From: Colwellia sp. BRX10-3
GTDB taxonomy: Bacteria > Pseudomonadota > Gammaproteobacteria > Enterobacterales > Alteromonadaceae
DNA: 64,000 bases
Direction: 5' to 3'
Assembly (NCBI RefSeq): GCF_014077505.1
Contig: NZ_JACGWA010000001.1
Span: forward strand, 1,054,001-1,118,000
Made by a program: the position numbers and the translations under genes. Position 1 is the stretch's first letter, and the number at the start of each line of letters is the position of its first letter. Of the stretch, positions 1-64,000 are shown one piece after another. The notes below the pieces were generated by a model. The model ran no database searches and was not told the origin of the DNA. It saw nothing but the letters and a program-made list of their open reading frames with translations.

Positions 1-85
1 TATCTTCAATCTGCAAATAAATATCACCCGCTAAATTTTGGATGTTTTCTTCAATATCACTTGGTAATTTTTTCTGGACAGTCAT
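1..85 (-). CDS. Hypothetical protein, N-terminal fragment
   Basis: Only the first 28 codons lie in the window; the gene runs off the left edge. It starts with ATG at 85 and reads MTVQKKLPSDIEENIQNLAG, followed by a short acidic, helix-like stretch. No signal peptide is visible, so a cytoplasmic protein is likely. The family is not recognisable from so few residues. The downstream SapC-like gene has the same orientation but is separated by about 190 bp with a terminator, so they are separate transcripts. Confidence 0.55.
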   Translation of the reverse strand, partial: MTVQKKLPSDIEENIQNLAGDIYLQIED

Positions 86-228
86 ACGGTATAAATCCCT
101 AACCCTACATCAATTAAACAACGTCAGCTAAAAATCATCCTAGCAGACGTTTAATTTATAATCATCAATTAATCCCCATCAGGCTAAATATTAACCACAA
201 AGATTCAAAAAACTAATTACAAATCGAA

Positions 229-254
229 AAAAAAGGACCTAACGGTCCTTTTTT
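229..254 (-). terminator. Rho-independent terminator of the SapC-like gene
   Basis: An A-run, the stem GGACC/GGTCC around a 4-nt loop and a T-run form a symmetrical hairpin. It lies 20 bp past the stop codon of the SapC-like gene on the minus strand and could work in both directions. Confidence 0.85.
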
Positions 255-274
255 ATCGGTAAATTACATAGCCA

Positions 275-1039
275 CTATTTTTCGGCTTCAGCCGTTACTG
301 GTGTAAAGCGAATAGCGTTAACTTTTGCTGGTGATTCACTTTGATTACGCAATTGTGCTAGACGATTAACTTGACCTACAGAGCCTAACATCGCGTGAAT
401 TGGAATGAATAAACCACGCTTATGGAAATCTAATACTTGCTCGTCACTTAGTGCTTGAATTTTCTTCTCGTCAATATTGTAAAGACCAACAAGCTTCTTA
501 CTTTCACCTGAAGCAAAGTTGACATTAAGTTCAAGCTCTAACAATAAATCGTTATCAACTAACTCTTTAAGGAATTTTTCATTCATCACTTCATTATCGT
601 ATAAGCGACCTAGTGAATCTTGCACACCTTTAAAGAATTCAGTGTCATTGCCTTCGGCGTCAAACAATTCATGTTCTTTATCTTCTCCGACAAACTTGCT
701 ATCTAAATCAACACAAGCAGTCAGGGTTTTTTCTTTTTCAGGATCTAAACCCAGAGAAAATGGTGACATTGAAATACTTTGTGGAACATAAACCGCATTC
801 CAAGAATCTTCTTTGTGATATAAATTTTCACCCGCTTCTAAACCTAGCATTACAACACTGCGGTAGCGCTCTGTGCCTTGATCTTTAACAATGACAATAG
901 GGTAACTTGTTGCTGCTTGAGAATACTCAGGCGCACTGATCGGTGCAATATGTTGAGTAGATACATTTGATAAATCACGTTTCGCGGCGATTTTAATATT
1001 CTGATGAGTTTCTTTTTTAATTGGGGTAATGTTAGCCAT
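275..1039 (-). CDS. SapC family protein
   Basis: 254-residue protein matching the SapC family (PF07277), named after an S-layer-associated protein of Campylobacter. The family is common in Alteromonadales and Caulobacterales, often next to TonB-dependent receptors, tryptophan-halogenase-like proteins or cupins. Family hallmarks seen are the early block YPIVIVKD and R-Y-R-S-V-V-M-L-G-L-E around residues 46-70, the central region with SPFSLGLD, and the late DFHKRGLFIPIHAMLGSV segment followed by NRLAQLRN near 205-235. There is no signal peptide. The usual partner genes are not in this window; the next gene leftwards is cut off. The biochemical role of the family is unknown. The start ATG at 1039 has only a weak ribosome binding site. 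Confidence 0.8.
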   Translation of the reverse strand: MANITPIKKETHQNIKIAAKRDLSNVSTQHIAPISAPEYSQAATSYPIVIVKDQGTERYRSVVMLGLEAGENLYHKEDSWNAVYVPQSISMSPFSLGLDPEKEKTLTACVDLDSKFVGEDKEHELFDAEGNDTEFFKGVQDSLGRLYDNEVMNEKFLKELVDNDLLLELELNVNFASGESKKLVGLYNIDEKKIQALSDEQVLDFHKRGLFIPIHAMLGSVGQVNRLAQLRNQSESPAKVNAIRFTPVTAEAEK

Positions 1040-1234
1040 GAATAGGGTCTCTTTTTACTGCGTCTTTTAATCGTTATCGTTTTCGACACATGTTTTGTTG
1101 TGATAATAGTAATGGAGACACGTATTGATGCTTTCAATGGTATAATTGAAATTATCTTAAGAAAACTTTAATTAAACTTAAGCTGTTTATTAATAATAAT
1201 GAATTAAATACATTTAAAAACAGAAAGTTAACAT

Positions 1235-1546
1235 ATGAAAATTACAAAATATTTTTGTGCAGCGGTGATTATTATTAGTCCAGTTATTTGGGCTTCGCCG
1301 AAAATAACCCTAACCTTTGGTGAATCATCTAATGGTTTTGCTCGGGTAAAAATTAAAAACGAAACATTTGAGCCTTTAGCCTGTTATGTCGCCATTGACG
1401 GACATAAAGTAAAATTTCAGCTACAAGTTAAGTCGACATCACGTTGGATCACCGCTACAGACCAACGTTTTAACTACCAAAACTTTAGTACTTGGTGTGA
1501 TTATCTAGAAGTTCATCCTAAATATAGAGTCTATCAAGTTTACTAG
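1235..1546 (+). CDS. Small secreted protein of unknown function
   Basis: 103 residues. The N-terminus has a typical signal peptide (MKITKYFCAAVIIISPVIWA, cleavage probably after WA-S). The mature part of about 83 residues is basic and beta-rich, with two cysteines (around residues 50 and 89) that could form a periplasmic disulphide. I do not recognise the family. It is divergent from the SapC-like gene and convergent with the lipoprotein operon to its right. The ATG at 1235 is the only sensible start because the signal peptide begins there. Confidence 0.65.
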   Translation: MKITKYFCAAVIIISPVIWASPKITLTFGESSNGFARVKIKNETFEPLACYVAIDGHKVKFQLQVKSTSRWITATDQRFNYQNFSTWCDYLEVHPKYRVYQVY

Positions 1547-1674
1547 ACTTTATTACTGATTTTAACAATCAAAAACGCTTGAAAAATAAGAACTCACTTT
1601 GGTAAAACGGCTAGCATTTCCGGCTTACTTGTAACGACTTCATCTCAGACTAACTTTCCGCTTAATTTAAACAT

Positions 1675-1709
1675 AAAAAAAAGCTCCTGAAATTATTCAG
1701 AAGCTTTTA
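1675..1709 (-). terminator. Terminator of the three-lipoprotein operon
   Basis: Hairpin with a CTGAA/TTCAG stem extended by AAAGCT/AGCTTT and flanked by A- and T-runs. It lies about 75 bp past the stop of the DUF799 gene on the minus strand and also serves as a possible terminator for the small secreted protein from the other side. Confidence 0.75.
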
Positions 1710-1784
1710 TATAGTCGAAAATACTGCTTTATTTGAGCACGTGAATAAAATAAGCCACGGTAAATTGTTTCATTTAAAATAGAT

Positions 1785-2432
1785 TTAGTTTTTCTTCTTT
1801 TCTATTTTATAAGGACCATTAAGTAAACCACGCTTAGGTGAATTAAATGCAGCAGCATTGGCCATTCGAGCAACTAGCGGTGAATTATCAGAAATTTCAC
1901 CTACGATCTGTGACACAACAGCACCGACTAATGCACCCACTAAACCGCCACCACTATTGTTGTTCGGATTATATTGCGCGCTAATCACTGAATCCCATAA
2001 TAGCTCACCCGTTTTAACAGAAACAAGCTTTACGTGACCTTGCACTACGGTTACTGATGACAATACTTGAAATTTTTGTCCCCAATCTTGAATATCAACG
2101 TAAAGTACGGCATCAGCACCAATAACTTCATCAATTTTATCTAATGCAATACCATTCATTTCAGCTGGCGTAGGCAATCCATTTTCTTTTAAAAAAGTAT
2201 CAATCACTGAAACAGGAAAAACATAATAGCCTTTTTCCGCAAGTGGTTGAGATACAGTTGATAAATATGAGTATGGTGCGTTTACTTCCACTGAGCTATT
2301 CATTGGCGGAAGTACTAAAATAGAACGAGGAGCAGCTTGTTGTAAGGCAGTATAATTATATGGTTCAACTGCAGCACAACCAGATAAAATAAGGACTGAT
2401 ACAAGAGCAACTTTAAAAATATTCGTCTTCAT
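1785..2432 (-). CDS. DUF799 (GNA1162-like) lipoprotein
   Basis: 215-residue lipoprotein. The signal peptide ends in the lipobox LSGC with Cys19 as acylation site. The body matches DUF799 (PF05643), the family of Neisseria GNA1162: RSILVLPPMNSSVEV near residue 36, the YSYLSTVSQPLAEKGYYVFPV block, then DAVLYVDIQDWGQKF and a glycine-rich hydrophobic segment GGGLVGALVGAVVSQIV near 160-176. It is the last gene of a three-gene operon after a CsgG-like and a DUF4810 lipoprotein, the same order as in Neisseria, where the trio is thought to form an envelope transport assembly of unknown substrate. Gap to the DUF4810 gene is 10 bp. Confidence 0.88.
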   Translation of the reverse strand: MKTNIFKVALVSVLILSGCAAVEPYNYTALQQAAPRSILVLPPMNSSVEVNAPYSYLSTVSQPLAEKGYYVFPVSVIDTFLKENGLPTPAEMNGIALDKIDEVIGADAVLYVDIQDWGQKFQVLSSVTVVQGHVKLVSVKTGELLWDSVISAQYNPNNNSGGGLVGALVGAVVSQIVGEISDNSPLVARMANAAAFNSPKRGLLNGPYKIEKKKN

Positions 2433-2442
2433 TTTTAACTCC

Positions 2443-2796
2443 TTAGCTGTTAGTTAATGAACGTTTAATTAAGCCATCAATAAATCTTGTAGATTCAGGG
2501 AATAATTCTTTTTCTTTAGTAAGGGATGCTAAAGCAAGTTCTTTATTGCCATTCGCTGCGTACATCAAACCTAGATGCGCATATACACCAGGAGGAATTG
2601 GCTTACCTGCTGCTTCAGCTTTTTCTATATCTGTTTGTAATTGCTCAATTTGAACACTTGGTGGCACTTCGCCTGGTGTATGATGTGTTTTATACACTAA
2701 GTTTTCATATTCTCCCCAATAATACTGAGTGTCATTTGATGCACAGCCAGAAAACAACAAAACGGCAGTACAAATAGTTAAAATTTTATTTTTCAT
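2443..2796 (-). CDS. DUF4810 lipoprotein
   Basis: 117 residues with a lipoprotein signal peptide ending LFSGC (Cys18) followed by Ala-Ser. The mature part starts with the YYWGEYENLVYKTH block typical of DUF4810. Residues about 45-105 look like a single TPR-type helical hairpin (GVYAHLGLMYAANGNKELAL). It is the middle gene of the CsgG-like/DUF4810/DUF799 operon, 12 bp after the CsgG-like gene. Probably an outer-membrane-anchored accessory or assembly factor for the CsgG-like partner. That role is inferred from context. Confidence 0.85.
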   Translation of the reverse strand: MKNKILTICTAVLLFSGCASNDTQYYWGEYENLVYKTHHTPGEVPPSVQIEQLQTDIEKAEAAGKPIPPGVYAHLGLMYAANGNKELALASLTKEKELFPESTRFIDGLIKRSLTNS

Positions 2797-2808
2797 AAGT
2801 CTCTCTTA

Positions 2809-3486
2809 TTATAAAGCGAAATTCAGCGTACCGTTTTCAAGATCTCTAGTCATATTATTAACACTTTCTTTAATAGCAAAATCTAAAACCTTACCGTTAA
2901 GTGTCGCGTCATAACCCGCTTTAGAACCAAAACCGATAACTTGCCTTTCGCTCAGTTGAAATTCACCTGCGCCTTGCGTTGAGTAAATTATTTCAGACGT
3001 CAAAACATCAATAATATTTAATGAAACTTTAGCATAGGCAATTTGACTCTTTCCTGAACCTAATATGCCAAACAACTGCTTATCACCAACAACTTTGCGA
3101 CCAAATTCAGTAACTCCACCACTTATAACGTAACGAGCACCTTTAATTTCTTGTTTAATACCTAATAACGCTGCTTCTTTTTGTAAATTAGCTAAGTTTT
3201 CTCTATCAACCACCTTGAAGCGATTAGTTTGTTGCAAATGGGTATTAAGAATTGTTTTACCTTGATTGCCCAGCTTATCTATATTCGATGAGAACAAGCC
3301 CTGCATGTAATTTGAACGATTATTAAATTCACCTAATACAAGTGTTGATTTTGGACCGTTGTAAACGGTTTTATTAGTTTCTACGGGGACAATAGTAACT
3401 TTTTGGTGGGATTCTGTCGCACAGCCTGAAATTAATGCTGCCATCACTAAAAATAGGCTAAACGACTTTATTTTGATTGATTCCAT
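2809..3486 (-). CDS. CsgG family lipoprotein
   Basis: 225 residues, signal peptide with lipobox ISGC (Cys22). The body matches the CsgG/curli assembly family (PF03783): STLVLGEFNNRSN near 50-60, RFKVVDRENLANLQKEAAL near 93-110, ARYVISGGVTEF near 122-133, and the C-terminal FAIKESVNNMTRDLENG helix. In E. coli CsgG forms a nonameric outer-membrane secretion channel for curli subunits. Paralogues like this one, in operons with DUF4810 and DUF799 lipoproteins, have unknown cargo. No csgA, csgB, csgE or csgF lies next to it. First gene of the operon; a good start at 3486 is preceded by the ribosome binding site AGGAGT. Confidence 0.87.
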   Translation of the reverse strand: MESIKIKSFSLFLVMAALISGCATESHQKVTIVPVETNKTVYNGPKSTLVLGEFNNRSNYMQGLFSSNIDKLGNQGKTILNTHLQQTNRFKVVDRENLANLQKEAALLGIKQEIKGARYVISGGVTEFGRKVVGDKQLFGILGSGKSQIAYAKVSLNIIDVLTSEIIYSTQGAGEFQLSERQVIGFGSKAGYDATLNGKVLDFAIKESVNNMTRDLENGTLNFAL

Positions 3487-3611
3487 AATGATTTACTCCT
3501 TTAAAAAGAAGTATTATGTATCAACTTTTGTATTATATAAAGTGAATCCTTAAAAATTATCAATGCTTTACAATAGTGTGAATTTACTTTTTCGACGTAA
3601 TTTAAGTATAG

Positions 3612-3875
3612 CTTTTTTCATATTTCGAACCTTGTTATTGCCAAACAACCGCTGACGTTATTGTTGAAGAGTTAAACCAATGTGACTTTATTATTAAAAA
3701 AGAAAAAATCGCTATATTTGCTGAAAGTTTTGGCGATAGTAGTATCGACTTATTAGTTTGGTTCTGGATATATTACCTAGGAGAAACCGGCTTTATGAAA
3801 GCTCGGCATGAAGCGATAATAAAAATTAAATAGTCGTTAGAACAAGCTGATTATATTAATACCATTTCCGATTAG
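3612..3875 (+). pseudogene. Remnant of an MscS-type mechanosensitive channel gene
   Basis: The open stretch after a TAG at 3609 has no usable start and translates to a piece resembling only the cytoplasmic C-terminus of MscS-family channels. Visible are an IVEEL segment, then the family signature FAESFGDSSIDLLVWFWI, then GFMKARHEAIIKIK, ended by a TAG at 3831. Reading through that stop in the same frame gives SLEQADYINTISD, which resembles the usual last residues (K-A-L-D-x-A-x-I-x-I-P). The pore-forming N-terminal part is missing. This is a truncated gene with at least one later nonsense mutation. Confidence 0.7.
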
Positions 3876-4107
3876 AACACTGGACATTAGTGCTAAGGGC
3901 GGCGAAAAATCAAATACTATGCTCAGTAAAAAATAATGAAGAAAAAAGCAACAATAAAGCGACTAACGATTGTAGCTCTGACCTCTCAACAGATAACAAT
4001 ACTACAAGCAAAAGCGCTTAATTGCGCCATACTCTATTGAAGATGCAATAACGCTTAAGATAATATTTTTTAAGCACAATAAGCTAATAGCCAAAAAGGA
4101 ATACACA

Positions 4108-4257
4108 ATGAAAGCTAAAACATACTATGCAAACATAAAATCAATATTAACGGTATTGTTACTCGGCAGTGCCTTAGGTGCTTGCGCCACAATAGAAGGC
4201 GCAGGGAAAGATATCGAAAGTGCAGGTGAAGCCGTTCAAGATGCTGCTGATGGCTAA
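4108..4257 (+). CDS. Entericidin-like small lipoprotein
   Basis: 49 residues starting with ATG at 4108 behind AAAAAGGA. A signal peptide with lipobox LGAC (Cys25) is followed by ATIEGAGKDIESAGEAVQDAADG. That ending is the pattern of the entericidin EcnA/EcnB family: a very short acylated peptide with an amphipathic helix rich in Gly, Ala and Asp/Glu. In enterobacteria the pair acts as a bacteriolytic lipoprotein/antidote. Single copies in marine bacteria are annotated only by similarity. The gene stands alone between the MscS remnant and katG. Confidence 0.8.
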   Translation: MKAKTYYANIKSILTVLLLGSALGACATIEGAGKDIESAGEAVQDAADG

Positions 4258-4454
4258 AGTTAAACTGAACACCACGACTTAACTGATATTAAAGTGGCAC
4301 TTAACAACTGGCGCTTTCAGTTATTTTAAGTTTATAAGTATCAGGTTTATCTGAAACTTTCACCCTCTATACAGGTCTACTTGATTAGGTCTTTCAACAA
4401 TAGCTTTTGTAGCTGTGTGATCGTGTTGAGTCACTTTACCGAACCGCTCTATGA

Positions 4455-6665
<2,211 letters not shown>

Positions 6666-7063
6666 TTTTTCTAATATCTTAGCCTAATATATCCCTGTGT
6701 CGACGGTAATTCGGCGCAAGGATATTTACCCTTTCTAAGAGTAGTTATAGTTCAGATTACTGTGTCTATGTTCGATTAAAAAATGCTGAGTTGACCGTTT
6801 CATTATATCAATGGGTACCATACTCAATGAGCCTAAAGCATTTTTCTTTCCGTACGTTGGCAACATATTTTCTGTTAATCAGAATATAACAAGTGACATT
6901 CGCTCGATAAAGTTCTGAACACGGTAGCCTATTTTCAAAACAAGAACTGTTTCAACATTAATAAATAAAAGTAAAAAAGGCCCAAATAGGCCCAAATAGG
7001 CCTTTTAAAATTTTAGCTTTTATGAAGATATTTCTTCAGTTTTTTACTCATTTAAGCAATGAA
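6666..7063. other. Non-coding interval between katG and the lipoprotein gene
   Basis: About 400 bp without a convincing gene. It holds a weak inverted repeat just after katG (ATATCC at 6689 against GGATAT ending 6725). There is also a wider pair, AAAAATGCT near 6779-6787 against AGCATTTTT at 6837-6845, enclosing about 50 bp. A terminator for the convergent lipoprotein gene lies at 6973-7006. Nothing else was recognised. Confidence 0.5.
6973..7006 (-). terminator. Terminator with a duplicated 10-bp unit
   Basis: The run AAAAAAGG is followed by CCCAAATAGG twice in tandem, then CCTTTT. GGCC at either end can pair with two alternative partners, so the terminator has two registers. It lies 58 bp past the stop of the lipoprotein gene at 7064 and would serve that minus-strand operon. 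Confidence 0.7.
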
Positions 7064-7588
7064 CTACTTAGCGTTCGTTGTTAGTTTTTTAGATAAGTTT
7101 TCAATCACATCAGCGGCATTATAGCTCGACTCGTTAGTCATAACGCCTTTGCCCATGCGAATTTCTAAAATACTGTGCACTTCTTTGCGACTACTAGCAT
7201 TACTAAATGAAACGCCAACTTCATTCATAGGGCGGTGATGAGTTTCACAGGTTAATAAACCACAACGACGTTCAACACGCTGCTGGTGTGATAAACCTAT
7301 CGCTGAAGCTGGCTCTACTTTTTCAGACTCAACAAAGGTCTCTTTACTGGTGATAACAAACCAATCAAAGCCTTGATCTTGGGTGAGTTCAGCAGATCTT
7401 AATAAAGCATAATCTGCGGCGTCGGCAACACTAGTTGAGACACTTTTAAACTGCACACGAAACCTGTCGTTAGTAATTTTTTGCTCACTATAGCCGACTG
7501 AACCTTTATTCGCGGGGCGATAATCAGGTTTAGAAGTACAAGCTGTAACTAATAAAGTCATTAATATAAAAGTAATAAGTGTTTTCAT
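7064..7588 (-). CDS. CC0125/CC1285-type lipoprotein
   Basis: 174 residues. The signal peptide has lipobox VTAC (Cys17). The core GYSEQKITNDRFRVQFKSVS, the ADYALLRSAELTQDQGFDWFVI helix and the C-terminal ILEIRMGKG strand fit the CC0125/CC1285 lipoprotein family of unknown function. A Cys-x4-Cys pair lies near residues 110-120 (RRCGLLTCE). It is the third gene of the sigma/anti-sigma operon, starting 8 bp after the anti-sigma stop. It may therefore be part of the signal input or output of that envelope regulator. That link is inference from position. Confidence 0.75.
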   Translation of the reverse strand: MKTLITFILMTLLVTACTSKPDYRPANKGSVGYSEQKITNDRFRVQFKSVSTSVADAADYALLRSAELTQDQGFDWFVITSKETFVESEKVEPASAIGLSHQQRVERRCGLLTCETHHRPMNEVGVSFSNASSRKEVHSILEIRMGKGVMTNESSYNAADVIENLSKKLTTNAK

Positions 7589-7596
7589 TTTTCACC

Positions 7597-8352
7597 TCAG
7601 TTATTTTTAGTTGTTTGCCAATTATTCGTAATAGCTCGTTGTTCTTGAGCTCTATCCATAGCAGGTCCTTTGATCATATCGTCAATAACGCTATCAAGTT
7701 GAGCATTGTTGGACGCCGTACGATAATCTTGCAAATTTTCTGTCAAGTTTACTTTTTCTGTGAGCTTAAGCTGCCATTGCTTGTTTTCTTTACAGGCAAT
7801 ATTAACGCTAGTTTTTTGCTCGTTTGCGTGTTGAAACTGACGACAGTAATCGCCTGCATGGTTGGTAAAACTTAAATTTGCCGTTATTGCATCGCCTTGT
7901 GTTGTTATTGACATTTCACCGCTCGGCATCTGATCTAAGGCTTGCGCTACCCCTGCGGTAATTACTGACGATTGTTGCTGTGATTGCATTAGAGTTACGG
8001 TACCAACACCAAATAGCATGGCAACGCCGGCCGCTAAAGCATAATGTTTTTTTATGCTTTTATTGATACTTTTCCAATGTGATAAACTAACAACATTTTC
8101 CCCTGTTACTGAAGGTTCATCATGCGCTATTTTTTTATCAATTTTTTTAGCTAGTTGCAACAAATCATCAGCAACAGGTGTTGTATCCATAATGGCCGCA
8201 TTTTCTACCACCCAGTGATCTACCTGTGCTAATTCAGCTAAACGCATCACTAAATCGTCATCGGTTTCCAGCGCACAGCGTACTGCTTCCATCATCTCTT
8301 CGCTAAGTTCAGCATCTAAAAAAGCACTTAACATTTCATCGCTTATTTTCAT
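7597..8352 (-). CDS. Anti-sigma factor, single-pass inner membrane
   Basis: 251 residues. The N-terminal 50 residues (SDEMLSAFLDAELSEEMMEAVRCALETDDDL) have the RseA/zinc-less anti-sigma form that binds ECF sigma factors. Residues about 110-128 (YALAAGVAMLFGVGTVTLM) form one transmembrane segment, so the C-terminal part lies in the periplasm. That part contains two Cys (around 170 and 187) that could form a disulphide sensor. The start overlaps the sigma stop by 4 bp, indicating translational coupling. Function is assigned from the family-like N-terminus plus the neighbour; the periplasmic domain is not recognised. Confidence 0.85.
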   Translation of the reverse strand: MKISDEMLSAFLDAELSEEMMEAVRCALETDDDLVMRLAELAQVDHWVVENAAIMDTTPVADDLLQLAKKIDKKIAHDEPSVTGENVVSLSHWKSINKSIKKHYALAAGVAMLFGVGTVTLMQSQQQSSVITAGVAQALDQMPSGEMSITTQGDAITANLSFTNHAGDYCRQFQHANEQKTSVNIACKENKQWQLKLTEKVNLTENLQDYRTASNNAQLDSVIDDMIKGPAMDRAQEQRAITNNWQTTKNN

Positions 8353-8840
8353 GCGTCTACTCCTACTCGATAAGGTTTCATCATATCCACTAATGCGGCA
8401 CGCGCTCGCGATAACCGACTCATCACAGTACCAACCGGGATTTCCATTGATGCTGCCACCTCTTTATATGACATACCTTGTACCGCTACTAAGGATAAAA
8501 TAGCACGCTGATCGTCAGGTAAAGTATTCATCGCTACATTAACATGGCCTAGCATTTCTTTGCTGTCGAATACTTGCTGTTCATCCATGCTTTGTGATTC
8601 TTGTAATTCAGGCTTAAGCACAGCATTTTGCCTAACTTTACGAGCACGGTATTCATCAATCCATACATTACGACAAACTTTAAATGCCCATTTAGTGACA
8701 TCAACTTCAGCAGGCACGCCTTTTGTTAGTATTTTTTCCAACGTAGTTTGCACTAAATCGTCTGCATCAGCAGCATTCCCCGTTAATGAGTAGGCAAAGC
8801 GTCTTAGCATTGGTAGTATGTTTTCAATGGTTTTATGCAT
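8349..8840 (-). CDS. ECF RNA polymerase sigma factor
   Basis: 163 residues, normal for a group-IV (ECF) sigma factor. Region 2 is residues about 10-75 (LRRFAYSLTGNAADADDLVQTTLEKIL, then WAFKVCRNVWIDEYRARK, the -10 recognition part). Region 4 is about 105-155 (LPDDQRAILSLVAVQGMSYKEVAASMEIPVGTVMSRLSRARAAL, helix-turn-helix for the -35). It heads an operon with the anti-sigma factor and a lipoprotein and is divergent from the subtilase gene across 120 bp. Autoregulation from that intergenic space is likely, and the facing subtilase may be a target. Ribosome binding site AAGAGGAG precedes ATG 8840. Confidence 0.93.
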   Translation of the reverse strand: MHKTIENILPMLRRFAYSLTGNAADADDLVQTTLEKILTKGVPAEVDVTKWAFKVCRNVWIDEYRARKVRQNAVLKPELQESQSMDEQQVFDSKEMLGHVNVAMNTLPDDQRAILSLVAVQGMSYKEVAASMEIPVGTVMSRLSRARAALVDMMKPYRVGVDA

Positions 8841-8960
8841 GTTTTTACTCCTCTTACTTAAGAAGACGTGTGTAAAAGTTTTTTATTCCATAAAAGGAAA
8901 TATATTTTCAGTTGAAACGTTTTATTAACACCACACTTATTTTTGAGGTTCAAGATTAAC

Positions 8961-10301
8961 ATGAAAACCTTAGCCATTACCGCCATATTTCTTACTGCTT
9001 TTAGTACATTTATCCCTGCACAACAATTGTCTACAGGTAATGTTATTGGACAAGTTAGTGCTATAGAGCGCACAGCAAACGATATTACCCGGCCATTTGA
9101 TAGGCCGCCAGTATTAGCACCTTTTGCGCTAAGTGCTTTACCCGACATTGATAAAGTCTTTACAGAGCCTCTTAATGCTTTGCCAGCCACATTAGCAATA
9201 ACAACCACCGCAGGTAAAAGCCTTTGGTTTGATGTTGAAGTAGAAGATGGTTGGCGGGCTGTTCAAGGACAATGGCTACTTTTAGCTGACGATATAAGCA
9301 AAAAGCGCCTAATTGAACATGGTGCACAAATTATTTCAGAATCTCGATATACTGGGTTGGGCCTGGCATTGCTGCGCTTTAGCGTGCCCGCCACCTTAGA
9401 CTCTAAACAAGCGCTAAGTAATATCCTCTCAGACCAAGCAGCGCTTAGTTTAGCGAGAAACCATATTTATCAAGTACAAAATCAAGCGAGCCTACCTGCA
9501 GTAAACCTAGCCAACAAGAGTATTAAATCACTAATGAACACTCTTCCAGCATGTGATTTCGACGTAAAGGTTGGCATAGTTGATAGTGCTATTGACACAA
9601 AACATAGCGCCTTTAAAAGCGCTGATATTACTGCAAAATCCTTTTTACCTAATGACTTAAATGCATCAGTGCAACACGGTACCGTAATCGCCAGTTTATT
9701 GGTGGGGGAAAGTAAACAATTAGCACCACTTTTGCCGAGAGGTAAAGTATATTCCGCGCAAGTATTTTATCAACAATCAGATTACGCCCAGGGCGCGACG
9801 TTATCGGCCATAATCTCTGGCATAAATTGGCTGCTTGAGCAAAATGTGCCTGTGATTAATATGAGTTTGGCTGGGCCTGACAATCAAATTTTGCATAGTG
9901 TACTCAACGCCGCTATCGCAAAAGGCGCCATAGTAATTGCCGCTGCAGGCAATGAAGGTCCTGCGGCTCCGCCTATGTACCCCGCTGCTTATCAAGATGT
10001 TATTGCGGTTAGTGCAATAGACAAAAACCAGCAAGCTTATCGTTGGTCAAATCGGGGGGATTATGTTGATTACTCGGCATTAGGCGTTAATGTATTAACC
10101 GCCAAAAGCGGCCAACGTATTGGTCGGGAGTCTGGTACATCAATAGCCGCACCACAGGTTACAGCCGCGATAGCCTGTTTAACCGCAACGTATGGTAAAG
10201 ATAAGAAAAAAATATTAGATAAGCTAAATGTATTAGCCGTAGATTTGGGCCCTAAAGGCAAGGACCCTATTTACGGTATGGGCGCGATATTACGCCGCTA
10301 A
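8961..10301 (+). CDS. Secreted subtilisin-like serine peptidase (S8)
   Basis: 446 residues from ATG 8961. A TTG 18 bp upstream in the same frame is possible, but the signal peptide (MKTLAITAIFLTAFSTFIPA) and the GAGG at 8945 favour the ATG. The catalytic triad is in S8 order: Asp208 in VGIVDSAID, His239 in QHGTVIASLL, Ser394 in GTSIAAPQVTAA. The oxyanion Asn lies in AAAGNEGPAAP. Residues about 25-190 are an N-terminal extension that is probably a propeptide or inhibitor domain. There is no C-terminal sorting domain, so it is periplasmic or secreted. It is divergent from the ECF sigma operon and convergent with the barrel gene, whose stop overlaps this stop by 4 bp. Confidence 0.92.
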   Translation: MKTLAITAIFLTAFSTFIPAQQLSTGNVIGQVSAIERTANDITRPFDRPPVLAPFALSALPDIDKVFTEPLNALPATLAITTTAGKSLWFDVEVEDGWRAVQGQWLLLADDISKKRLIEHGAQIISESRYTGLGLALLRFSVPATLDSKQALSNILSDQAALSLARNHIYQVQNQASLPAVNLANKSIKSLMNTLPACDFDVKVGIVDSAIDTKHSAFKSADITAKSFLPNDLNASVQHGTVIASLLVGESKQLAPLLPRGKVYSAQVFYQQSDYAQGATLSAIISGINWLLEQNVPVINMSLAGPDNQILHSVLNAAIAKGAIVIAAAGNEGPAAPPMYPAAYQDVIAVSAIDKNQQAYRWSNRGDYVDYSALGVNVLTAKSGQRIGRESGTSIAAPQVTAAIACLTATYGKDKKKILDKLNVLAVDLGPKGKDPIYGMGAILRR

Positions 10302-11215
10302 AATTGCGCTTTAATAGACAATGAAGAGGTTGTTTGACTGTAGGTTTGGCTATCAAGTTGCGAACGGTAATCACCATATTCAAGCTTACTAACCAGCGCT
10401 AGATGCTTGTTAAATTCTAATTGCCATTGCGCTTGAAAAATATTTCTATGTTCATCTGCCTTCGATTCAAGCTGACTTGGCATATCATCATTGCTATATG
10501 CTTGAAAGTCTTTCGATTGAAAACGCCAGCCTATTGCAGCTTTTTGCGCTAAGCCAAATAATTCAAACTTTCGCGAAAGCTTAATGTTCGCCCCATAACC
10601 GCTATAATTAAATTGCGCATCAGTAGCGGTTTCCTTGTCCGCACTAACGCCGAGCATAAACATAATTTGACCGTCGTTAATAAAGTGGAACAATTCAGCA
10701 CTAGCACCATAAGCGTCGGCATTACGGTTAGACATAACCGCAAACTTTTTACTTTTGACTTTTGCGCTAGTACGCAAAAACGTTTGTGGTTGAAGAAAAG
10801 TACCTAAGTAGATGCTGGCTTGTTGAAAAGTTAAAAACGTCTCTCCATCTAGTTTGGCTTTTGCGCCATCATAGCGTAAACCTAGATCTTTTTTACGCCA
10901 TTGATAACTCGCATCAACACTAATTTGATGTAAGGCTAAGTCAAAAGCATCAAACTCTTGGTAATCTTGCTCATTATAACGATATGAAGCCGCTAATTTC
11001 GCTTTATCATTGATTTTCCAAAGCCCGGTAACCGCTGCGGTTTTTTCCAGGCCGCTATCGCCTTGTGAAGAAACCTCATCAAGCTCATCAACACTCAGTG
11101 CAGAGTTACTGATAATACCTAAAGAAACCTCACCTTTAACACTTACTTCCTCTGACGTTGCCGCCGATAGTTGCATACTTATCGCACACGCTAAACTACT
11201 TAAAATATATTTCAT
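10298..11215 (-). CDS. Predicted outer-membrane beta-barrel protein
   Basis: 305 residues. The ATG at 11215 sits 8 bp after a strong GAGGTG; the GTG at 11224 is part of that ribosome binding site and is rejected as start. Signal peptide MKYILSSLACAISMQLSAA. The mature chain is made of alternating polar/hydrophobic strands with aromatic girdle residues (for example LAASYRYNEQDY, VDASYQWRKKDLGLRYDG, AAIGWRFQSKDFQAY) and ends in Phe (SLSIKAQF), the terminal residue used for BAM recognition. I estimate 12-14 strands. The family is not recognised. It follows the repeat-protein gene and may be its transporter or anchor; that is inference. Confidence 0.75.
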   Translation of the reverse strand: MKYILSSLACAISMQLSAATSEEVSVKGEVSLGIISNSALSVDELDEVSSQGDSGLEKTAAVTGLWKINDKAKLAASYRYNEQDYQEFDAFDLALHQISVDASYQWRKKDLGLRYDGAKAKLDGETFLTFQQASIYLGTFLQPQTFLRTSAKVKSKKFAVMSNRNADAYGASAELFHFINDGQIMFMLGVSADKETATDAQFNYSGYGANIKLSRKFELFGLAQKAAIGWRFQSKDFQAYSNDDMPSQLESKADEHRNIFQAQWQLEFNKHLALVSKLEYGDYRSQLDSQTYSQTTSSLSIKAQF

Positions 11216-11230
11216 ATTAATCACCTCAAA

Positions 11231-11256
11231 TAAAAAAGCGCCAGGGCTGCTGGCGC
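11231..11256 (-). terminator. Intra-cluster terminator between repeat protein and barrel
   Basis: Perfect 7-bp stem GCGCCAG/CTGGCGC with a 5-nt loop followed on the minus strand by six Us. It ends about 16 bp before the barrel gene's start. It should end most transcripts from the repeat-protein gene and leave read-through, or a separate promoter, to supply the barrel gene. Confidence 0.88.
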
Positions 11257-11278
11257 GCTTAAAGCATTTTTTTTAAAT

Positions 11279-12328
11279 TTATAATCCAATATCTAAGTTA
11301 TTTACCAAGCTATTAGTGACTTCAGCAGCCGTTGCTGCGGCAAGCTCGGTGTTAATTTGCTCAGTAACAACATTGTTGATCTGGCTATTAACGTTTTCAG
11401 TGATTGCCGTTTGAGCATTTGAAGTGATGGCATCGGTAACATTAGCGTTCACCGTTTGCTCAATGACCTGCGTAGTTTGACCTGTAGCATCTAACGATAC
11501 GATGTTGTGCACATTACTTGATATTTGCTGAGATACTTGCGACGTGTTAGCAAATGAATTGGCGCTATCAACACTAGGATTTAGGGCCAAATTTTCAGGT
11601 GTTGTCATCGTTTCACTAGGGACAACTTCTTCAGTTTCTTCTGCTGTGCTATTTTCTGGTAATACTAACAAATTTGCACTTGTTGTTTGGGTAAGTGACT
11701 GACTCGAGTTTGATGCTGTATCTACTAAGGTATTGTTTCCGGAACTTCCTGAAAGTTGAGTGGCTACTGCTGAGGTGTTAACAAAAGAAGTAGCGCTTTC
11801 AATATTTGGATTTAATGCGGCAAGTTCAGGTGTTGCTAACGCTTCGTTTGGCGCGATTTCACCAGACTCTTCTGGTGTTTCACTTTCGGGTAACGTTGGA
11901 AGTGCTATGCTTGTTACTTGATTAAGTGACTGAGCTAAGGTTACTGTCGCTCCAGAGATAACACTGATACTCTCGCCAACATTATTTGATAGGCTAGTGT
12001 TCAACTCACTATTGTTATCTAAAACGCTTGCAGTACCGATATTCTTTGCGTTACTCGACGGCTGTTCTTCAGTTTCGCTAGGCACAGACTCTGAAGCATT
12101 CGCGTCTTCACTATTAGCCTTAACTTTAGTATCGCTTTCAACTGAAGTATCAGATTGTGTCGACATTTGAGTTGATTTATCAGAACTATCTACTTGCTGA
12201 GAAACTTTAGTTTCATGATTAATTTGGGTGTTTTGGCTAATTTCAATATCAGCGGCTTGCGCGATACTTACCCAACAACTCATACCACTTAATACCAATA
12301 CTTGTGCAATTTTATTTAATTTAGTCAT
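11279..12328 (-). CDS. Exported Ser/Thr/Asn-rich repeat protein, function unknown
   Basis: 349 residues with a signal peptide cut near AQAADIE (about residue 26). The mature chain is low in aromatics and lysine, contains no cysteine, and is rich in Ser, Thr, Asn, Gln and Glu. Two repeats of about 78 residues are clear: about 131-208 and 209-286. Each has LPE-S/N-E-T-E/A-E-E, then A-L-NP-N/S-I/V-E/D-S-A, then FVNTS or FANTS, then Q-L/I-S. After them comes a Thr/Asn/Gln-rich tail with short ENVNSQINNVV-like units. No sortase, autotransporter or type I signal is seen. Composition and repeats suggest a surface fibre or adhesin-like protein. No family is recognised. Confidence 0.7.
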   Translation of the reverse strand: MTKLNKIAQVLVLSGMSCWVSIAQAADIEISQNTQINHETKVSQQVDSSDKSTQMSTQSDTSVESDTKVKANSEDANASESVPSETEEQPSSNAKNIGTASVLDNNSELNTSLSNNVGESISVISGATVTLAQSLNQVTSIALPTLPESETPEESGEIAPNEALATPELAALNPNIESATSFVNTSAVATQLSGSSGNNTLVDTASNSSQSLTQTTSANLLVLPENSTAEETEEVVPSETMTTPENLALNPSVDSANSFANTSQVSQQISSNVHNIVSLDATGQTTQVIEQTVNANVTDAITSNAQTAITENVNSQINNVVTEQINTELAAATAAEVTNSLVNNLDIGL

Positions 12329-12677
12329 GTTTGCTTCCTCTAATGTCTGTTTATGTTAATGACACTGAGATAACGGCTAACGTGTGATATTTATTCCAAA
12401 TTAATTTAAAAATATTTCAACTTAATTTTTTATTAATATATTTCAATAACTAAAAGTAAAAAATAAACTATTAAGATTTAAGAAATCAGTACCAGAAAGT
12501 ATTCAACATTTAATCAGTCTTTTTAAGCTTTGGTTGCTAGTTAGAAAATTTAACCAACAAGGGGTGATGTGTGGCGTTTTCATCGATGAAAACGCAATTG
12601 TCACTCTTTCAGCTGACATTGAGGGTTTGTTGATATCAGAAGCTATATTCTTAAATGGATTGAATAACAATCTTAAA

Positions 12678-12717
12678 AGTAACGCAGGAGCAATTACCAA
12701 GATGGTTAGGAACGACC
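12678..12717 (+). repeat. Dispersed 40-bp repeat, copy A
   Basis: 34 of 40 bases match the copy at 20551-20590; the core GCAGGAGCAATTA and AGATGGTTA blocks are identical. Both copies lie in non-coding sequence. This looks like a relic of a longer intergenic repeat family. Confidence 0.65.
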
Positions 12718-12750
12718 AGTTAATCGAGTAAAACTATTATTACTGAACGA

Positions 12751-12776
12751 AAAAAAGGCCTATATAGGCCTTTTTT
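12751..12776 (-). terminator. Bidirectional terminator
   Basis: A perfect 26-bp palindrome: A-run, GGCCTATATAGGCC, T-run. It lies 45 bp past the stop of the LEA-like lipoprotein gene on the minus strand and would also stop anything coming from the left. Confidence 0.88.
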
Positions 12777-12820
12777 AATTCAATTACTGTCAACCCATAC
12801 TAGGACGGGTCAAACTATAA

Positions 12821-13243
12821 TTAACAATCGTCATCTTCAGCGTCTACGCCTTCTTTTGCTTCTTCACAAGCATCTTCAATGGCGTTACCTGCGTCTTTTT
12901 TCATTCCACCAAGTTTATCACTAACACTGGTTTTCATTTCATCTAACTTGTGACCCGCATCGCTTGCCATTTCACTTACTTTTTCGCCAGCACCTTCAAT
13001 TGCTTCACCGGCATCGTCTTTCATTTCACTTGCTTTTTCGCCAGCGGCTTCAAGTGCGTTACCGGCATCTTTTTTCATTTCACTTATTTTATCACCAGCA
13101 TCTTTAGCCATATTGCCAGCACCTTTAACTGCTTCTTCAACTTTGTCACCCGCTTTTTCTGCATCTTTTTCACTACAAGCTGTTAAGCCAAACATTGCGA
13201 CAAAGAAAATAAGTGAGGTTGATAATTTTTTAATAAAAGTCAT
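12821..13243 (-). CDS. LEA-like repeat lipoprotein
   Basis: 140 residues from ATG 13243, which is preceded by AGGG. A longer frame to 13285 would add 14 residues ahead of the signal peptide and runs into the upstream DUF1328 gene, so it is rejected. The lipobox is LTAC (Cys23). The rest is an amphipathic helix of about 11-residue units (AGEKASEMKDD, AGEAIEGAGEKVSEMASD, and so on) like LEA group 3 or apolipoprotein proteins associated with desiccation and osmotic stress. It ends in EDDDC, a free C-terminal cysteine. It is the second gene of an operon 10 bp after a DUF1328 gene. Confidence 0.75.
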   Translation of the reverse strand: MTFIKKLSTSLIFFVAMFGLTACSEKDAEKAGDKVEEAVKGAGNMAKDAGDKISEMKKDAGNALEAAGEKASEMKDDAGEAIEGAGEKVSEMASDAGHKLDEMKTSVSDKLGGMKKDAGNAIEDACEEAKEGVDAEDDDC

Positions 13244-13253
13244 GTGTTTTTCC

Positions 13254-13429
13254 CTAAATTTTTGGTGGTTTACCACGAATTGCATTGGCGATTAATGAGA
13301 TAATCAACAGCACAAAGATAATAAAAAATATAGTTTTTGCAATACCAACTGCTGCGCCAGCGATACCACCAAAACCGAATATTGCAGCAATAATTGCAAC
13401 AACTAAAAAAGTAAGTGCCAGCTTAACAT
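13254..13429 (-). pseudogene. DUF1328 small membrane protein, frameshifted
   Basis: The minus strand from ATG 13429 reads MLSWHLLF and then stops. A +1 change of frame at the CC at 13418-13419 gives [21 protein letters not shown], followed by two hydrophobic segments and IRGKPPKI, ending at 13254. This is a complete DUF1328 (YtjA-like) protein of about 58 residues. The usual start of the family is MLxWALTFLVV, so one G of an expected GGG on the coding strand is missing. Either a real 1-bp deletion or a homopolymer sequencing error. It leads the LEA-like lipoprotein gene. Confidence 0.8.
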
Positions 13430-13481
13430 AATGCGCTCCTCAGTTTATTTTATTACAAACTACCCATAGCATATATAAAAT

Positions 13482-13514
13482 AAAAAGCGACTACTCTAAG
13501 AGTAAGTCGCTTTA
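13482..13514 (-). terminator. glmS terminator
   Basis: AAAGCGACT pairs with AGTCGCTTT around an ACTCT/AGAGT inner stem, followed on the minus strand by a U-rich tail. It is the first strong terminator after glmS, about 95 bp past its stop codon. Confidence 0.8.
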
Positions 13515-13545
13515 TTAAGTTTAGTATTTTTCAATCTGTTTGCAA

Positions 13546-13570
13546 CTAAGTTGACCACTGTCCAACTTAG
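13546..13570 (-). other. Hairpin without U-tract after glmS
   Basis: A perfect 8-bp inverted repeat CTAAGTTG/CAACTTAG with a 9-nt loop, 38 bp past the glmS stop and ahead of the terminator. It lacks a T-run. It may be a 3'-end stability element of glmS mRNA; in enterobacteria glmS is post-transcriptionally controlled by GlmZ, but no such RNA is seen here. Confidence 0.4.
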
Positions 13571-13607
13571 ATGGAAACCCACACTTTTATAAATCAAATA
13601 TATGAAA

Positions 13608-15440
13608 TTATTCTACTGTTACAGATTTTGCCAAATTGCGAGGTTGGTCAACATCTGTACCTTTAATAATGGCGACATAGTAAGACAATAACTGTAGCGG
13701 TAAGGTATAAACAATAGGTGCAATTAAGTCATCGCATACAGGTACGTTAATTACTTTCATGGTGTCGTCGCTGCTAAAGTTAGCACTAGCATCGGCAAAT
13801 ACATACATTAAACCGCCACGCGCTCGAACTTCTTCTACATTAGATTTTAGCTTTTCAATTAAATCGTTTTTAGGCGCAACGACAATCACTGGCATTTCCG
13901 CATCAATTAACGCTAGTGGTCCATGTTTAAGTTCGCCTGCGGCATAAGCTTCCGCATGAATGTATGAAATTTCTTTCAGCTTCAATGCACCTTCCATCGC
14001 GATCGGGTATTGGTCGCCACGACCTAAAAATAAGGCATGTTGCTTATCTGCAAAATCTTCGGCTAATTCTTCAATTGAACTGGCTAATGCTAATACTTCT
14101 TCCAATTTATTAGGCAAGGTCATTAACGATTGAGCAATTTCGTTTTGCTTTTCTTGTGTCATACCGTGATGCTGACCAATGGCTAAGGTCATCATTAATA
14201 AACCAACCAATTGTGTAGTAAAGGCTTTAGTAGAAGCCACGCCTATTTCGGCGCCTGCTTTAGTCATAAAGGCTAAATCAGATTCGCGTACTAATGAAGA
14301 ACCAGCAACATTACAAATAGTTAAACTTGCTCGATAGCCTATTTGTTTAGCTAAACGCAGTGCTGCTAGAGTATCTGCGGTTTCGCCTGATTGTGAAATA
14401 GTTACTAACAGGGCATTTTTCGGGACATGTGATTGACGGTATCTAAACTCACTAGCAATTTCGATATTACATGAAACGCCGGCTAAGGCTTCTAACCAGT
14501 ACCGTGCAACCATGCCTGAATGGTAACTGGTACCACAGGCAATAATTTGTACATGCTCAATTTCTTGAAAAATAGCATCAGCGCCTTCACCAAAGGTTTG
14601 GATATCTAACACATTACCCAATAAACGACCTTCTAAGGTGTTACGAATGGCTGTAGGCTGTTCATACGTTTCTTTAAGCATGTAGTGACGGTATTCACCT
14701 TTGTCGCCAACATCATGGCTAACTTCAGACTCTTTCGCTTCACGTTCAACTGGGTTACCGTCAGTATCAAAAATATTCACTTCAAAGCGGGTAACTTCGG
14801 CCACATCACCTTCTTCTAAAAATGAAAACTTACGCGTAACCGGTAATAATGCCAGCATGTCTGAGGCGATAAAGTTTTCACCAACGCCGTAACCTATCAC
14901 TAATGGGCTGCCAGAACGTGCAACTACAACACGGTCTTTATCACGCGTATCAACAACCACAGTGCCATAAGCACCTTCTAATTGTTTTACGCTCTTTTGA
15001 ACAGCACTAAGCAAGCTATCAGATGATTCTAGTTCATGATGAACTAAGTGTGCGATAACTTCGGTGTCAGTTTCAGAGGTAAAGGTATAGCCTAAACCTT
15101 GTAAGCGTGTGCGCAATGCATCATGGTTTTCAATAATACCATTGTGCACAACGGCAATGGTTTCTGACGATATATGTGGATGAGCATTCGCTTCACTTGG
15201 CGCGCCATGGGTTGCCCAACGTGTGTGGGCAATACCGGTACCACCAGATATTGGATTAGCATGCAATGCATCTGCAAGTTCTTGCACTTTACCTAAACGA
15301 CGCGCACGTTTAAGTTGGTTATTATTATCAACAATTGCAACACCAGCAGAGTCATAACCACGATATTCTAATCGCTTTAAGCCTTCTACTAAAATGTCTG
15401 CTACATCACGCTGTGCGACAGCACCTACAATTCCACACAT
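13608..15440 (-). CDS. glmS: Glutamine-fructose-6-phosphate aminotransferase
   Basis: 610 residues. Makes glucosamine-6-phosphate from fructose-6-phosphate and glutamine, the first step to UDP-GlcNAc for cell wall and LPS. The N-terminal class-II glutaminase domain starts with the catalytic Cys2 (MCGIVGAV) and has HTRWATHG and HNGIIENHD. Two SIS domains follow, with [17 protein letters not shown] and the C-terminal LAKSVTVE containing the conserved lysine. It lies 16 bp downstream of the DeoR-type gene, with glmU farther upstream, the normal gene order for this pathway cluster. Confidence 0.98.
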
Positions 15441-15456
15441 ATTCTCTGTCCTTTTT

Positions 15457-16218
15457 TTAACTTGCGATAACGAGGTTAACGCCTTGTTTAATTATTTCAC
15501 TTCGCACATTTTCAGGCATATCTGCATCTGTTATCAACGTGTGAATTTTTCCCCAAGGTAATTCTAAATTAGGAATTTTTCGATTAAGTTTTTCTGAATC
15601 TAACATAACAATAACTTCACGAGATACTTCAGCCATTACTCGGCTTAAGCCTAAAAGTTCATTGAATGTTGTAGTACCGCGCGCTAAATCAAGACCGTCA
15701 GCGCCAATAAATAGCTGATCAAAATCATAAGAGCGTAATACACTTTCTGCCACTTGGCCTTGGAATGACTCTGAATGAGGGTCCCAAGTACCACCGGTCA
15801 TCAATAATGTTGGCTCATTTTCTAATGCATGTAAATCAGACGCTATAGCGAGTGAGTTTGTCATCACCACTAAGCCTTGTTTCGCACTCAACTCACGCAC
15901 TAAGGCCGACGTTGTGCTACCACTGTCTAAAATAATACGATTGTGATCACGAATAAGCGATGCCGCTGTTTTTGCGATCATTATCTTTCGTTTCGAAACT
16001 TTTTCAGTTTTTGGCTCGGTAATTTCATGTGGTAAAGGCACTGCACCGCCATATCTGCGCAGTAGCAAACCACTGTTTTCTAATACCGCCAAGTCTTTAC
16101 GGATAGTAACTTCTGAGGTTTCAAACATTTTTGCAAGGCTATCAACACTTACTTCACCTAAATTACTTAACTCTGCGATTATGGTGTGGCGACGCTGCTG
16201 GGTATTTCGTTTTGACAT
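15457..16218 (-). CDS. DeoR family transcriptional regulator
   Basis: 253 residues. N-terminal helix-turn-helix of the DeoR type (residues about 8-60: [50 protein letters not shown]). It is followed by a sugar-phosphate sensor domain with the family signatures [14 protein letters not shown] and FIGADGLD. The gene is 16 bp upstream of glmS in the same direction, as in Vibrio and Shewanella relatives, so control of glmS by an amino-sugar phosphate is likely. The effector is not shown by sequence. Confidence 0.92.
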
Positions 16219-16412
16219 TGCTTTCGTTTTTACTCTTAAAAGTTTCGATTTAAAACTTAGCTATTAAAACAAAAGCTGAAAATAAAAACAATATTTATCT
16301 AAAGATCGGTCATCAATTCATTTAAATATTGTTTAAGTTTACGGTAATTATCAGGGTGAACGATATTTTTGTTCTTATTGTAAGTTTATTACCTACTTGT
16401 CGACACAAAATA

Positions 16413-16442
16413 AAATGCACTAGTTTATAAGCTAGTGCATTT
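16413..16442 (-). terminator. glmU terminator
   Basis: An 11-bp stem AAATGCACTAG/CTAGTGCATTT with an 8-nt loop and flanking T-rich sequence, 25 bp past the glmU stop. It separates glmU from the DeoR-type/glmS operon. Confidence 0.85.
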
Positions 16443-16466
16443 ATTTAAGTATGATTTTTGTGCCGG

Positions 16467-17828
16467 CTATTTTTTACTTGGGCGTTTCCAACCGGCGATA
16501 TTTCGCTGCTTAGCGCGAGCAACACTTAATTCATGATCATCAACATTTTTCACGATAACCGAGCCAGCGCCTGTTGTTGCCATTGCACCAATAGTAACAG
16601 GTGCGACTAACGAGGCATTTGAGCCGATAAATGCGCCAGCACCAATAATAGTTTTAGCTTTATTCACACCATCGTAGTTACAGGTAATAGTACCGGCACC
16701 AATGTTAGCATTAGCGCCTATTTCAGCATCACCTAAATAACTTAAATGTCCGGCTTTTGCTCCTTCACCTAAGATAGATTTTTTCATTTCAACAAAATTG
16801 CCAATATGTGCATTACGCATTAACTCTGACCCAGGGCGAATACGGGCAAATGGACCAACCGAAGCTAATTCGCCAATAATGGCACCTTCGATCATAGTAT
16901 TAGGCTTAATTTCTGCACCTTGGCCGATACTACAGTTTTTCAAAATACAATTGGCGCCAATAGTGGCATTGTCAGCAATATCAACATTGCCTTCGAAAAT
17001 ACAGTTAACGTCAATCACCACTTCTTGGCCAACAGTAACGTTACCGCGAATATCAATACGGCTAGGGTCACGTAAACTTGCGCCAGCAATCATTAATTCT
17101 TCTGCTTTTCTTATTTGATAAGCACGTTCTAAACCGGCAAGTTGCACGCGATTGTTAGCACCTTCTACTTCAATTTCACTATCAGGATGAGCCGTAGCAA
17201 TTAATTTACCTTCTTGATGACAGGCAGCAATAATGTCAGTTAAGTAATATTCACCTTGGGCATTATCACTTGATAAATTAGCTAGCCAGCGTTTTAAGTC
17301 ACCACCGTTGGCCAATAAAATACCTGTGTTCGCTTCATTTACTAATAGTTGTTCAGCCGTGGCATCTTTTTGTTCAACAATGCCAACCACTATGCCGAAA
17401 CTATCGCGCATAATACGACCATAGCCAGCAGGGTTAGCTAAGTGCACGGTTAATAGTGCCATGCCATTGTCAGGTTTAGCGACGATTAAACGTTGTAATG
17501 TACTTACTTTAGTTAAAGGTACATCACCATAAAGCACTAGCACGTCTTCATCGTCAGATAAAAATGGTGATGCCATATCAACCGCATGACCTGTGCCTAA
17601 TTGCTCTTTTTGTTCAACAAAAGTTAAATCATCACCGGTAACTTTAGCTTTAAGTACTTCACCACCAAAACCGTAAACTAAGTAGATATTTTCGCTATCT
17701 ACTTGGCGTGCTGCGTCAATTACATGAGACACCATTGGCTTTTCAGCAACAGGATGAAGAACTTTAGGTAAAGCAGAACGCATGCGAGTGCCTTTACCCG
17801 CAGCTAAGATAACAACAGAGAGAGCCAT
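16467..17828 (-). CDS. glmU: Bifunctional GlmU uridylyl/acetyltransferase
   Basis: 453 residues from ATG 17828 (GGAA ribosome binding site); an upstream extension of the frame is not conserved in character. The N-terminal uridylyltransferase domain shows [25 protein letters not shown]. The C-terminal left-handed beta helix (about residues 250-445) has the hexapeptide repeats and the acetyltransferase parts such as [20 protein letters not shown] and NYDGVNK. It makes UDP-GlcNAc from glucosamine-1-phosphate, acetyl-CoA and UTP. In many gammaproteobacteria glmU directly follows atpC; here atpC is about 22 kb upstream. Confidence 0.98.
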
Positions 17829-18038
17829 AATATTTCCGGTTTTATTTATAAGATTACTTATATCAACTTGATGAATAAGCATAAACTCATCAACTGGTGA
17901 TAACGTATGGGTGCATTGTAACGTTAAATTAAACGCTTCTCTATTAAAATTATATGAACAAATCACCACGAGTTATTACTTTCTTACCCACAAGAAAAAA
18001 CCTTTGCGGGTATATCGCACCTCATCAATAATTGGGTG

Positions 18039-18044
18039 TATAAT
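18039..18044 (+). promoter_or_regulatory. Possible -10 of the tex promoter
   Basis: A perfect TATAAT preceded by TG one base before (GTGTATAAT), an extended -10 form. It is 47 bp ahead of the tex start. The -35 region is poor. Confidence 0.4.
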
Positions 18045-18091
18045 AAGGCCAACAAAAACAAGACTTTTGATTGATCTAGGATCCCGTATAA

Positions 18092-20449
18092 ATGACGCCC
18101 ATTGCTGAGCAAATAGCCAAAGAAATCGATGTAAAAACCAGCCAAATAAATGCTGCTATAAACTTATTAGATGAAGGTGCAACGGTTCCTTTTATTGCCC
18201 GTTATAGAAAAGAAGTTACCCAAGGGCTTGATGACAATCATCTACGCCACCTTGCGCAACGCTTAGTTTATTTACGCGATTTAGCCGATCGTCGAAAAGT
18301 TATTATTAGCAATATTGACCAGCAAGGAAAATTAACCCCTGCGCTAGCCGCCGAGCTTAATAATGCCGACAATAAAACCCGTTTAGAAGATCTCTATTTA
18401 CCCTATAAACCAAAAAGAAAAACCAAAGGGCAAATTGCCATTACCGCCGGCTTAGAGCCTTTAGCCAATAAAATTTATAATAATTGGCAACTCAACCCTG
18501 CGCTAGAAGCAAAAGCCTTTATTAATGCAGAACAAGGTTTTAGTGATGAAAGTGCGGTACTTGAAGGCGCACTTTATATTCTGGTTGAGCGTTTTGCTGA
18601 AGACGCTAATTTGATTCAAAAGTTACGTCGTCACTTACTTAAACAAGCTCACTTGTGCAGTAAGTTAATGAAGGGCAAAGAAAAAGAAGCGGCAAAATAC
18701 CGCGATTATTTTGAGCATTCAGAATTATTAAAATCTGTGCCGTCACACCGTATGTTAGCTATGTTACGTGGTCGAAATGAAAAACTATTATCGTTAAGTA
18801 TTGATACAGACCCTGGGCAAGAAGGGGCTTTTTCTAGCGCACAACAGCTGATCACAGAACACTTTAATTTACGGTTAACTGGCCAAGCCGCCGCAGAATT
18901 TTTAACTAAAGTGGTGCAAACAACGTGGAAAATAAAACTCAGCCAAAGTTTAGAAACAGAATTATTAGGCCAATTACGAGAACAAGCCGAAGTTGAAGCG
19001 ATTAAAGTTTTTTCACGCAATTTAAGCGACTTAATGATGGCAGCGCCAGCCGGCGCTAAAACTACTTTAGGTTTAGATCCCGGCCTTAGAACCGGTTGTA
19101 AATTAGCCATTGTCGACGCGACAGGTAAATTATTACAAACCGCGACTATATTCCCACATGCACCGCAAAACCATTGGGATAAGTCAGTACGTACTTTAGT
19201 TAATTTATGTCAACAACATAAAGTAGAGTTGGTGGCGATTGGCAACGGCACGGCTTCACGCGAAAGTGACAAACTTATTGCTGATGTTATTGCTAAATTA
19301 GAAACAAATAAGCCTACAAAAGTTATTGTTAGTGAAGCCGGCGCGTCGGTATATTCAGCGTCAGAGTTTGCCGCAAAAGAGTTTCCCGATTTAGACGTAT
19401 CGATTCGTGGTGCGGTATCGATTGCTCGCCGCTTACAAGACCCACTAGCAGAGTTAGTTAAGATAGACCCAAAAGCCATTGGTGTTGGGCAGTATCAACA
19501 CGATGTAAGCCAAAGCCAGCTTAGCCAAACCTTAGACAATGTTATTGAGGATTGTGTAAACGCGGTCGGTGTTGACTTAAATAGTGCTTCTGCAGCTTTA
19601 TTATCGCGAGTTTCAGGTTTAAACAAAACCATGGCAAATAACGTGGTGAGTTTTCGCGATGAACACGGCCGATTTAACAACCGTAATGAATTAAAAAAAG
19701 TCGCGCGTTTAGGGCCAAAAGCCTTCGAACAAGCCGCTGGATTTTTGCGGATACATAATGGTAATAATCCATTAGATTTCTCCGGTGTTCATCCTGAAAC
19801 CTACAGTCTAGTAGAACAACTGTTAAAACAACTTAACACTGACATCAGTAGTGTCATTGGTAATAAAACAGCGCTTGAAAAAATTAATGTTGAAGCCTTA
19901 ATGAGCGATGCTTTTGGTGAACTAACGGTTAAAGACATTATTAGTGAGTTAGAAAAGCCCGGTCGTGATCCGCGCCCAGAGTTCAAAACTGCAACTTTTC
20001 AAGAAGGTGTTAATACCATTAACGACCTTAAAGTTGGCATGATACTCGAAGGCGTTATTTCTAACGTGGCGAATTTTGGTGCTTTTGTCGATGTTGGTGT
20101 TCATCAAGACGGTTTAGTGCATATTTCTTCACTGACCGATAAATTTGTTAGTGATCCGCATGAAATTGTCAAAGCCGGTGAAGTAGTTAAAGTTAAAGTA
20201 ACAGAAGTTGATCCACAGCGTAAGCGCATCAGTTTAACCATGCGTTTAGATGAATCGATACCACAAGTTAAAAGCCAGCCGTCAGAAAAACCGCAGAAAG
20301 CGCAGAAAGCGCAGAAAGCGCAACATAATGACAAGAACGTTAAGCCACAACATAACAAAAATAAAACTAGAACTCAGCAACCCAAAGCAGACAATAATGC
20401 CGCGATGGGCAATGCCTTTGCAGATGCTTTTGCTAAGTTAAAGAAGTAG
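18092..20449 (+). CDS. tex: Tex family S1 RNA-binding transcription accessory protein
   Basis: 785 residues. Domain order is as in Tex/YhgF: N-terminal helical region ([17 protein letters not shown]), YqgF/RNase H-like domain ([17 protein letters not shown] about residue 328, [10 protein letters not shown] about 384), helix-hairpin-helix repeats ([37 protein letters not shown]) and an S1 domain at about 645-720 ([29 protein letters not shown]). The C-terminal tail is basic and Gln/Lys-rich and includes a tandem 9-bp DNA repeat (GCGCAGAAA, about three copies, 20291-20319). It binds nucleic acid and influences transcription. Confidence 0.97.
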
Positions 20450-20550
20450 CTATAACTTAGTTTTTGTCTGGGGAAAATTGCCAGTTCATCTACCGGCACG
20501 GATGCACTAATGTCGTCAAGCCTTGTTCTTACATGTATGTAAGTGAGTAG

Positions 20551-20590
20551 AGTAATGCAGGAGCAATTAACGAGATGGTTAAGAACGGTC
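20551..20590 (+). repeat. Dispersed 40-bp repeat, copy B
   Basis: Matches copy A at 12678-12717 in 34 of 40 positions. It lies in the 260-bp gap between tex and the porin terminator, in a stretch with other repeat-like character (ACATGTATGT just before, CACATCCATGTG just after). Confidence 0.65.
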
Positions 20591-20639
20591 CCACTCTTTC
20601 ACATCCATGTGATCGTGACATACCGTTAATCCTAAACAT

Positions 20640-20666
20640 AAAAAAGGGGAAACTAAAAGCTTCCCC
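20640..20666 (-). terminator. Porin terminator
   Basis: On the minus strand GGGGAAGC pairs with GTTTCCCC around TTTTA, followed by a run of Us. It lies about 45 bp past the porin stop codon. Confidence 0.8.
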
Positions 20667-20709
20667 GAAAAAACCCCGGTTGGGAGGTCAACTAACGCAA
20701 GATTGTAAA

Positions 20710-21744
20710 CTAAAGCACGTATTTAGCTGAAAATTGTACATAATCAGAATCGGCATCTTGATCTGCAGATTCAAAGTTTCCTACTTCCAAACCAAATGAT
20801 AAGTCTTTGGTATAATTTTTGAAAATGTTAACGCCCCAATGTCTTCTATCGGCATCTGCAACTTCTGTCGTGGTTTTACCGAAAAATGCTGTACTGCGAA
20901 TATCGTCGCTCCAGAAATGGCGATAAGCAACCATGTATGACGTAGTTTCTTCTACTACTTCACCCACTAAATCACGTGCAGCGACAACACCAACATAACG
21001 TCCGGTTTCACCACCATGTAATTGAAAACGAATATCATCTTTACCAAAGGTGTTAACTTTACCAGCAATACCATAACCAAATGCTGACTCAGAGTTACCA
21101 CCAACCGTATTCAGTTGACGAGCTAAACCGGCAACAGAAACATTACCCCAATCACCTTTAAAGGTATATTTAGCAATAACATCAGGTATTTTGTCTTGGG
21201 TTGGATCACCTTTGTCAGACTCAGGGTTTTCTATTGCTACTTGAAAGTTACCTTGGGTATAACGAACTTGACCTTGTCGAATAAACGCGGCAGCATTTAA
21301 AGGGCCAGCAAAATCAGCGGCTTCAGCTAAAGCGCTGGTATTGACGAAGGTTGACCATGTTTGACCAACCAAAATATTTTTATATTTGATAAATGCGTGA
21401 CGTAATCTTGGATTTGACGAGTTAGATACTATTTCATTACCACCACCGCCATGAAAATCCATTTCAATAAAGCCGGTTATATCACCATGAACGTATTTAG
21501 TGTTAAAACGAGACTCTGTTGCACGAAAACTAGTGCGAGAAATATCGCCAACGCTGCCGGCACCAACCCAATAGTCGTTAGTAATACTATTAATGTTACC
21601 GTTAACATAGCGTGTATCTAATTTGATATAGCCGCCAAAGGTAATGGTGTCATCATCAGATAATTTAATTTCATAACCAGCATGTACACTGCCAGCCATA
21701 GCTAAAAGTCCTGTTGCTAATAAAAGCTTTTTCTTGTTAAACAT
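20710..21744 (-). CDS. DcaP-like outer-membrane porin
   Basis: 344 residues from ATG 21744, which follows GGGGAAAG by a good distance. An ATG five codons earlier overlaps that ribosome binding site and is less likely. Signal peptide MFNKKKLLLATGLLAMAGSVHA. The mature part fits the DcaP-like trimeric porins of Acinetobacter and marine gammaproteobacteria: IKLSDDDTITFGGYIKLDTRY, the RATESRFNTKY block, IEMDFHGGGGNE, RLRHAFIKYKNILVGQTWSTFVN, and the C-terminal strand DYVQFSAKYVL. DcaP relatives pass anionic organic acids. It lies directly downstream of an orphan acyl-CoA-synthetase C-domain gene, which may point to carboxylate uptake. Confidence 0.88.
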   Translation of the reverse strand: MFNKKKLLLATGLLAMAGSVHAGYEIKLSDDDTITFGGYIKLDTRYVNGNINSITNDYWVGAGSVGDISRTSFRATESRFNTKYVHGDITGFIEMDFHGGGGNEIVSNSSNPRLRHAFIKYKNILVGQTWSTFVNTSALAEAADFAGPLNAAAFIRQGQVRYTQGNFQVAIENPESDKGDPTQDKIPDVIAKYTFKGDWGNVSVAGLARQLNTVGGNSESAFGYGIAGKVNTFGKDDIRFQLHGGETGRYVGVVAARDLVGEVVEETTSYMVAYRHFWSDDIRSTAFFGKTTTEVADADRRHWGVNIFKNYTKDLSFGLEVGNFESADQDADSDYVQFSAKYVL

Positions 21745-21840
21745 TTTTACTTTCCCCATGTGTTATTAACCTTAGAGCAACAACAGCTATGCTCTGGCTT
21801 GTTTTTATCGTTTTAGTTTTTAATAACGTATTTATTATTT

Positions 21841-22356
21841 TTAACTGCAATTAACTAATTCGTTATTATTATTGAGCATATTTATTTTTATGTTTTGAGA
21901 TTTTAGTATTTTTCTCGAAATTTCTTTATTTTTAGCCACTGGAAATTCATCGACGAATGTTATGACGTCTGTTCGGGCAAATTCACCCAAACAGCCAGCA
22001 AGCTTTGCATTAATTACTTTTGAAAATGTTGAAAGTTCAATATTGGTGCTACTTAATTCAACGTAGGCATGTATCGCATTGCCTTTGTTTTCGTCAGGAA
22101 CACCAAATACAATCGCCTGCTCAGTGCCGGCTAATTGCTCAATGTAGTTTTCAATTGTTTGATGAGTAATACGATAACCACTAACTTTATGCGTGGCTGT
22201 AGCCTGAGACACTAACCAAATGTAGTCTTGTTCAGGTACAGAAAAAGCATCTGAATCAGCTAAATTGTCATCAACAAAATACGACCATTCGCCACTGTTA
22301 GACTGCAACCAAGATAATTGCGCTTGTTCTACACTATGATTATTCAAATTTGGCAT
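21841..22356 (-). CDS. Stand-alone AMP-ligase C-terminal domain, catalytic Lys absent
   Basis: 171 residues that match only the C-terminal lobe of acetyl/acyl-CoA synthetases (AMP-binding C domain). From about residue 47 it reads DYIWLVSQATATHKVSGYRI, then IENYIEQLAG, AIVFGVPDENKGNAIHAYVEL, LGEFARTDVITFVDEFPVAKN, then ISRKILK. The large N-terminal adenylation domain is absent, and there is no room for it upstream. In the family the motif PKTRSGKIMRRIL carries the adenylation lysine; aligned here, the Lys position is Glu (PVAKNKEISRKIL). It is probably not an active ligase. It lies about 96 bp upstream of the porin gene in the same direction. A degenerate gene or an adaptor protein are both possible. 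Confidence 0.8.
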   Translation of the reverse strand: MPNLNNHSVEQAQLSWLQSNSGEWSYFVDDNLADSDAFSVPEQDYIWLVSQATATHKVSGYRITHQTIENYIEQLAGTEQAIVFGVPDENKGNAIHAYVELSSTNIELSTFSKVINAKLAGCLGEFARTDVITFVDEFPVAKNKEISRKILKSQNIKINMLNNNNELVNCS

Positions 22357-22446
22357 ATCACTCTCTATTTAATATCTTTGATACAATATTAATCAAAGAT
22401 ATTTATGATGTTATTAACACTAGAGAATCAGGACTGATTTATAAAT

Positions 22447-22493
22447 TAGACCTAAGTCTAAATTGGTCAAAAAACACGCTAGACTTTAGTCTA
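22447..22493. promoter_or_regulatory. Twin palindromic operator-like sites
   Basis: TAGACCTAAGTCTA (22447-22460) and TAGACTTTAGTCTA (22480-22493) share TAGAC-N4-GTCTA. Their centres are 33 bp apart, about three helical turns, so a regulator would bind the same face. They lie 91-137 bp ahead of the AMP-ligase-domain gene and about 150 bp ahead of the divergent peptidase gene. Confidence 0.6.
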
Positions 22494-22642
22494 TACGAGC
22501 TAAAATTAATGACGTAAGGAAATACTTACCGTTAGTTGTCGTGAGCAATATTCTGCTGGTCGATAATTTTGCCAGCTAAGTTATAAGAAATGTTAGCATA
22601 TTGAAAATCCTATTTTTATAGCTATTCAATACAAGGTTATTC

Positions 22643-24928
22643 ATGGTTTCAAAAATAAAATCTATATCAACTAGTGCAGTTTTAGCGTGCTTAGCTTTTA
22701 ATGCTAACGCCGAGTCACTAAATATTGAAAAATACCAGCAAGCTGAGCGTAAACTCGGCAAACACACAGAGAATTTGGTTTTTGGCACTGTTGAACGACC
22801 AAGTTGGACCGAAAACAATACGCTTATTTACCAAAGTAATACTGAGCAAGGTAAGCAATTCTTTTTAATTGATGCCGTAACAAAAGTTAAGAGGTTAGCC
22901 TTCAACCATCAGAAACTTGCCAGCGCATTAGCACGTATTACTGACCAAGAAGTTAATCAAAAAAAGTTACCTTTTAGTCGTTTTGATTTTATCGCTGAGC
23001 AGCTTATTTTACTTAAAATCGACGACGAGTCATACCAATGCAATATTGATAACTATTTGTGTAAGCTAAGTAAAAATGCCGTCAAAAATGATGAACTAGT
23101 CGCTCCAAATGGCGAGCAGGCAGTTTTTATTCGCAAACATAATTTATGGTTACGTAACCTAATTGATAATAGCGAAAAGCAGTTAACGACTGACGGTATA
23201 GAGAACTTTGGTTATGCAACAAATAATGCGGGTTGGGTCCGTGGTAAAAAGCCGGTAGTAAAATGGTCTCCAGACTCAAAGAAGCTGACAACTTTCAAAC
23301 ATGACGGTCGCAACGTTGGTGAAATGGGCATAGTGTCAACGGCAGTAGGACATCCAAAAATAGATGTTTGGAAATATCCACTGCCAGGTGATGAAAATAT
23401 TTTCAAAATTCAGCGTGTAGTAATTAATATTGCTCAAGCGAGTGTTGTTGTGCTCGATATGCCTGCAGATGACCACAGATCTACCATCACAGATCATGTT
23501 GCCGGTCGCGATGGTAGCTTGTTAGATGTTGATTGGTCGAGCGATAGCAGCAACTTTGCCTTTGTTTCTTCAACACGTGATCACAAAACTGCAACACTAA
23601 AAATAGCCGATGCTATTACCGGTAAAGTCCGCACAGTTTTTACTGAAACGGCACAAAGTTTTTTCGAATCAGGTGTTAGTGGCATTAGCTGGAAATACCT
23701 AGATAAAACTAATGAATTTATTTGGTTTTCACAGCGTTCAAACTGGGGACATTTATACTTAGTCGATGCTGAAACCGGCAACATTAAAAATCAGATAACT
23801 AAAGGCGATTGGACTGTATTAGAATTGCTCAATGTTAATCAAGAAACGGGAAAACTTATTTTTTCAGGCTCAGGGAAAGAAGGTGGAGACCCCTATTTTC
23901 ATTATCTTTACAGCATCAGCAAAGACGGTTCAGATTTAACCTTACTAACCCCTGAGAAAAAGCATCATCGTATTACCTTAAATAAAAATGCTAAATATTT
24001 CTTAGACCGCGTGTCGACACCAAACCAGCCAGAAACCAGTTCTATTCGCAGTACTAGCAGTAAAACCAGTTTTATCGTCGAACAAATGGATATTACTAAG
24101 CTTACTGCTACAGGATGGCAACCACCGACACCATTTATTGTTAAAGACCGTAATAACGAGCATGACATTTACGGATTGATGTATAAGCCTAGCGATTTTA
24201 ACGCTAGCAAATCTTATCCTGTAGTAAATTACTTATACCCAGGTCCGCAAGTTGGCAGCATTCGTGGCCGCCATTTCAGAACAGCAAGAGGCGATAACCA
24301 AGCTATTGCTGAGCTTGGTTTTATTGTTATCGAAATAGACGCTTTAGGTACACCTGGGCGTTCAAAAAGCTTCCACGAATTTTATTATCAAAACATGGGC
24401 GATAGTGGTATTCCTGATCAAGTCGCCGCGATTAAACAGTTAGCCAATAAACATAACTGGATTGATAGCACGCGCGTTGGCATATGGGGACATTCAGGTG
24501 GTGGTTTTGCTTCAACACGCGCTTTGTTAACTTATCCAGATTTTTATTCGGTCGCTGTTTCTCAAGCGGGTAACCACGATAATAGAAATTATGCCGATGA
24601 ATGGGGCGAGAAGTATCATGGTGTGTTAGTAAAAAATGAAGATGGCAGCACCAACTACGATAGCCAAGCAAATCAATTAATCGTTGATAACCTAAAAGGT
24701 AAGTTACTTATCGCTCATGGCACAACGGATACTAACGTACCGCCATATAACACCTTAATCGTCGTAGAAGCATTAATTGCCGCGAATAAAGACTTTGATA
24801 TGCTAATGCTACCAAACCGCGGTCATGGCTTTGCTAGAAAGCCTTACATGATGCGTAAACGCTGGGACTACTTTGTACAACACTTAATGGCGTTAACACC
24901 ACCAAAAGAGTTTACTTTTAGTAAATAA
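22643..24928 (+). CDS. Dipeptidyl-peptidase IV-like S9 peptidase
   Basis: 761 residues with a signal peptide (MVSKIKSISTSAVLACLAFNANA), so periplasmic or secreted. Residues about 100-500 form the DPP4 N-terminal beta-propeller (VKWSPDSKKLTTFKHD, VDWSSDSSNFAFVS). The C-terminal alpha/beta-hydrolase domain has the nucleophile Ser618 in GIWGHSGGGFA, Asp696 in HGTTDTNVPPYNT and His728 in PNRGHGF. It should release N-terminal dipeptides, typically X-Pro, from peptides. It is monocistronic and divergent from the AMP-ligase-domain gene, with a strong terminator behind it. Confidence 0.95.
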   Translation: MVSKIKSISTSAVLACLAFNANAESLNIEKYQQAERKLGKHTENLVFGTVERPSWTENNTLIYQSNTEQGKQFFLIDAVTKVKRLAFNHQKLASALARITDQEVNQKKLPFSRFDFIAEQLILLKIDDESYQCNIDNYLCKLSKNAVKNDELVAPNGEQAVFIRKHNLWLRNLIDNSEKQLTTDGIENFGYATNNAGWVRGKKPVVKWSPDSKKLTTFKHDGRNVGEMGIVSTAVGHPKIDVWKYPLPGDENIFKIQRVVINIAQASVVVLDMPADDHRSTITDHVAGRDGSLLDVDWSSDSSNFAFVSSTRDHKTATLKIADAITGKVRTVFTETAQSFFESGVSGISWKYLDKTNEFIWFSQRSNWGHLYLVDAETGNIKNQITKGDWTVLELLNVNQETGKLIFSGSGKEGGDPYFHYLYSISKDGSDLTLLTPEKKHHRITLNKNAKYFLDRVSTPNQPETSSIRSTSSKTSFIVEQMDITKLTATGWQPPTPFIVKDRNNEHDIYGLMYKPSDFNASKSYPVVNYLYPGPQVGSIRGRHFRTARGDNQAIAELGFIVIEIDALGTPGRSKSFHEFYYQNMGDSGIPDQVAAIKQLANKHNWIDSTRVGIWGHSGGGFASTRALLTYPDFYSVAVSQAGNHDNRNYADEWGEKYHGVLVKNEDGSTNYDSQANQLIVDNLKGKLLIAHGTTDTNVPPYNTLIVVEALIAANKDFDMLMLPNRGHGFARKPYMMRKRWDYFVQHLMALTPPKEFTFSK

Positions 24929-24951
24929 CTCAGCATATTCTATAACGCTTG

Positions 24952-24984
24952 AAAAACCGGTATTGTAATAATATCGGTTTTTTT
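24952..24984 (+). terminator. Terminator of the S9 peptidase gene
   Basis: AAAAACCGGTATT and AATATCGGTTTTTTT form a long stem with one or two mismatches, 24 bp past the stop codon. Confidence 0.85.
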
Positions 24985-25063
24985 ACTTAGAAAGCATAAA
25001 AATGCCTTTGACACCTATGAACTCATAAATAGGCCTGTAAATAGAATGTAATTTCTCATCAAT

Positions 25064-26950
25064 TTACCAATAATACCCTAAACTCAACATCGTTTCGTTA
25101 TCCGTTAATGCTAGGCGAAAATCTAAGTGTTCATCATTAAATCTAAACCGATAACGTGCCTCTGCTTTAAAGTTAAACTTTGTTACTTGCTTATTTTCAA
25201 GATATTTTCTGGCTTCAAGGTCAATAAAAAAATTCCAATCTTCATTAATTGATTGATTTAATGTTAAATTACTTGATATATAGACTCTACCTCTATCTAA
25301 ATAATTTTCTACAATTGCCCCACCTAAATATCCACCTAAAGTGGTATTTTCAAGGAGTGGAAACGATAACCCCTTATTGGCCTTAAAGATAAAATTCGCG
25401 CAGCTAGTACATTCGTTATCTTGTTTTTGTAAGCCCAAATATAGCTTCCATGAATCATAGCCATCATAAGGCAAACCAGTTGCTTGATTAGACACGCTTA
25501 CCACTTCAAATATAGATAAACTTCTAATAGCTAACTTTGATGCTATATATTCAAGATCGAGTTCAGCCATTTTTAATGCGCCATTTCTGACGTGACCACT
25601 TTCAGCATCTAACTGATCATAATAAGCGGGCCTTAGCTTTAGAGTCATGCCATTGCCAAGTTTTCTATTATGAATAAAACTTATTTGTGAATAACTTGAT
25701 GGGCGCGCTAAATGTGGTGATTTAGCCTCCTTATAAACAAAGCTAGCCTTTCCTATAGCTAACTTATATCTATAGGCCAGAATTTGCGTATATGATCGCT
25801 TATTATGTTTTGTATTATCTTTATCCACCGCTATTAAGTATTGATAGTAGTCTAACAAAGTACTGAGTACTCTAAGTTTGACTGCAATAGTTAAGTTTTC
25901 TGAATCCAATAAACTTAACTGCCCAGTATTTGCGACTATTTTTTCAATAAACACTTTTTCATTCGATTTTAATTGCCAGTATTTATTATAGAAATTTGAT
26001 TGTCTGGATGGAATATACTTAATTTTTCTAACCAGAGGTCCGTTTTTGTAAGTTGCTGAGTTAATAGCTCTAACAACCTCTTGCGGAATAACCCAAGGTG
26101 CCTTTATTGATGGCAAGTTTATATCTTCAAATAAAGTAAAGAGTTCATACATTCTATAAACACAGTTTTCATCAAAAAAATAATAAATATAATCTTGTTC
26201 AATTAGCTCCCAAATATGTGCGACTAAAAAGTAATAATCGTCTTGAGATAAGTTTAATTGGTATTCCCACAAGTCTCGTAATTCATTTTCGAGATAATTT
26301 TGAGTATGATAGTAAAAATTTGAATGCGAAAAACTCGCATCGTATCCGCCCACAACACCTTTCAACATATAAGTTATTGGATCTTCATTTTCAGGTACTT
26401 TAGCGCCAAAATTTACACTGGTTTCTAATAAGTTAAGTTTTTCGGTATTGCTGGAATTTAATTTTAATAATGTATGGCCATAATAAGAAGCTGGATTCCC
26501 CAAATAGCCGGTAGCAAATATAAGACTTAATGATTGTGTAGATGACAGTTTTGACCAATCTAGGAAATCCTGACAAATAACAGCCTTAACTGTGGATAAA
26601 TCGAACTGCTTCTTTAGCCAATGATATCTTGCAGGGAATCTACATTGTGGGTTTTCTGCAATATTACTAACGCGCTCAGTAGACATAAAAGCGCCTAGGG
26701 TGTTAATTAACTCTTCCTTAGCGGTTAGTGTTGATATTTCACTAAAATAAAAACGCTGAGAATGAATAGCAAAAGTTCCGTTTTGACTGACTGGACTTTG
26801 TTTTAATTTAATTAACTTTTGCCATTTTATTGATTTTGAAACCGCCGTAATAAGTTCGTTGGAATAGGGTATATCCTCTATTACATGAGCATAAGATTTA
26901 AAAATATATAAAAAGCTAGTAACTACTAGTAATAAAAGTCTTAGTTGCAT
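25064..26950 (-). CDS. Lnb-like (DUF4105) membrane protein with barrel-like C-terminus
   Basis: 628 residues with an N-terminal signal sequence. The central part matches DUF4105, now called the Lnb N-terminal periplasmic domain after the lipoprotein intramolecular acyltransferase of Gram-positives. The conserved candidate catalytic residues are His159 in GNPASYYGHTLLKL and Cys263 in FFDENCVYRMYEL. The C-terminal 250 residues are strand-like with alternating aromatics (FNFKAEARYRFRFNDEHLDFRLAL) and resemble an outer-membrane barrel; the last residues are GYYW. It follows a DUF3015 gene, a recurrent pairing in gammaproteobacteria. Enzymatic activity in Gram-negatives is not established to my knowledge. 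The ribosome binding site is weak. Confidence 0.85.
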   Translation of the reverse strand: MQLRLLLLVVTSFLYIFKSYAHVIEDIPYSNELITAVSKSIKWQKLIKLKQSPVSQNGTFAIHSQRFYFSEISTLTAKEELINTLGAFMSTERVSNIAENPQCRFPARYHWLKKQFDLSTVKAVICQDFLDWSKLSSTQSLSLIFATGYLGNPASYYGHTLLKLNSSNTEKLNLLETSVNFGAKVPENEDPITYMLKGVVGGYDASFSHSNFYYHTQNYLENELRDLWEYQLNLSQDDYYFLVAHIWELIEQDYIYYFFDENCVYRMYELFTLFEDINLPSIKAPWVIPQEVVRAINSATYKNGPLVRKIKYIPSRQSNFYNKYWQLKSNEKVFIEKIVANTGQLSLLDSENLTIAVKLRVLSTLLDYYQYLIAVDKDNTKHNKRSYTQILAYRYKLAIGKASFVYKEAKSPHLARPSSYSQISFIHNRKLGNGMTLKLRPAYYDQLDAESGHVRNGALKMAELDLEYIASKLAIRSLSIFEVVSVSNQATGLPYDGYDSWKLYLGLQKQDNECTSCANFIFKANKGLSFPLLENTTLGGYLGGAIVENYLDRGRVYISSNLTLNQSINEDWNFFIDLEARKYLENKQVTKFNFKAEARYRFRFNDEHLDFRLALTDNETMLSLGYYW

Positions 26951-26968
26951 AGGATTTTTAGTCAGATA

Positions 26969-26999
26969 TAAAAATAGCTACTTAATAAGCAGCTATTTA
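26969..26999 (-). terminator. Terminator/attenuator between DUF3015 and Lnb-like genes
   Basis: On the minus strand AAATAGCTGCTT pairs with AAGTAGCTATTT (one mismatch), followed by TTATAT. It lies 18 bp past the DUF3015 stop and about 20 bp ahead of the Lnb-like start, so it may limit expression of the second gene. Confidence 0.7.
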
Positions 27000-27016
27000 T
27001 TGAGAGCAAAATTGAA

Positions 27017-27526
27017 TTAAATTGCTGCGCAGTTTCCAACAACAGAAGAGTTGTTAACCATGGTGTATAGAGTTGATGATTTTTGTACTAAACTTTGATC
27101 TTGATAATTAGCTTGGCTGATAACTTGTACCATATCGTTACGGATATTAGCAGTAATTTCAGTTTGTACATTGTTGTCACAACCAAGTACACCATACATA
27201 GAAGCTAAGTGATCACCTGTACCTTCTGCAATTTCTTCTACGATATTATCATAATTATCAATTATAAATTTCGCAGCTATAATGTTTGCGCCTGTACATG
27301 TTTGAGGACTAGCTGTAGCAGATGTAACCGCAGTAGTACCAATATCCCAAATTACATTAGAAGTAACTGCAGCCCATTTAGTATCTTTAAATAAAGCCGC
27401 ACCAATGCCACAATCGGAAAATGGATTTGGACCAGAACCTGGAGTTTTATCAAAGGCAGATACATTTAAAGAAGATGCACAAACAGCTAAAGTTACAGAA
27501 CTAATTAATATTTTTATTTTATTCAC
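27017..27526 (-). CDS. DUF3015 periplasmic protein
   Basis: 169 residues with signal peptide (cleavage near VSA-FD). DUF3015 features: the N-terminal block GSGPNPFSDCGIGAALF, then WAAVTSNVIWDIGTTAVTSATASPQTC with its Thr/Ser-rich end, a conserved Cys near 93, the helix IVEEIAEGTGDHLASMYGVLGC, and a terminal Cys (VVGNCAAI). Four cysteines suggest two disulphides. Function unknown. It is placed ahead of the Lnb-like gene and transcribed with it, with a terminator in between. Confidence 0.88.
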   Translation of the reverse strand: MNKIKILISSVTLAVCASSLNVSAFDKTPGSGPNPFSDCGIGAALFKDTKWAAVTSNVIWDIGTTAVTSATASPQTCTGANIIAAKFIIDNYDNIVEEIAEGTGDHLASMYGVLGCDNNVQTEITANIRNDMVQVISQANYQDQSLVQKSSTLYTMVNNSSVVGNCAAI

Positions 27527-27660
27527 GTTATATCCATATTTTATTATAAAAGAGACTCTTTAAGCCAAAGCATAATACAAATAAAATACCTATAAATCAA
27601 TATATTGATACATTAATACAATACTTCTTCATACATAACTTATGATCTATTGTTAGACAT

Positions 27661-27686
27661 AAAAAAAGGACATAAAGCCCTTTTTA
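27661..27686 (-). terminator. Terminator of the YceI/cytochrome b561 operon
   Basis: AAAAAGG and CCTTTTT pair around a short AT loop, directly 17 bp beyond the yceI stop codon on the minus strand. Confidence 0.65.
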
Positions 27687-27702
27687 TAATACTGATGATT
27701 TT

Positions 27703-28263
27703 CTATTGGCGAATGCCTTCAATATGTAATATCAAATCTACTTTGCCAAAATCTTTTTTAAAGCCAAACTCACCCATGGTTATAGTTGATGTGCCGCTAA
27801 AGCCTGCACGGTAACCGCCCCAAGGGTCTTTACCTTCACCTATTGTTATAGCGTCGATTACCAAAGATTTAGTAACTCCATGCATGGTAAACGTTCCTGT
27901 AATGGTCAGCTTACCTTCACCTTTATCTTCAACTTTGTTACTAACGAATGTTGCTTCTGCAAATTTACTGACATCCAGAAAGTCATCTGAACGTACATGT
28001 TTATCACGTTTAGCATGATTTGAGTCAAAACTTGAGGTATCAATCGTTACGTTAACTTTAGACGCTGATATATTATCTTTGTCATAAGAAAAGTTACCTG
28101 AAAATTCATTGAATCGGCCAGCAAGTACACTAAAGCCTAGATGGCTTGCTTCAAAATTAATAGAGGCATGTGCGCCCTTAGTATCAATAATATAATCTGC
28201 TGCTGATACTGGTATTAATACTGTAGAAGTTAATAGAGCGCTAGCCAGTAATAATTTTTTCAT
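27703..28263 (-). CDS. YceI family periplasmic protein
   Basis: 186 residues with signal peptide MKKLLLASALLTSTVLIPVSAA. The lipocalin-like YceI fold is seen through YIIDTKGAHASINFEASHLGFSVLAGRFNEFSG, FDSNHAKRDKHVRSDDFLDVSKFAEATF, GTFTMHGVTKSL and the final GKVDLILHIEGIRQ. These proteins bind isoprenoid chains such as polyprenyl quinone. The gene follows cytochrome b561 by 33 bp, as in E. coli yceJ-yceI, which suggests a shared quinone-linked function. Confidence 0.95.
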   Translation of the reverse strand: MKKLLLASALLTSTVLIPVSAADYIIDTKGAHASINFEASHLGFSVLAGRFNEFSGNFSYDKDNISASKVNVTIDTSSFDSNHAKRDKHVRSDDFLDVSKFAEATFVSNKVEDKGEGKLTITGTFTMHGVTKSLVIDAITIGEGKDPWGGYRAGFSGTSTITMGEFGFKKDFGKVDLILHIEGIRQ

Positions 28264-28296
28264 ATCTATTCCTTTAAAGGTTTATTTATCTAAATA

Positions 28297-28857
28297 CTAT
28301 GTCTTAGTCATTCGTTTGAGGGTGTTATCTTTGTCAAAAAAGTGATGTTTCAAGGCAGCTAGGGCATGCACCAATGCGAAAATAATCATAGCGTATGCTA
28401 CGTAATAGTGCACTTCACCAGCAATATCCTCTTGATTTTTTATCGCTAGTACAACGGGTGTCACGTTAAACCAGTCAAAAACAGCAATGGTTTTTTCATT
28501 TGCACTGGTGATTAAAAAGCCTGAAATCAAAACAATGAATAGCGTAACGTACAATATAAATATCATTGAAGCTGATGCTTTTTTCTCAATAGCACTATGA
28601 CTTACGATCCCCGAAGGAGAACCAGCAATACGACGCCAAAATAACCTAAAAAGCGTAAACCCTAATAAAAGTATACCAACGCTTTCATGCCAATGAGGTA
28701 CAAGCTGATACCATCGGCTACTGTAATCTAAATCCACCATCCAATAACCTGAAGCAAATAATGCAAATATCGCTAATGCTGAAAGCCAGTGGAGCAATTT
28801 ACTCAGTATGCCATATTGTTGAGGATTGTTTTTCCACAATAATTTATTGCGTATCAT
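28297..28857 (-). CDS. Cytochrome b561 (YceJ-like)
   Basis: 186 residues with four transmembrane helices (about 25-40, 56-75, 94-113, 146-164). Candidate haem ligands are His in LLHWLSALAIFALFASGYW and in PHWHESVGILLLGFTLFR, and the later YAMIIFALVHALAALKHHF. It matches the di-haem b561 family that passes electrons between quinol and oxidants in the inner membrane. It is the first gene of the operon with yceI. ATG 28857 is used. Confidence 0.93.
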   Translation of the reverse strand: MIRNKLLWKNNPQQYGILSKLLHWLSALAIFALFASGYWMVDLDYSSRWYQLVPHWHESVGILLLGFTLFRLFWRRIAGSPSGIVSHSAIEKKASASMIFILYVTLFIVLISGFLITSANEKTIAVFDWFNVTPVVLAIKNQEDIAGEVHYYVAYAMIIFALVHALAALKHHFFDKDNTLKRMTKT

Positions 28858-29070
28858 TTTATCTCTTAATGATGACAGTTTTATTTAGTGTAGCGACTCA
28901 CTTACGATATACCTAGTCATTAGTTAAAAATCACTGAAGCTGGTCGCAATTATCTCACGTAAGTTTAGGTAGTGAGAAAATAAGCAAAACTTGAAAAAAT
29001 TATTGCGCTAGATCAAAACATTTATCAATTAAAGGCATAGAATCGTTATATTACTTAAGGAGTGATGCTA

Positions 29071-29382
29071 ATGAACAAAGAAAATCTAAACAATTTATTT
29101 AATAAAAGAATTGAACTACAACAACGTATCAGTGCTGTCGAAGATGATTTTAGAAAAGGTCGCTCTCAAGACTTTTCAGAACAAACTAGTGAAAATGAAA
29201 ATAATGAAGTGCTTAATGAGATTTATCATCAGGCAAAGCTTGAGCTTACGCTTGTCGAACAAGCAATAACGCGTAATGAAAATAGTGAATACGGTTTTTG
29301 TAGCCAATGTAATCAAGCGATAAACCCCGATCGCTTACGCATATTACCTTATATCGATACTTGTAGTAATTGTGCTAAATAG
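29071..29382 (+). CDS. DksA/TraR-type C4 zinc-finger protein
   Basis: 103 residues from ATG 29071, 8 bp after AAGGAG; a GTG nine bases upstream lies in that site and is rejected. The N-terminal half is a coiled coil (about 5-75). The C-terminal zinc finger is C-S-Q-C ... C-S-N-C with the two pairs 18 apart (FCSQCNQAINPDRLRILPYIDTCSNC). It is shorter than DksA (about 150 residues) and belongs to the secondary TraR/YbiI-like group that can modulate RNA polymerase without ppGpp. It stands alone. Confidence 0.88.
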   Translation: MNKENLNNLFNKRIELQQRISAVEDDFRKGRSQDFSEQTSENENNEVLNEIYHQAKLELTLVEQAITRNENSEYGFCSQCNQAINPDRLRILPYIDTCSNCAK

Positions 29383-29815
29383 CTGTCATCTTAATGAGAT
29401 AAAAATACGATTTACACCATGAGTTTTCAGCGTTTGAGCAGGAAATTTGTCACTTAAAAATCGTTTATTTAAAGCTTATAATAAATGAGCTGTGACCGTC
29501 CGGTAAAGTGAATTTAAATTTGCCAAATGTAGGCCAGTATCTGAGTTATATTTTTTATATCATACCTTTTGTATAAGACCTTATTTATGCGAATAAAACA
29601 CTAAAATACAGGTAAAAACGGCTTCGAATCTTATGGTCTACCGTGAACTAAAGCTATTAACACTTCTTATATTAAAATACGACCAACTTGTACTTCATTT
29701 GCACTGTCCAATAAATCAAATAAGCTGTATTGCCCTAGGTAAATAAAAAATCTTCGCTTCGTTTCGGTAAAAATCTATTTTAATTTAAATCATAATTTTA
29801 CCATTTTTATTAACA
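29383..29815. other. Non-coding interval before the nor cluster end
   Basis: About 430 bp with no credible gene on either strand; codon-like structure is absent and the region is AT-rich. The right end has GGTAAAAAT paired at a distance with ATTTTACC (29766-29802), a possible weak terminator for the norD operon. Otherwise nothing was recognised. Confidence 0.45.
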
Positions 29816-30010
29816 TTACCGAGGTAAATAATACATCATGAAAATACAAAATATAAATACCATCCAAAACCATTTTTTGAAAAATATTCTGCGACTGTTA
29901 GCGCCTTCAGGTGGTTTTTTTGACACCGGCATTCCACAATTTATACAAGACTGTTCCGTAGTCTTATTTTCTGTTTGGCAATACAGACATTTTACCTTTT
30001 CTACAGACAT
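29816..30010 (-). CDS. Small zinc-ribbon membrane protein after norD
   Basis: 64 residues. The N-terminus holds a zinc ribbon, C-x2-C ... C-x2-C (KCLYCQTENKTTEQSCINCGMP). A basic linker follows, then one transmembrane helix (about 45-61, WFWMVFIFCIFMMYYL). It starts 2 bp after the norD stop, so it is surely co-transcribed and perhaps coupled. I do not recognise a named family. Its place suggests a helper in NO reductase maturation or an unrelated passenger. Real gene rather than shadow because of the CxxC pairs and the tight spacing. Confidence 0.7.
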   Translation of the reverse strand: MSVEKVKCLYCQTENKTTEQSCINCGMPVSKKPPEGANSRRIFFKKWFWMVFIFCIFMMYYLPR

Positions 30011-30012
30011 GA

Positions 30013-31854
30013 TTAATGGCTCGTCAATTGATGATATAGTTGCGGTAAGCGCATGGGCAGCTGAGATGGACGCAATATAACCGTGTAACCGTCGCTGCCA
30101 AATAAATAAGGAAGATACTCCTCAGCTTCCTGATCTATGGTAATACAGAATGGTTTTATGCCTAAATTAACAGCTTCAATAATCGCTTGATGAGTGTCTT
30201 CAATACCAAAACGGCCTTCATAATGATCAATATCATTTGGCTTACCGTCCGTTAAGATAAGTAGTAATTTTTGGCTATTTTTTTGCTCTGACAACACCTT
30301 AGTTGCCTGTCTAATGGCAGCACCCATTCGCGTATAAAATCCCGGACGAAGGGACTGAATACGTCCCCTCACATGATCGGTATATGGTTCATTGAAATTC
30401 TTCAACATAGTAAAGCGCACATTGGTGCGCTTTACTGACGAAAACCCGTACATGGCAAAATTATCGCCCACGCTATTTAATGCTTCACCAAACAACATCA
30501 TACTGTCTTGAACAACATCTATCACACGATTGTTACTATCTAGATATGAGTCTGTAGACATAGAAAGGTCCGCCAATAATAAGGTGGAAATATCACGATT
30601 ATTACCCCGGAAACTTTTAAATAGGCCTTTTTCTTGCGTGGGCGATATCTTACTTTCCACATGAAAGTCCAGCCATGCAGCTAAGTCAATTTCTTCACCT
30701 TGAGGTTGTGATTTAAGCCAATACTTTGCACTTCGCAGCTGTTCGAACTGTGCTTGAATAACTTTCGCCGTTTTTTGTAATTTCAGCGGCAACTTTTTAG
30801 CAGAGCTGTCTTTAGGCAGCATAGGCTGTAAGATACAACGGTCTGCCTCTAACAACTGTTTTTTATAGTGCCATTCAGGTAGTTTAATGCCTTCCCCAAT
30901 GGGAATATCGTCTTCAGATGCTGAAGGTAAATCTAAATCTATTTTTACCCGTGCACTTTTTTGCTCTTGCTGTTGTGACAAAGTAATAGTATCTAAATCT
31001 TCAATGACTCGTTGATTTTCTTCATCATCCTCATCGGTATCATCACTGCCGCGATCTAATTTAATAAACTCACTCCATGAGAACATACTTTCCAGCCGAA
31101 AGATCATCATGCCGTCTTTACCATCGCCCGTATCAACACGTTCCGCTTTTTTGCGACTACTTTGACTTTTCTTGGTCTTATTCTTGCTTTTTTGGCTATC
31201 TGTTTCTTCAAAGTCGCCATATTCAGGGAGTAATTGAGGATCTAGATGTGCAGACGGATATAGCCATAAATATACGGCTTGCGGAGCATAATTCACTGCA
31301 GGAAACTCATTAACAGTCCCAGGCGATAAAATTGCTTGGCAAATAGCTTTTTCCATTAATTGTTCATTTACAGGCCGTTTGGTTTGATCAACCCTAGTTT
31401 CAATAAATGCTGTGGCAAGCTTTTTATATCTAGGCCTTAAGGATGGGTGTTTTTTCAGTACATCAACAACTATTTGTTGATTATCTATCGCCCAGTGTCT
31501 GAACGAACCTTGATGATGAGCAGCTAATATTGCCAACCAAATATATAAATCGCGATTAAGTTCAATAGATGGAAATACCGCAAGACTTTCAGGTAAACGT
31601 AAGCTTTCTTCATCTTGCCATGCCAAACTTATTGGGGTGTTGTCTGCTGCAATTTTTTGCAAAAAAGATTTTCGGATCAAGTAATCACGGACACTGGCTG
31701 ACTCCATGCGTTTTGCTGCATCACCACCAAGGGCTCGATAAACAATACCCACCGATTTACTTATGTCAGTAAAATCAACTTTTGCCTCTTCAAAGTTTCT
31801 ACTGGCTTTACGTATAATGTACTTGTGCCAGATCCCACCAATCCACTCTTCCAT
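30013..31854 (-). CDS. norD: NorD, VWA-domain NO reductase activation protein
   Basis: 613 residues. The C-terminal von Willebrand A domain (about 420-605) has the MIDAS start LLLADLSMSTDSYLD (D-x-S-x-S), then GFYTRMGAAIRQAT (the conserved Thr) and LLILTDGKPNDIDHY. The middle is acidic and low complexity (about 220-300). NorD acts with the AAA+ ATPase NorQ to insert or activate the non-haem iron in NorB; NorQ is encoded upstream in the same cluster. Cytoplasmic. The gene is 107 bp after a small unknown membrane protein gene. Confidence 0.95.
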   Translation of the reverse strand: MEEWIGGIWHKYIIRKASRNFEEAKVDFTDISKSVGIVYRALGGDAAKRMESASVRDYLIRKSFLQKIAADNTPISLAWQDEESLRLPESLAVFPSIELNRDLYIWLAILAAHHQGSFRHWAIDNQQIVVDVLKKHPSLRPRYKKLATAFIETRVDQTKRPVNEQLMEKAICQAILSPGTVNEFPAVNYAPQAVYLWLYPSAHLDPQLLPEYGDFEETDSQKSKNKTKKSQSSRKKAERVDTGDGKDGMMIFRLESMFSWSEFIKLDRGSDDTDEDDEENQRVIEDLDTITLSQQQEQKSARVKIDLDLPSASEDDIPIGEGIKLPEWHYKKQLLEADRCILQPMLPKDSSAKKLPLKLQKTAKVIQAQFEQLRSAKYWLKSQPQGEEIDLAAWLDFHVESKISPTQEKGLFKSFRGNNRDISTLLLADLSMSTDSYLDSNNRVIDVVQDSMMLFGEALNSVGDNFAMYGFSSVKRTNVRFTMLKNFNEPYTDHVRGRIQSLRPGFYTRMGAAIRQATKVLSEQKNSQKLLLILTDGKPNDIDHYEGRFGIEDTHQAIIEAVNLGIKPFCITIDQEAEEYLPYLFGSDGYTVILRPSQLPMRLPQLYHQLTSH

Positions 31855-31961
31855 TTTTAATGACTAATTTTAAGTTGCATACATAAAGACGATTAAACGC
31901 TAATGATTAATATTGACATGCCAATAATCCAAGCGACTATAGTTTTGTAATTTCAGTTAAA

Positions 31962-32231
31962 CTACTTAGTTTTGTTATTTTTGTTAATTCGTAAATCGGG
32001 TAAGTTAGTATTGGCGATAGCATTTAATACTATGCCCAAGGTAAAACAGAAAAAAGCCACTGCTCCCATGCTAGCTTTCAATACTTTTTCATCTTCGCTA
32101 TTTATTGTCAGAAGATATATCGCACTTACCACACCTAAAAATATCGAAATAATACTAATTACTTTCGCTATTTTTTGTAATAGCCGCTTGGGACCTTCTT
32201 TTCTTGGCATTATTTCATTGTCTGAATCCAA
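31962..32231 (-). CDS. Small two-helix membrane protein in the nor cluster
   Basis: 89 residues from TTG 32231, which is 9 bp after AGGA; an ATG 21 bp later (MPRKEGP) is an alternative. Two transmembrane helices (about 25-44 and 54-72) are flanked by basic ends. I do not recognise the family. It lies between norB and norD, separated from norB by a terminator, so it probably starts the norD transcript. Confidence 0.6.
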   Translation of the reverse strand: MDSDNEIMPRKEGPKRLLQKIAKVISIISIFLGVVSAIYLLTINSEDEKVLKASMGAVAFFCFTLGIVLNAIANTNLPDLRINKNNKTK

Positions 32232-32256
32232 TATTTTTTATCCTTTTATTCGTTAA

Positions 32257-32289
32257 ATAAAAGCCGAGATATCACTATCACGGCTTTAT
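32257..32289 (-). terminator. norCB terminator
   Basis: AATAAAGCCG pairs with CGGCTTTTATT around an inner GATA/TATC stem, 30 bp past the norB stop, with a U-rich tail on the minus strand. Confidence 0.75.
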
Positions 32290-32318
32290 TGGGGCTTTTT
32301 TAACTGAATTAAATTTAA

Positions 32319-34158
<1,840 letters not shown>

Positions 34159-34259
34159 AATGTTTTCCCTTATTAAGAAATAAAAATTGGCTGTGATGTA
34201 TCATACTTACTTAACCAAATTTCAATAGAGAGCTAGCTGTTACTTGTTTAAGTCGCAAT

Positions 34260-34300
34260 ATAATATAGCCTTGCGAAATTAATATATTGTTTCAGATCAA
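34260..34300 (-). promoter_or_regulatory. FNR-type promoter of norCB
   Basis: On the minus strand TTGATCTGAAACAA (34287-34300), one base off the TTGAT-N4-ATCAA FNR/DNR consensus, is followed after 21 bp by TATTAT (34260-34265). That spacing matches a class II FNR promoter with the box centred at about -41. The box overlaps the stop codon of the preceding gene. Confidence 0.65.
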
Positions 34301-34647
34301 AAGAAAGGGACTTTCCTCGCCATTGCTCTTGCAATATTTAACATTCCAATCATTACAAACGCAGTATGTACTGATATACAATAGAGAATCATCGCAAGTA
34401 GATATGCTTCATATTGTTTTGCTGTAAAAATAATGATTAAAGGAATTATTATGACTAATAAACCCGCTAGAAGTGATAATTGTGTGGCACGATATAGGTG
34501 TATTCGTTGCCAACCAAGTTTCTTACTATTTTTGTAAAAGAACCAAAGTAAGATAATAAAAGCAAGGCCCGGTAATAGCAGTAAATTCATTAAATATAGT
34601 GACTGATAAAAAATGGCAGATCGCTGATGCAACTTGTGCTTATTCAC
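34297..34647 (-). CDS. Multi-helix membrane protein in the nor cluster
   Basis: 116 residues with three probable transmembrane helices (about 18-37, 56-75, 83-105). The pattern FFYKNSKKLGWQRIHLYRATQLSLLAG, then FVMIGMLNIARAMARK, resembles small DUF4870-like membrane proteins, but I cannot name the family. It lies between norF and norC on the same strand. It may help NO reductase assembly or be a passenger. Confidence 0.65.
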   Translation of the reverse strand: MNKHKLHQRSAIFYQSLYLMNLLLLPGLAFIILLWFFYKNSKKLGWQRIHLYRATQLSLLAGLLVIIIPLIIIFTAKQYEAYLLAMILYCISVHTAFVMIGMLNIARAMARKVPFF

Positions 34648-34703
34648 TATTAAATCTCCTTATTAACAAATATCTATCTATTTGTTTAGCCGAAAGTTTC
34701 TGA

Positions 34704-34958
34704 CTAAATAATATAAATTAAAAAGATAATACCCGGGGTAAAAAATATATAACTCAATAATATAAAACGCCACTTACGAGGTGCATGTTTAAGCTCCATA
34801 AAGTTATCTATAATTTGCTGGGCTTTTAGAAAAACAATAAACAACGCGATAAAAGTAAGTAACCTAGGTTCATCAATCACACTTGATATGCGTATAGATA
34901 CAAGTGTTAAACTTATTAGTAACAACCAACTTAAGGTGATTTTTTTTATTGTAATCAT
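34704..34958 (-). CDS. norF: NorF-like small membrane protein
   Basis: 84 residues with three transmembrane helices, matching the small cytochrome-oxidase-subunit-IV-like NorF family. The signature is IALFIVFLKAQQIIDNFMELKHAPRKWR. It follows norE by 28 bp. A paralogue (HFMELKQANKNLR) is encoded at 39895-40149. NorE and NorF are not needed for catalysis but support NO reductase activity in Paracoccus. Confidence 0.88.
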   Translation of the reverse strand: MITIKKITLSWLLLISLTLVSIRISSVIDEPRLLTFIALFIVFLKAQQIIDNFMELKHAPRKWRFILLSYIFFTPGIIFLIYII

Positions 34959-34986
34959 GGTTTTTCTTAAAATTGCTTAACGTAAA

Positions 34987-35574
34987 TTAAAGAATATAGA
35001 TTAAGGGAAATAAAATAATCCAGACCAAATCAACCATATGCCAATAACTTGCTCCAGCTTCAAACCCCGTAATAGACTCTTTATAGCCACCTTTTTTAAC
35101 GTTAACAGCAATACATATCAGTATAACGATACCCAATATTACGTGCAGAAAATGAAACCCGGTAATAAGAAAATACAAAGTAAAAAATGTATTGGTTTCA
35201 ATATCAATCCCCATAACAAACAACTGGTTATATTCCCATAGCTTAGTGGCCATATACACGCATGCGGCTACTATACTTAATATCAGTAAGTATACTGTCA
35301 GCTGATTTTTCCCTAAAGAAACAAATTTCAAAGACAAAACAACCAAAAAGCTACTGGTGATCAATGCTAGTGTGTTGATCAAGCCGGCAACCGTATGAAG
35401 CATACTCTTACCTGCGTGAAACATTTCACCATTGAATTGTTCAGTAACGGCAAAAGCGATAAAAAACAGTGAAAATACAGTCAGCTCAGCCAAAATAAAA
35501 AACCACATGGCTAAGTCGCCAGGCAGTCTTTTATTGATACTTTTAGGGCTAACCACCAACGATAAGTTAGACAT
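34987..35574 (-). CDS. norE: NorE, cytochrome c oxidase subunit III-like protein
   Basis: 195 residues, five transmembrane helices. The fold resembles subunit III: RLPGDLAMWFFILAELTVFSLFFIAFAVTEQFN, then TNTFFTLYFLITGFHFLHVILGIVILI, and the terminal SYWHMVDLVWIILFPLIYIL. It starts 3 bp after norQ. It assists NorCB and is part of the norQEF unit. A second copy is encoded at 39269-39886. Confidence 0.93.
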   Translation of the reverse strand: MSNLSLVVSPKSINKRLPGDLAMWFFILAELTVFSLFFIAFAVTEQFNGEMFHAGKSMLHTVAGLINTLALITSSFLVVLSLKFVSLGKNQLTVYLLILSIVAACVYMATKLWEYNQLFVMGIDIETNTFFTLYFLITGFHFLHVILGIVILICIAVNVKKGGYKESITGFEAGASYWHMVDLVWIILFPLIYIL

Positions 35575-35577
35575 TAA

Positions 35578-36375
35578 TCATTCATCAAAATATATTTTTG
35601 CAACATCCATTAATGCTTTAACCGTATCAGGATCATCAGATAATGGCTCTGCTAAACAACAACGACATACATCAATCGGATTCATGCCACTTGTCATCAT
35701 TTTTGCCGCATAAATAAGTAAACGTGTTGATACCACCTCATCTAAATCATTTTTTTCTAATCGACGTAAAGATTGCGCTAATTCAATCAACTTAAAGGCT
35801 AAGTGAGGGTCGACCCCAGCTTCTTTTATTAAAATTTCTTGTTCTAACTCCGCTGTTGGGTAGCCAAACCTTAATGCAACAAAACGCTGACGGGTACTTG
35901 GTTTCATTCCTTTTAATAAATTTTGATAACCTGGATTGTACGAAACGACTAACATAAATCCTGGTGCCGCCTCAATAATTTCGCCTGTTCGCTCTAAAGG
36001 TAGCACTCTGCGGTCATCTGCTAATGGGTGCAAAACAACCGTGGTGTCTTTACGAGCTTCAACGACTTCATCTAAATAGCATATACCACCTTCTCTAACC
36101 GCTTTTGTCAGCGGGCCATCTTGCCAATAAGTACCCTCAGGCCCAATTAAGTGCCGACCAACAAGATCTGCTGCTGTTAAATCATCATGGCAAGCCACTG
36201 TATATAAGGGTTTATTTAACTTTTCAGCCATATGAGCAACAAAACGTGTTTTACCACACCCTGTAGGCCCCTTAATAAGTACAGGTAGTTTATGCTCAAA
36301 AGCGTATTCAAATAGTGAAGTTTCATTCGATTGCTCTTGATAAAACAGCGGTAATTTTGTGCGTTGAGTATTTAT
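35578..36375 (-). CDS. norQ: NorQ, AAA+ MoxR-type ATPase with non-standard start
   Basis: 265 residues if read from ATA at 36375. The Walker A motif GPTGCGKTRFVAHM lies upstream of the first in-frame ATG (36231), so that ATG cannot be the true start. Going upstream, the frame has no ATG, GTG or TTG before a stop. An ATA codon 8 bp after GAGG begins INTQRTKLPLFYQEQ, where a Met would give a normal NorQ N-terminus. Walker B is GGICYLDEVVEA, and the arginine and sensor parts (SYNPGYQNLLKGMKPSTRQRFVALRF) are intact. It acts with NorD to activate NO reductase. Possible point mutation, sequencing error or rare AUA initiation. Confidence 0.9.
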   Translation of the reverse strand: MNTQRTKLPLFYQEQSNETSLFEYAFEHKLPVLIKGPTGCGKTRFVAHMAEKLNKPLYTVACHDDLTAADLVGRHLIGPEGTYWQDGPLTKAVREGGICYLDEVVEARKDTTVVLHPLADDRRVLPLERTGEIIEAAPGFMLVVSYNPGYQNLLKGMKPSTRQRFVALRFGYPTAELEQEILIKEAGVDPHLAFKLIELAQSLRRLEKNDLDEVVSTRLLIYAAKMMTSGMNPIDVCRCCLAEPLSDDPDTVKALMDVAKIYFDE

Positions 36376-36449
36376 ATTATTATCCTCTGTATACTTTTTT
36401 TGCGAAATTAAAAGCGATTCACTGACATTTGACTAAACGAGAGTATGAA

Positions 36450-37025
36450 TTACTTTTTATTTAAATTAATAGCGATCAATGCCGCCATTTCATCTATTGG
36501 GGTGGTGTCAGAAAAGTGGGTAACATATTTACTCTGCGCATCCATCAAATAAATAACGGCACTATGGTCGTAGGTGTAGTTTTCTGAATTAGGGTCTGTT
36601 GATTTACTAAAATATGCTCTATAGGCGCGAGCAACATTTTCAAGCTGAAGCTCTGTTCCTGTTAGCCCGACGATACTAGGGTGAAAGTTTTGCAGATAAG
36701 TCTGCAACCTCTGTGGCGAATCTCGCTCAGGATCCACGCTAATAAATATAGGCGTTATTTTCAACTCAAAGTTATCAATCTTTTGAAGCGCAGCAATCAT
36801 TCTTTGTAAACCTAAAGGGCAAACATTCGGGCAATGGGTAAAACCAAAAAACACTAATGAATATTTCCCTAGATAGTTTTTTTCAGTGACCGCATTGCCG
36901 CGATGATCTATTAGATTAAAATTGCCACCGATAAGCGATCCGCCAGTAGTTTCAGTTCCATCGAAAACGACAGCTACAGCAGACATTGAATATACGAAAC
37001 ACAGGATTAAACAAATTGACTTCAT
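36450..37025 (-). CDS. SCO1/SenC family copper chaperone
   Basis: 191 residues with a signal peptide (MKSICLILCFVYSMSAVA) and a thioredoxin-like fold. The copper site is C-P-N-V-C-P in GFTHCPNVCPLGLQRM plus the later His in YTYDHSAVIYLMD. Family members deliver copper to the CuA centre of oxidases. Here the context, an operon with nirK and nirV, points to copper delivery to the nitrite reductase. Its start overlaps the nirV stop by 4 bp. Confidence 0.93.
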   Translation of the reverse strand: MKSICLILCFVYSMSAVAVVFDGTETTGGSLIGGNFNLIDHRGNAVTEKNYLGKYSLVFFGFTHCPNVCPLGLQRMIAALQKIDNFELKITPIFISVDPERDSPQRLQTYLQNFHPSIVGLTGTELQLENVARAYRAYFSKSTDPNSENYTYDHSAVIYLMDAQSKYVTHFSDTTPIDEMAALIAINLNKK

Positions 37026-37819
37026 TTTTTCTCTTCCAGTACCAGCCTAAAACCTAAATTTGCAGCTGGCTGTAACGTTGCACACCCGCCATTGTAGGTA
37101 TCATTAATAAAATCAGGAATATGTGCTCTGTTTTCACCTTGCACTATTCTTGTTGTACACGCATCAGGAGAATTTATCGCCGCTACAGTCTGAGGTTTTA
37201 ATTTATTCGCTTTTGATGCATACCAACAAGTTAATGTCCATTCCCAGACATTACCTTGAAAGTCAGCAAGGCCCCAATAATTTTCCTTAAATGAACCTAA
37301 TGGCATAGTCTTTTTAGAAATTCTACGTATTTTTTCTAGCGATGAGTAATCATATAGAATTTCTAAATTACGATGATCTTTACCCATATATGCCGCATAA
37401 ACCCACTCTTCTTCTGTAGGCAGCCGATAAGCTTTTCCGGTATATGATGAATACCATTTAGAAAATTGATAAGCATCATGCCAATTAACTCTAACAACAG
37501 GCGAATCAAGTGTTTCTCCCGCGCGGATTGTTGCAGGCCTATTGCAGCCTTTCAATGTGAAACATAGGTTCCAAAGACTGTTGCTGACTTCGAATTTACC
37601 AATATAAACTGCTGACTCAAATACGACTTCCTTTTCATAATATCCTAGTTTGAAAAAGTTATTATCTGGAATGTACAAGGTATAGCGCCCTTTAGGCACT
37701 TTAATAGTTTGATAGAGCATTGGTGCAGCGCTTTTATCTGCTAACGTGGCGTTAGACACGGATGTGTGTAACGCCATAAATAGCGCGATTAAAAAAGTAA
37801 TTGCTTTTTTAAAGCCCAT
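37022..37819 (-). CDS. nirV: NirV-like formylglycine-generating-enzyme family protein
   Basis: 265 residues with a signal peptide (MGFKKAITFLIALFMALHTSVSNA). The body is the FGE-sulfatase/SUMF1 fold: SAVYIGKFEVSNSLWNLCF, VVRVNWHDAYQFSKWYSSYTGKAYRLPTEEEWVYAA, GLADFQGNVWEWTLTCWY, ANLGFRLVLE. The NirV product, named in Rhodobacter sphaeroides where nirV follows nirK, is of this family and its role in nitrite reductase assembly is unclear. It starts 3 bp after nirK and overlaps the SCO gene. Confidence 0.88.
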   Translation of the reverse strand: MGFKKAITFLIALFMALHTSVSNATLADKSAAPMLYQTIKVPKGRYTLYIPDNNFFKLGYYEKEVVFESAVYIGKFEVSNSLWNLCFTLKGCNRPATIRAGETLDSPVVRVNWHDAYQFSKWYSSYTGKAYRLPTEEEWVYAAYMGKDHRNLEILYDYSSLEKIRRISKKTMPLGSFKENYWGLADFQGNVWEWTLTCWYASKANKLKPQTVAAINSPDACTTRIVQGENRAHIPDFINDTYNGGCATLQPAANLGFRLVLEEKK

Positions 37820-37822
37820 CGG

Positions 37823-38917
37823 CTATTTCTGAATCGGACGAGGTTTTACTAATTGCTCCATCAGATCATTATCCCATTCACCTTGCACTTTAAAGTGAGC
37901 AGTAGCGCCTTTTAATACCGCTTCAATTAAATTATGGTTCACATAGGCATAGGTGCCTGGCTGCTTGAATGTATAGAGTGCTGCTCCAGCGCTGCCGCCT
38001 GCAATAAACCAAGTTTCTAAATCTAGTTGTGGTGGATTATTAAATGATCCTCTCTCCCATACATAATCGCCATGGCCGCCAATTAAATGAGGTCTAGTAT
38101 CATAATTAGCTTGAGAGTGAACGATAAGCACGGTCTCGCCTACGTTTGCCTTCATCGCATTTTCACCTGTCAGTGCGCCAACCTTACCGTTGAAGACAAT
38201 GTGTGTTGGGATTAAGCCTTTCATCACTTCTAATTCATCTGCCATGCCAGCCGCTGGTGAAGAATATTTTTTGTATTGACCGTTTTCATCTTGTGGGATG
38301 TAGAAGTCTTGTTCTCCAACATAATATGAACGGTCATAAGTTAATTTTTTGCCTTTACCGTCAGATAAGCCTTCTTTTGGTAATACCATAATGGCACCAT
38401 TCATGCCGTGCACCACATGCCAAGGGATCATAATGCCACCAGGAGCACAGTGATACACAAAGACACCAGGTTTTGTCGCTTTAAACCTAAGTACAACTTC
38501 TTCACCTGGGGCTACGTCCGTTAATGCTCCGCCACCTAACGCACCAGTTGCCGCATGAAAGTCAATATTGTGTGGCATAGAACTACTTGTTGCATTAACT
38601 AGGGTAAGCTCTATGTAGTCGTCTTGGTGGGCTACAATCATGGGACCTGGCATACTGCCATTATAGGTAAATGCCCAGATCTCAGTCCCTTGGTCATCGA
38701 TAACCATTTTCTTTTCTTCCACGACCATACGAACTTGAACAACTTTCTGTCCTTTTGACACTTGATCATGCTCTGGTAACATCGGTGGGTTAACTAATTT
38801 TTGCGTCACTCGAGGTAATTTACTGATATCTGTTTGTGCTTTTGCTTGCGTAGAAATTGAAAGACCAATCAAACAGCCAACAATCAATAGCGATGTACTT
38901 ATATTTTTAATATTCAT
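37823..38917 (-). CDS. nirK: Copper-containing nitrite reductase NirK
   Basis: 364 residues with a signal peptide cut near TQAKA. Two cupredoxin domains. Type 1 copper ligands are His116 (MPHNIDF), Cys157 (VYHCAPG), His167 and Met172 ([10 protein letters not shown]). Type 2 ligands are His121, His156 and His328 ([10 protein letters not shown]). The catalytic pair is Asp119 and His277 (RPHLIGGHG). It reduces nitrite to NO in the periplasm. The length and ligand spacing fit the classical class I enzyme. First gene of the nirK-nirV-SCO-norQEF run, preceded by a FNR-type promoter. Confidence 0.98.
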
Positions 38918-39268
38918 GTTTATTTAACCTTTTTTTCTTTAAAAGCGCCTAATGTTAGGAGGTTAATTAAAGTATCCAATAGAAAATAAATAACGCTTAC
39001 TTTCATTTGAAGTATTAATTGCCGCTACTTTTAGTCAATGATAGTTCCACTAAACATAATATACATGCAGTTAATATTAGTAATATTGATGTGTATCAAA
39101 CAACAGCATCAAAGAAGTAGTAGAGTCTATTATTAATAGTTAAACAAACCTTCTTCATTTAATGCTTTATATTTTTTTGCTATAAATGATGTAAAAAAAA
39201 CGCTTAATAAGCAGTCATTATGTGGTTGTTATACTTCTAACCCTAGCGCACGATACCTAACCAATAAT
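38918..39268. other. Divergent regulatory region of nirK and second norEF
   Basis: A 351-bp AT-rich gap without genes. Its centre holds the FNR-type box described separately at 39086-39099. The GTTAGG at 38952-38957 and other short elements were not interpretable. Confidence 0.6.
39058..39099 (-). promoter_or_regulatory. FNR-type box with class II promoter for nirK
   Basis: TTGATGTGTATCAA (39086-39099) is a perfect match to the TTGAT-N4-ATCAA FNR/DNR/NNR consensus. On the minus strand it is followed by 22 bp and then TATATT (39058-39063), the exact class II FNR spacing, giving a nirK leader of about 134 nt. The box is symmetrical and 170 bp from each divergent start, so it may also activate the second norEF pair (a weaker TAGAGT lies 21 bp to its right). 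Confidence 0.85.
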
Positions 39269-39886
39269 ATGAAAAATCAACACTTAACTAGTTCTCTTAA
39301 TATTTTTCCAAAGTCTTGGAGTGAAGAAAGCGCAGGACGAGTGCCAGGCAATATCCCAATTTGGGTGGGCATACTGTCAGAGCTCACTGAGTTTGGGATT
39401 TTTTTCGTTGCATATTTTATTGCAAAATTTTATTACCCTAATGAATTTATTTCAGGACAACAAAGTCTCAACACTGCTTTAGGGGTGACAAATACCGTCA
39501 TATTATTATTTAGTAGTTATTTTATGGCCAAGGCCATGTGCTTTATTCGTGTTGATAATAAAGCAAAATGCGAACGCTATTTGTGGCTTGCTTTAAGTTG
39601 TGGATGTTTGTATTTATTGATAAAAACATGGGAATTCCATTGGAACGACCTGCAAGGATTTACTAGTAATACCAGTGAATTTTTTACTGTTTACTACTAT
39701 ATGACATTTAATCACTTTTTACATGTTGGATGGGCATCTTGCGCGATTTTATGGGTAATATATCGATTAAGAAACGGCGCATATTGTGCTAAAGAAAATT
39801 CAGGACTAGAAGCATTAGCCGTCTATTGGCACATGATAGATTTAATGTGGATACTCATTTTTCCATTATTATACGTACTCAGATAG
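39269..39886 (+). CDS. Second NorE-like subunit III protein
   Basis: 205 residues with five transmembrane helices, similar to NorE at 34987-35574 but clearly diverged: RVPGNIPIWVGILSELTEFGIFFVAYFIAKF, SEFFTVYYYMTFNHFLHVGWASC, and AVYWHMIDLMWILIFPLLYVLR. The gene is divergent from nirK and starts the second norEF pair. Its expression under the same FNR box is likely. Substrate complex unknown; by family it supports a haem-copper-type NO reductase or oxidase. Confidence 0.9.
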   Translation: MKNQHLTSSLNIFPKSWSEESAGRVPGNIPIWVGILSELTEFGIFFVAYFIAKFYYPNEFISGQQSLNTALGVTNTVILLFSSYFMAKAMCFIRVDNKAKCERYLWLALSCGCLYLLIKTWEFHWNDLQGFTSNTSEFFTVYYYMTFNHFLHVGWASCAILWVIYRLRNGAYCAKENSGLEALAVYWHMIDLMWILIFPLLYVLR

Positions 39887-39894
39887 GACAATTA

Positions 39895-40149
39895 ATGAAA
39901 GTTTTTGGAAAACTCGAAATTTATTTAACTGCGCTGATTGCTATCACACTATTTAATACTTTTTTGGGTGAACAATTTGCATCAACCACTTTAGTCAATT
40001 GCCTAATTGCCCTTACGGTAACGTACAAAGGTTTTACTGTTATCGATCATTTTATGGAACTAAAGCAAGCAAATAAAAATTTACGATTTTTAATGCGGCT
40101 CTATTTTATTACCTTCCCGTCACTTATTATTATTAGCGCCTTTTACTAG
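39895..40149 (+). CDS. Second NorF-like membrane protein
   Basis: 84 residues from ATG 39895, preceded by TAGGA. A frame extension upstream overlaps the preceding gene and is rejected. It has three transmembrane helices and the family segment TVTYKGFTVIDHFMELKQANKNLRFLMRLYF, matching the first copy at 34704-34958. It is 8 bp after the second norE-like gene. Confidence 0.88.
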   Translation: MKVFGKLEIYLTALIAITLFNTFLGEQFASTTLVNCLIALTVTYKGFTVIDHFMELKQANKNLRFLMRLYFITFPSLIIISAFY

Positions 40150-40240
40150 CCTACGGATTATTGTTATTTCCAAAAGTGTCCCGAAAATCCAGTAGGTGTT
40201 GAACAAAAAGTGATTGAATATTTTAAAAATTAAGCACAAT

Positions 40241-40279
40241 AAAAAAGCGACTGTTACCGAAGTAAAAGTCGCTTTTTTT
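40241..40279 (-). terminator. Terminator of the atp operon
   Basis: AAAAAAGCGACT and AGTCGCTTTTTTT flank TTAC/GTAA; a long perfect stem with A- and T-runs. It lies 22 bp past the atpC stop and can also terminate the second norEF transcript from the left. Confidence 0.92.
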
Positions 40280-40301
40280 GATCACTAAAACTTAGTGTTA
40301 G

Positions 40302-40721
40302 CTAGTTTTTGCTTGAAGCCTGTATGACACGTAATTGTGCGACAGCGCGAGCTAATTCAGAAGCAGCTTCAGCATAATCGACGTCACCGCCATGATCATT
40401 TAAGTGCTTCTCTGCTCGCTCTTTTGCTTCTAGTGCTTTTTGTTCATCCAAATCAGCAACACGTATAGCAACATCGGCTAAAACGGTCACATTGTTTGGT
40501 TGTACTTCGAGCATACCGCCAGAAAGATAGATAATTTCTTCTACGCCATCTTGCTTAACGATTCTTGCCATACCAGGTTTTAGTGAGGTCAGTAAAGGAG
40601 CATGCCCTGGCATAATGCCTAGTTCACCTTCACTACCTGTTATCTGTAATGATTCAATGCTACCAGAGAATAATTCCTCTTCTGCACTTACAACATTAAG
40701 ATTTACAGTTGGTATTGCCAT
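40302..40721 (-). CDS. atpC: F1Fo ATP synthase epsilon subunit
   Basis: 139 residues. N-terminal beta sandwich ([45 protein letters not shown]) and a C-terminal two-helix domain that inhibits rotation. Last gene of the atpIBEFHAGDC operon, 57 bp after atpD. Confidence 0.97.
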
Positions 40722-40778
40722 TTTGACCTCCTAATTGGTGACTAATCTACTTATTCAGTAAATAGTCACCAGCCGTCA

Positions 40779-42188
<1,410 letters not shown>

Positions 42189-42221
42189 TTATTTACTAAA
42201 AAATAAACAAAGAACCTTTGC

Positions 42222-43082
42222 TTATACCGCTGCTGCACCAGCACAAATTTCACCCAATTCTTGAGTAATACTTGCTTGACGCGCTTTGTTGTATACCAAT
42301 TGTAAATCATCAATTAAGTCACCCGCGTTATCAGTTGCAGATTTCATTGCAACCATACGAGCGGCTTGTTCACATGCGAGGTTTTCAACCACACCTTGAT
42401 ATACTTGAGATTCCGTATAACGAACTAACAAATGTTCAAGTATTGCTTGAGCATCAGGTTCGTAAATGTAATCCCAGCGATGCTTAATAGCGTCATCATC
42501 TGACTTAGGCAAAGGTAAAAGTTGATCGATTGTCGGTTTTTGCGTCATGGTATTAACAAATTTGTTATATACAATGAACAATCTGTCAATCTCACCATTA
42601 TCATAGGCATCTAACATCACCTTTACACTACCAACTAAGTCAGTAAGTGAAGGGTTGTCACCTAATCCCGAAATTTGTGAAACGACTTTGGCACCCATAT
42701 TGTTGAAAAAAGACGTAGCTTTAGAACCCACTACGGCAAATTCAACTTCGGCGCCTGCTGTTTGCTGTTTACCAGCATCAGCAAGTACTTTTTTAAACAA
42801 ATTAATGTTTAAACCACCACACAAACCACGGTCTGTTGAGACTACGATATAACCTACGCGCTTAGCTTCACGTTCTTCCATATAAGGATGACGATATTCT
42901 AAATTACCGAGCGCGATGTGACCGATCACATTTCGCATATTTTCAGCGTATGGACGAGAAGCAGCCATGCTATCTTGCGCTTTGCGCATTTTGCTTGCTG
43001 CAACCATTTCCATCGCACTGGTGATCTTCTGTGTATTTTTTACACTTCCGATCTTCGATTTTATCTCTTTACCACCGGCCAT
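42222..43082 (-). CDS. atpG: F1Fo ATP synthase gamma subunit
   Basis: 286 residues. Central rotor shaft with the N-terminal coil [30 protein letters not shown], the middle [14 protein letters not shown], and the C-terminal [31 protein letters not shown]. 29 bp after atpA. Confidence 0.98.
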
Positions 43083-43111
43083 GACTATTCTCCCCGAAAA
43101 GGTTAACTAAA

Positions 43112-44653
43112 TTACCAAGTTTGGGTAGCTTTGAAAGCTTCAATCGCTTTCGCTAAACCAGACTCGATATCTTTGTTATAGTCGCCTTTTTCATTGATAG
43201 TAGCCATCAACTCAGCGTGATCATTGTTTACGTATGAACGTAATGCATCTTCAAAATCAACAACTTTGTTGATTGCGATATCATTTAAAAAGCCTTTTTC
43301 TGCGGCAAATAAAGATACAGCTGTTTCAGCAATTGACAATGGGCTGTATTGCTTTTGCTTCATCAATTCAGTAACACGTTGACCATGCTCTAATTGAGCA
43401 CGTGTAGCGTCATCTAAATCTGAGGCAAATTGAGCAAACGCTGCTAATTCGGCATATTGTGCTAATGCTAAACGTATACCACCACCTAACTTCTTGATGA
43501 TTTTAGTTTGAGCAGCACCACCAACACGAGATACAGAAATACCGGCGTTAACAGCAGGACGAATACCTGAGTTAAATAGGCTAGATTCTAAGAAAATCTG
43601 ACCATCGGTAATTGAGATTACGTTAGTTGGTACGAATGCAGATACATCACCCGCTTGCGTTTCAATGATAGGTAATGCTGTTAAAGAACCTGTTTTTCCT
43701 TTAACTGCGCCTTTCGTGAAACGTTCAACGTATGCTTCGTTTACACGAGCAGCACGTTCAAGTAAACGACTGTGAAGATAGAAAACGTCACCTGGGTAAG
43801 CTTCACGACCTGGCGGGCGACGTAAAAGTAATGAAATTTGACGGTAAGCAACTGCTTGCTTTGACAAATCATCATATACGATTAGTGCATCTTCACCACG
43901 ATCTCGGAAGTATTCACCCATAGTACAGCCAGAATATGCTGACAAGTACTGTAGTGCGGCTGCTTCAGAAGCACCAGCAACAACAACGATAGTATTATCT
44001 AACGCGCCGTGCTCTTCTAATGAGCGAACTAAGTTAGCAACAGTAGAGGCTTTTTGGCCAATAGCTACATATACACACTTAATACCGGTGTTTTTCTGAT
44101 TGATGATTGCATCTAATGCGATTGCAGATTTACCAATTTGACGGTCACCAATGATAAGTTCACGTTGGCCACGCCCAATTGGAATCATTGCATCGATTGA
44201 TTTAATACCTGTTTGTACAGGTTCATCAACAGATTTACGATCGATTACACCCGGAGCTACCATTTCAACTGGAGAGAAACCATCGTTTTCGATAGGTCCT
44301 TTACCGTCGATTGGTTCACCAAGGGTATTGACAACGCGGCCTAATAAGCCACGTCCTACTGGTACTTCTAAAATACGACCAGTACATTTTACTTTAACGC
44401 CTTCAGCTAGATCCGCATAAGGACCCATAACTACCGCACCGACCGAATCACGGTCAAGGTTTAAAGCGATAGCAAAGCGATTGCCAGGAAGTTCAATCAT
44501 CTCACCTTGCATAACATCTGCAAGACCATGAATACGAATGATACCGTCAGTTACAGAAACGATAGTACCTTCATTACGAGCTTCACTAACTACGTCAAAC
44601 TGTTCAATACGACTCTTGATCAGTTCAGCGATTTCAGTGGAATTCAGTTGCAT
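43112..44653 (-). CDS. atpA: F1Fo ATP synthase alpha subunit
   Basis: 513 residues, the usual length. P-loop GDRQIGKSA (about 169-177), the regulatory nucleotide site, and the signature [17 protein letters not shown] with the conserved Arg. Forms the alpha3beta3 head with AtpD. 13 bp after atpH. Confidence 0.99.
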
Positions 44654-44666
44654 ACTCTGTTCCCCG

Positions 44667-45200
44667 TTAGGATTGCATTGTTGTTGCTAAGCGGCTCAAT
44701 TTACCTCGTACTGAACCATCTATTACCATGTCACCAGCTTTTATTACTAAGCCAGAGACTACGTTTGCATCAATATTACAATTAAGTTTTACTTTTCGAG
44801 CCAAACGCTTTTCAAGCGCAGCGCATAATGTAGTTTCTTGTTCTGCCGTTAATTCAACAGCAGACGTTACATCCACAGAAATTATTTTCTCATGTTCCGC
44901 TTTTAGTTCGCGAAACTGAGTAACAACTTGTGGTAGCACCAATAAACGTTGATTTTCAGCCATAACTTTAATTAAGTTTTGGCCATTACTATCAAGTTGA
45001 ACATCACAGACTTTCAAAAAAATGTCTTGTGATTGTTCTACTGACGCGCCACCAGAAAGATAATCTTTAATGGTGGTGTCGTTAGCAACTTCTGCAGCGA
45101 ATACTAGCATTTCTAACCAGTTTTCTACTGCATTTGCTTCGATAGCAAAATCAAACGCCGCTTTAGCGTAGGGACGAGCGATGGTTGTCAATTCAGACAT
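44667..45200 (-). CDS. atpH: F1Fo ATP synthase delta subunit
   Basis: 177 residues, all-helical N-terminal domain ([23 protein letters not shown]) and C-terminal signature [28 protein letters not shown]. It attaches the peripheral stalk to F1. 14 bp after atpF. Confidence 0.97.
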
Positions 45201-45214
45201 AAGCTCATTTCCCT

Positions 45215-45685
45215 CTAAAGTTCAGCTACAAGTTTATCTAAAATGTCGCTATGTGCAGCGGCATCAATTGAACGTTCAAGAATTTTCTCTGCACCAGCAA
45301 CTGCTAATATAGCAACTTGTTGACGTAGTTCTTCTTTCACTTGGTTACGTTCAGTATCAATTTCTGCATGACCTGAAGCTAAGATTTTAACTTTCTCAGC
45401 TTGTGCTTTAACTGCAGCTTCTTCAATTATTTGAGCTTCACGCTTTTTAGCAGCTTCGATAATACCAGCTGCTTGCGCTTTAGCGTCTTTTAATTGTGCT
45501 GTAGCTTTTCCTTGAGCAAGCTCAAGTTCTTTAGCGGCACGGTCAGAAGCAGCAAGTCCGTCAGCAATAACTGCTTGGCGAGCTTCGATGGCACCAATAA
45601 TTGGTGGCCATACATACTTCATACAAAAAATTACGAATACGATAAATGCGATTAATTCACCAACTAAGGTCATATTAAGATTCAT
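45215..45685 (-). CDS. atpF: F1Fo ATP synthase b subunit
   Basis: 156 residues. One N-terminal transmembrane helix ([23 protein letters not shown]) is followed by a long alanine- and lysine-rich coiled coil that forms the peripheral stalk dimer. 32 bp after atpE. Confidence 0.97.
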
Positions 45686-45717
45686 TTATGTATCTCCTAT
45701 TCAAATTCGCGTTTAAA

Positions 45718-45957
<240 letters not shown>

Positions 45958-46010
45958 TTATTTAAGTAAAGTTATAAAGTTAAAAAACTAAGGTTGAAAC
46001 TGTTATTCAT

Positions 46011-46039
46011 GCCCTTATTACCTTTAGAGTAACAAGGGC
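46011..46039 (-). other. Hairpin in the atpB-atpE spacer
   Basis: GCCCTTGTTAC and GTAATAAGGGC (one mismatch) form an 11-bp stem with a 7-nt loop, about 65 nt ahead of the atpE start. There is no U-tract, so it is not a terminator. It may stabilise the processed atpE messenger, whose product is needed in about ten copies per complex. Confidence 0.55.
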
Positions 46040-46117
46040 AAAAAATTTAGTATTCTAGGCATCCTGCCTTATACCCCAAGGGGCCGAATAAATTCGTTCT
46101 AATTTGTTCCCTACAAA

Positions 46118-46951
<834 letters not shown>

Positions 46952-47350
46952 TTAAAAATTTTTGTTCATAAAAAACGGTGTTAATAACGGCAAAGCCACT
47001 ACTAAAGAAAAACTGCTGAAAAAAGCTATTGGCTCTATCGCTAAAAATTTAAAGGCTAGCGCAAACAAAATGGCCGTTAATACTATTTTCAATTTTTCGC
47101 CACTATAAAAGGAATCTAAAACCTTTTCTGACGATCTTGCTCCAGCATATTTAAATGCTTTAAGAGCAAAGACAAAATTAGGGATTATACTTATCGCTCC
47201 ACCCGTTAATACGGAGTGTGCAAAAGATAATCCCCAAATAAAATATGTTGCTATACTGCAAGCTAGTACAATAATAATGGAAATAAAAATTTGTCTAAAA
47301 GCAAATTCTCTTCCTGGTTTAGCTAACTCATTGTGAATAAATAAACTCAC
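46952..47350 (-). CDS. atpI: ATP synthase protein I
   Basis: 132 residues when started at GTG 47350, which lies 6 nt after CGGAG; the start MSLFIHNELAKPGREFAFRQ then looks like normal AtpI. An ATG 26 codons upstream lacks support. Four transmembrane helices (FISIIIVLACSIATYFIWG, SVLTGGAISIIPNFVFAL, IVLTAILFALAFKFL, FFSSFSLVVALPLL). It helps c-ring assembly or Mg transport. First gene of the atp operon. Confidence 0.88.
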   Translation of the reverse strand: MSLFIHNELAKPGREFAFRQIFISIIIVLACSIATYFIWGLSFAHSVLTGGAISIIPNFVFALKAFKYAGARSSEKVLDSFYSGEKLKIVLTAILFALAFKFLAIEPIAFFSSFSLVVALPLLTPFFMNKNF

Positions 47351-47681
47351 CAGAAACTCCGTACGATATTTTTCGTAATGCCTACAGTTTTTTAAAGAAC
47401 AATATTCATCTTTAAAAAGCCGACGCAAGTATACTTAATTACAGAGTGAATGCAACAAAATAGGGCGCTCATTGGCGCTATTATCTGCAAAATTTTTCGC
47501 TAAATGAAGAAATTACGACTAATGTATAACCGAATATAAAAACTTTACTGTTCAATTATAAAAGTAGAAAGATAAACAGAAAACAAATTACTATTTTTCA
47601 GCTACTCATAAATTAATATTTAAACAGACTTTTTTTTTATTATTAAACTGCAGCTATTTAAAAACTAATACATAGACTGAG
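47351..47681. other. atp operon promoter region
   Basis: 331 bp between atpI and parB without genes. Strongly AT-rich, with runs of T near 47630. It must contain the minus-strand promoter of the atp operon, but I could not fix one. Confidence 0.45.
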
Positions 47682-48572
47682 CTAAAATGAATTGAAGCGT
47701 GAAACAATACCATCAAGTTCAGTCAAGTCACTGTATGAAATAACCAATTTACCTTTACCTTTTTTATTGTGATTTATTGCAACATGGGAGCCTAATTTTT
47801 CAGACAAATTTTGCTCTAGTGCTTTGGTATTAGGATCAACTGGTTTTTCTTCTACTTCTTTAGGTGGCTGCTGTACTTTTTTAATTAACGCTTCTGTTTC
47901 ACGAACATTTAACTCTTTAGCTACCACGATACGGGCGGTATTGGTTTGAATATCATTATCTAATGCTAATAAAGCTCGCGCATGGCCCATTTCGATATCG
48001 CCATGTTCTAATAAGGTTTTAACTTCACTGTTAAGATTATTTAAGCGTAATAAGTTAGTAACCGTGGTTCTTGACTTACCTACCGCATCAGCCACTTCTT
48101 GGTGTGTTAATTCAAACTCAATTAATAAACGCTCTAATGCAATGGCTTCTTCCATCGCATTTAAATCTTCACGCTGAATATTCTCAATCAAAGCAATAGC
48201 AACTGCCGCTTCATCAGGCACATGTTTTATTATACAAGGTACTGTATCTAGTTCAGCAATTTGCGCTGCACGCCAACGACGTTCGCCGGCTATAATTTCA
48301 TAACTGTGATCACTGACGGGACGCACAATAATAGGTTGAATTATACCTTGTGACTTAATTGAGTTAGCCAGGTCGTCTAATGCTTCTGCTGACATATCTT
48401 TACGAGGCTGATACTTACCTGGATGCAGTTGCTCTATCGGTAAATTTTGTAATTCAGCATTTTTGTTTGTCGACTCAGATTTTTCACCAGTATTATCTGC
48501 TGAATTTCCTGATGGTTTTGTTAATAAGGCATCAAGACCGCGACCTAGACCTCTACGTTTTGTTTGACTCAT
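47682..48572 (-). CDS. parB: Chromosome-partitioning protein ParB
   Basis: 296 residues. The N-terminal RRGLGRGLDALL start is typical. The ParB/Srx CTPase domain (about 42-130) has the motif IIAGERRWRAAQ. Next come a helix-turn-helix (LTHQEVADAVGKSRTTVTNLLRL, about 150-172) that binds parS and a C-terminal dimer domain. Two perfect parS sites lie in recF in this window. It follows parA by 14 bp. Confidence 0.98.
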   Translation of the reverse strand: MSQTKRRGLGRGLDALLTKPSGNSADNTGEKSESTNKNAELQNLPIEQLHPGKYQPRKDMSAEALDDLANSIKSQGIIQPIIVRPVSDHSYEIIAGERRWRAAQIAELDTVPCIIKHVPDEAAVAIALIENIQREDLNAMEEAIALERLLIEFELTHQEVADAVGKSRTTVTNLLRLNNLNSEVKTLLEHGDIEMGHARALLALDNDIQTNTARIVVAKELNVRETEALIKKVQQPPKEVEEKPVDPNTKALEQNLSEKLGSHVAINHNKKGKGKLVISYSDLTELDGIVSRFNSF

Positions 48573-48586
48573 GATATTCCTTATTA

Positions 48587-49387
48587 CTACTCAGTTGTAG
48601 CTTGCGGTGTAGGTTGTTTTTTTTGTTCTGCACGGCGTAAAATCTCACCCGCCAATGCAAGATAAGCTTTTGCACCGGTTGAAGATTTATCGTAATACAT
48701 TACCGGTGCACCAAAACTTGGTGCTTCTGCTAAACGTACATTACGTGGAATAACCGTACGATATACTTTATCACCAAAATGTCGCTTTAATTGCTCAGAA
48801 ACATCGTTGGCCAAACGATTACGGGGGTCGTACATAGTACGTAAAATACCTTCAATATGGAGTTTACCATTCACGACTGTAGTTAATTGTGAAATGGTAT
48901 CCATTAATGCCGTTAAGCCTTCTAAAGCGTAATATTCGCATTGCATCGGTACTAAAACAGAGTCTGCTGCGGTCATGGCATTTACCGTCAACATATTTAA
49001 AGAAGGCGGACAATCTATAATAATATAGTCGTAGTCTTTTCTTATTTTTGATAAAGCATTTTTTAGCCGATGTTCTCGAGAATAAACTTCCATCAATTTT
49101 ATTTCAGCAGCTGTTACATCACTGTTTGCGGCAATAAGATCATAAACACCGGCGGTATTTCTACATACCACTTCATCGAATGGACGCTCTTCAATTAATA
49201 ATTCATAACAAGTTGCTGATACTTCATATTTATCTATACCGCTACCCATAGTAGCGTTACCTTGAGGATCAAGATCGACCAATAAAACTTTACGTTTTGT
49301 CGCTGCAAGAGAAGCAGCTAGATTGACCGAGGTTGTCGTTTTACCGACACCACCTTTTTGATTTGCAACCGCGATTATTTTTCCCAC
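48587..49387 (-). CDS. parA: Chromosome-partitioning ATPase ParA (Soj)
   Basis: 266 residues. Deviant Walker A KGGVGKTTTSVNLAAS at residues 11-26, then DLDPQGNATMGSG, and IIIDCPPSLNMLTVNAM. It forms the dynamic ATP-bound layer on the nucleoid that moves ParB-parS complexes. Operon with parB and just downstream of rsmG. Confidence 0.98.
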   Translation of the reverse strand: MGKIIAVANQKGGVGKTTTSVNLAASLAATKRKVLLVDLDPQGNATMGSGIDKYEVSATCYELLIEERPFDEVVCRNTAGVYDLIAANSDVTAAEIKLMEVYSREHRLKNALSKIRKDYDYIIIDCPPSLNMLTVNAMTAADSVLVPMQCEYYALEGLTALMDTISQLTTVVNGKLHIEGILRTMYDPRNRLANDVSEQLKRHFGDKVYRTVIPRNVRLAEAPSFGAPVMYYDKSSTGAKAYLALAGEILRRAEQKKQPTPQATTE

Positions 49388-49426
49388 AGGATCCTCAATA
49401 CTTTTCTGATCAAAGTTTATTATTAT

Positions 49427-50053
49427 TTATGATTTAACTAATTCAATCAAATGGCGCTCGCCTTCTAACTGAGGAACGACAATAGCATAACTATTTGTAA
49501 CAGATATATTAATTGGTAAAGCTGATATTTCGTCACTAGGATAAATACCTTTCAGGGCCAAAAATCGACCATGTTCAACACTCACTAAATGTTCACACCA
49601 AGTTACCATGTCGACCAATGATGAAAATGCTCTACTGAGCACACCATCAAAAGGCTGTTCTGGATGATAATCTTCCACCCGTGATTTAACCGGTGTTACA
49701 TTATTGAGTTTTAATTGGAAAACAACTTGTCTTAAAAAGGTAATTCTTTTTCCTAAACTGTCTAATAATACAAAATTACGATCAGGATACAAGATAGCAA
49801 GTGGAATTCCTGGTAAACCAGGCCCGGTTCCAACATCAATAAATGATTGTCCTTTAAGTAATGGACCTACCATTAAACTATCCATGATATGTTTGACTAT
49901 CATATCTTTAGGATCGCGTATTGAGGTGAGATTGTATGCCTTATTCCATTTATTTAATAATTCAACATACTGGATAAGTAAGGATATTTGCTCTGTTGAA
50001 ACCTCAAGTGAGGTTTCTTTAATCAGAGCAACGAGCTGTTCAGATAATGTCAT
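49427..50053 (-). CDS. rsmG: 16S rRNA (guanine-N7) methyltransferase RsmG
   Basis: 208 residues. SAM-binding motif [30 protein letters not shown] (about 70-98), and the R-A-F-S motif in [15 protein letters not shown]. It methylates G527 of 16S rRNA. Also known as GidB; 30 bp after mnmG as in most gammaproteobacteria. Confidence 0.97.
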
Positions 50054-50083
50054 AAGGTAAAATCTTTCATTTATGCTGGCTCT

Positions 50084-51973
50084 TTAAGCGCTTTTGCGTA
50101 ATAAGCCATGTTTTTTCAGATAAACCAATAATAACGAAATTGCTGCTGGAGTAATACCAGAAATACGCGATGCTTTGCCAATAGTTTCAGGCCGAGTATC
50201 AGAAAGCTTTGCGACAACCTCATTTGACAAGCCCGATATCTGGGTAAAATCAAAATCCATTGGGATTAGAGTATTTTCATGACGTTTCTTTTTAGCTATT
50301 TCATCGAGTTGGCGATCAATGTAACCCGCATATTTTATTTGAATTTCAATTTGATCTGCGGCTTCTTTATCAGCAAGTTTAGGTCCTAGTCCTTCAATAG
50401 AAACTAAAACGTCATAACTAACTTCTGGGCGACGAACAAGATCTTCTAAACTGTTTTCACGACTTAATGGTGTTTTCAGTAATTCATTAACTTGAGCAAC
50501 TGCAGGATGATCTTTCTGTAACCAAGTTGACCGTAAACGTTGGCGCTCTAACTCTACATTTTCCATTTTTTCATTAAATCGTTGCCAACGTAAATCATCG
50601 ACTAGACCTAAAGAACGTCCTTTTTCAGTTAAACGTATATCAGCATTATCTTCACGCAACAATAAGCGATATTCCGCACGAGAGGTAAACATGCGATAAG
50701 GTTCTTTAGTGCCTAGAGTTGCTAAATCATCAATAAGAACGCCCATGTAAGCTTGATCTCTTGTTAATACCAGTTCTTCCTTTCCTTGCACTCTTGCTGC
50801 TGCATTGGTTGCTGCAACAAGGCCTTGTGCACCTGCTTCTTCATAGCCGGTTGTACCATTTATTTGACCAGCAAAATAAAGGTTTTCAACAAATTTACTT
50901 TCGAGTGTTTGCTTCAAATCACGAGGATCGAAAAAGTCATATTCAATTGCATATCCTGGACGGGTTATATGAGCATTTTCAAAACCTTTAATCGATCTAA
51001 CAAGATCCATCTGTACATCAAACGGTAAACTTGTAGATATACCATTTGGATAAATTTCGTGAGTGTTTAAACCTTCAGGTTCAACAAATATTTGATGACT
51101 GTCTTTGTCTGCAAAGCGATGTATTTTATCTTCAATTGATGGACAGTAACGAGGGCCAATTCCTTCGATAACACCGGTGTACATAGGTGATCTGTCTAAG
51201 CCTGATTTTATAATTTCATGCGTTTTGGCATTGGTATGAGTAATGAAACATGAAACCTGTGCTGGATGATGCTCTGCAGAGCCCATGTAAGAAAATACCG
51301 GGCGAGGATCATCACCTGGTTGTTCTGCCATTACTGAAAAATCAAGCGATCTCGCATCTAAGCGGGGTGGCGTACCCGTTTTTAAACGATCAATTCTAAA
51401 TGGCATATCACGTAAACGAGCAGCAAGATTAACGCTAGCAGGATCACCTGCTCTTCCACCTTGGTAATTATTTAAGCCAATATGGATCTGACCTGCGAGG
51501 AAAGTACCTACAGTCAAAACCACGCTTTTAGCTTTAAATTTCAACCCCATTTGAGTAGAAACACCCACGATCTTATTATTTTCTAAAATAAGATCATCAC
51601 AAGGTTGTTGAAATATAGTTAAATTTTCTTGGTTTTCTAGATAGTTACGAACAAAGTTTCGATATAAATTTCGATCTGCTTGTATACGAGTTGCCCGTAC
51701 AGCAGGGCCTTTGCTAGCATTCAGGGTTCTAAATTGGATCGCTGCATGGTCAGCGGCAGTCGCCATCAGGCCACCAAGCGCATCAATTTCTTTAACCAAA
51801 TGACCTTTGCCAATGCCACCAATCGCTGGGTTGCATGACATTTGGCCAAGCGTATCAATGTTGTGAGTCAACAATAATGTTTTACATCCCATGCGTGCTG
51901 CTGCAAGTGACGCTTCTGTTCCAGCATGTCCACCACCAACAACAATTACGTCATAAGACTCTTGATACCACAT
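50084..51973 (-). CDS. mnmG: tRNA uridine-5-carboxymethylaminomethyl modification enzyme MnmG
   Basis: 629 residues. N-terminal FAD motif [21 protein letters not shown], signature [17 protein letters not shown] near 270, and the C-terminal helical domain. With MnmE it modifies the wobble uridine of tRNAs. Its coding sequence ends beside rsmG and begins next to the oriC-like region. Confidence 0.99.
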
Positions 51974-52047
51974 AAATTACTGACCTTAGATTGTTTTCTA
52001 TTAAATAATTAAGAGCGATATTTTAGCGCTTTTTTTGCTTCAGGGGA

Positions 52048-52384
52048 ATGATCTAATTTAGGAAAAGATCTAAGCTTGATCCTTAAATAATATATAAAGA
52101 TCTATTTAAAGATCTTATTATTATTACTTATTAGGATCCTTGTTTTCTGTTGATAAGTCACTTTTCCTTTTATAAAACAAATAATTAATAGATGTCCATT
52201 CTTGTGATCAAGCTTTGATCAACTCAGTTATAAGCTATGATCAAAATGGCTAGTTATCCACAAGTAAAATAAACTTAGATTATATACACTGAATAATAAT
52301 AGAAAATTAATAGCTTTTACCCAGAGTTATCCACAATAGCGTTTTTAATGATGGGTAATTGTTAATAACTTATGGGTAAGTAGG
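52048..52384. other. Chromosomal replication origin (oriC-like region)
   Basis: A 340-bp AT-rich gap between mnmG and mioC, the oriC position in E. coli and Vibrio. It holds two perfect DnaA boxes TTATCCACA (52254-52262 and 52327-52335) and TTATCAACA on the minus strand (52148-52156), plus weaker TTATATACA. Nine GATC sites lie in it and a tenth just inside mioC. The left half has 13-mer-like GATCTATTT and GATCTTATTATTATT elements (52099-52125), like the E. coli unwinding region. Confidence 0.9.
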
Positions 52385-52828
52385 TTATAAATGATCTTTG
52401 TTTTCATTTAGCCAGGCTTGAGATTGCTCTTCTGGATCTATATCTTCGCTCATATCTAGTGTAATTAAAGATACTATTTCAATACAACCTTTTGATAAAA
52501 GTAGTTTATTTAATTTTTTTGCTGCATAACAAAAGGTATCATAACTTGAATCTCCAATACCGATCGTTAGAAACTTAACTGAGGATAGATCTTGCTCGCT
52601 ATTTTCAAGATCTGTAGCAAATGCTTGGATATTGTCGGGGTAGTCTCCAGCGCCATGAGTTGAAGTACAAATTAACCAAGTTTGATTTTTGCTTAATATT
52701 TGCGCAAATTCAGGCTCGAAATGTAGTTCAACTTGATGACCTAGTGCTGTTAATGTTTCTTCACAGGCTTCTGCAACATATTCAGAACCGCCTAACATAC
52801 TGCCAACAATTACTTGAAATGAGCTCAT
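52385..52828 (-). CDS. mioC: MioC flavodoxin-like protein
   Basis: 147 residues. Flavodoxin fold with the FMN-binding loops VGSMLGGSEYVAEA, CTSTHGAGDYPDN and IGIGDSSYDTFCYAAKKL. MioC is needed for biotin synthase activity in E. coli and lies next to oriC. Its own transcription runs away from the origin here. Confidence 0.93.
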   Translation of the reverse strand: MSSFQVIVGSMLGGSEYVAEACEETLTALGHQVELHFEPEFAQILSKNQTWLICTSTHGAGDYPDNIQAFATDLENSEQDLSSVKFLTIGIGDSSYDTFCYAAKKLNKLLLSKGCIEIVSLITLDMSEDIDPEEQSQAWLNENKDHL

Positions 52829-52867
52829 TTATCGTTCCTATTATTGAAATTTTAACGCTATTAAAAA

Positions 52868-54253
52868 TTATTTACCGATACAAAAGGATGAAAATATTTC
52901 GCTTAACAAGTCATCATTGGTGAACTCACCCGTTATTTTATTGAGTTCCTGTTGGCAAAATCTTAGTTCTTCCGCCAGTATTTCGCCGGCAACATAAGAT
53001 TCAAGTTGCTCTAAGCCAATTTCTAGGTGCTGATGAGCTTGTTCAAGCGCGACTAAATGGCGTCGTCTCGCCATAAAACCACCTTCAGTGCTACCTTGAT
53101 AACCCATGATATGTTTAAGGTGCTCAGTTAGCTCTATAATGCCTTTGCCTGTTTTAGCTGACAAGGTTACCGTTGGTATTGTGTTTAACTCACTGTAACC
53201 AGTTTTTGCTTGGCTAATATCTGCTTTATTTCTAATAACAGTTAAACCTATATTATCGGGCAATTTTTCAAAAAACTCCGGCCAGATTGCTTTTGGATCA
53301 TCTGTTTCATCATGTGCAGAATCAATCATTAACAAGACACGATCTGCCTGCTTTATTTCTTGCCATGCCCGTTCAATACCAATTTGTTCAACCTTATCAA
53401 CACTCTCTCTTAATCCAGCAGTATCAATAATGTGTAGTGGCATGCCGTCTATGTGGATTTGTTCAGACAGTACATCACGAGTAGTGCCTTCAATGTCGGT
53501 GACTATTGCGCTTTCTTTACCGCTTAGCGCATTAAGTAAACTCGATTTTCCGGCGTTAGGTCGACCCGCAATAACTACGCGCATACCTTCACGTATAATA
53601 CTGCCTTGCTGGGCTTTATTTTTTACTTCAGCTACTTGCGCAATAATTGCTTTTAAGTCGTTAACTACTTTTGTATCGGCGAGAAAATCAATTTCTTCTT
53701 CAGGAAAATCAATGGCTGCTTCAACATACATGCGTAAATGTATGGTGTCGTTCACCATTTGGTGTACCAGTTTTGAAAAATCGCCCTGTAGTGAATGTAA
53801 AGCACATCGTGCTGCTTGTTCTGAACTTGAGTTAATTAAATCTGCAATAGCTTCGGCTTGAGTCAAATCCAGCTTATCATTAAGGAATGCTTGTTCACTG
53901 AACTCACCAGGACCTGCCATACGCACTTTAGGTAAGGCCAAAATTTCTTTTAATAACATATCTAATATAATCGGCCCGCCATGGCCTTGCAGCTCTAAAA
54001 TATCTTCACCAGTAAATGAATTAGGCCCTTTGAAATATATTGCGATTCCTTGGTCTAACGCTTTTCCCTTGTGATCGTTAAAGGTTAAATATTCTGCTTT
54101 TCTTAATTCTGGTACTTTACCCAAAATGGCTTGAGCAACATTTTTAACTTCAGGCCCTGAAATTCTGATGATTCCAACACCACCTCTGCCAGGGGCTGTA
54201 GCCTGTGCTGCGATAGTTTCTTTATGGCTTGACGAAAAAGCTAGGTCTGACAT
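52868..54253 (-). CDS. mnmE: tRNA modification GTPase MnmE
   Basis: 461 residues. N-terminal formyl-THF domain ([21 protein letters not shown]), helical domain, embedded G domain with [14 protein letters not shown] (about 226-239), [17 protein letters not shown] and NKAD, and the C-terminal catalytic CIGK. With MnmG it forms the cmnm5-uridine wobble modification. Confidence 0.99.
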
Positions 54254-54398
54254 GACATGTTCTCATTTAACGTTAAATTCTTTAATTGCCGATATTATAA
54301 ACCGTTAATTACTTGCATGAAATGCGCACTGAGTTTTTGTTTGGGTTTTTGAGTATTACTCAGCTGATAATGTTATTAAATTATTGAATTTTTCTCAT

Positions 54399-54425
54399 AA
54401 AAAAAGGCAGCCTAAGCTACCTTTT
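54399..54425 (-). terminator. Terminator after yidC
   Basis: Stem AAAAGGTAGC/GCTGCCTTTT with a TTAG loop on the minus strand, 17 bp past the yidC stop, ending in a U-run. Confidence 0.82.
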
Positions 54426-54441
54426 AGAAGACAAAATAATG

Positions 54442-56088
54442 TTATTTCGCTTTGGCCTTTTCTTTTTCTTTTTTCTTTTCGATGCCCGAGAATATTATTT
54501 TCATTTGTACAATTGAAATAATGTTACTGACTAACCAGTAAAGTACTAATCCTGATGGGAACCAGAAAAAGAATACCGTAAACATTACCGGCATATATTG
54601 CATTATTTTTTGTTGCATTGGGTCTTGCACTGTCATTGGCTGCATTTTTTGCATAATGAACATACTAACACCCATTAGTACTGGTAAAATGTAGAACGGG
54701 TCTTGTGCTGATAGATCTTGTATCCACAACATAAATGGCGCATGACGTAATTCTACACTTTCCAAAAATACCCAATACAATGCTAGGAAAATTGGCATTT
54801 GAATAATTAAAGGTAAACAGCCACCAGCAGGATTTACTTTTTCTTTACGATAAAGTTCCATCATAGCTTGTGACATTTTTTGTTTGTCATCACCAAATCG
54901 TTCTTTGAGCTGCGTCATTTTTGGTTGTAGTGCACGCATTTTAGCCATTGAAGTATATTGTGCTTTCGTTAATGGATACATACCACCTTTAACGATAAGG
55001 GTAATGATGATTATTGCTACACCCCAGTTAGTTACAATAGACTGAATTTTTATTAGCAACCAAAATAGTGGTTGGCTGATCATGAATAAAAATCCGTAAT
55101 CAATAGTCAGATCAAGGTTTTCTTCGATGCTTTCCAATACATCTTGGTCTTTTGGACCGACATAAAAAATTGCTGACGTTGTAGCTGTACTATTTGGCTC
55201 AACGGTTATTGCTGGAGCTTTAAAACCAATAACCGCATCTTTGTTACTTGAGTAGCTAGTATACAATTGATTATTTGATGATTTTTCAGGCACCCAAGAT
55301 GAAACAAAATAGTGTTGCAACATGGCAACCCAGCCACCTTGAGTTGAAACATTTAAGTTCGCTTCAGCTATATCATCAAAGTCATACTTTTCGTATACGT
55401 CTTCTGTGGTTGAATAAGCAGCGCCTTTGTACGTTGGAATTAAACCACTTCCACTGTCAATCAAAGTTGTTTGCTTAAGTTGGGCATACATTTGCACACT
55501 TGCAGGAGTGCTAGCATTATTTTGTATTAAATATTCAACATTAATAGCATAGCTATCGTGGTTAAGCGTAAAGCGCTTGGTCACAGATAAACCCGCTGTA
55601 TCAACATATTTTAAATCAACCACTAGTGGTCCATTTGTATTGGCTTGATATGAGGTTGCAGATGTTTGATAAATAGGTCGACCTGGAATTATACGGTCTA
55701 ACCCTTGTGCACCCGTTAAACCACTTTGTGCTACATAACGATCACGGTCGTTACGTAAAATAGTGAAAGGTATGCCATTACCTTGTTCTGTATAGAACTT
55801 AAGTAATTTTGCTTCTACTATATCACCACCATTAGTATCAATTTTTAGTGATAAAACATCATTTTTTACGGTAATTAATGTAGCACTAACTACTTTTTTT
55901 TCATTGCTAATAGACGTTGTTGTCACTGATGACTCAGGAACAAATTCACCGTTATTATTGCTTGGAGTTGTTTGTTGAGTTACTGCTGGTTGCTCAATAA
56001 CTGGAGCATTGTCCGTTTGCCATTGATTAAATAGCAAATAGGTAACAACCATAAGCGCAATAAAAAGAAAACTGCGTTGGGATTCCAT
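54442..56088 (-). CDS. yidC: Membrane protein insertase YidC
   Basis: 548 residues. The N-terminal helix (QRSFLFIALMVVTYLLFNQW) is followed by a large periplasmic domain (about 60-340). The conserved C-terminal five-helix core has GVAIIIITLIVKGGMYPLTKAQYTSMAKM, LPLIIQMPIFLALYWVF and FWFPSGLVLYWLVSNI. The end is basic. It inserts and folds inner-membrane proteins, alone or with SecYEG. 6 bp after yidD. Confidence 0.99.
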   Translation of the reverse strand: MESQRSFLFIALMVVTYLLFNQWQTDNAPVIEQPAVTQQTTPSNNNGEFVPESSVTTTSISNEKKVVSATLITVKNDVLSLKIDTNGGDIVEAKLLKFYTEQGNGIPFTILRNDRDRYVAQSGLTGAQGLDRIIPGRPIYQTSATSYQANTNGPLVVDLKYVDTAGLSVTKRFTLNHDSYAINVEYLIQNNASTPASVQMYAQLKQTTLIDSGSGLIPTYKGAAYSTTEDVYEKYDFDDIAEANLNVSTQGGWVAMLQHYFVSSWVPEKSSNNQLYTSYSSNKDAVIGFKAPAITVEPNSTATTSAIFYVGPKDQDVLESIEENLDLTIDYGFLFMISQPLFWLLIKIQSIVTNWGVAIIIITLIVKGGMYPLTKAQYTSMAKMRALQPKMTQLKERFGDDKQKMSQAMMELYRKEKVNPAGGCLPLIIQMPIFLALYWVFLESVELRHAPFMLWIQDLSAQDPFYILPVLMGVSMFIMQKMQPMTVQDPMQQKIMQYMPVMFTVFFFWFPSGLVLYWLVSNIISIVQMKIIFSGIEKKKEKEKAKAK

Positions 56089-56094
56089 AATGTC

Positions 56095-56343
56095 TTATTT
56101 CTCTTTTTTTGATAGTGGCACGGGATCTAGTCCTCCCGCATGGAGTGGGTGGCATTTTAGTATACGTTTGCTTGCTAACCAACAACCTTTTATCACACCA
56201 AAGCGATTAATTGCTTCTATCGCGTAAAAAGAGCATGTTGGATCAAATCGACAATTGGGTCCAAGCAATGGGCTAACCCAACGCTGGTAAGCTTTTACAA
56301 AGGTAATAGCTATTTTTTGTGGCGTTGAATTACTTTGCGCCAT
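56095..56343 (-). CDS. yidD: Membrane protein insertion efficiency factor YidD
   Basis: 82 residues. The family signature is [23 protein letters not shown]-like, here [31 protein letters not shown], then [17 protein letters not shown]. Its start lies within the end of rnpA (34 bp overlap), the usual arrangement. Confidence 0.96.
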
Positions 56344-56666
56344 ATTTTTTCCAATTGCTGATTAATTTCTGCATTTTCGAGCTTGTCAGTACCAGATTTT
56401 ACCATAACGACTATATCTATATGGGGGAGGTCATGTTGATTTAAACGGAAGCTCTCGCGAATTTGTCGTTTGATACGATTTCGTTGTACAGCTAATTTAA
56501 CCCGTTTTTTAGCAATGGCAAGACCGAGACGGTTATTATTATCAGAATTTGGTGTGACGAGAATTGTGATGTGGCTAGAGCCAAAACGAAGAGGTTTTGA
56601 AAACACAGCTTGAAATTGACCGGGAGTCAACAGGCGTGACTCCCGATTAAATTCATAAGTAACCAT
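56310..56666 (-). CDS. rnpA: Ribonuclease P protein component
   Basis: 118 residues. Basic protein with the signature [29 protein letters not shown] (about 48-76), which binds the RNase P RNA for tRNA 5'-end maturation. Encoded between rpmH and yidD. Confidence 0.97.
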
Positions 56667-56707
56667 AGCGGTTACTATTCCTTTAACTTAAATTGCAAGT
56701 TAAAAGA

Positions 56708-56842
56708 TTAAGCACTTAAGCTTACACGGCCTTTAGCACGACGACGTGAAATTACAGCACGTCCGTTTTTTGTAGCCATACGAGCACGGAAGCCATGGTT
56801 ACGCTTACGTTTTAATACACTAGGTTGAAATGTTCTTTTCAT
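56708..56842 (-). CDS. rpmH: 50S ribosomal protein L34
   Basis: 44 residues starting [20 protein letters not shown], the universal L34 start, and ending [12 protein letters not shown]. First gene of the rpmH-rnpA-yidD-yidC run on the minus strand, 42 bp ahead of rnpA. Confidence 0.98.
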
Positions 56843-57321
56843 TACGCTAATCCGTCTGTTGTTGTTGCCCTGGCAAAACAGCCTTCATGAGCACACTGGG
56901 TCTAAAAATGAGGCGAAATTCTATATAGAGAATGATACTTTGTCAATGCTTATTCACTAGCTTTTTTTCAAAGATCGTTTGCGGATCGTCCAGATCTAAA
57001 ATATATCCACAGTTTTATAACAATTTACCATTTTCCTATCTAATAACCTTGCTGATTTTTAGTAATAATTAAATAGTATATTGAAACTTTTTTAGCATTA
57101 TTTGGCTATTAAGAATAGGCAAGGTGCTTAATTTAATTGAGTTTAAGAAAAATAAGTGAAAATAAAAGTGATTTATTTAAAAGTCAATATTGATGTTGTG
57201 GATAACTATAGAGATAATAGGCTAATTATAAAAATTAGTTTTTTTACTATTCTGTTTTTTTACCGTTCATATTTTCACGTTATTAAATGCAGGACGCATA
57301 GTATTTATCAGGAGTCGGTTG
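56843..57321. promoter_or_regulatory. Divergent rpmH/dnaA regulatory region
   Basis: 479 bp without genes, AT-rich. It has a perfect DnaA box on the minus strand, TGTGGATAA at 57197-57205, a near box ATATCCACA at 57003-57011, and three GATC sites at 56970-56995. These fit DnaA autoregulation of the dnaA promoter. A ribosome binding site AGGAG at 57310-57314 precedes dnaA. Confidence 0.7.
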
Positions 57322-58683
57322 TTGGATCATACACTTTGGCAAAAATGTTTGTCTGTTCTTCAAGAAGAATTACCCGCACAACAATTTAGTATGTGGATAC
57401 GCCCACTACAGTGTGTGATTACAGACAATATTATGACGTTATATGCGCCAAATCGTTTTGTTTTGGACTGGGTCAGAGATAAGTATGTAAATCGCATTAA
57501 CGAACTAGTAGGTATGCAAGACAGTTCAAATCCACCTCTATTGCGTTTCGATGTTGGTAGTATTCCAACTCAAAAAACTAATGTTCAAAATAGCATTAGC
57601 CAAATACAGCCCAATATTAGACCAACGAACAGAGATACATCAGCACCGGAAAGTAATTTACCTAAAACGACTAATATCAGAGTTAAATATACTTTCGATA
57701 ATTTTGTTGAAGGTAAATCAAACCAATTGGCTCGCGCTGCCGCGTCACAAGTTGCTGATAACCCTGGTGCAGCTTATAATCCTTTATTTATTTATGGTGG
57801 CACAGGCCTAGGAAAAACCCATTTATTGCATGCGGTTGGTAATGGTATTTTACTTAATAAACCTAATGCAAAAATAGCCTATATGCATTCAGAGCGATTT
57901 GTACAAGATATGGTACGAGCGCTACAAAATAATGCTATGGAAAAATTTAAACAATATTATCGTTCAGTTGATGCTTTGCTTATCGATGATATTCAATTCT
58001 TTGCTGGTAAAGATCGAACTCAAGAAGAGTTCTTTCATACTTTCAATGCTTTACTTGAAGGTAATCAGCAAATAATATTAACCAGTGATCGTTATCCGAA
58101 AGAAGTTGACGTTGAAGATCGTCTAAAATCACGTTTCGGTTGGGGTTTAACTATCGCAATTGAACCGCCAGAGCTTGAAACTCGTGTCGCCATTTTAAAA
58201 CGTAAAGCACAGGAAAGTCATATTAACTTGGCTGATGAAGTCGCATTTTTTATCGCCAAACGTTTACGCTCAAACGTGCGTGAATTGGAAGGCGCCTTGA
58301 ATAGGGTGATTGCAAATGCTAATTTTACTGGCCGAGCCATAACGATTGATTTTGTCAGAGAAGCACTGCGTGATTTATTAGCTTTACAAGATAAATTGGT
58401 GACTATCGATAATATTCAACGCACTGTTGCTGAATACTATAAAATTAAAGTTGCCGATTTACTTTCTAAGCGAAGAAATCGCTCAGTAGCTAGACCAAGA
58501 CAAATTGCCATGGCATTATCTAAAGAGTTAACTAATCATAGTTTACCTGAAATTGGAGATGCTTATGGTGGTAGAGACCATACAACTGTATTGCATGCTT
58601 GCCGCAAGGTAAAAGCTTTACGTGAAGAATCTCATGATATTAAAGAAGATTATTCAAATTTAACCAGAACATTGTCATCATAA
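57322..58683 (+). CDS. dnaA: Chromosomal replication initiator DnaA
   Basis: 453 residues. Two adjacent in-frame TTG codons (57319 and 57322) are the only candidate starts near AGGAG; the second gives a 7-nt spacing and reads [10 protein letters not shown]. Domain [29 protein letters not shown]+ domain with [13 protein letters not shown] and [13 protein letters not shown]-terminal DNA-binding signature [15 protein letters not shown]. Opens the origin by binding DnaA boxes. Start of the dnaA-dnaN-recF-gyrB run. Confidence 0.98.
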
Positions 58684-58711
58684 TAATAAGTAAGTTAAAA
58701 GTGAGTCAGAA

Positions 58712-59814
58712 ATGAAATTTTCATTGAATAGAGAATTACTGTTGAAGCCTTTGTTATTGGTTTCTGGAGCTGTAGAACGGAAAAGTACGCTACCTATTTT
58801 AGGGAATATACTTTTTGATGTAAGTGGGCAATCACTTACGCTAACAGCTACTGATTTAGAGTTAGAGATGGTGGCTTATGCTACGGTAGAAAATCATGCA
58901 GAGGATGGAAAAGTGACTATCCCAGCACGTAAGCTCCTTGATATTTGTAAAAGCTTGCCAGATGATTCCATGCTTACCTTTGAATCTGATAATGATGTTA
59001 TTAAAATAAGTACAGGTCGCAGTAAATATTCACTCTCAACGTTATCAGCCAATGACTTTCCAAATATTGAACAATGGAAAGGTGATGTTGAATTCAAACT
59101 ATTAAAGTCTGAATTATTACGCTTGATAGAAAGTACCCATTTCTCTATGGCGAACCAAGATGTTCGTTATTATTTAAATGGTATGTCGATTGAGACAGAA
59201 GGTCACGAAATTCGCTCTGTTGCAACTGATGGCCATCGATTAGCTATTTGTAAAATTTCTAACCCTGAACTTGAACTACCAGCTCGACAAGTGATAGTGC
59301 CACGTAAAGGTATTTTAGAAATAATTCGTTTATTAGATCCTGTTGATGAACCCGTACAGGTTTTTCTTGGTTCTAACCATATTCGAATTATAGATAGTGA
59401 ATTTTCATTTACCAGCAAACTTGTCGATGGACGTTTTCCTGATTATCGTCGAGTATTGCCGCGTAACGGTGATAAAATCCTTAATGCTAATAAAGATGTT
59501 CTTAGACAAGTATTGTCTCGTGCGTCTATTTTATCTAACGAAAAATTTAAAGGTGTTCGTCTTAACTTTGGAACTACAGAGCTAAAGATTACGGCTAACA
59601 ACCCTGAGCAAGAACAAGCAGAAGAAGTGATTGAAATTGACTTTCCTTACGAGGAAGTTGAAATTGGTTTTAATGTTAGTTATGTCTTAGACGTACTCAA
59701 TGCCATTAAAGAAACCGATGTTAAATTTACCTTAGCAGATGCTAACAGCAGCGTTGTTATCGAAGGTAGTGAAACTGGAGAAGCCTTGTATGTTGTTATG
59801 CCAATGCGATTGTA

Positions 59815-59815
<1 letters not shown>
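58712..59815 (+). CDS. dnaN: DNA polymerase III beta sliding clamp
   Basis: 367 residues, three repeated clamp domains. Typical start MKFSLNRELLLKPLLLVSGAVERKSTLPILGNIL and the end YVVMPMRL with the hydrophobic pocket for client peptides. 28 bp after dnaA; its stop TAA shares one base with the recF ATG. Confidence 0.99.
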
Positions 59816-63367
<3,552 letters not shown>

Positions 63368-63386
63368 CCTGTAAAATTGTATAGAT

Positions 63387-63419
63387 AAAAATGCCCGATC
63401 ATCAAATCGGGCATTTTTT
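63387..63419 (+). terminator. gyrB terminator
   Basis: AAAAATGCCCGAT pairs with ATCGGGCATTTTTT around a short loop, 20 bp past the gyrB stop; strong stem and T-run. Confidence 0.93.
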
Positions 63420-63544
63420 GTTTCTAACCTTGTATTTTTGAGTAAATAAATTCAAAACATCTAAGCAAGGACACTAGGCTAATAAAGCGACAAACGGTAT
63501 AATTAGCCATATTTATTACACTATAACCATAGATTCGGAATGTT

Positions 63545-64000
63545 ATGAGTACCTTTAATGTAAAGACCTTTCAAGGACTAATATTGCAGTTGCAAGATTA
63601 TTGGTCACGCCAGGGCTGTGTCATAGTTCAGCCATTAGATTTAGAAGTAGGGGCAGGCACATTTCACCCGATGACATTTTTACGTTCTATTGGTCCTGAA
63701 CCAATGAGTAGTGCTTATGTGCAACCATGTCGACGTCCTACGGATGGTCGCTATGGTGAAAACCCAAACCGACTACAACATTATTACCAATTTCAAGTAA
63801 TGCTAAAGCCTTCTCCAGATAATATACAAGAGCTCTACCTTAACTCTTTAAAAGAGATGGGTGTCGATCCGCTTGTACATGATATTCGTTTTGTTGAAGA
63901 CAACTGGGAATCACCAACATTGGGCGCTTGGGGTTTAGGTTGGGAAATTTGGTTAAATGGTATGGAAGTTTCACAATTTACATACTTCCAACAAGTTGGT
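63545..64000 (+). CDS. glyQ: Glycine-tRNA ligase alpha subunit, 5' part
   Basis: The first 152 codons before the window ends. [64 protein letters not shown] and [37 protein letters not shown] are the conserved blocks of the class II catalytic alpha subunit. glyS is expected beyond the edge. ATG at 63545. Confidence 0.98.

Follow-up and report, generated by a model that had tools for sequence, protein, structure and literature searches.

Slam, or type 11 secretion system (T11SS), proteins (DUF560; SlipAM, PF04575) are among the closest described counterparts of the locus analyzed here. Their barrel has 14 strands according to PMC8406197, follows an N-terminal TPR domain, and is encoded beside its product. 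In the main text of PMC12282271, the term "sigma factor" does not occur and "protease" occurs twice. RpoE-RseA-type operons combine a sigma factor with a single-span anti-sigma factor, and a GGAA...CGT-type motif precedes the sigma gene itself. Fap amyloid operons bring together genes for a repeat-bearing exported protein, a barrel, and a protease, the protease being a C39 peptidase partner. CymA and OmpG are monomeric porins with a 14-stranded barrel fold.

We analyzed a gene module in a stretch of 64,000 nucleotides (here called the window) from Colwellia sp. BRX10-3. An earlier note had described an arrangement of six genes; all six open reading frames (ORFs) were found as given, and together they make up one conserved module. 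Its features are as follows.

7064..7588, strand −, exported lipoprotein, third gene of the sigma operon (NCBIfam CC0125/CC1285 family)
7597..8352, strand −, membrane anti-sigma factor (alignment of 20 and profile matches of family members)
8349..8840, strand −, ECF sigma factor (Pfam Sigma70_r4_2 and Sigma70_r2)
8866..8889, strand −, putative sigma-operon promoter, GGAA-N17-CGT (motif kept across loci)
8896..8920, strand +, putative S8-gene promoter, GGAA-N18-CGT (motif kept across loci)
8961..10301, strand +, exported S8 peptidase with an N-terminal prosegment (Pfam Peptidase_S8)
10298..11215, strand −, 14-stranded outer-membrane barrel, Slam-like, predicted to lack a TPR domain (AF2 model and profile comparison)
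11238..11256, strand −, terminator-like hairpin and T run between the repeat-protein and barrel genes (scan and conservation)
11279..12328, strand −, exported repeat protein (self-comparison and four-residue period)
12373..12397, strand −, putative promoter of the repeat-protein/barrel operon, GGAA-N18-CGT (motif kept across loci)

As in T11SS, a 14-stranded barrel, similar in profile over its whole length, is encoded beside a product. In contrast to T11SS, the barrel has no N-terminal TPR domain, the candidate product (presumably the cargo) has neither a C-terminal 8-stranded barrel domain nor an evident lipid anchor, and the module includes an ECF sigma factor and an S8 protease. Exact-term matching found the module described in none of the titles and abstract openings listed from openly licensed PMC text.

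The sigma (8349-8840) and anti-sigma (7597-8352) genes, both on the minus strand, overlap, and the convergent 4-bp stop overlap of the S8 and barrel genes that had been noted earlier is present at 10298-10301. This junction is short (gap, −32 to +59) in 15 of 19 relatives; the remaining 4 have gaps of 651 to 1190 bp, and in L038 the genes are in tandem. Among 118 genomes of the family, the barrel and the full-length anti-sigma factor occurred in identical sets of 23, the barrel query being the single window barrel, which very divergent barrels could escape. Anti-sigma matches at an E value of ≤0.001 were found in 79 of the 118 genomes; the 23 are those with near-full-length matches (E value of 5e-43 or better), and the next-best match (3.6e-12) covered model positions 1-125 of 240. 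The S8, sigma, and anti-sigma genes lay within ~1.2 kb of the barrel gene in 19 of 20 loci, and the 20th ends at a contig edge. The lipoprotein gene adjoined the anti-sigma gene in 14 of 20 relatives and in 38 of 56 barrel-bearing loci. The barrel was present in 46 of 66 loci seeded with S8, and 15 of the 20 barrel-less loci had sigma, anti-sigma, and S8 together. A chance neighborhood is ruled out by the identical 23-genome sets and by the barrel in 46 of 66 S8-seeded loci. Correlation of pairwise distances, with the kinship of species ignored, was highest for S8 and the barrel (0.87; other pairs, 0.79 to 0.84). In the 18 kb fetched for one barrel outside the family (G134, locus L154), no gene for a sigma factor, anti-sigma factor, or S8 peptidase was detected. 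The titles of locus-bearing records name Colwellia, Pseudoalteromonas, Marinobacter, Cellvibrio, Alteromonas, Rheinheimera, and others; the module recurs across marine Gammaproteobacteria and some Alphaproteobacteria.

We searched for the motif GGAA-N17/18-CGT in 71 loci left from 87 (the window and L036 to L121). Close species were retained; the 16 loci dropped lacked S8 or sigma or duplicated another locus in the last 120 residues of S8. Of 56 barrel-bearing loci, 54 had the motif 5′ of the sigma gene and 34 had it 5′ of the S8 gene (absent in 22); 39 of 44 repeat-protein genes were preceded by it. The same motif preceded the control genes rarely (barrel, 3/56; anti-sigma, 1/55; lipoprotein, 4/38), and GGAA/CGT pairs at other spacings numbered 0 to 3 per transcription unit. 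Of the 15 loci without a barrel, 6 had it before the sigma gene and 9 before the S8 gene, yet 4 had it before the anti-sigma gene. The count for the repeat-protein gene varies with the stretch searched, some ORF starts being overextended: 29/45 when the site needed 12 further bases before the ORF start, 35/45 for upstream sequence only, and 40/45 when 100 bases of the ORF were added. The count of 40/45 includes locus L055, which 39/44 leaves out. Within the window, the motif alone was not enriched (11 occurrences versus 8.4 by chance), and a region-wide terminator scan yielded 8 sites versus 6.6 in shuffles. In the comparisons of motif and hairpin across loci, the shuffles preserved single-base composition only. 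Since both scans are at chance level there, the promoter and terminator claims rest on conservation.

The motif at three transcription units indicates that the sigma operon itself, the S8 gene, and the repeat-protein/barrel operon are probably transcribed under the control of this sigma factor. The module resembles RpoE-RseA-type operons in its sigma/anti-sigma pair and in the motif before the sigma gene, but its targets are apparently local. A global regulon was rejected: strict scans of four genomes, which would miss weak or variant sites elsewhere, gave 11 sites outside the locus versus 11 with a backward-pattern control, and 16 versus 19. Co-occurrence and the common promoter motif bear out the earlier proposal of a regulated, conserved envelope module that unites the repeat protein, barrel, and protease; the lack of co-occurrence that the earlier note had named as refuting was not observed.

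The sigma factor matches Pfam Sigma70_r4_2 (8.9e-17) and Sigma70_r2 (3.9e-11), and the lipoprotein matches NCBIfam NF047637 (1.6e-42). In an alignment of 20, the anti-sigma factor has an N-terminal domain with LSAFLDAEL, one hydrophobic segment, and a periplasmic domain with two invariant cysteines (170 and 187). At an E value of ≤0.1, its family members match DUF3379 (12/20; best, 1.4e-7), zf-HC2 (12/20), RseA_N (7/20), and DUF5061 (3/20); the window's own anti-sigma factor falls under the Pfam cutoffs. A sigma factor with its cognate anti-sigma factor and a predicted promoter motif 5′ of the sigma gene are what would be expected of an ECF sigma/anti-sigma regulon. The S8 peptidase (Peptidase_S8, 4.2e-33) most likely starts at ATG 8961, not TTG 8943. 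Its residues D208, H239, and S394, which we take to be catalytic, form an Asp-His-Ser triad that is invariant in 20 of 20 sequences.

The barrel ends in Phe, as had been noted, and most likely starts at ATG 11215, not at the listed GTG 11224, because the latter falls in the likely ribosome-binding sequence. Its AF2 model has 14 strands (pLDDT, 88.5). The strands begin at residue 27 and the median length in the family is 310 amino acids, which leaves no periplasmic TPR domain; 14 relatives of TPR-plus-barrel size have 421 to 525 amino acids. Among solved folds, the best matches are the porins CymA (Z, 22.1; 9% identity) and OmpG (Z, 20.5; 6% identity), from which the barrel differs in sequence and in its probable operon with an exported repeat protein. 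A search of PDB sequences with the barrel profile gave nothing at an E value of ≤1. Comparison of the barrel family with TPR-plus-barrel proteins using hhalign gave 99.8% and 1.4e-27 over the whole barrel; because these proteins had been chosen from barrel-profile hits, this does not count as an independent discovery. TPR_Slam or SlipAM matches are found in proteins related to the barrel. Among the relatives, L054 (34.7 bits) and L113 (29.8 bits) score above the SlipAM Pfam cutoff of 22 and L079 (18.4 bits) below it; at an E value of ≤0.1, 11 of 21 members match BBP2_2 and 5 of 21 match SlipAM, and the window barrel itself has no SlipAM match. We conclude from profiles and the model that the barrel, with 14 predicted strands and no TPR domain, is related to the barrels of Slam/type 11 secretion.

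The repeat protein has a signal peptide, two ~77-residue repeats, and C-terminal four-residue V/I/L repeats at about residues 265-349, and ends in DIGL. It is rich in small polar residues and has almost no Cys or aromatic residues. The two long repeats of about 78 residues reported earlier are real (the best ungapped self-diagonal, with a lag of 77, scored 200 versus a maximum of 86 in 200 shuffles), but the hallmark of the family is the C-terminal four-residue period instead. A lag-4 period (z > 3) was found in 41 of 44 genes at this position, a set that includes L055 and omits the window. The detector wrongly counted L055, where another large protein is encoded, and missed L044, where a repeat protein is present by eye; both loci carry the promoter motif. 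After correction, the gene is present in 45 of 56 barrel-bearing loci; its absence from the other 11 implies that in those loci the barrel has a task independent of it. The AlphaFold model, confident at the C-terminal end only, has a long helix at 256-348 (10-residue block with pLDDT up to 90) and two low-confidence N-terminal strands. The window protein matches no Pfam or NCBIfam family, and its relatives gave isolated, sub-threshold-like family matches in single members only. A search of PDB sequences with its profile gave nothing at an E value of ≤1; of single proteins, one gave hits at 0.21 and 0.54 and another none. By these searches, the four-residue-period protein appears to match no known family or solved structure convincingly. 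The earlier statement that none of the three exported proteins has a recognizable function is partly wrong, as the barrel belongs to a Slam-like group.

The barrel and repeat-protein genes appear to share one operon. A hairpin separates them in 28 of 43 loci (0.15 expected); 15 of 43 junctions lack one under the rule used, and the window hairpin is not significant alone, given the region scan. This pattern would fit an abundant repeat protein followed by a scarcer barrel, and the repeat protein is probably made in large amounts.

We favor the reading, at a probability of roughly 0.5, that the module is a self-contained ECF sigma regulon for exporting the repeat protein and displaying it at the outer membrane. 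In its favor are the co-occurrence and linkage of the genes, the promoter motif, the hairpin, the kinship of the barrel with Slam barrels, the four-residue period of the repeat protein, the distance correlation of S8 and barrel, and four-residue repeats at the S8 N terminus of some loci that lack the repeat-protein gene. Judged from sequence, display or processing of a surface protein is plausible. What we infer of export, cleavage, and function is as follows. The anti-sigma factor would keep the sigma factor at the inner membrane, and an envelope cue may be sensed by its periplasmic domain with the two cysteines, possibly together with the lipoprotein. Once released, the sigma factor would direct transcription of all three units (sigma operon, S8, and repeat protein/barrel) from GGAA-N17/18-CGT, for which the comparative evidence is strong. 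The hairpin 3′ of the repeat-protein gene would leave the repeat protein in excess over the barrel. The barrel may pass it across, or anchor it in, the outer membrane via the C-terminal four-residue-period segment, and the S8 protease may mature, trim, or shed the product. Counting against the favored reading are the ordinary porins as best solved folds, the missing TPR and beta-barrel cargo domains, the lack of a SlipAM match in the window barrel, and the greater number of members matching BBP2_2 than SlipAM. The 11 of 56 barrel-bearing loci without the repeat protein, the chance-level motif count in the window, the 22 of 56 loci without the motif at S8, the mixed motif counts in barrel-less loci, and the 15 of 43 junctions without a hairpin also speak against it. 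More tentatively, and with considerable doubt, the module might represent an undescribed outer-membrane export route based on recognition, by a TPR-less Slam-like barrel, of helices with a strict four-residue hydrophobic period. In most species this element would form a surface protein of its own, made in excess, and in others an N-terminal extension of S8, with one dedicated ECF sigma factor in control throughout.

It is unlikely that S8 is the barrel's main cargo, a surface protease under sigma control with the repeat protein as an accessory (anchor, chaperone, or decoy). Barrel and S8 do remain together in loci without the repeat protein, their distances correlate best, and S8 with sigma and anti-sigma in barrel-less loci suggests that it may be the oldest partner. 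In several loci without the repeat-protein gene, the S8 N terminus carries four-residue repeats (DDVE, EEDV, or EDEI): 5 of 11 such loci versus 2 of 43 with the gene (Fisher P = 0.0025, post hoc; 3 of the 5 look closely related). However, with clear repeats (z > 3) in only 2 of 43 S8 proteins of repeat-protein-bearing loci, a common signal is not evident, and S8 has its own promoter motif whereas the barrel apparently shares an operon with the repeat protein. An envelope-stress or quality-control regulon, with the barrel as a porin that secretes nothing, S8 as a protease for damaged exported proteins, and the repeat protein as a periplasmic protector or spacer, is rather doubtful. The porin folds, the weak RseA_N likeness of the anti-sigma family, and the family lipoprotein in the sigma operon are consistent with it, but strict scans of the four genomes gave no excess of promoter sites outside the locus, and relatives of the barrel match TPR_Slam or SlipAM.

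The earlier note had compared the module with Fap, and a functional amyloid fiber would agree with an exported repeat protein of this composition, probably in excess over its channel, and with the two modeled N-terminal strands. The analogy is not supported by the parts: the module has a subtilase and not a C39 peptidase, a Slam-like barrel, its own ECF sigma factor, and a conserved C-terminal four-residue repeat that is modeled as helix, not cross-beta. The low-confidence model shows no repeat beta fold, and profile searches matched no amyloid family. We regard an amyloid as very improbable. Least credible is S8 as mainly a regulatory site-1 protease that cuts the anti-sigma factor, with the barrel and repeat protein reporting the state of the outer membrane. 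Its position beside sigma and anti-sigma in 15 barrel-less loci would suit that role, but the sigma-type motif before S8 in 34 of 56 loci makes S8 no less plausible as an output than as an input.

Under the favored reading, export and display of the repeat protein, the module is a regulon with predicted promoters that recurs in marine Gammaproteobacteria and connects an ECF sigma factor with a Slam-like barrel. PMC12282271 asks what is carried by marine T11SS-like barrels in the absence of the known cargo domain. For such barrels, the repeat protein is a candidate cargo.

All six genes that the earlier note had placed at window 7064-12328 (lipoprotein, anti-sigma factor, ECF sigma factor, S8 peptidase, barrel and repeat protein) were found at their proposed positions. 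Family matches agreed with the ECF assignment of the sigma gene and with the classing of the secreted peptidase as S8, and the exported protein indeed carries two repeats, with a length of about 77 residues where ~78 had been claimed. A family scan assigned the lipoprotein to the CC0125/CC1285 family. Alignment of 20 anti-sigma sequences revealed an N-terminal domain, a single hydrophobic stretch and a C-terminal domain, presumably periplasmic, in which two cysteines are invariant in all 20; the S8 catalytic residues are likewise invariant in 20/20 sequences. The anti-sigma C-terminal domain (gene at window 7597-8352) has the pattern CR...C...W, and 3 of 20 members weakly match DUF5061; kinship with the 17 kDa common antigen family is possible. 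No description of the six-gene module was found in the literature titles and abstract openings searched. PMC8999054 mentions subtilases in ECF54 contexts without an anti-sigma factor, an arrangement that differs from the module.

Among the 118 genomes of the window's family, the barrel is present in 23, and a full-length anti-sigma factor (match E of 5e-43 or better) occurs in exactly these 23, so the genes co-occur as expected of the single system the earlier note proposed. With weaker matches included (E<=0.001), the anti-sigma factor is found in 79/118 genomes, the best of the weaker matches having an E of 3.6e-12 and covering only half of the model. Two other genomes from the window's genus have neither barrel nor full-length anti-sigma factor, and the module is therefore patchy. 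S8, sigma and anti-sigma genes lie within about 1.2 kb of the barrel at 19 of 20 barrel loci, the 20th neighbourhood being interrupted by a contig end; the lipoprotein gene was found at 14/20. Adjoining the module is a gene that we take to be KatG-type (window 4494-6665); a related gene is also near the module in two other loci (L036 and L045), possibly incidentally. A small Ala-rich lipoprotein-like ORF at window 12821-13285, with weak apolipoprotein and alanine-zipper matches, lies outside the conserved module, since of 20 neighbourhoods L041 alone had a related short ORF flagged.

An S8-seeded search of named genomes gave 66 loci, 46 with a barrel. Fourteen of the 20 barrel-less loci are Alphaproteobacterial by record title. 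Sigma and anti-sigma genes adjoin S8 in 15 of the 20, and S8 stands alone in 5, some of the 20 having a contig end too near to judge gene content. We conclude that S8, sigma and anti-sigma look like an older three-gene core. For loci L105-L119 without L113, titles are almost all Alphaproteobacterial (Rhizobiaceae, Devosia, Novosphingobium and others), 11/14 barrel-less loci have sigma and anti-sigma adjoining S8, and several S8 N-termini are low-complexity and Asp/Gly/Ser-rich.

Three putative promoters and one hairpin were located in the window.

8866-8889, minus strand: putative promoter of the sigma operon, GGAA-N17/18-CGT
8896-8920, plus strand: putative promoter of the S8 gene, GGAA-N17/18-CGT
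12373-12397, minus strand: putative promoter of the repeat-protein/barrel operon, GGAA-N17/18-CGT
11238-11256: terminator-like hairpin between the repeat-protein and barrel genes

In 71 non-redundant loci out of 87, the GGAA-to-CGT gap peaked sharply at 17 and 18 for the sigma, S8 and repeat-protein units; every other gap from 8 to 29 occurred in 0 to 3 loci at each. In barrel-bearing loci, the motif precedes sigma in 54/56, S8 in 34/56 and the repeat-protein gene in 39/44 (40/45 with L055, where another large protein takes the repeat-protein position), and the barrel in 3/56, anti-sigma in 1/55 and lipoprotein in 4/38; shuffled sequence predicts means of 1.2 to 2.6. Where all three units are present (n=44), the motif precedes all of them in 27 loci, two of them in 15 and a single one in 2. 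Among the 15 barrel-less loci, 6 have it before sigma, 9 before S8 and 4 before anti-sigma; none of 3 has it before the lipoprotein gene. Across 29 repeat-protein sites, GGAATAAA predominates in the left half and CGTTA in the right. When four whole genomes were scanned strictly, they returned 16 and 19 sites versus 11 and 19 for a backward-pattern control, and the locus itself supplies 5 of the 16 and 3 of the 19. Since the scans outside the locus approximate the control, the sigma factor looks dedicated to the module locus. The hairpin recurs at the repeat-protein/barrel junction in 28/43 loci, the window counted (0.15 predicted by shuffles), its sequence mostly differing from locus to locus. 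Its position after the repeat-protein gene suggests that the repeat protein is produced in excess of the barrel.

AlphaFold2 models the window barrel with 14 strands (pLDDT 88.5); the top-scoring solved fold is CymA (Z 22.1, rmsd 3.2, 267 residues), with OmpG also among the best (Z 20.5). At E<=0.1, SlipAM matched 5/21 family members and BBP2_2 11/21, and barrels of two loci (L054 and L113) exceed the SlipAM cutoff. The barrel profile matched 45/274 genomes of a class sample, two strongly and the others weakly. All 14 weak matches retrieved lie in ORFs of 421-525 aa. Of the ten larger relatives scanned, nine matched TPR families (E<=0.01); SlipAM matches passed the cutoff in two and fell short of it in a third, and four had sub-cutoff matches to TPR_Slam. 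Against 12 larger relatives, the barrel-family profile aligned over the entire barrel (99.8% probability, E 1.4e-27). We interpret the barrel as related to Slam/T11SS barrels but without their TPR domain. Defining features of T11SS include a TPR domain, which the module barrel lacks, and a cargo barrel domain, which the module also lacks, and hence we did not assign it to T11SS. According to PMC12282271, marine cluster 3 T11SS barrels seldom adjoin the known cargo domain, and other targeting domains are proposed as possible. In NilB, as PMC8406197 describes, removing the entire N-terminal domain relieved defects caused by smaller TPR deletions; by analogy, a TPR-less barrel could still function. 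One barrel relative from another family (L154:7451-8359) has a small Ala/Asp-rich ORF upstream; sigma, anti-sigma and S8 genes were not detected in the 18 kb covered.

The window repeat protein is 13-54% identical to its relatives, with consensus concentrated mainly at both ends. In the last 100 residues, V/I/L/M recur every four positions. Mean z is 5.0 for lag 4, 4.6 for lag 8 and below zero for lags 2, 3, 5, 6 and 7; lag-4 z exceeds 3 in 41/44 proteins. Tetrad runs have lengths of 8 to 27 (window 14; shuffles 3.3). The C-terminal residue is Leu or Ile in 34/43 relatives, and Cys, Trp and Tyr are nearly missing. AlphaFold confidence is low overall (pLDDT 54.5), but residues 256-348 are modelled as a C-terminal helix whose block pLDDT reaches 90 close to its end. 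On an alpha helix, an exact four-residue period makes the hydrophobic stripe rotate slowly, a behaviour not known from ordinary coiled coils.

The repeat protein is missing from 11/56 barrel-bearing loci (corrected count). Five of them encode an S8 whose N-terminus has four-residue repeats (e.g., DDVE, EEDV); no such signal was found in the remaining 6. Long EDEI repeats occur in the S8 proteins of L152 and L153, two additional loci where no repeat-protein gene was seen, and QVTE repeats in S8 of L101. The four-residue segment may thus move between the protease and a protein of its own. Two large ORFs (677 and 472 aa) adjoin the L152 barrel, and some loci without the repeat protein have neighbours that we take to be DUF1800 or DUF5666. 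The large exported-looking protein in the repeat-protein position of L055 (5784-8333), presumably DUF5666-like, has the module promoter motif upstream.

The module, its common promoter motif, the hairpin, the kinship of the barrel and the four-residue period emerge from sequence comparison, and several readings rival our own. S8 could be the main cargo or, alternatively, a regulatory protease; the genes could form a regulon for envelope stress in which the barrel is a plain porin; or the locus could be an amyloid system. In the mechanism that we propose, the anti-sigma factor would sense a signal, S8 would mature the product and the barrel would export or anchor the repeat protein.
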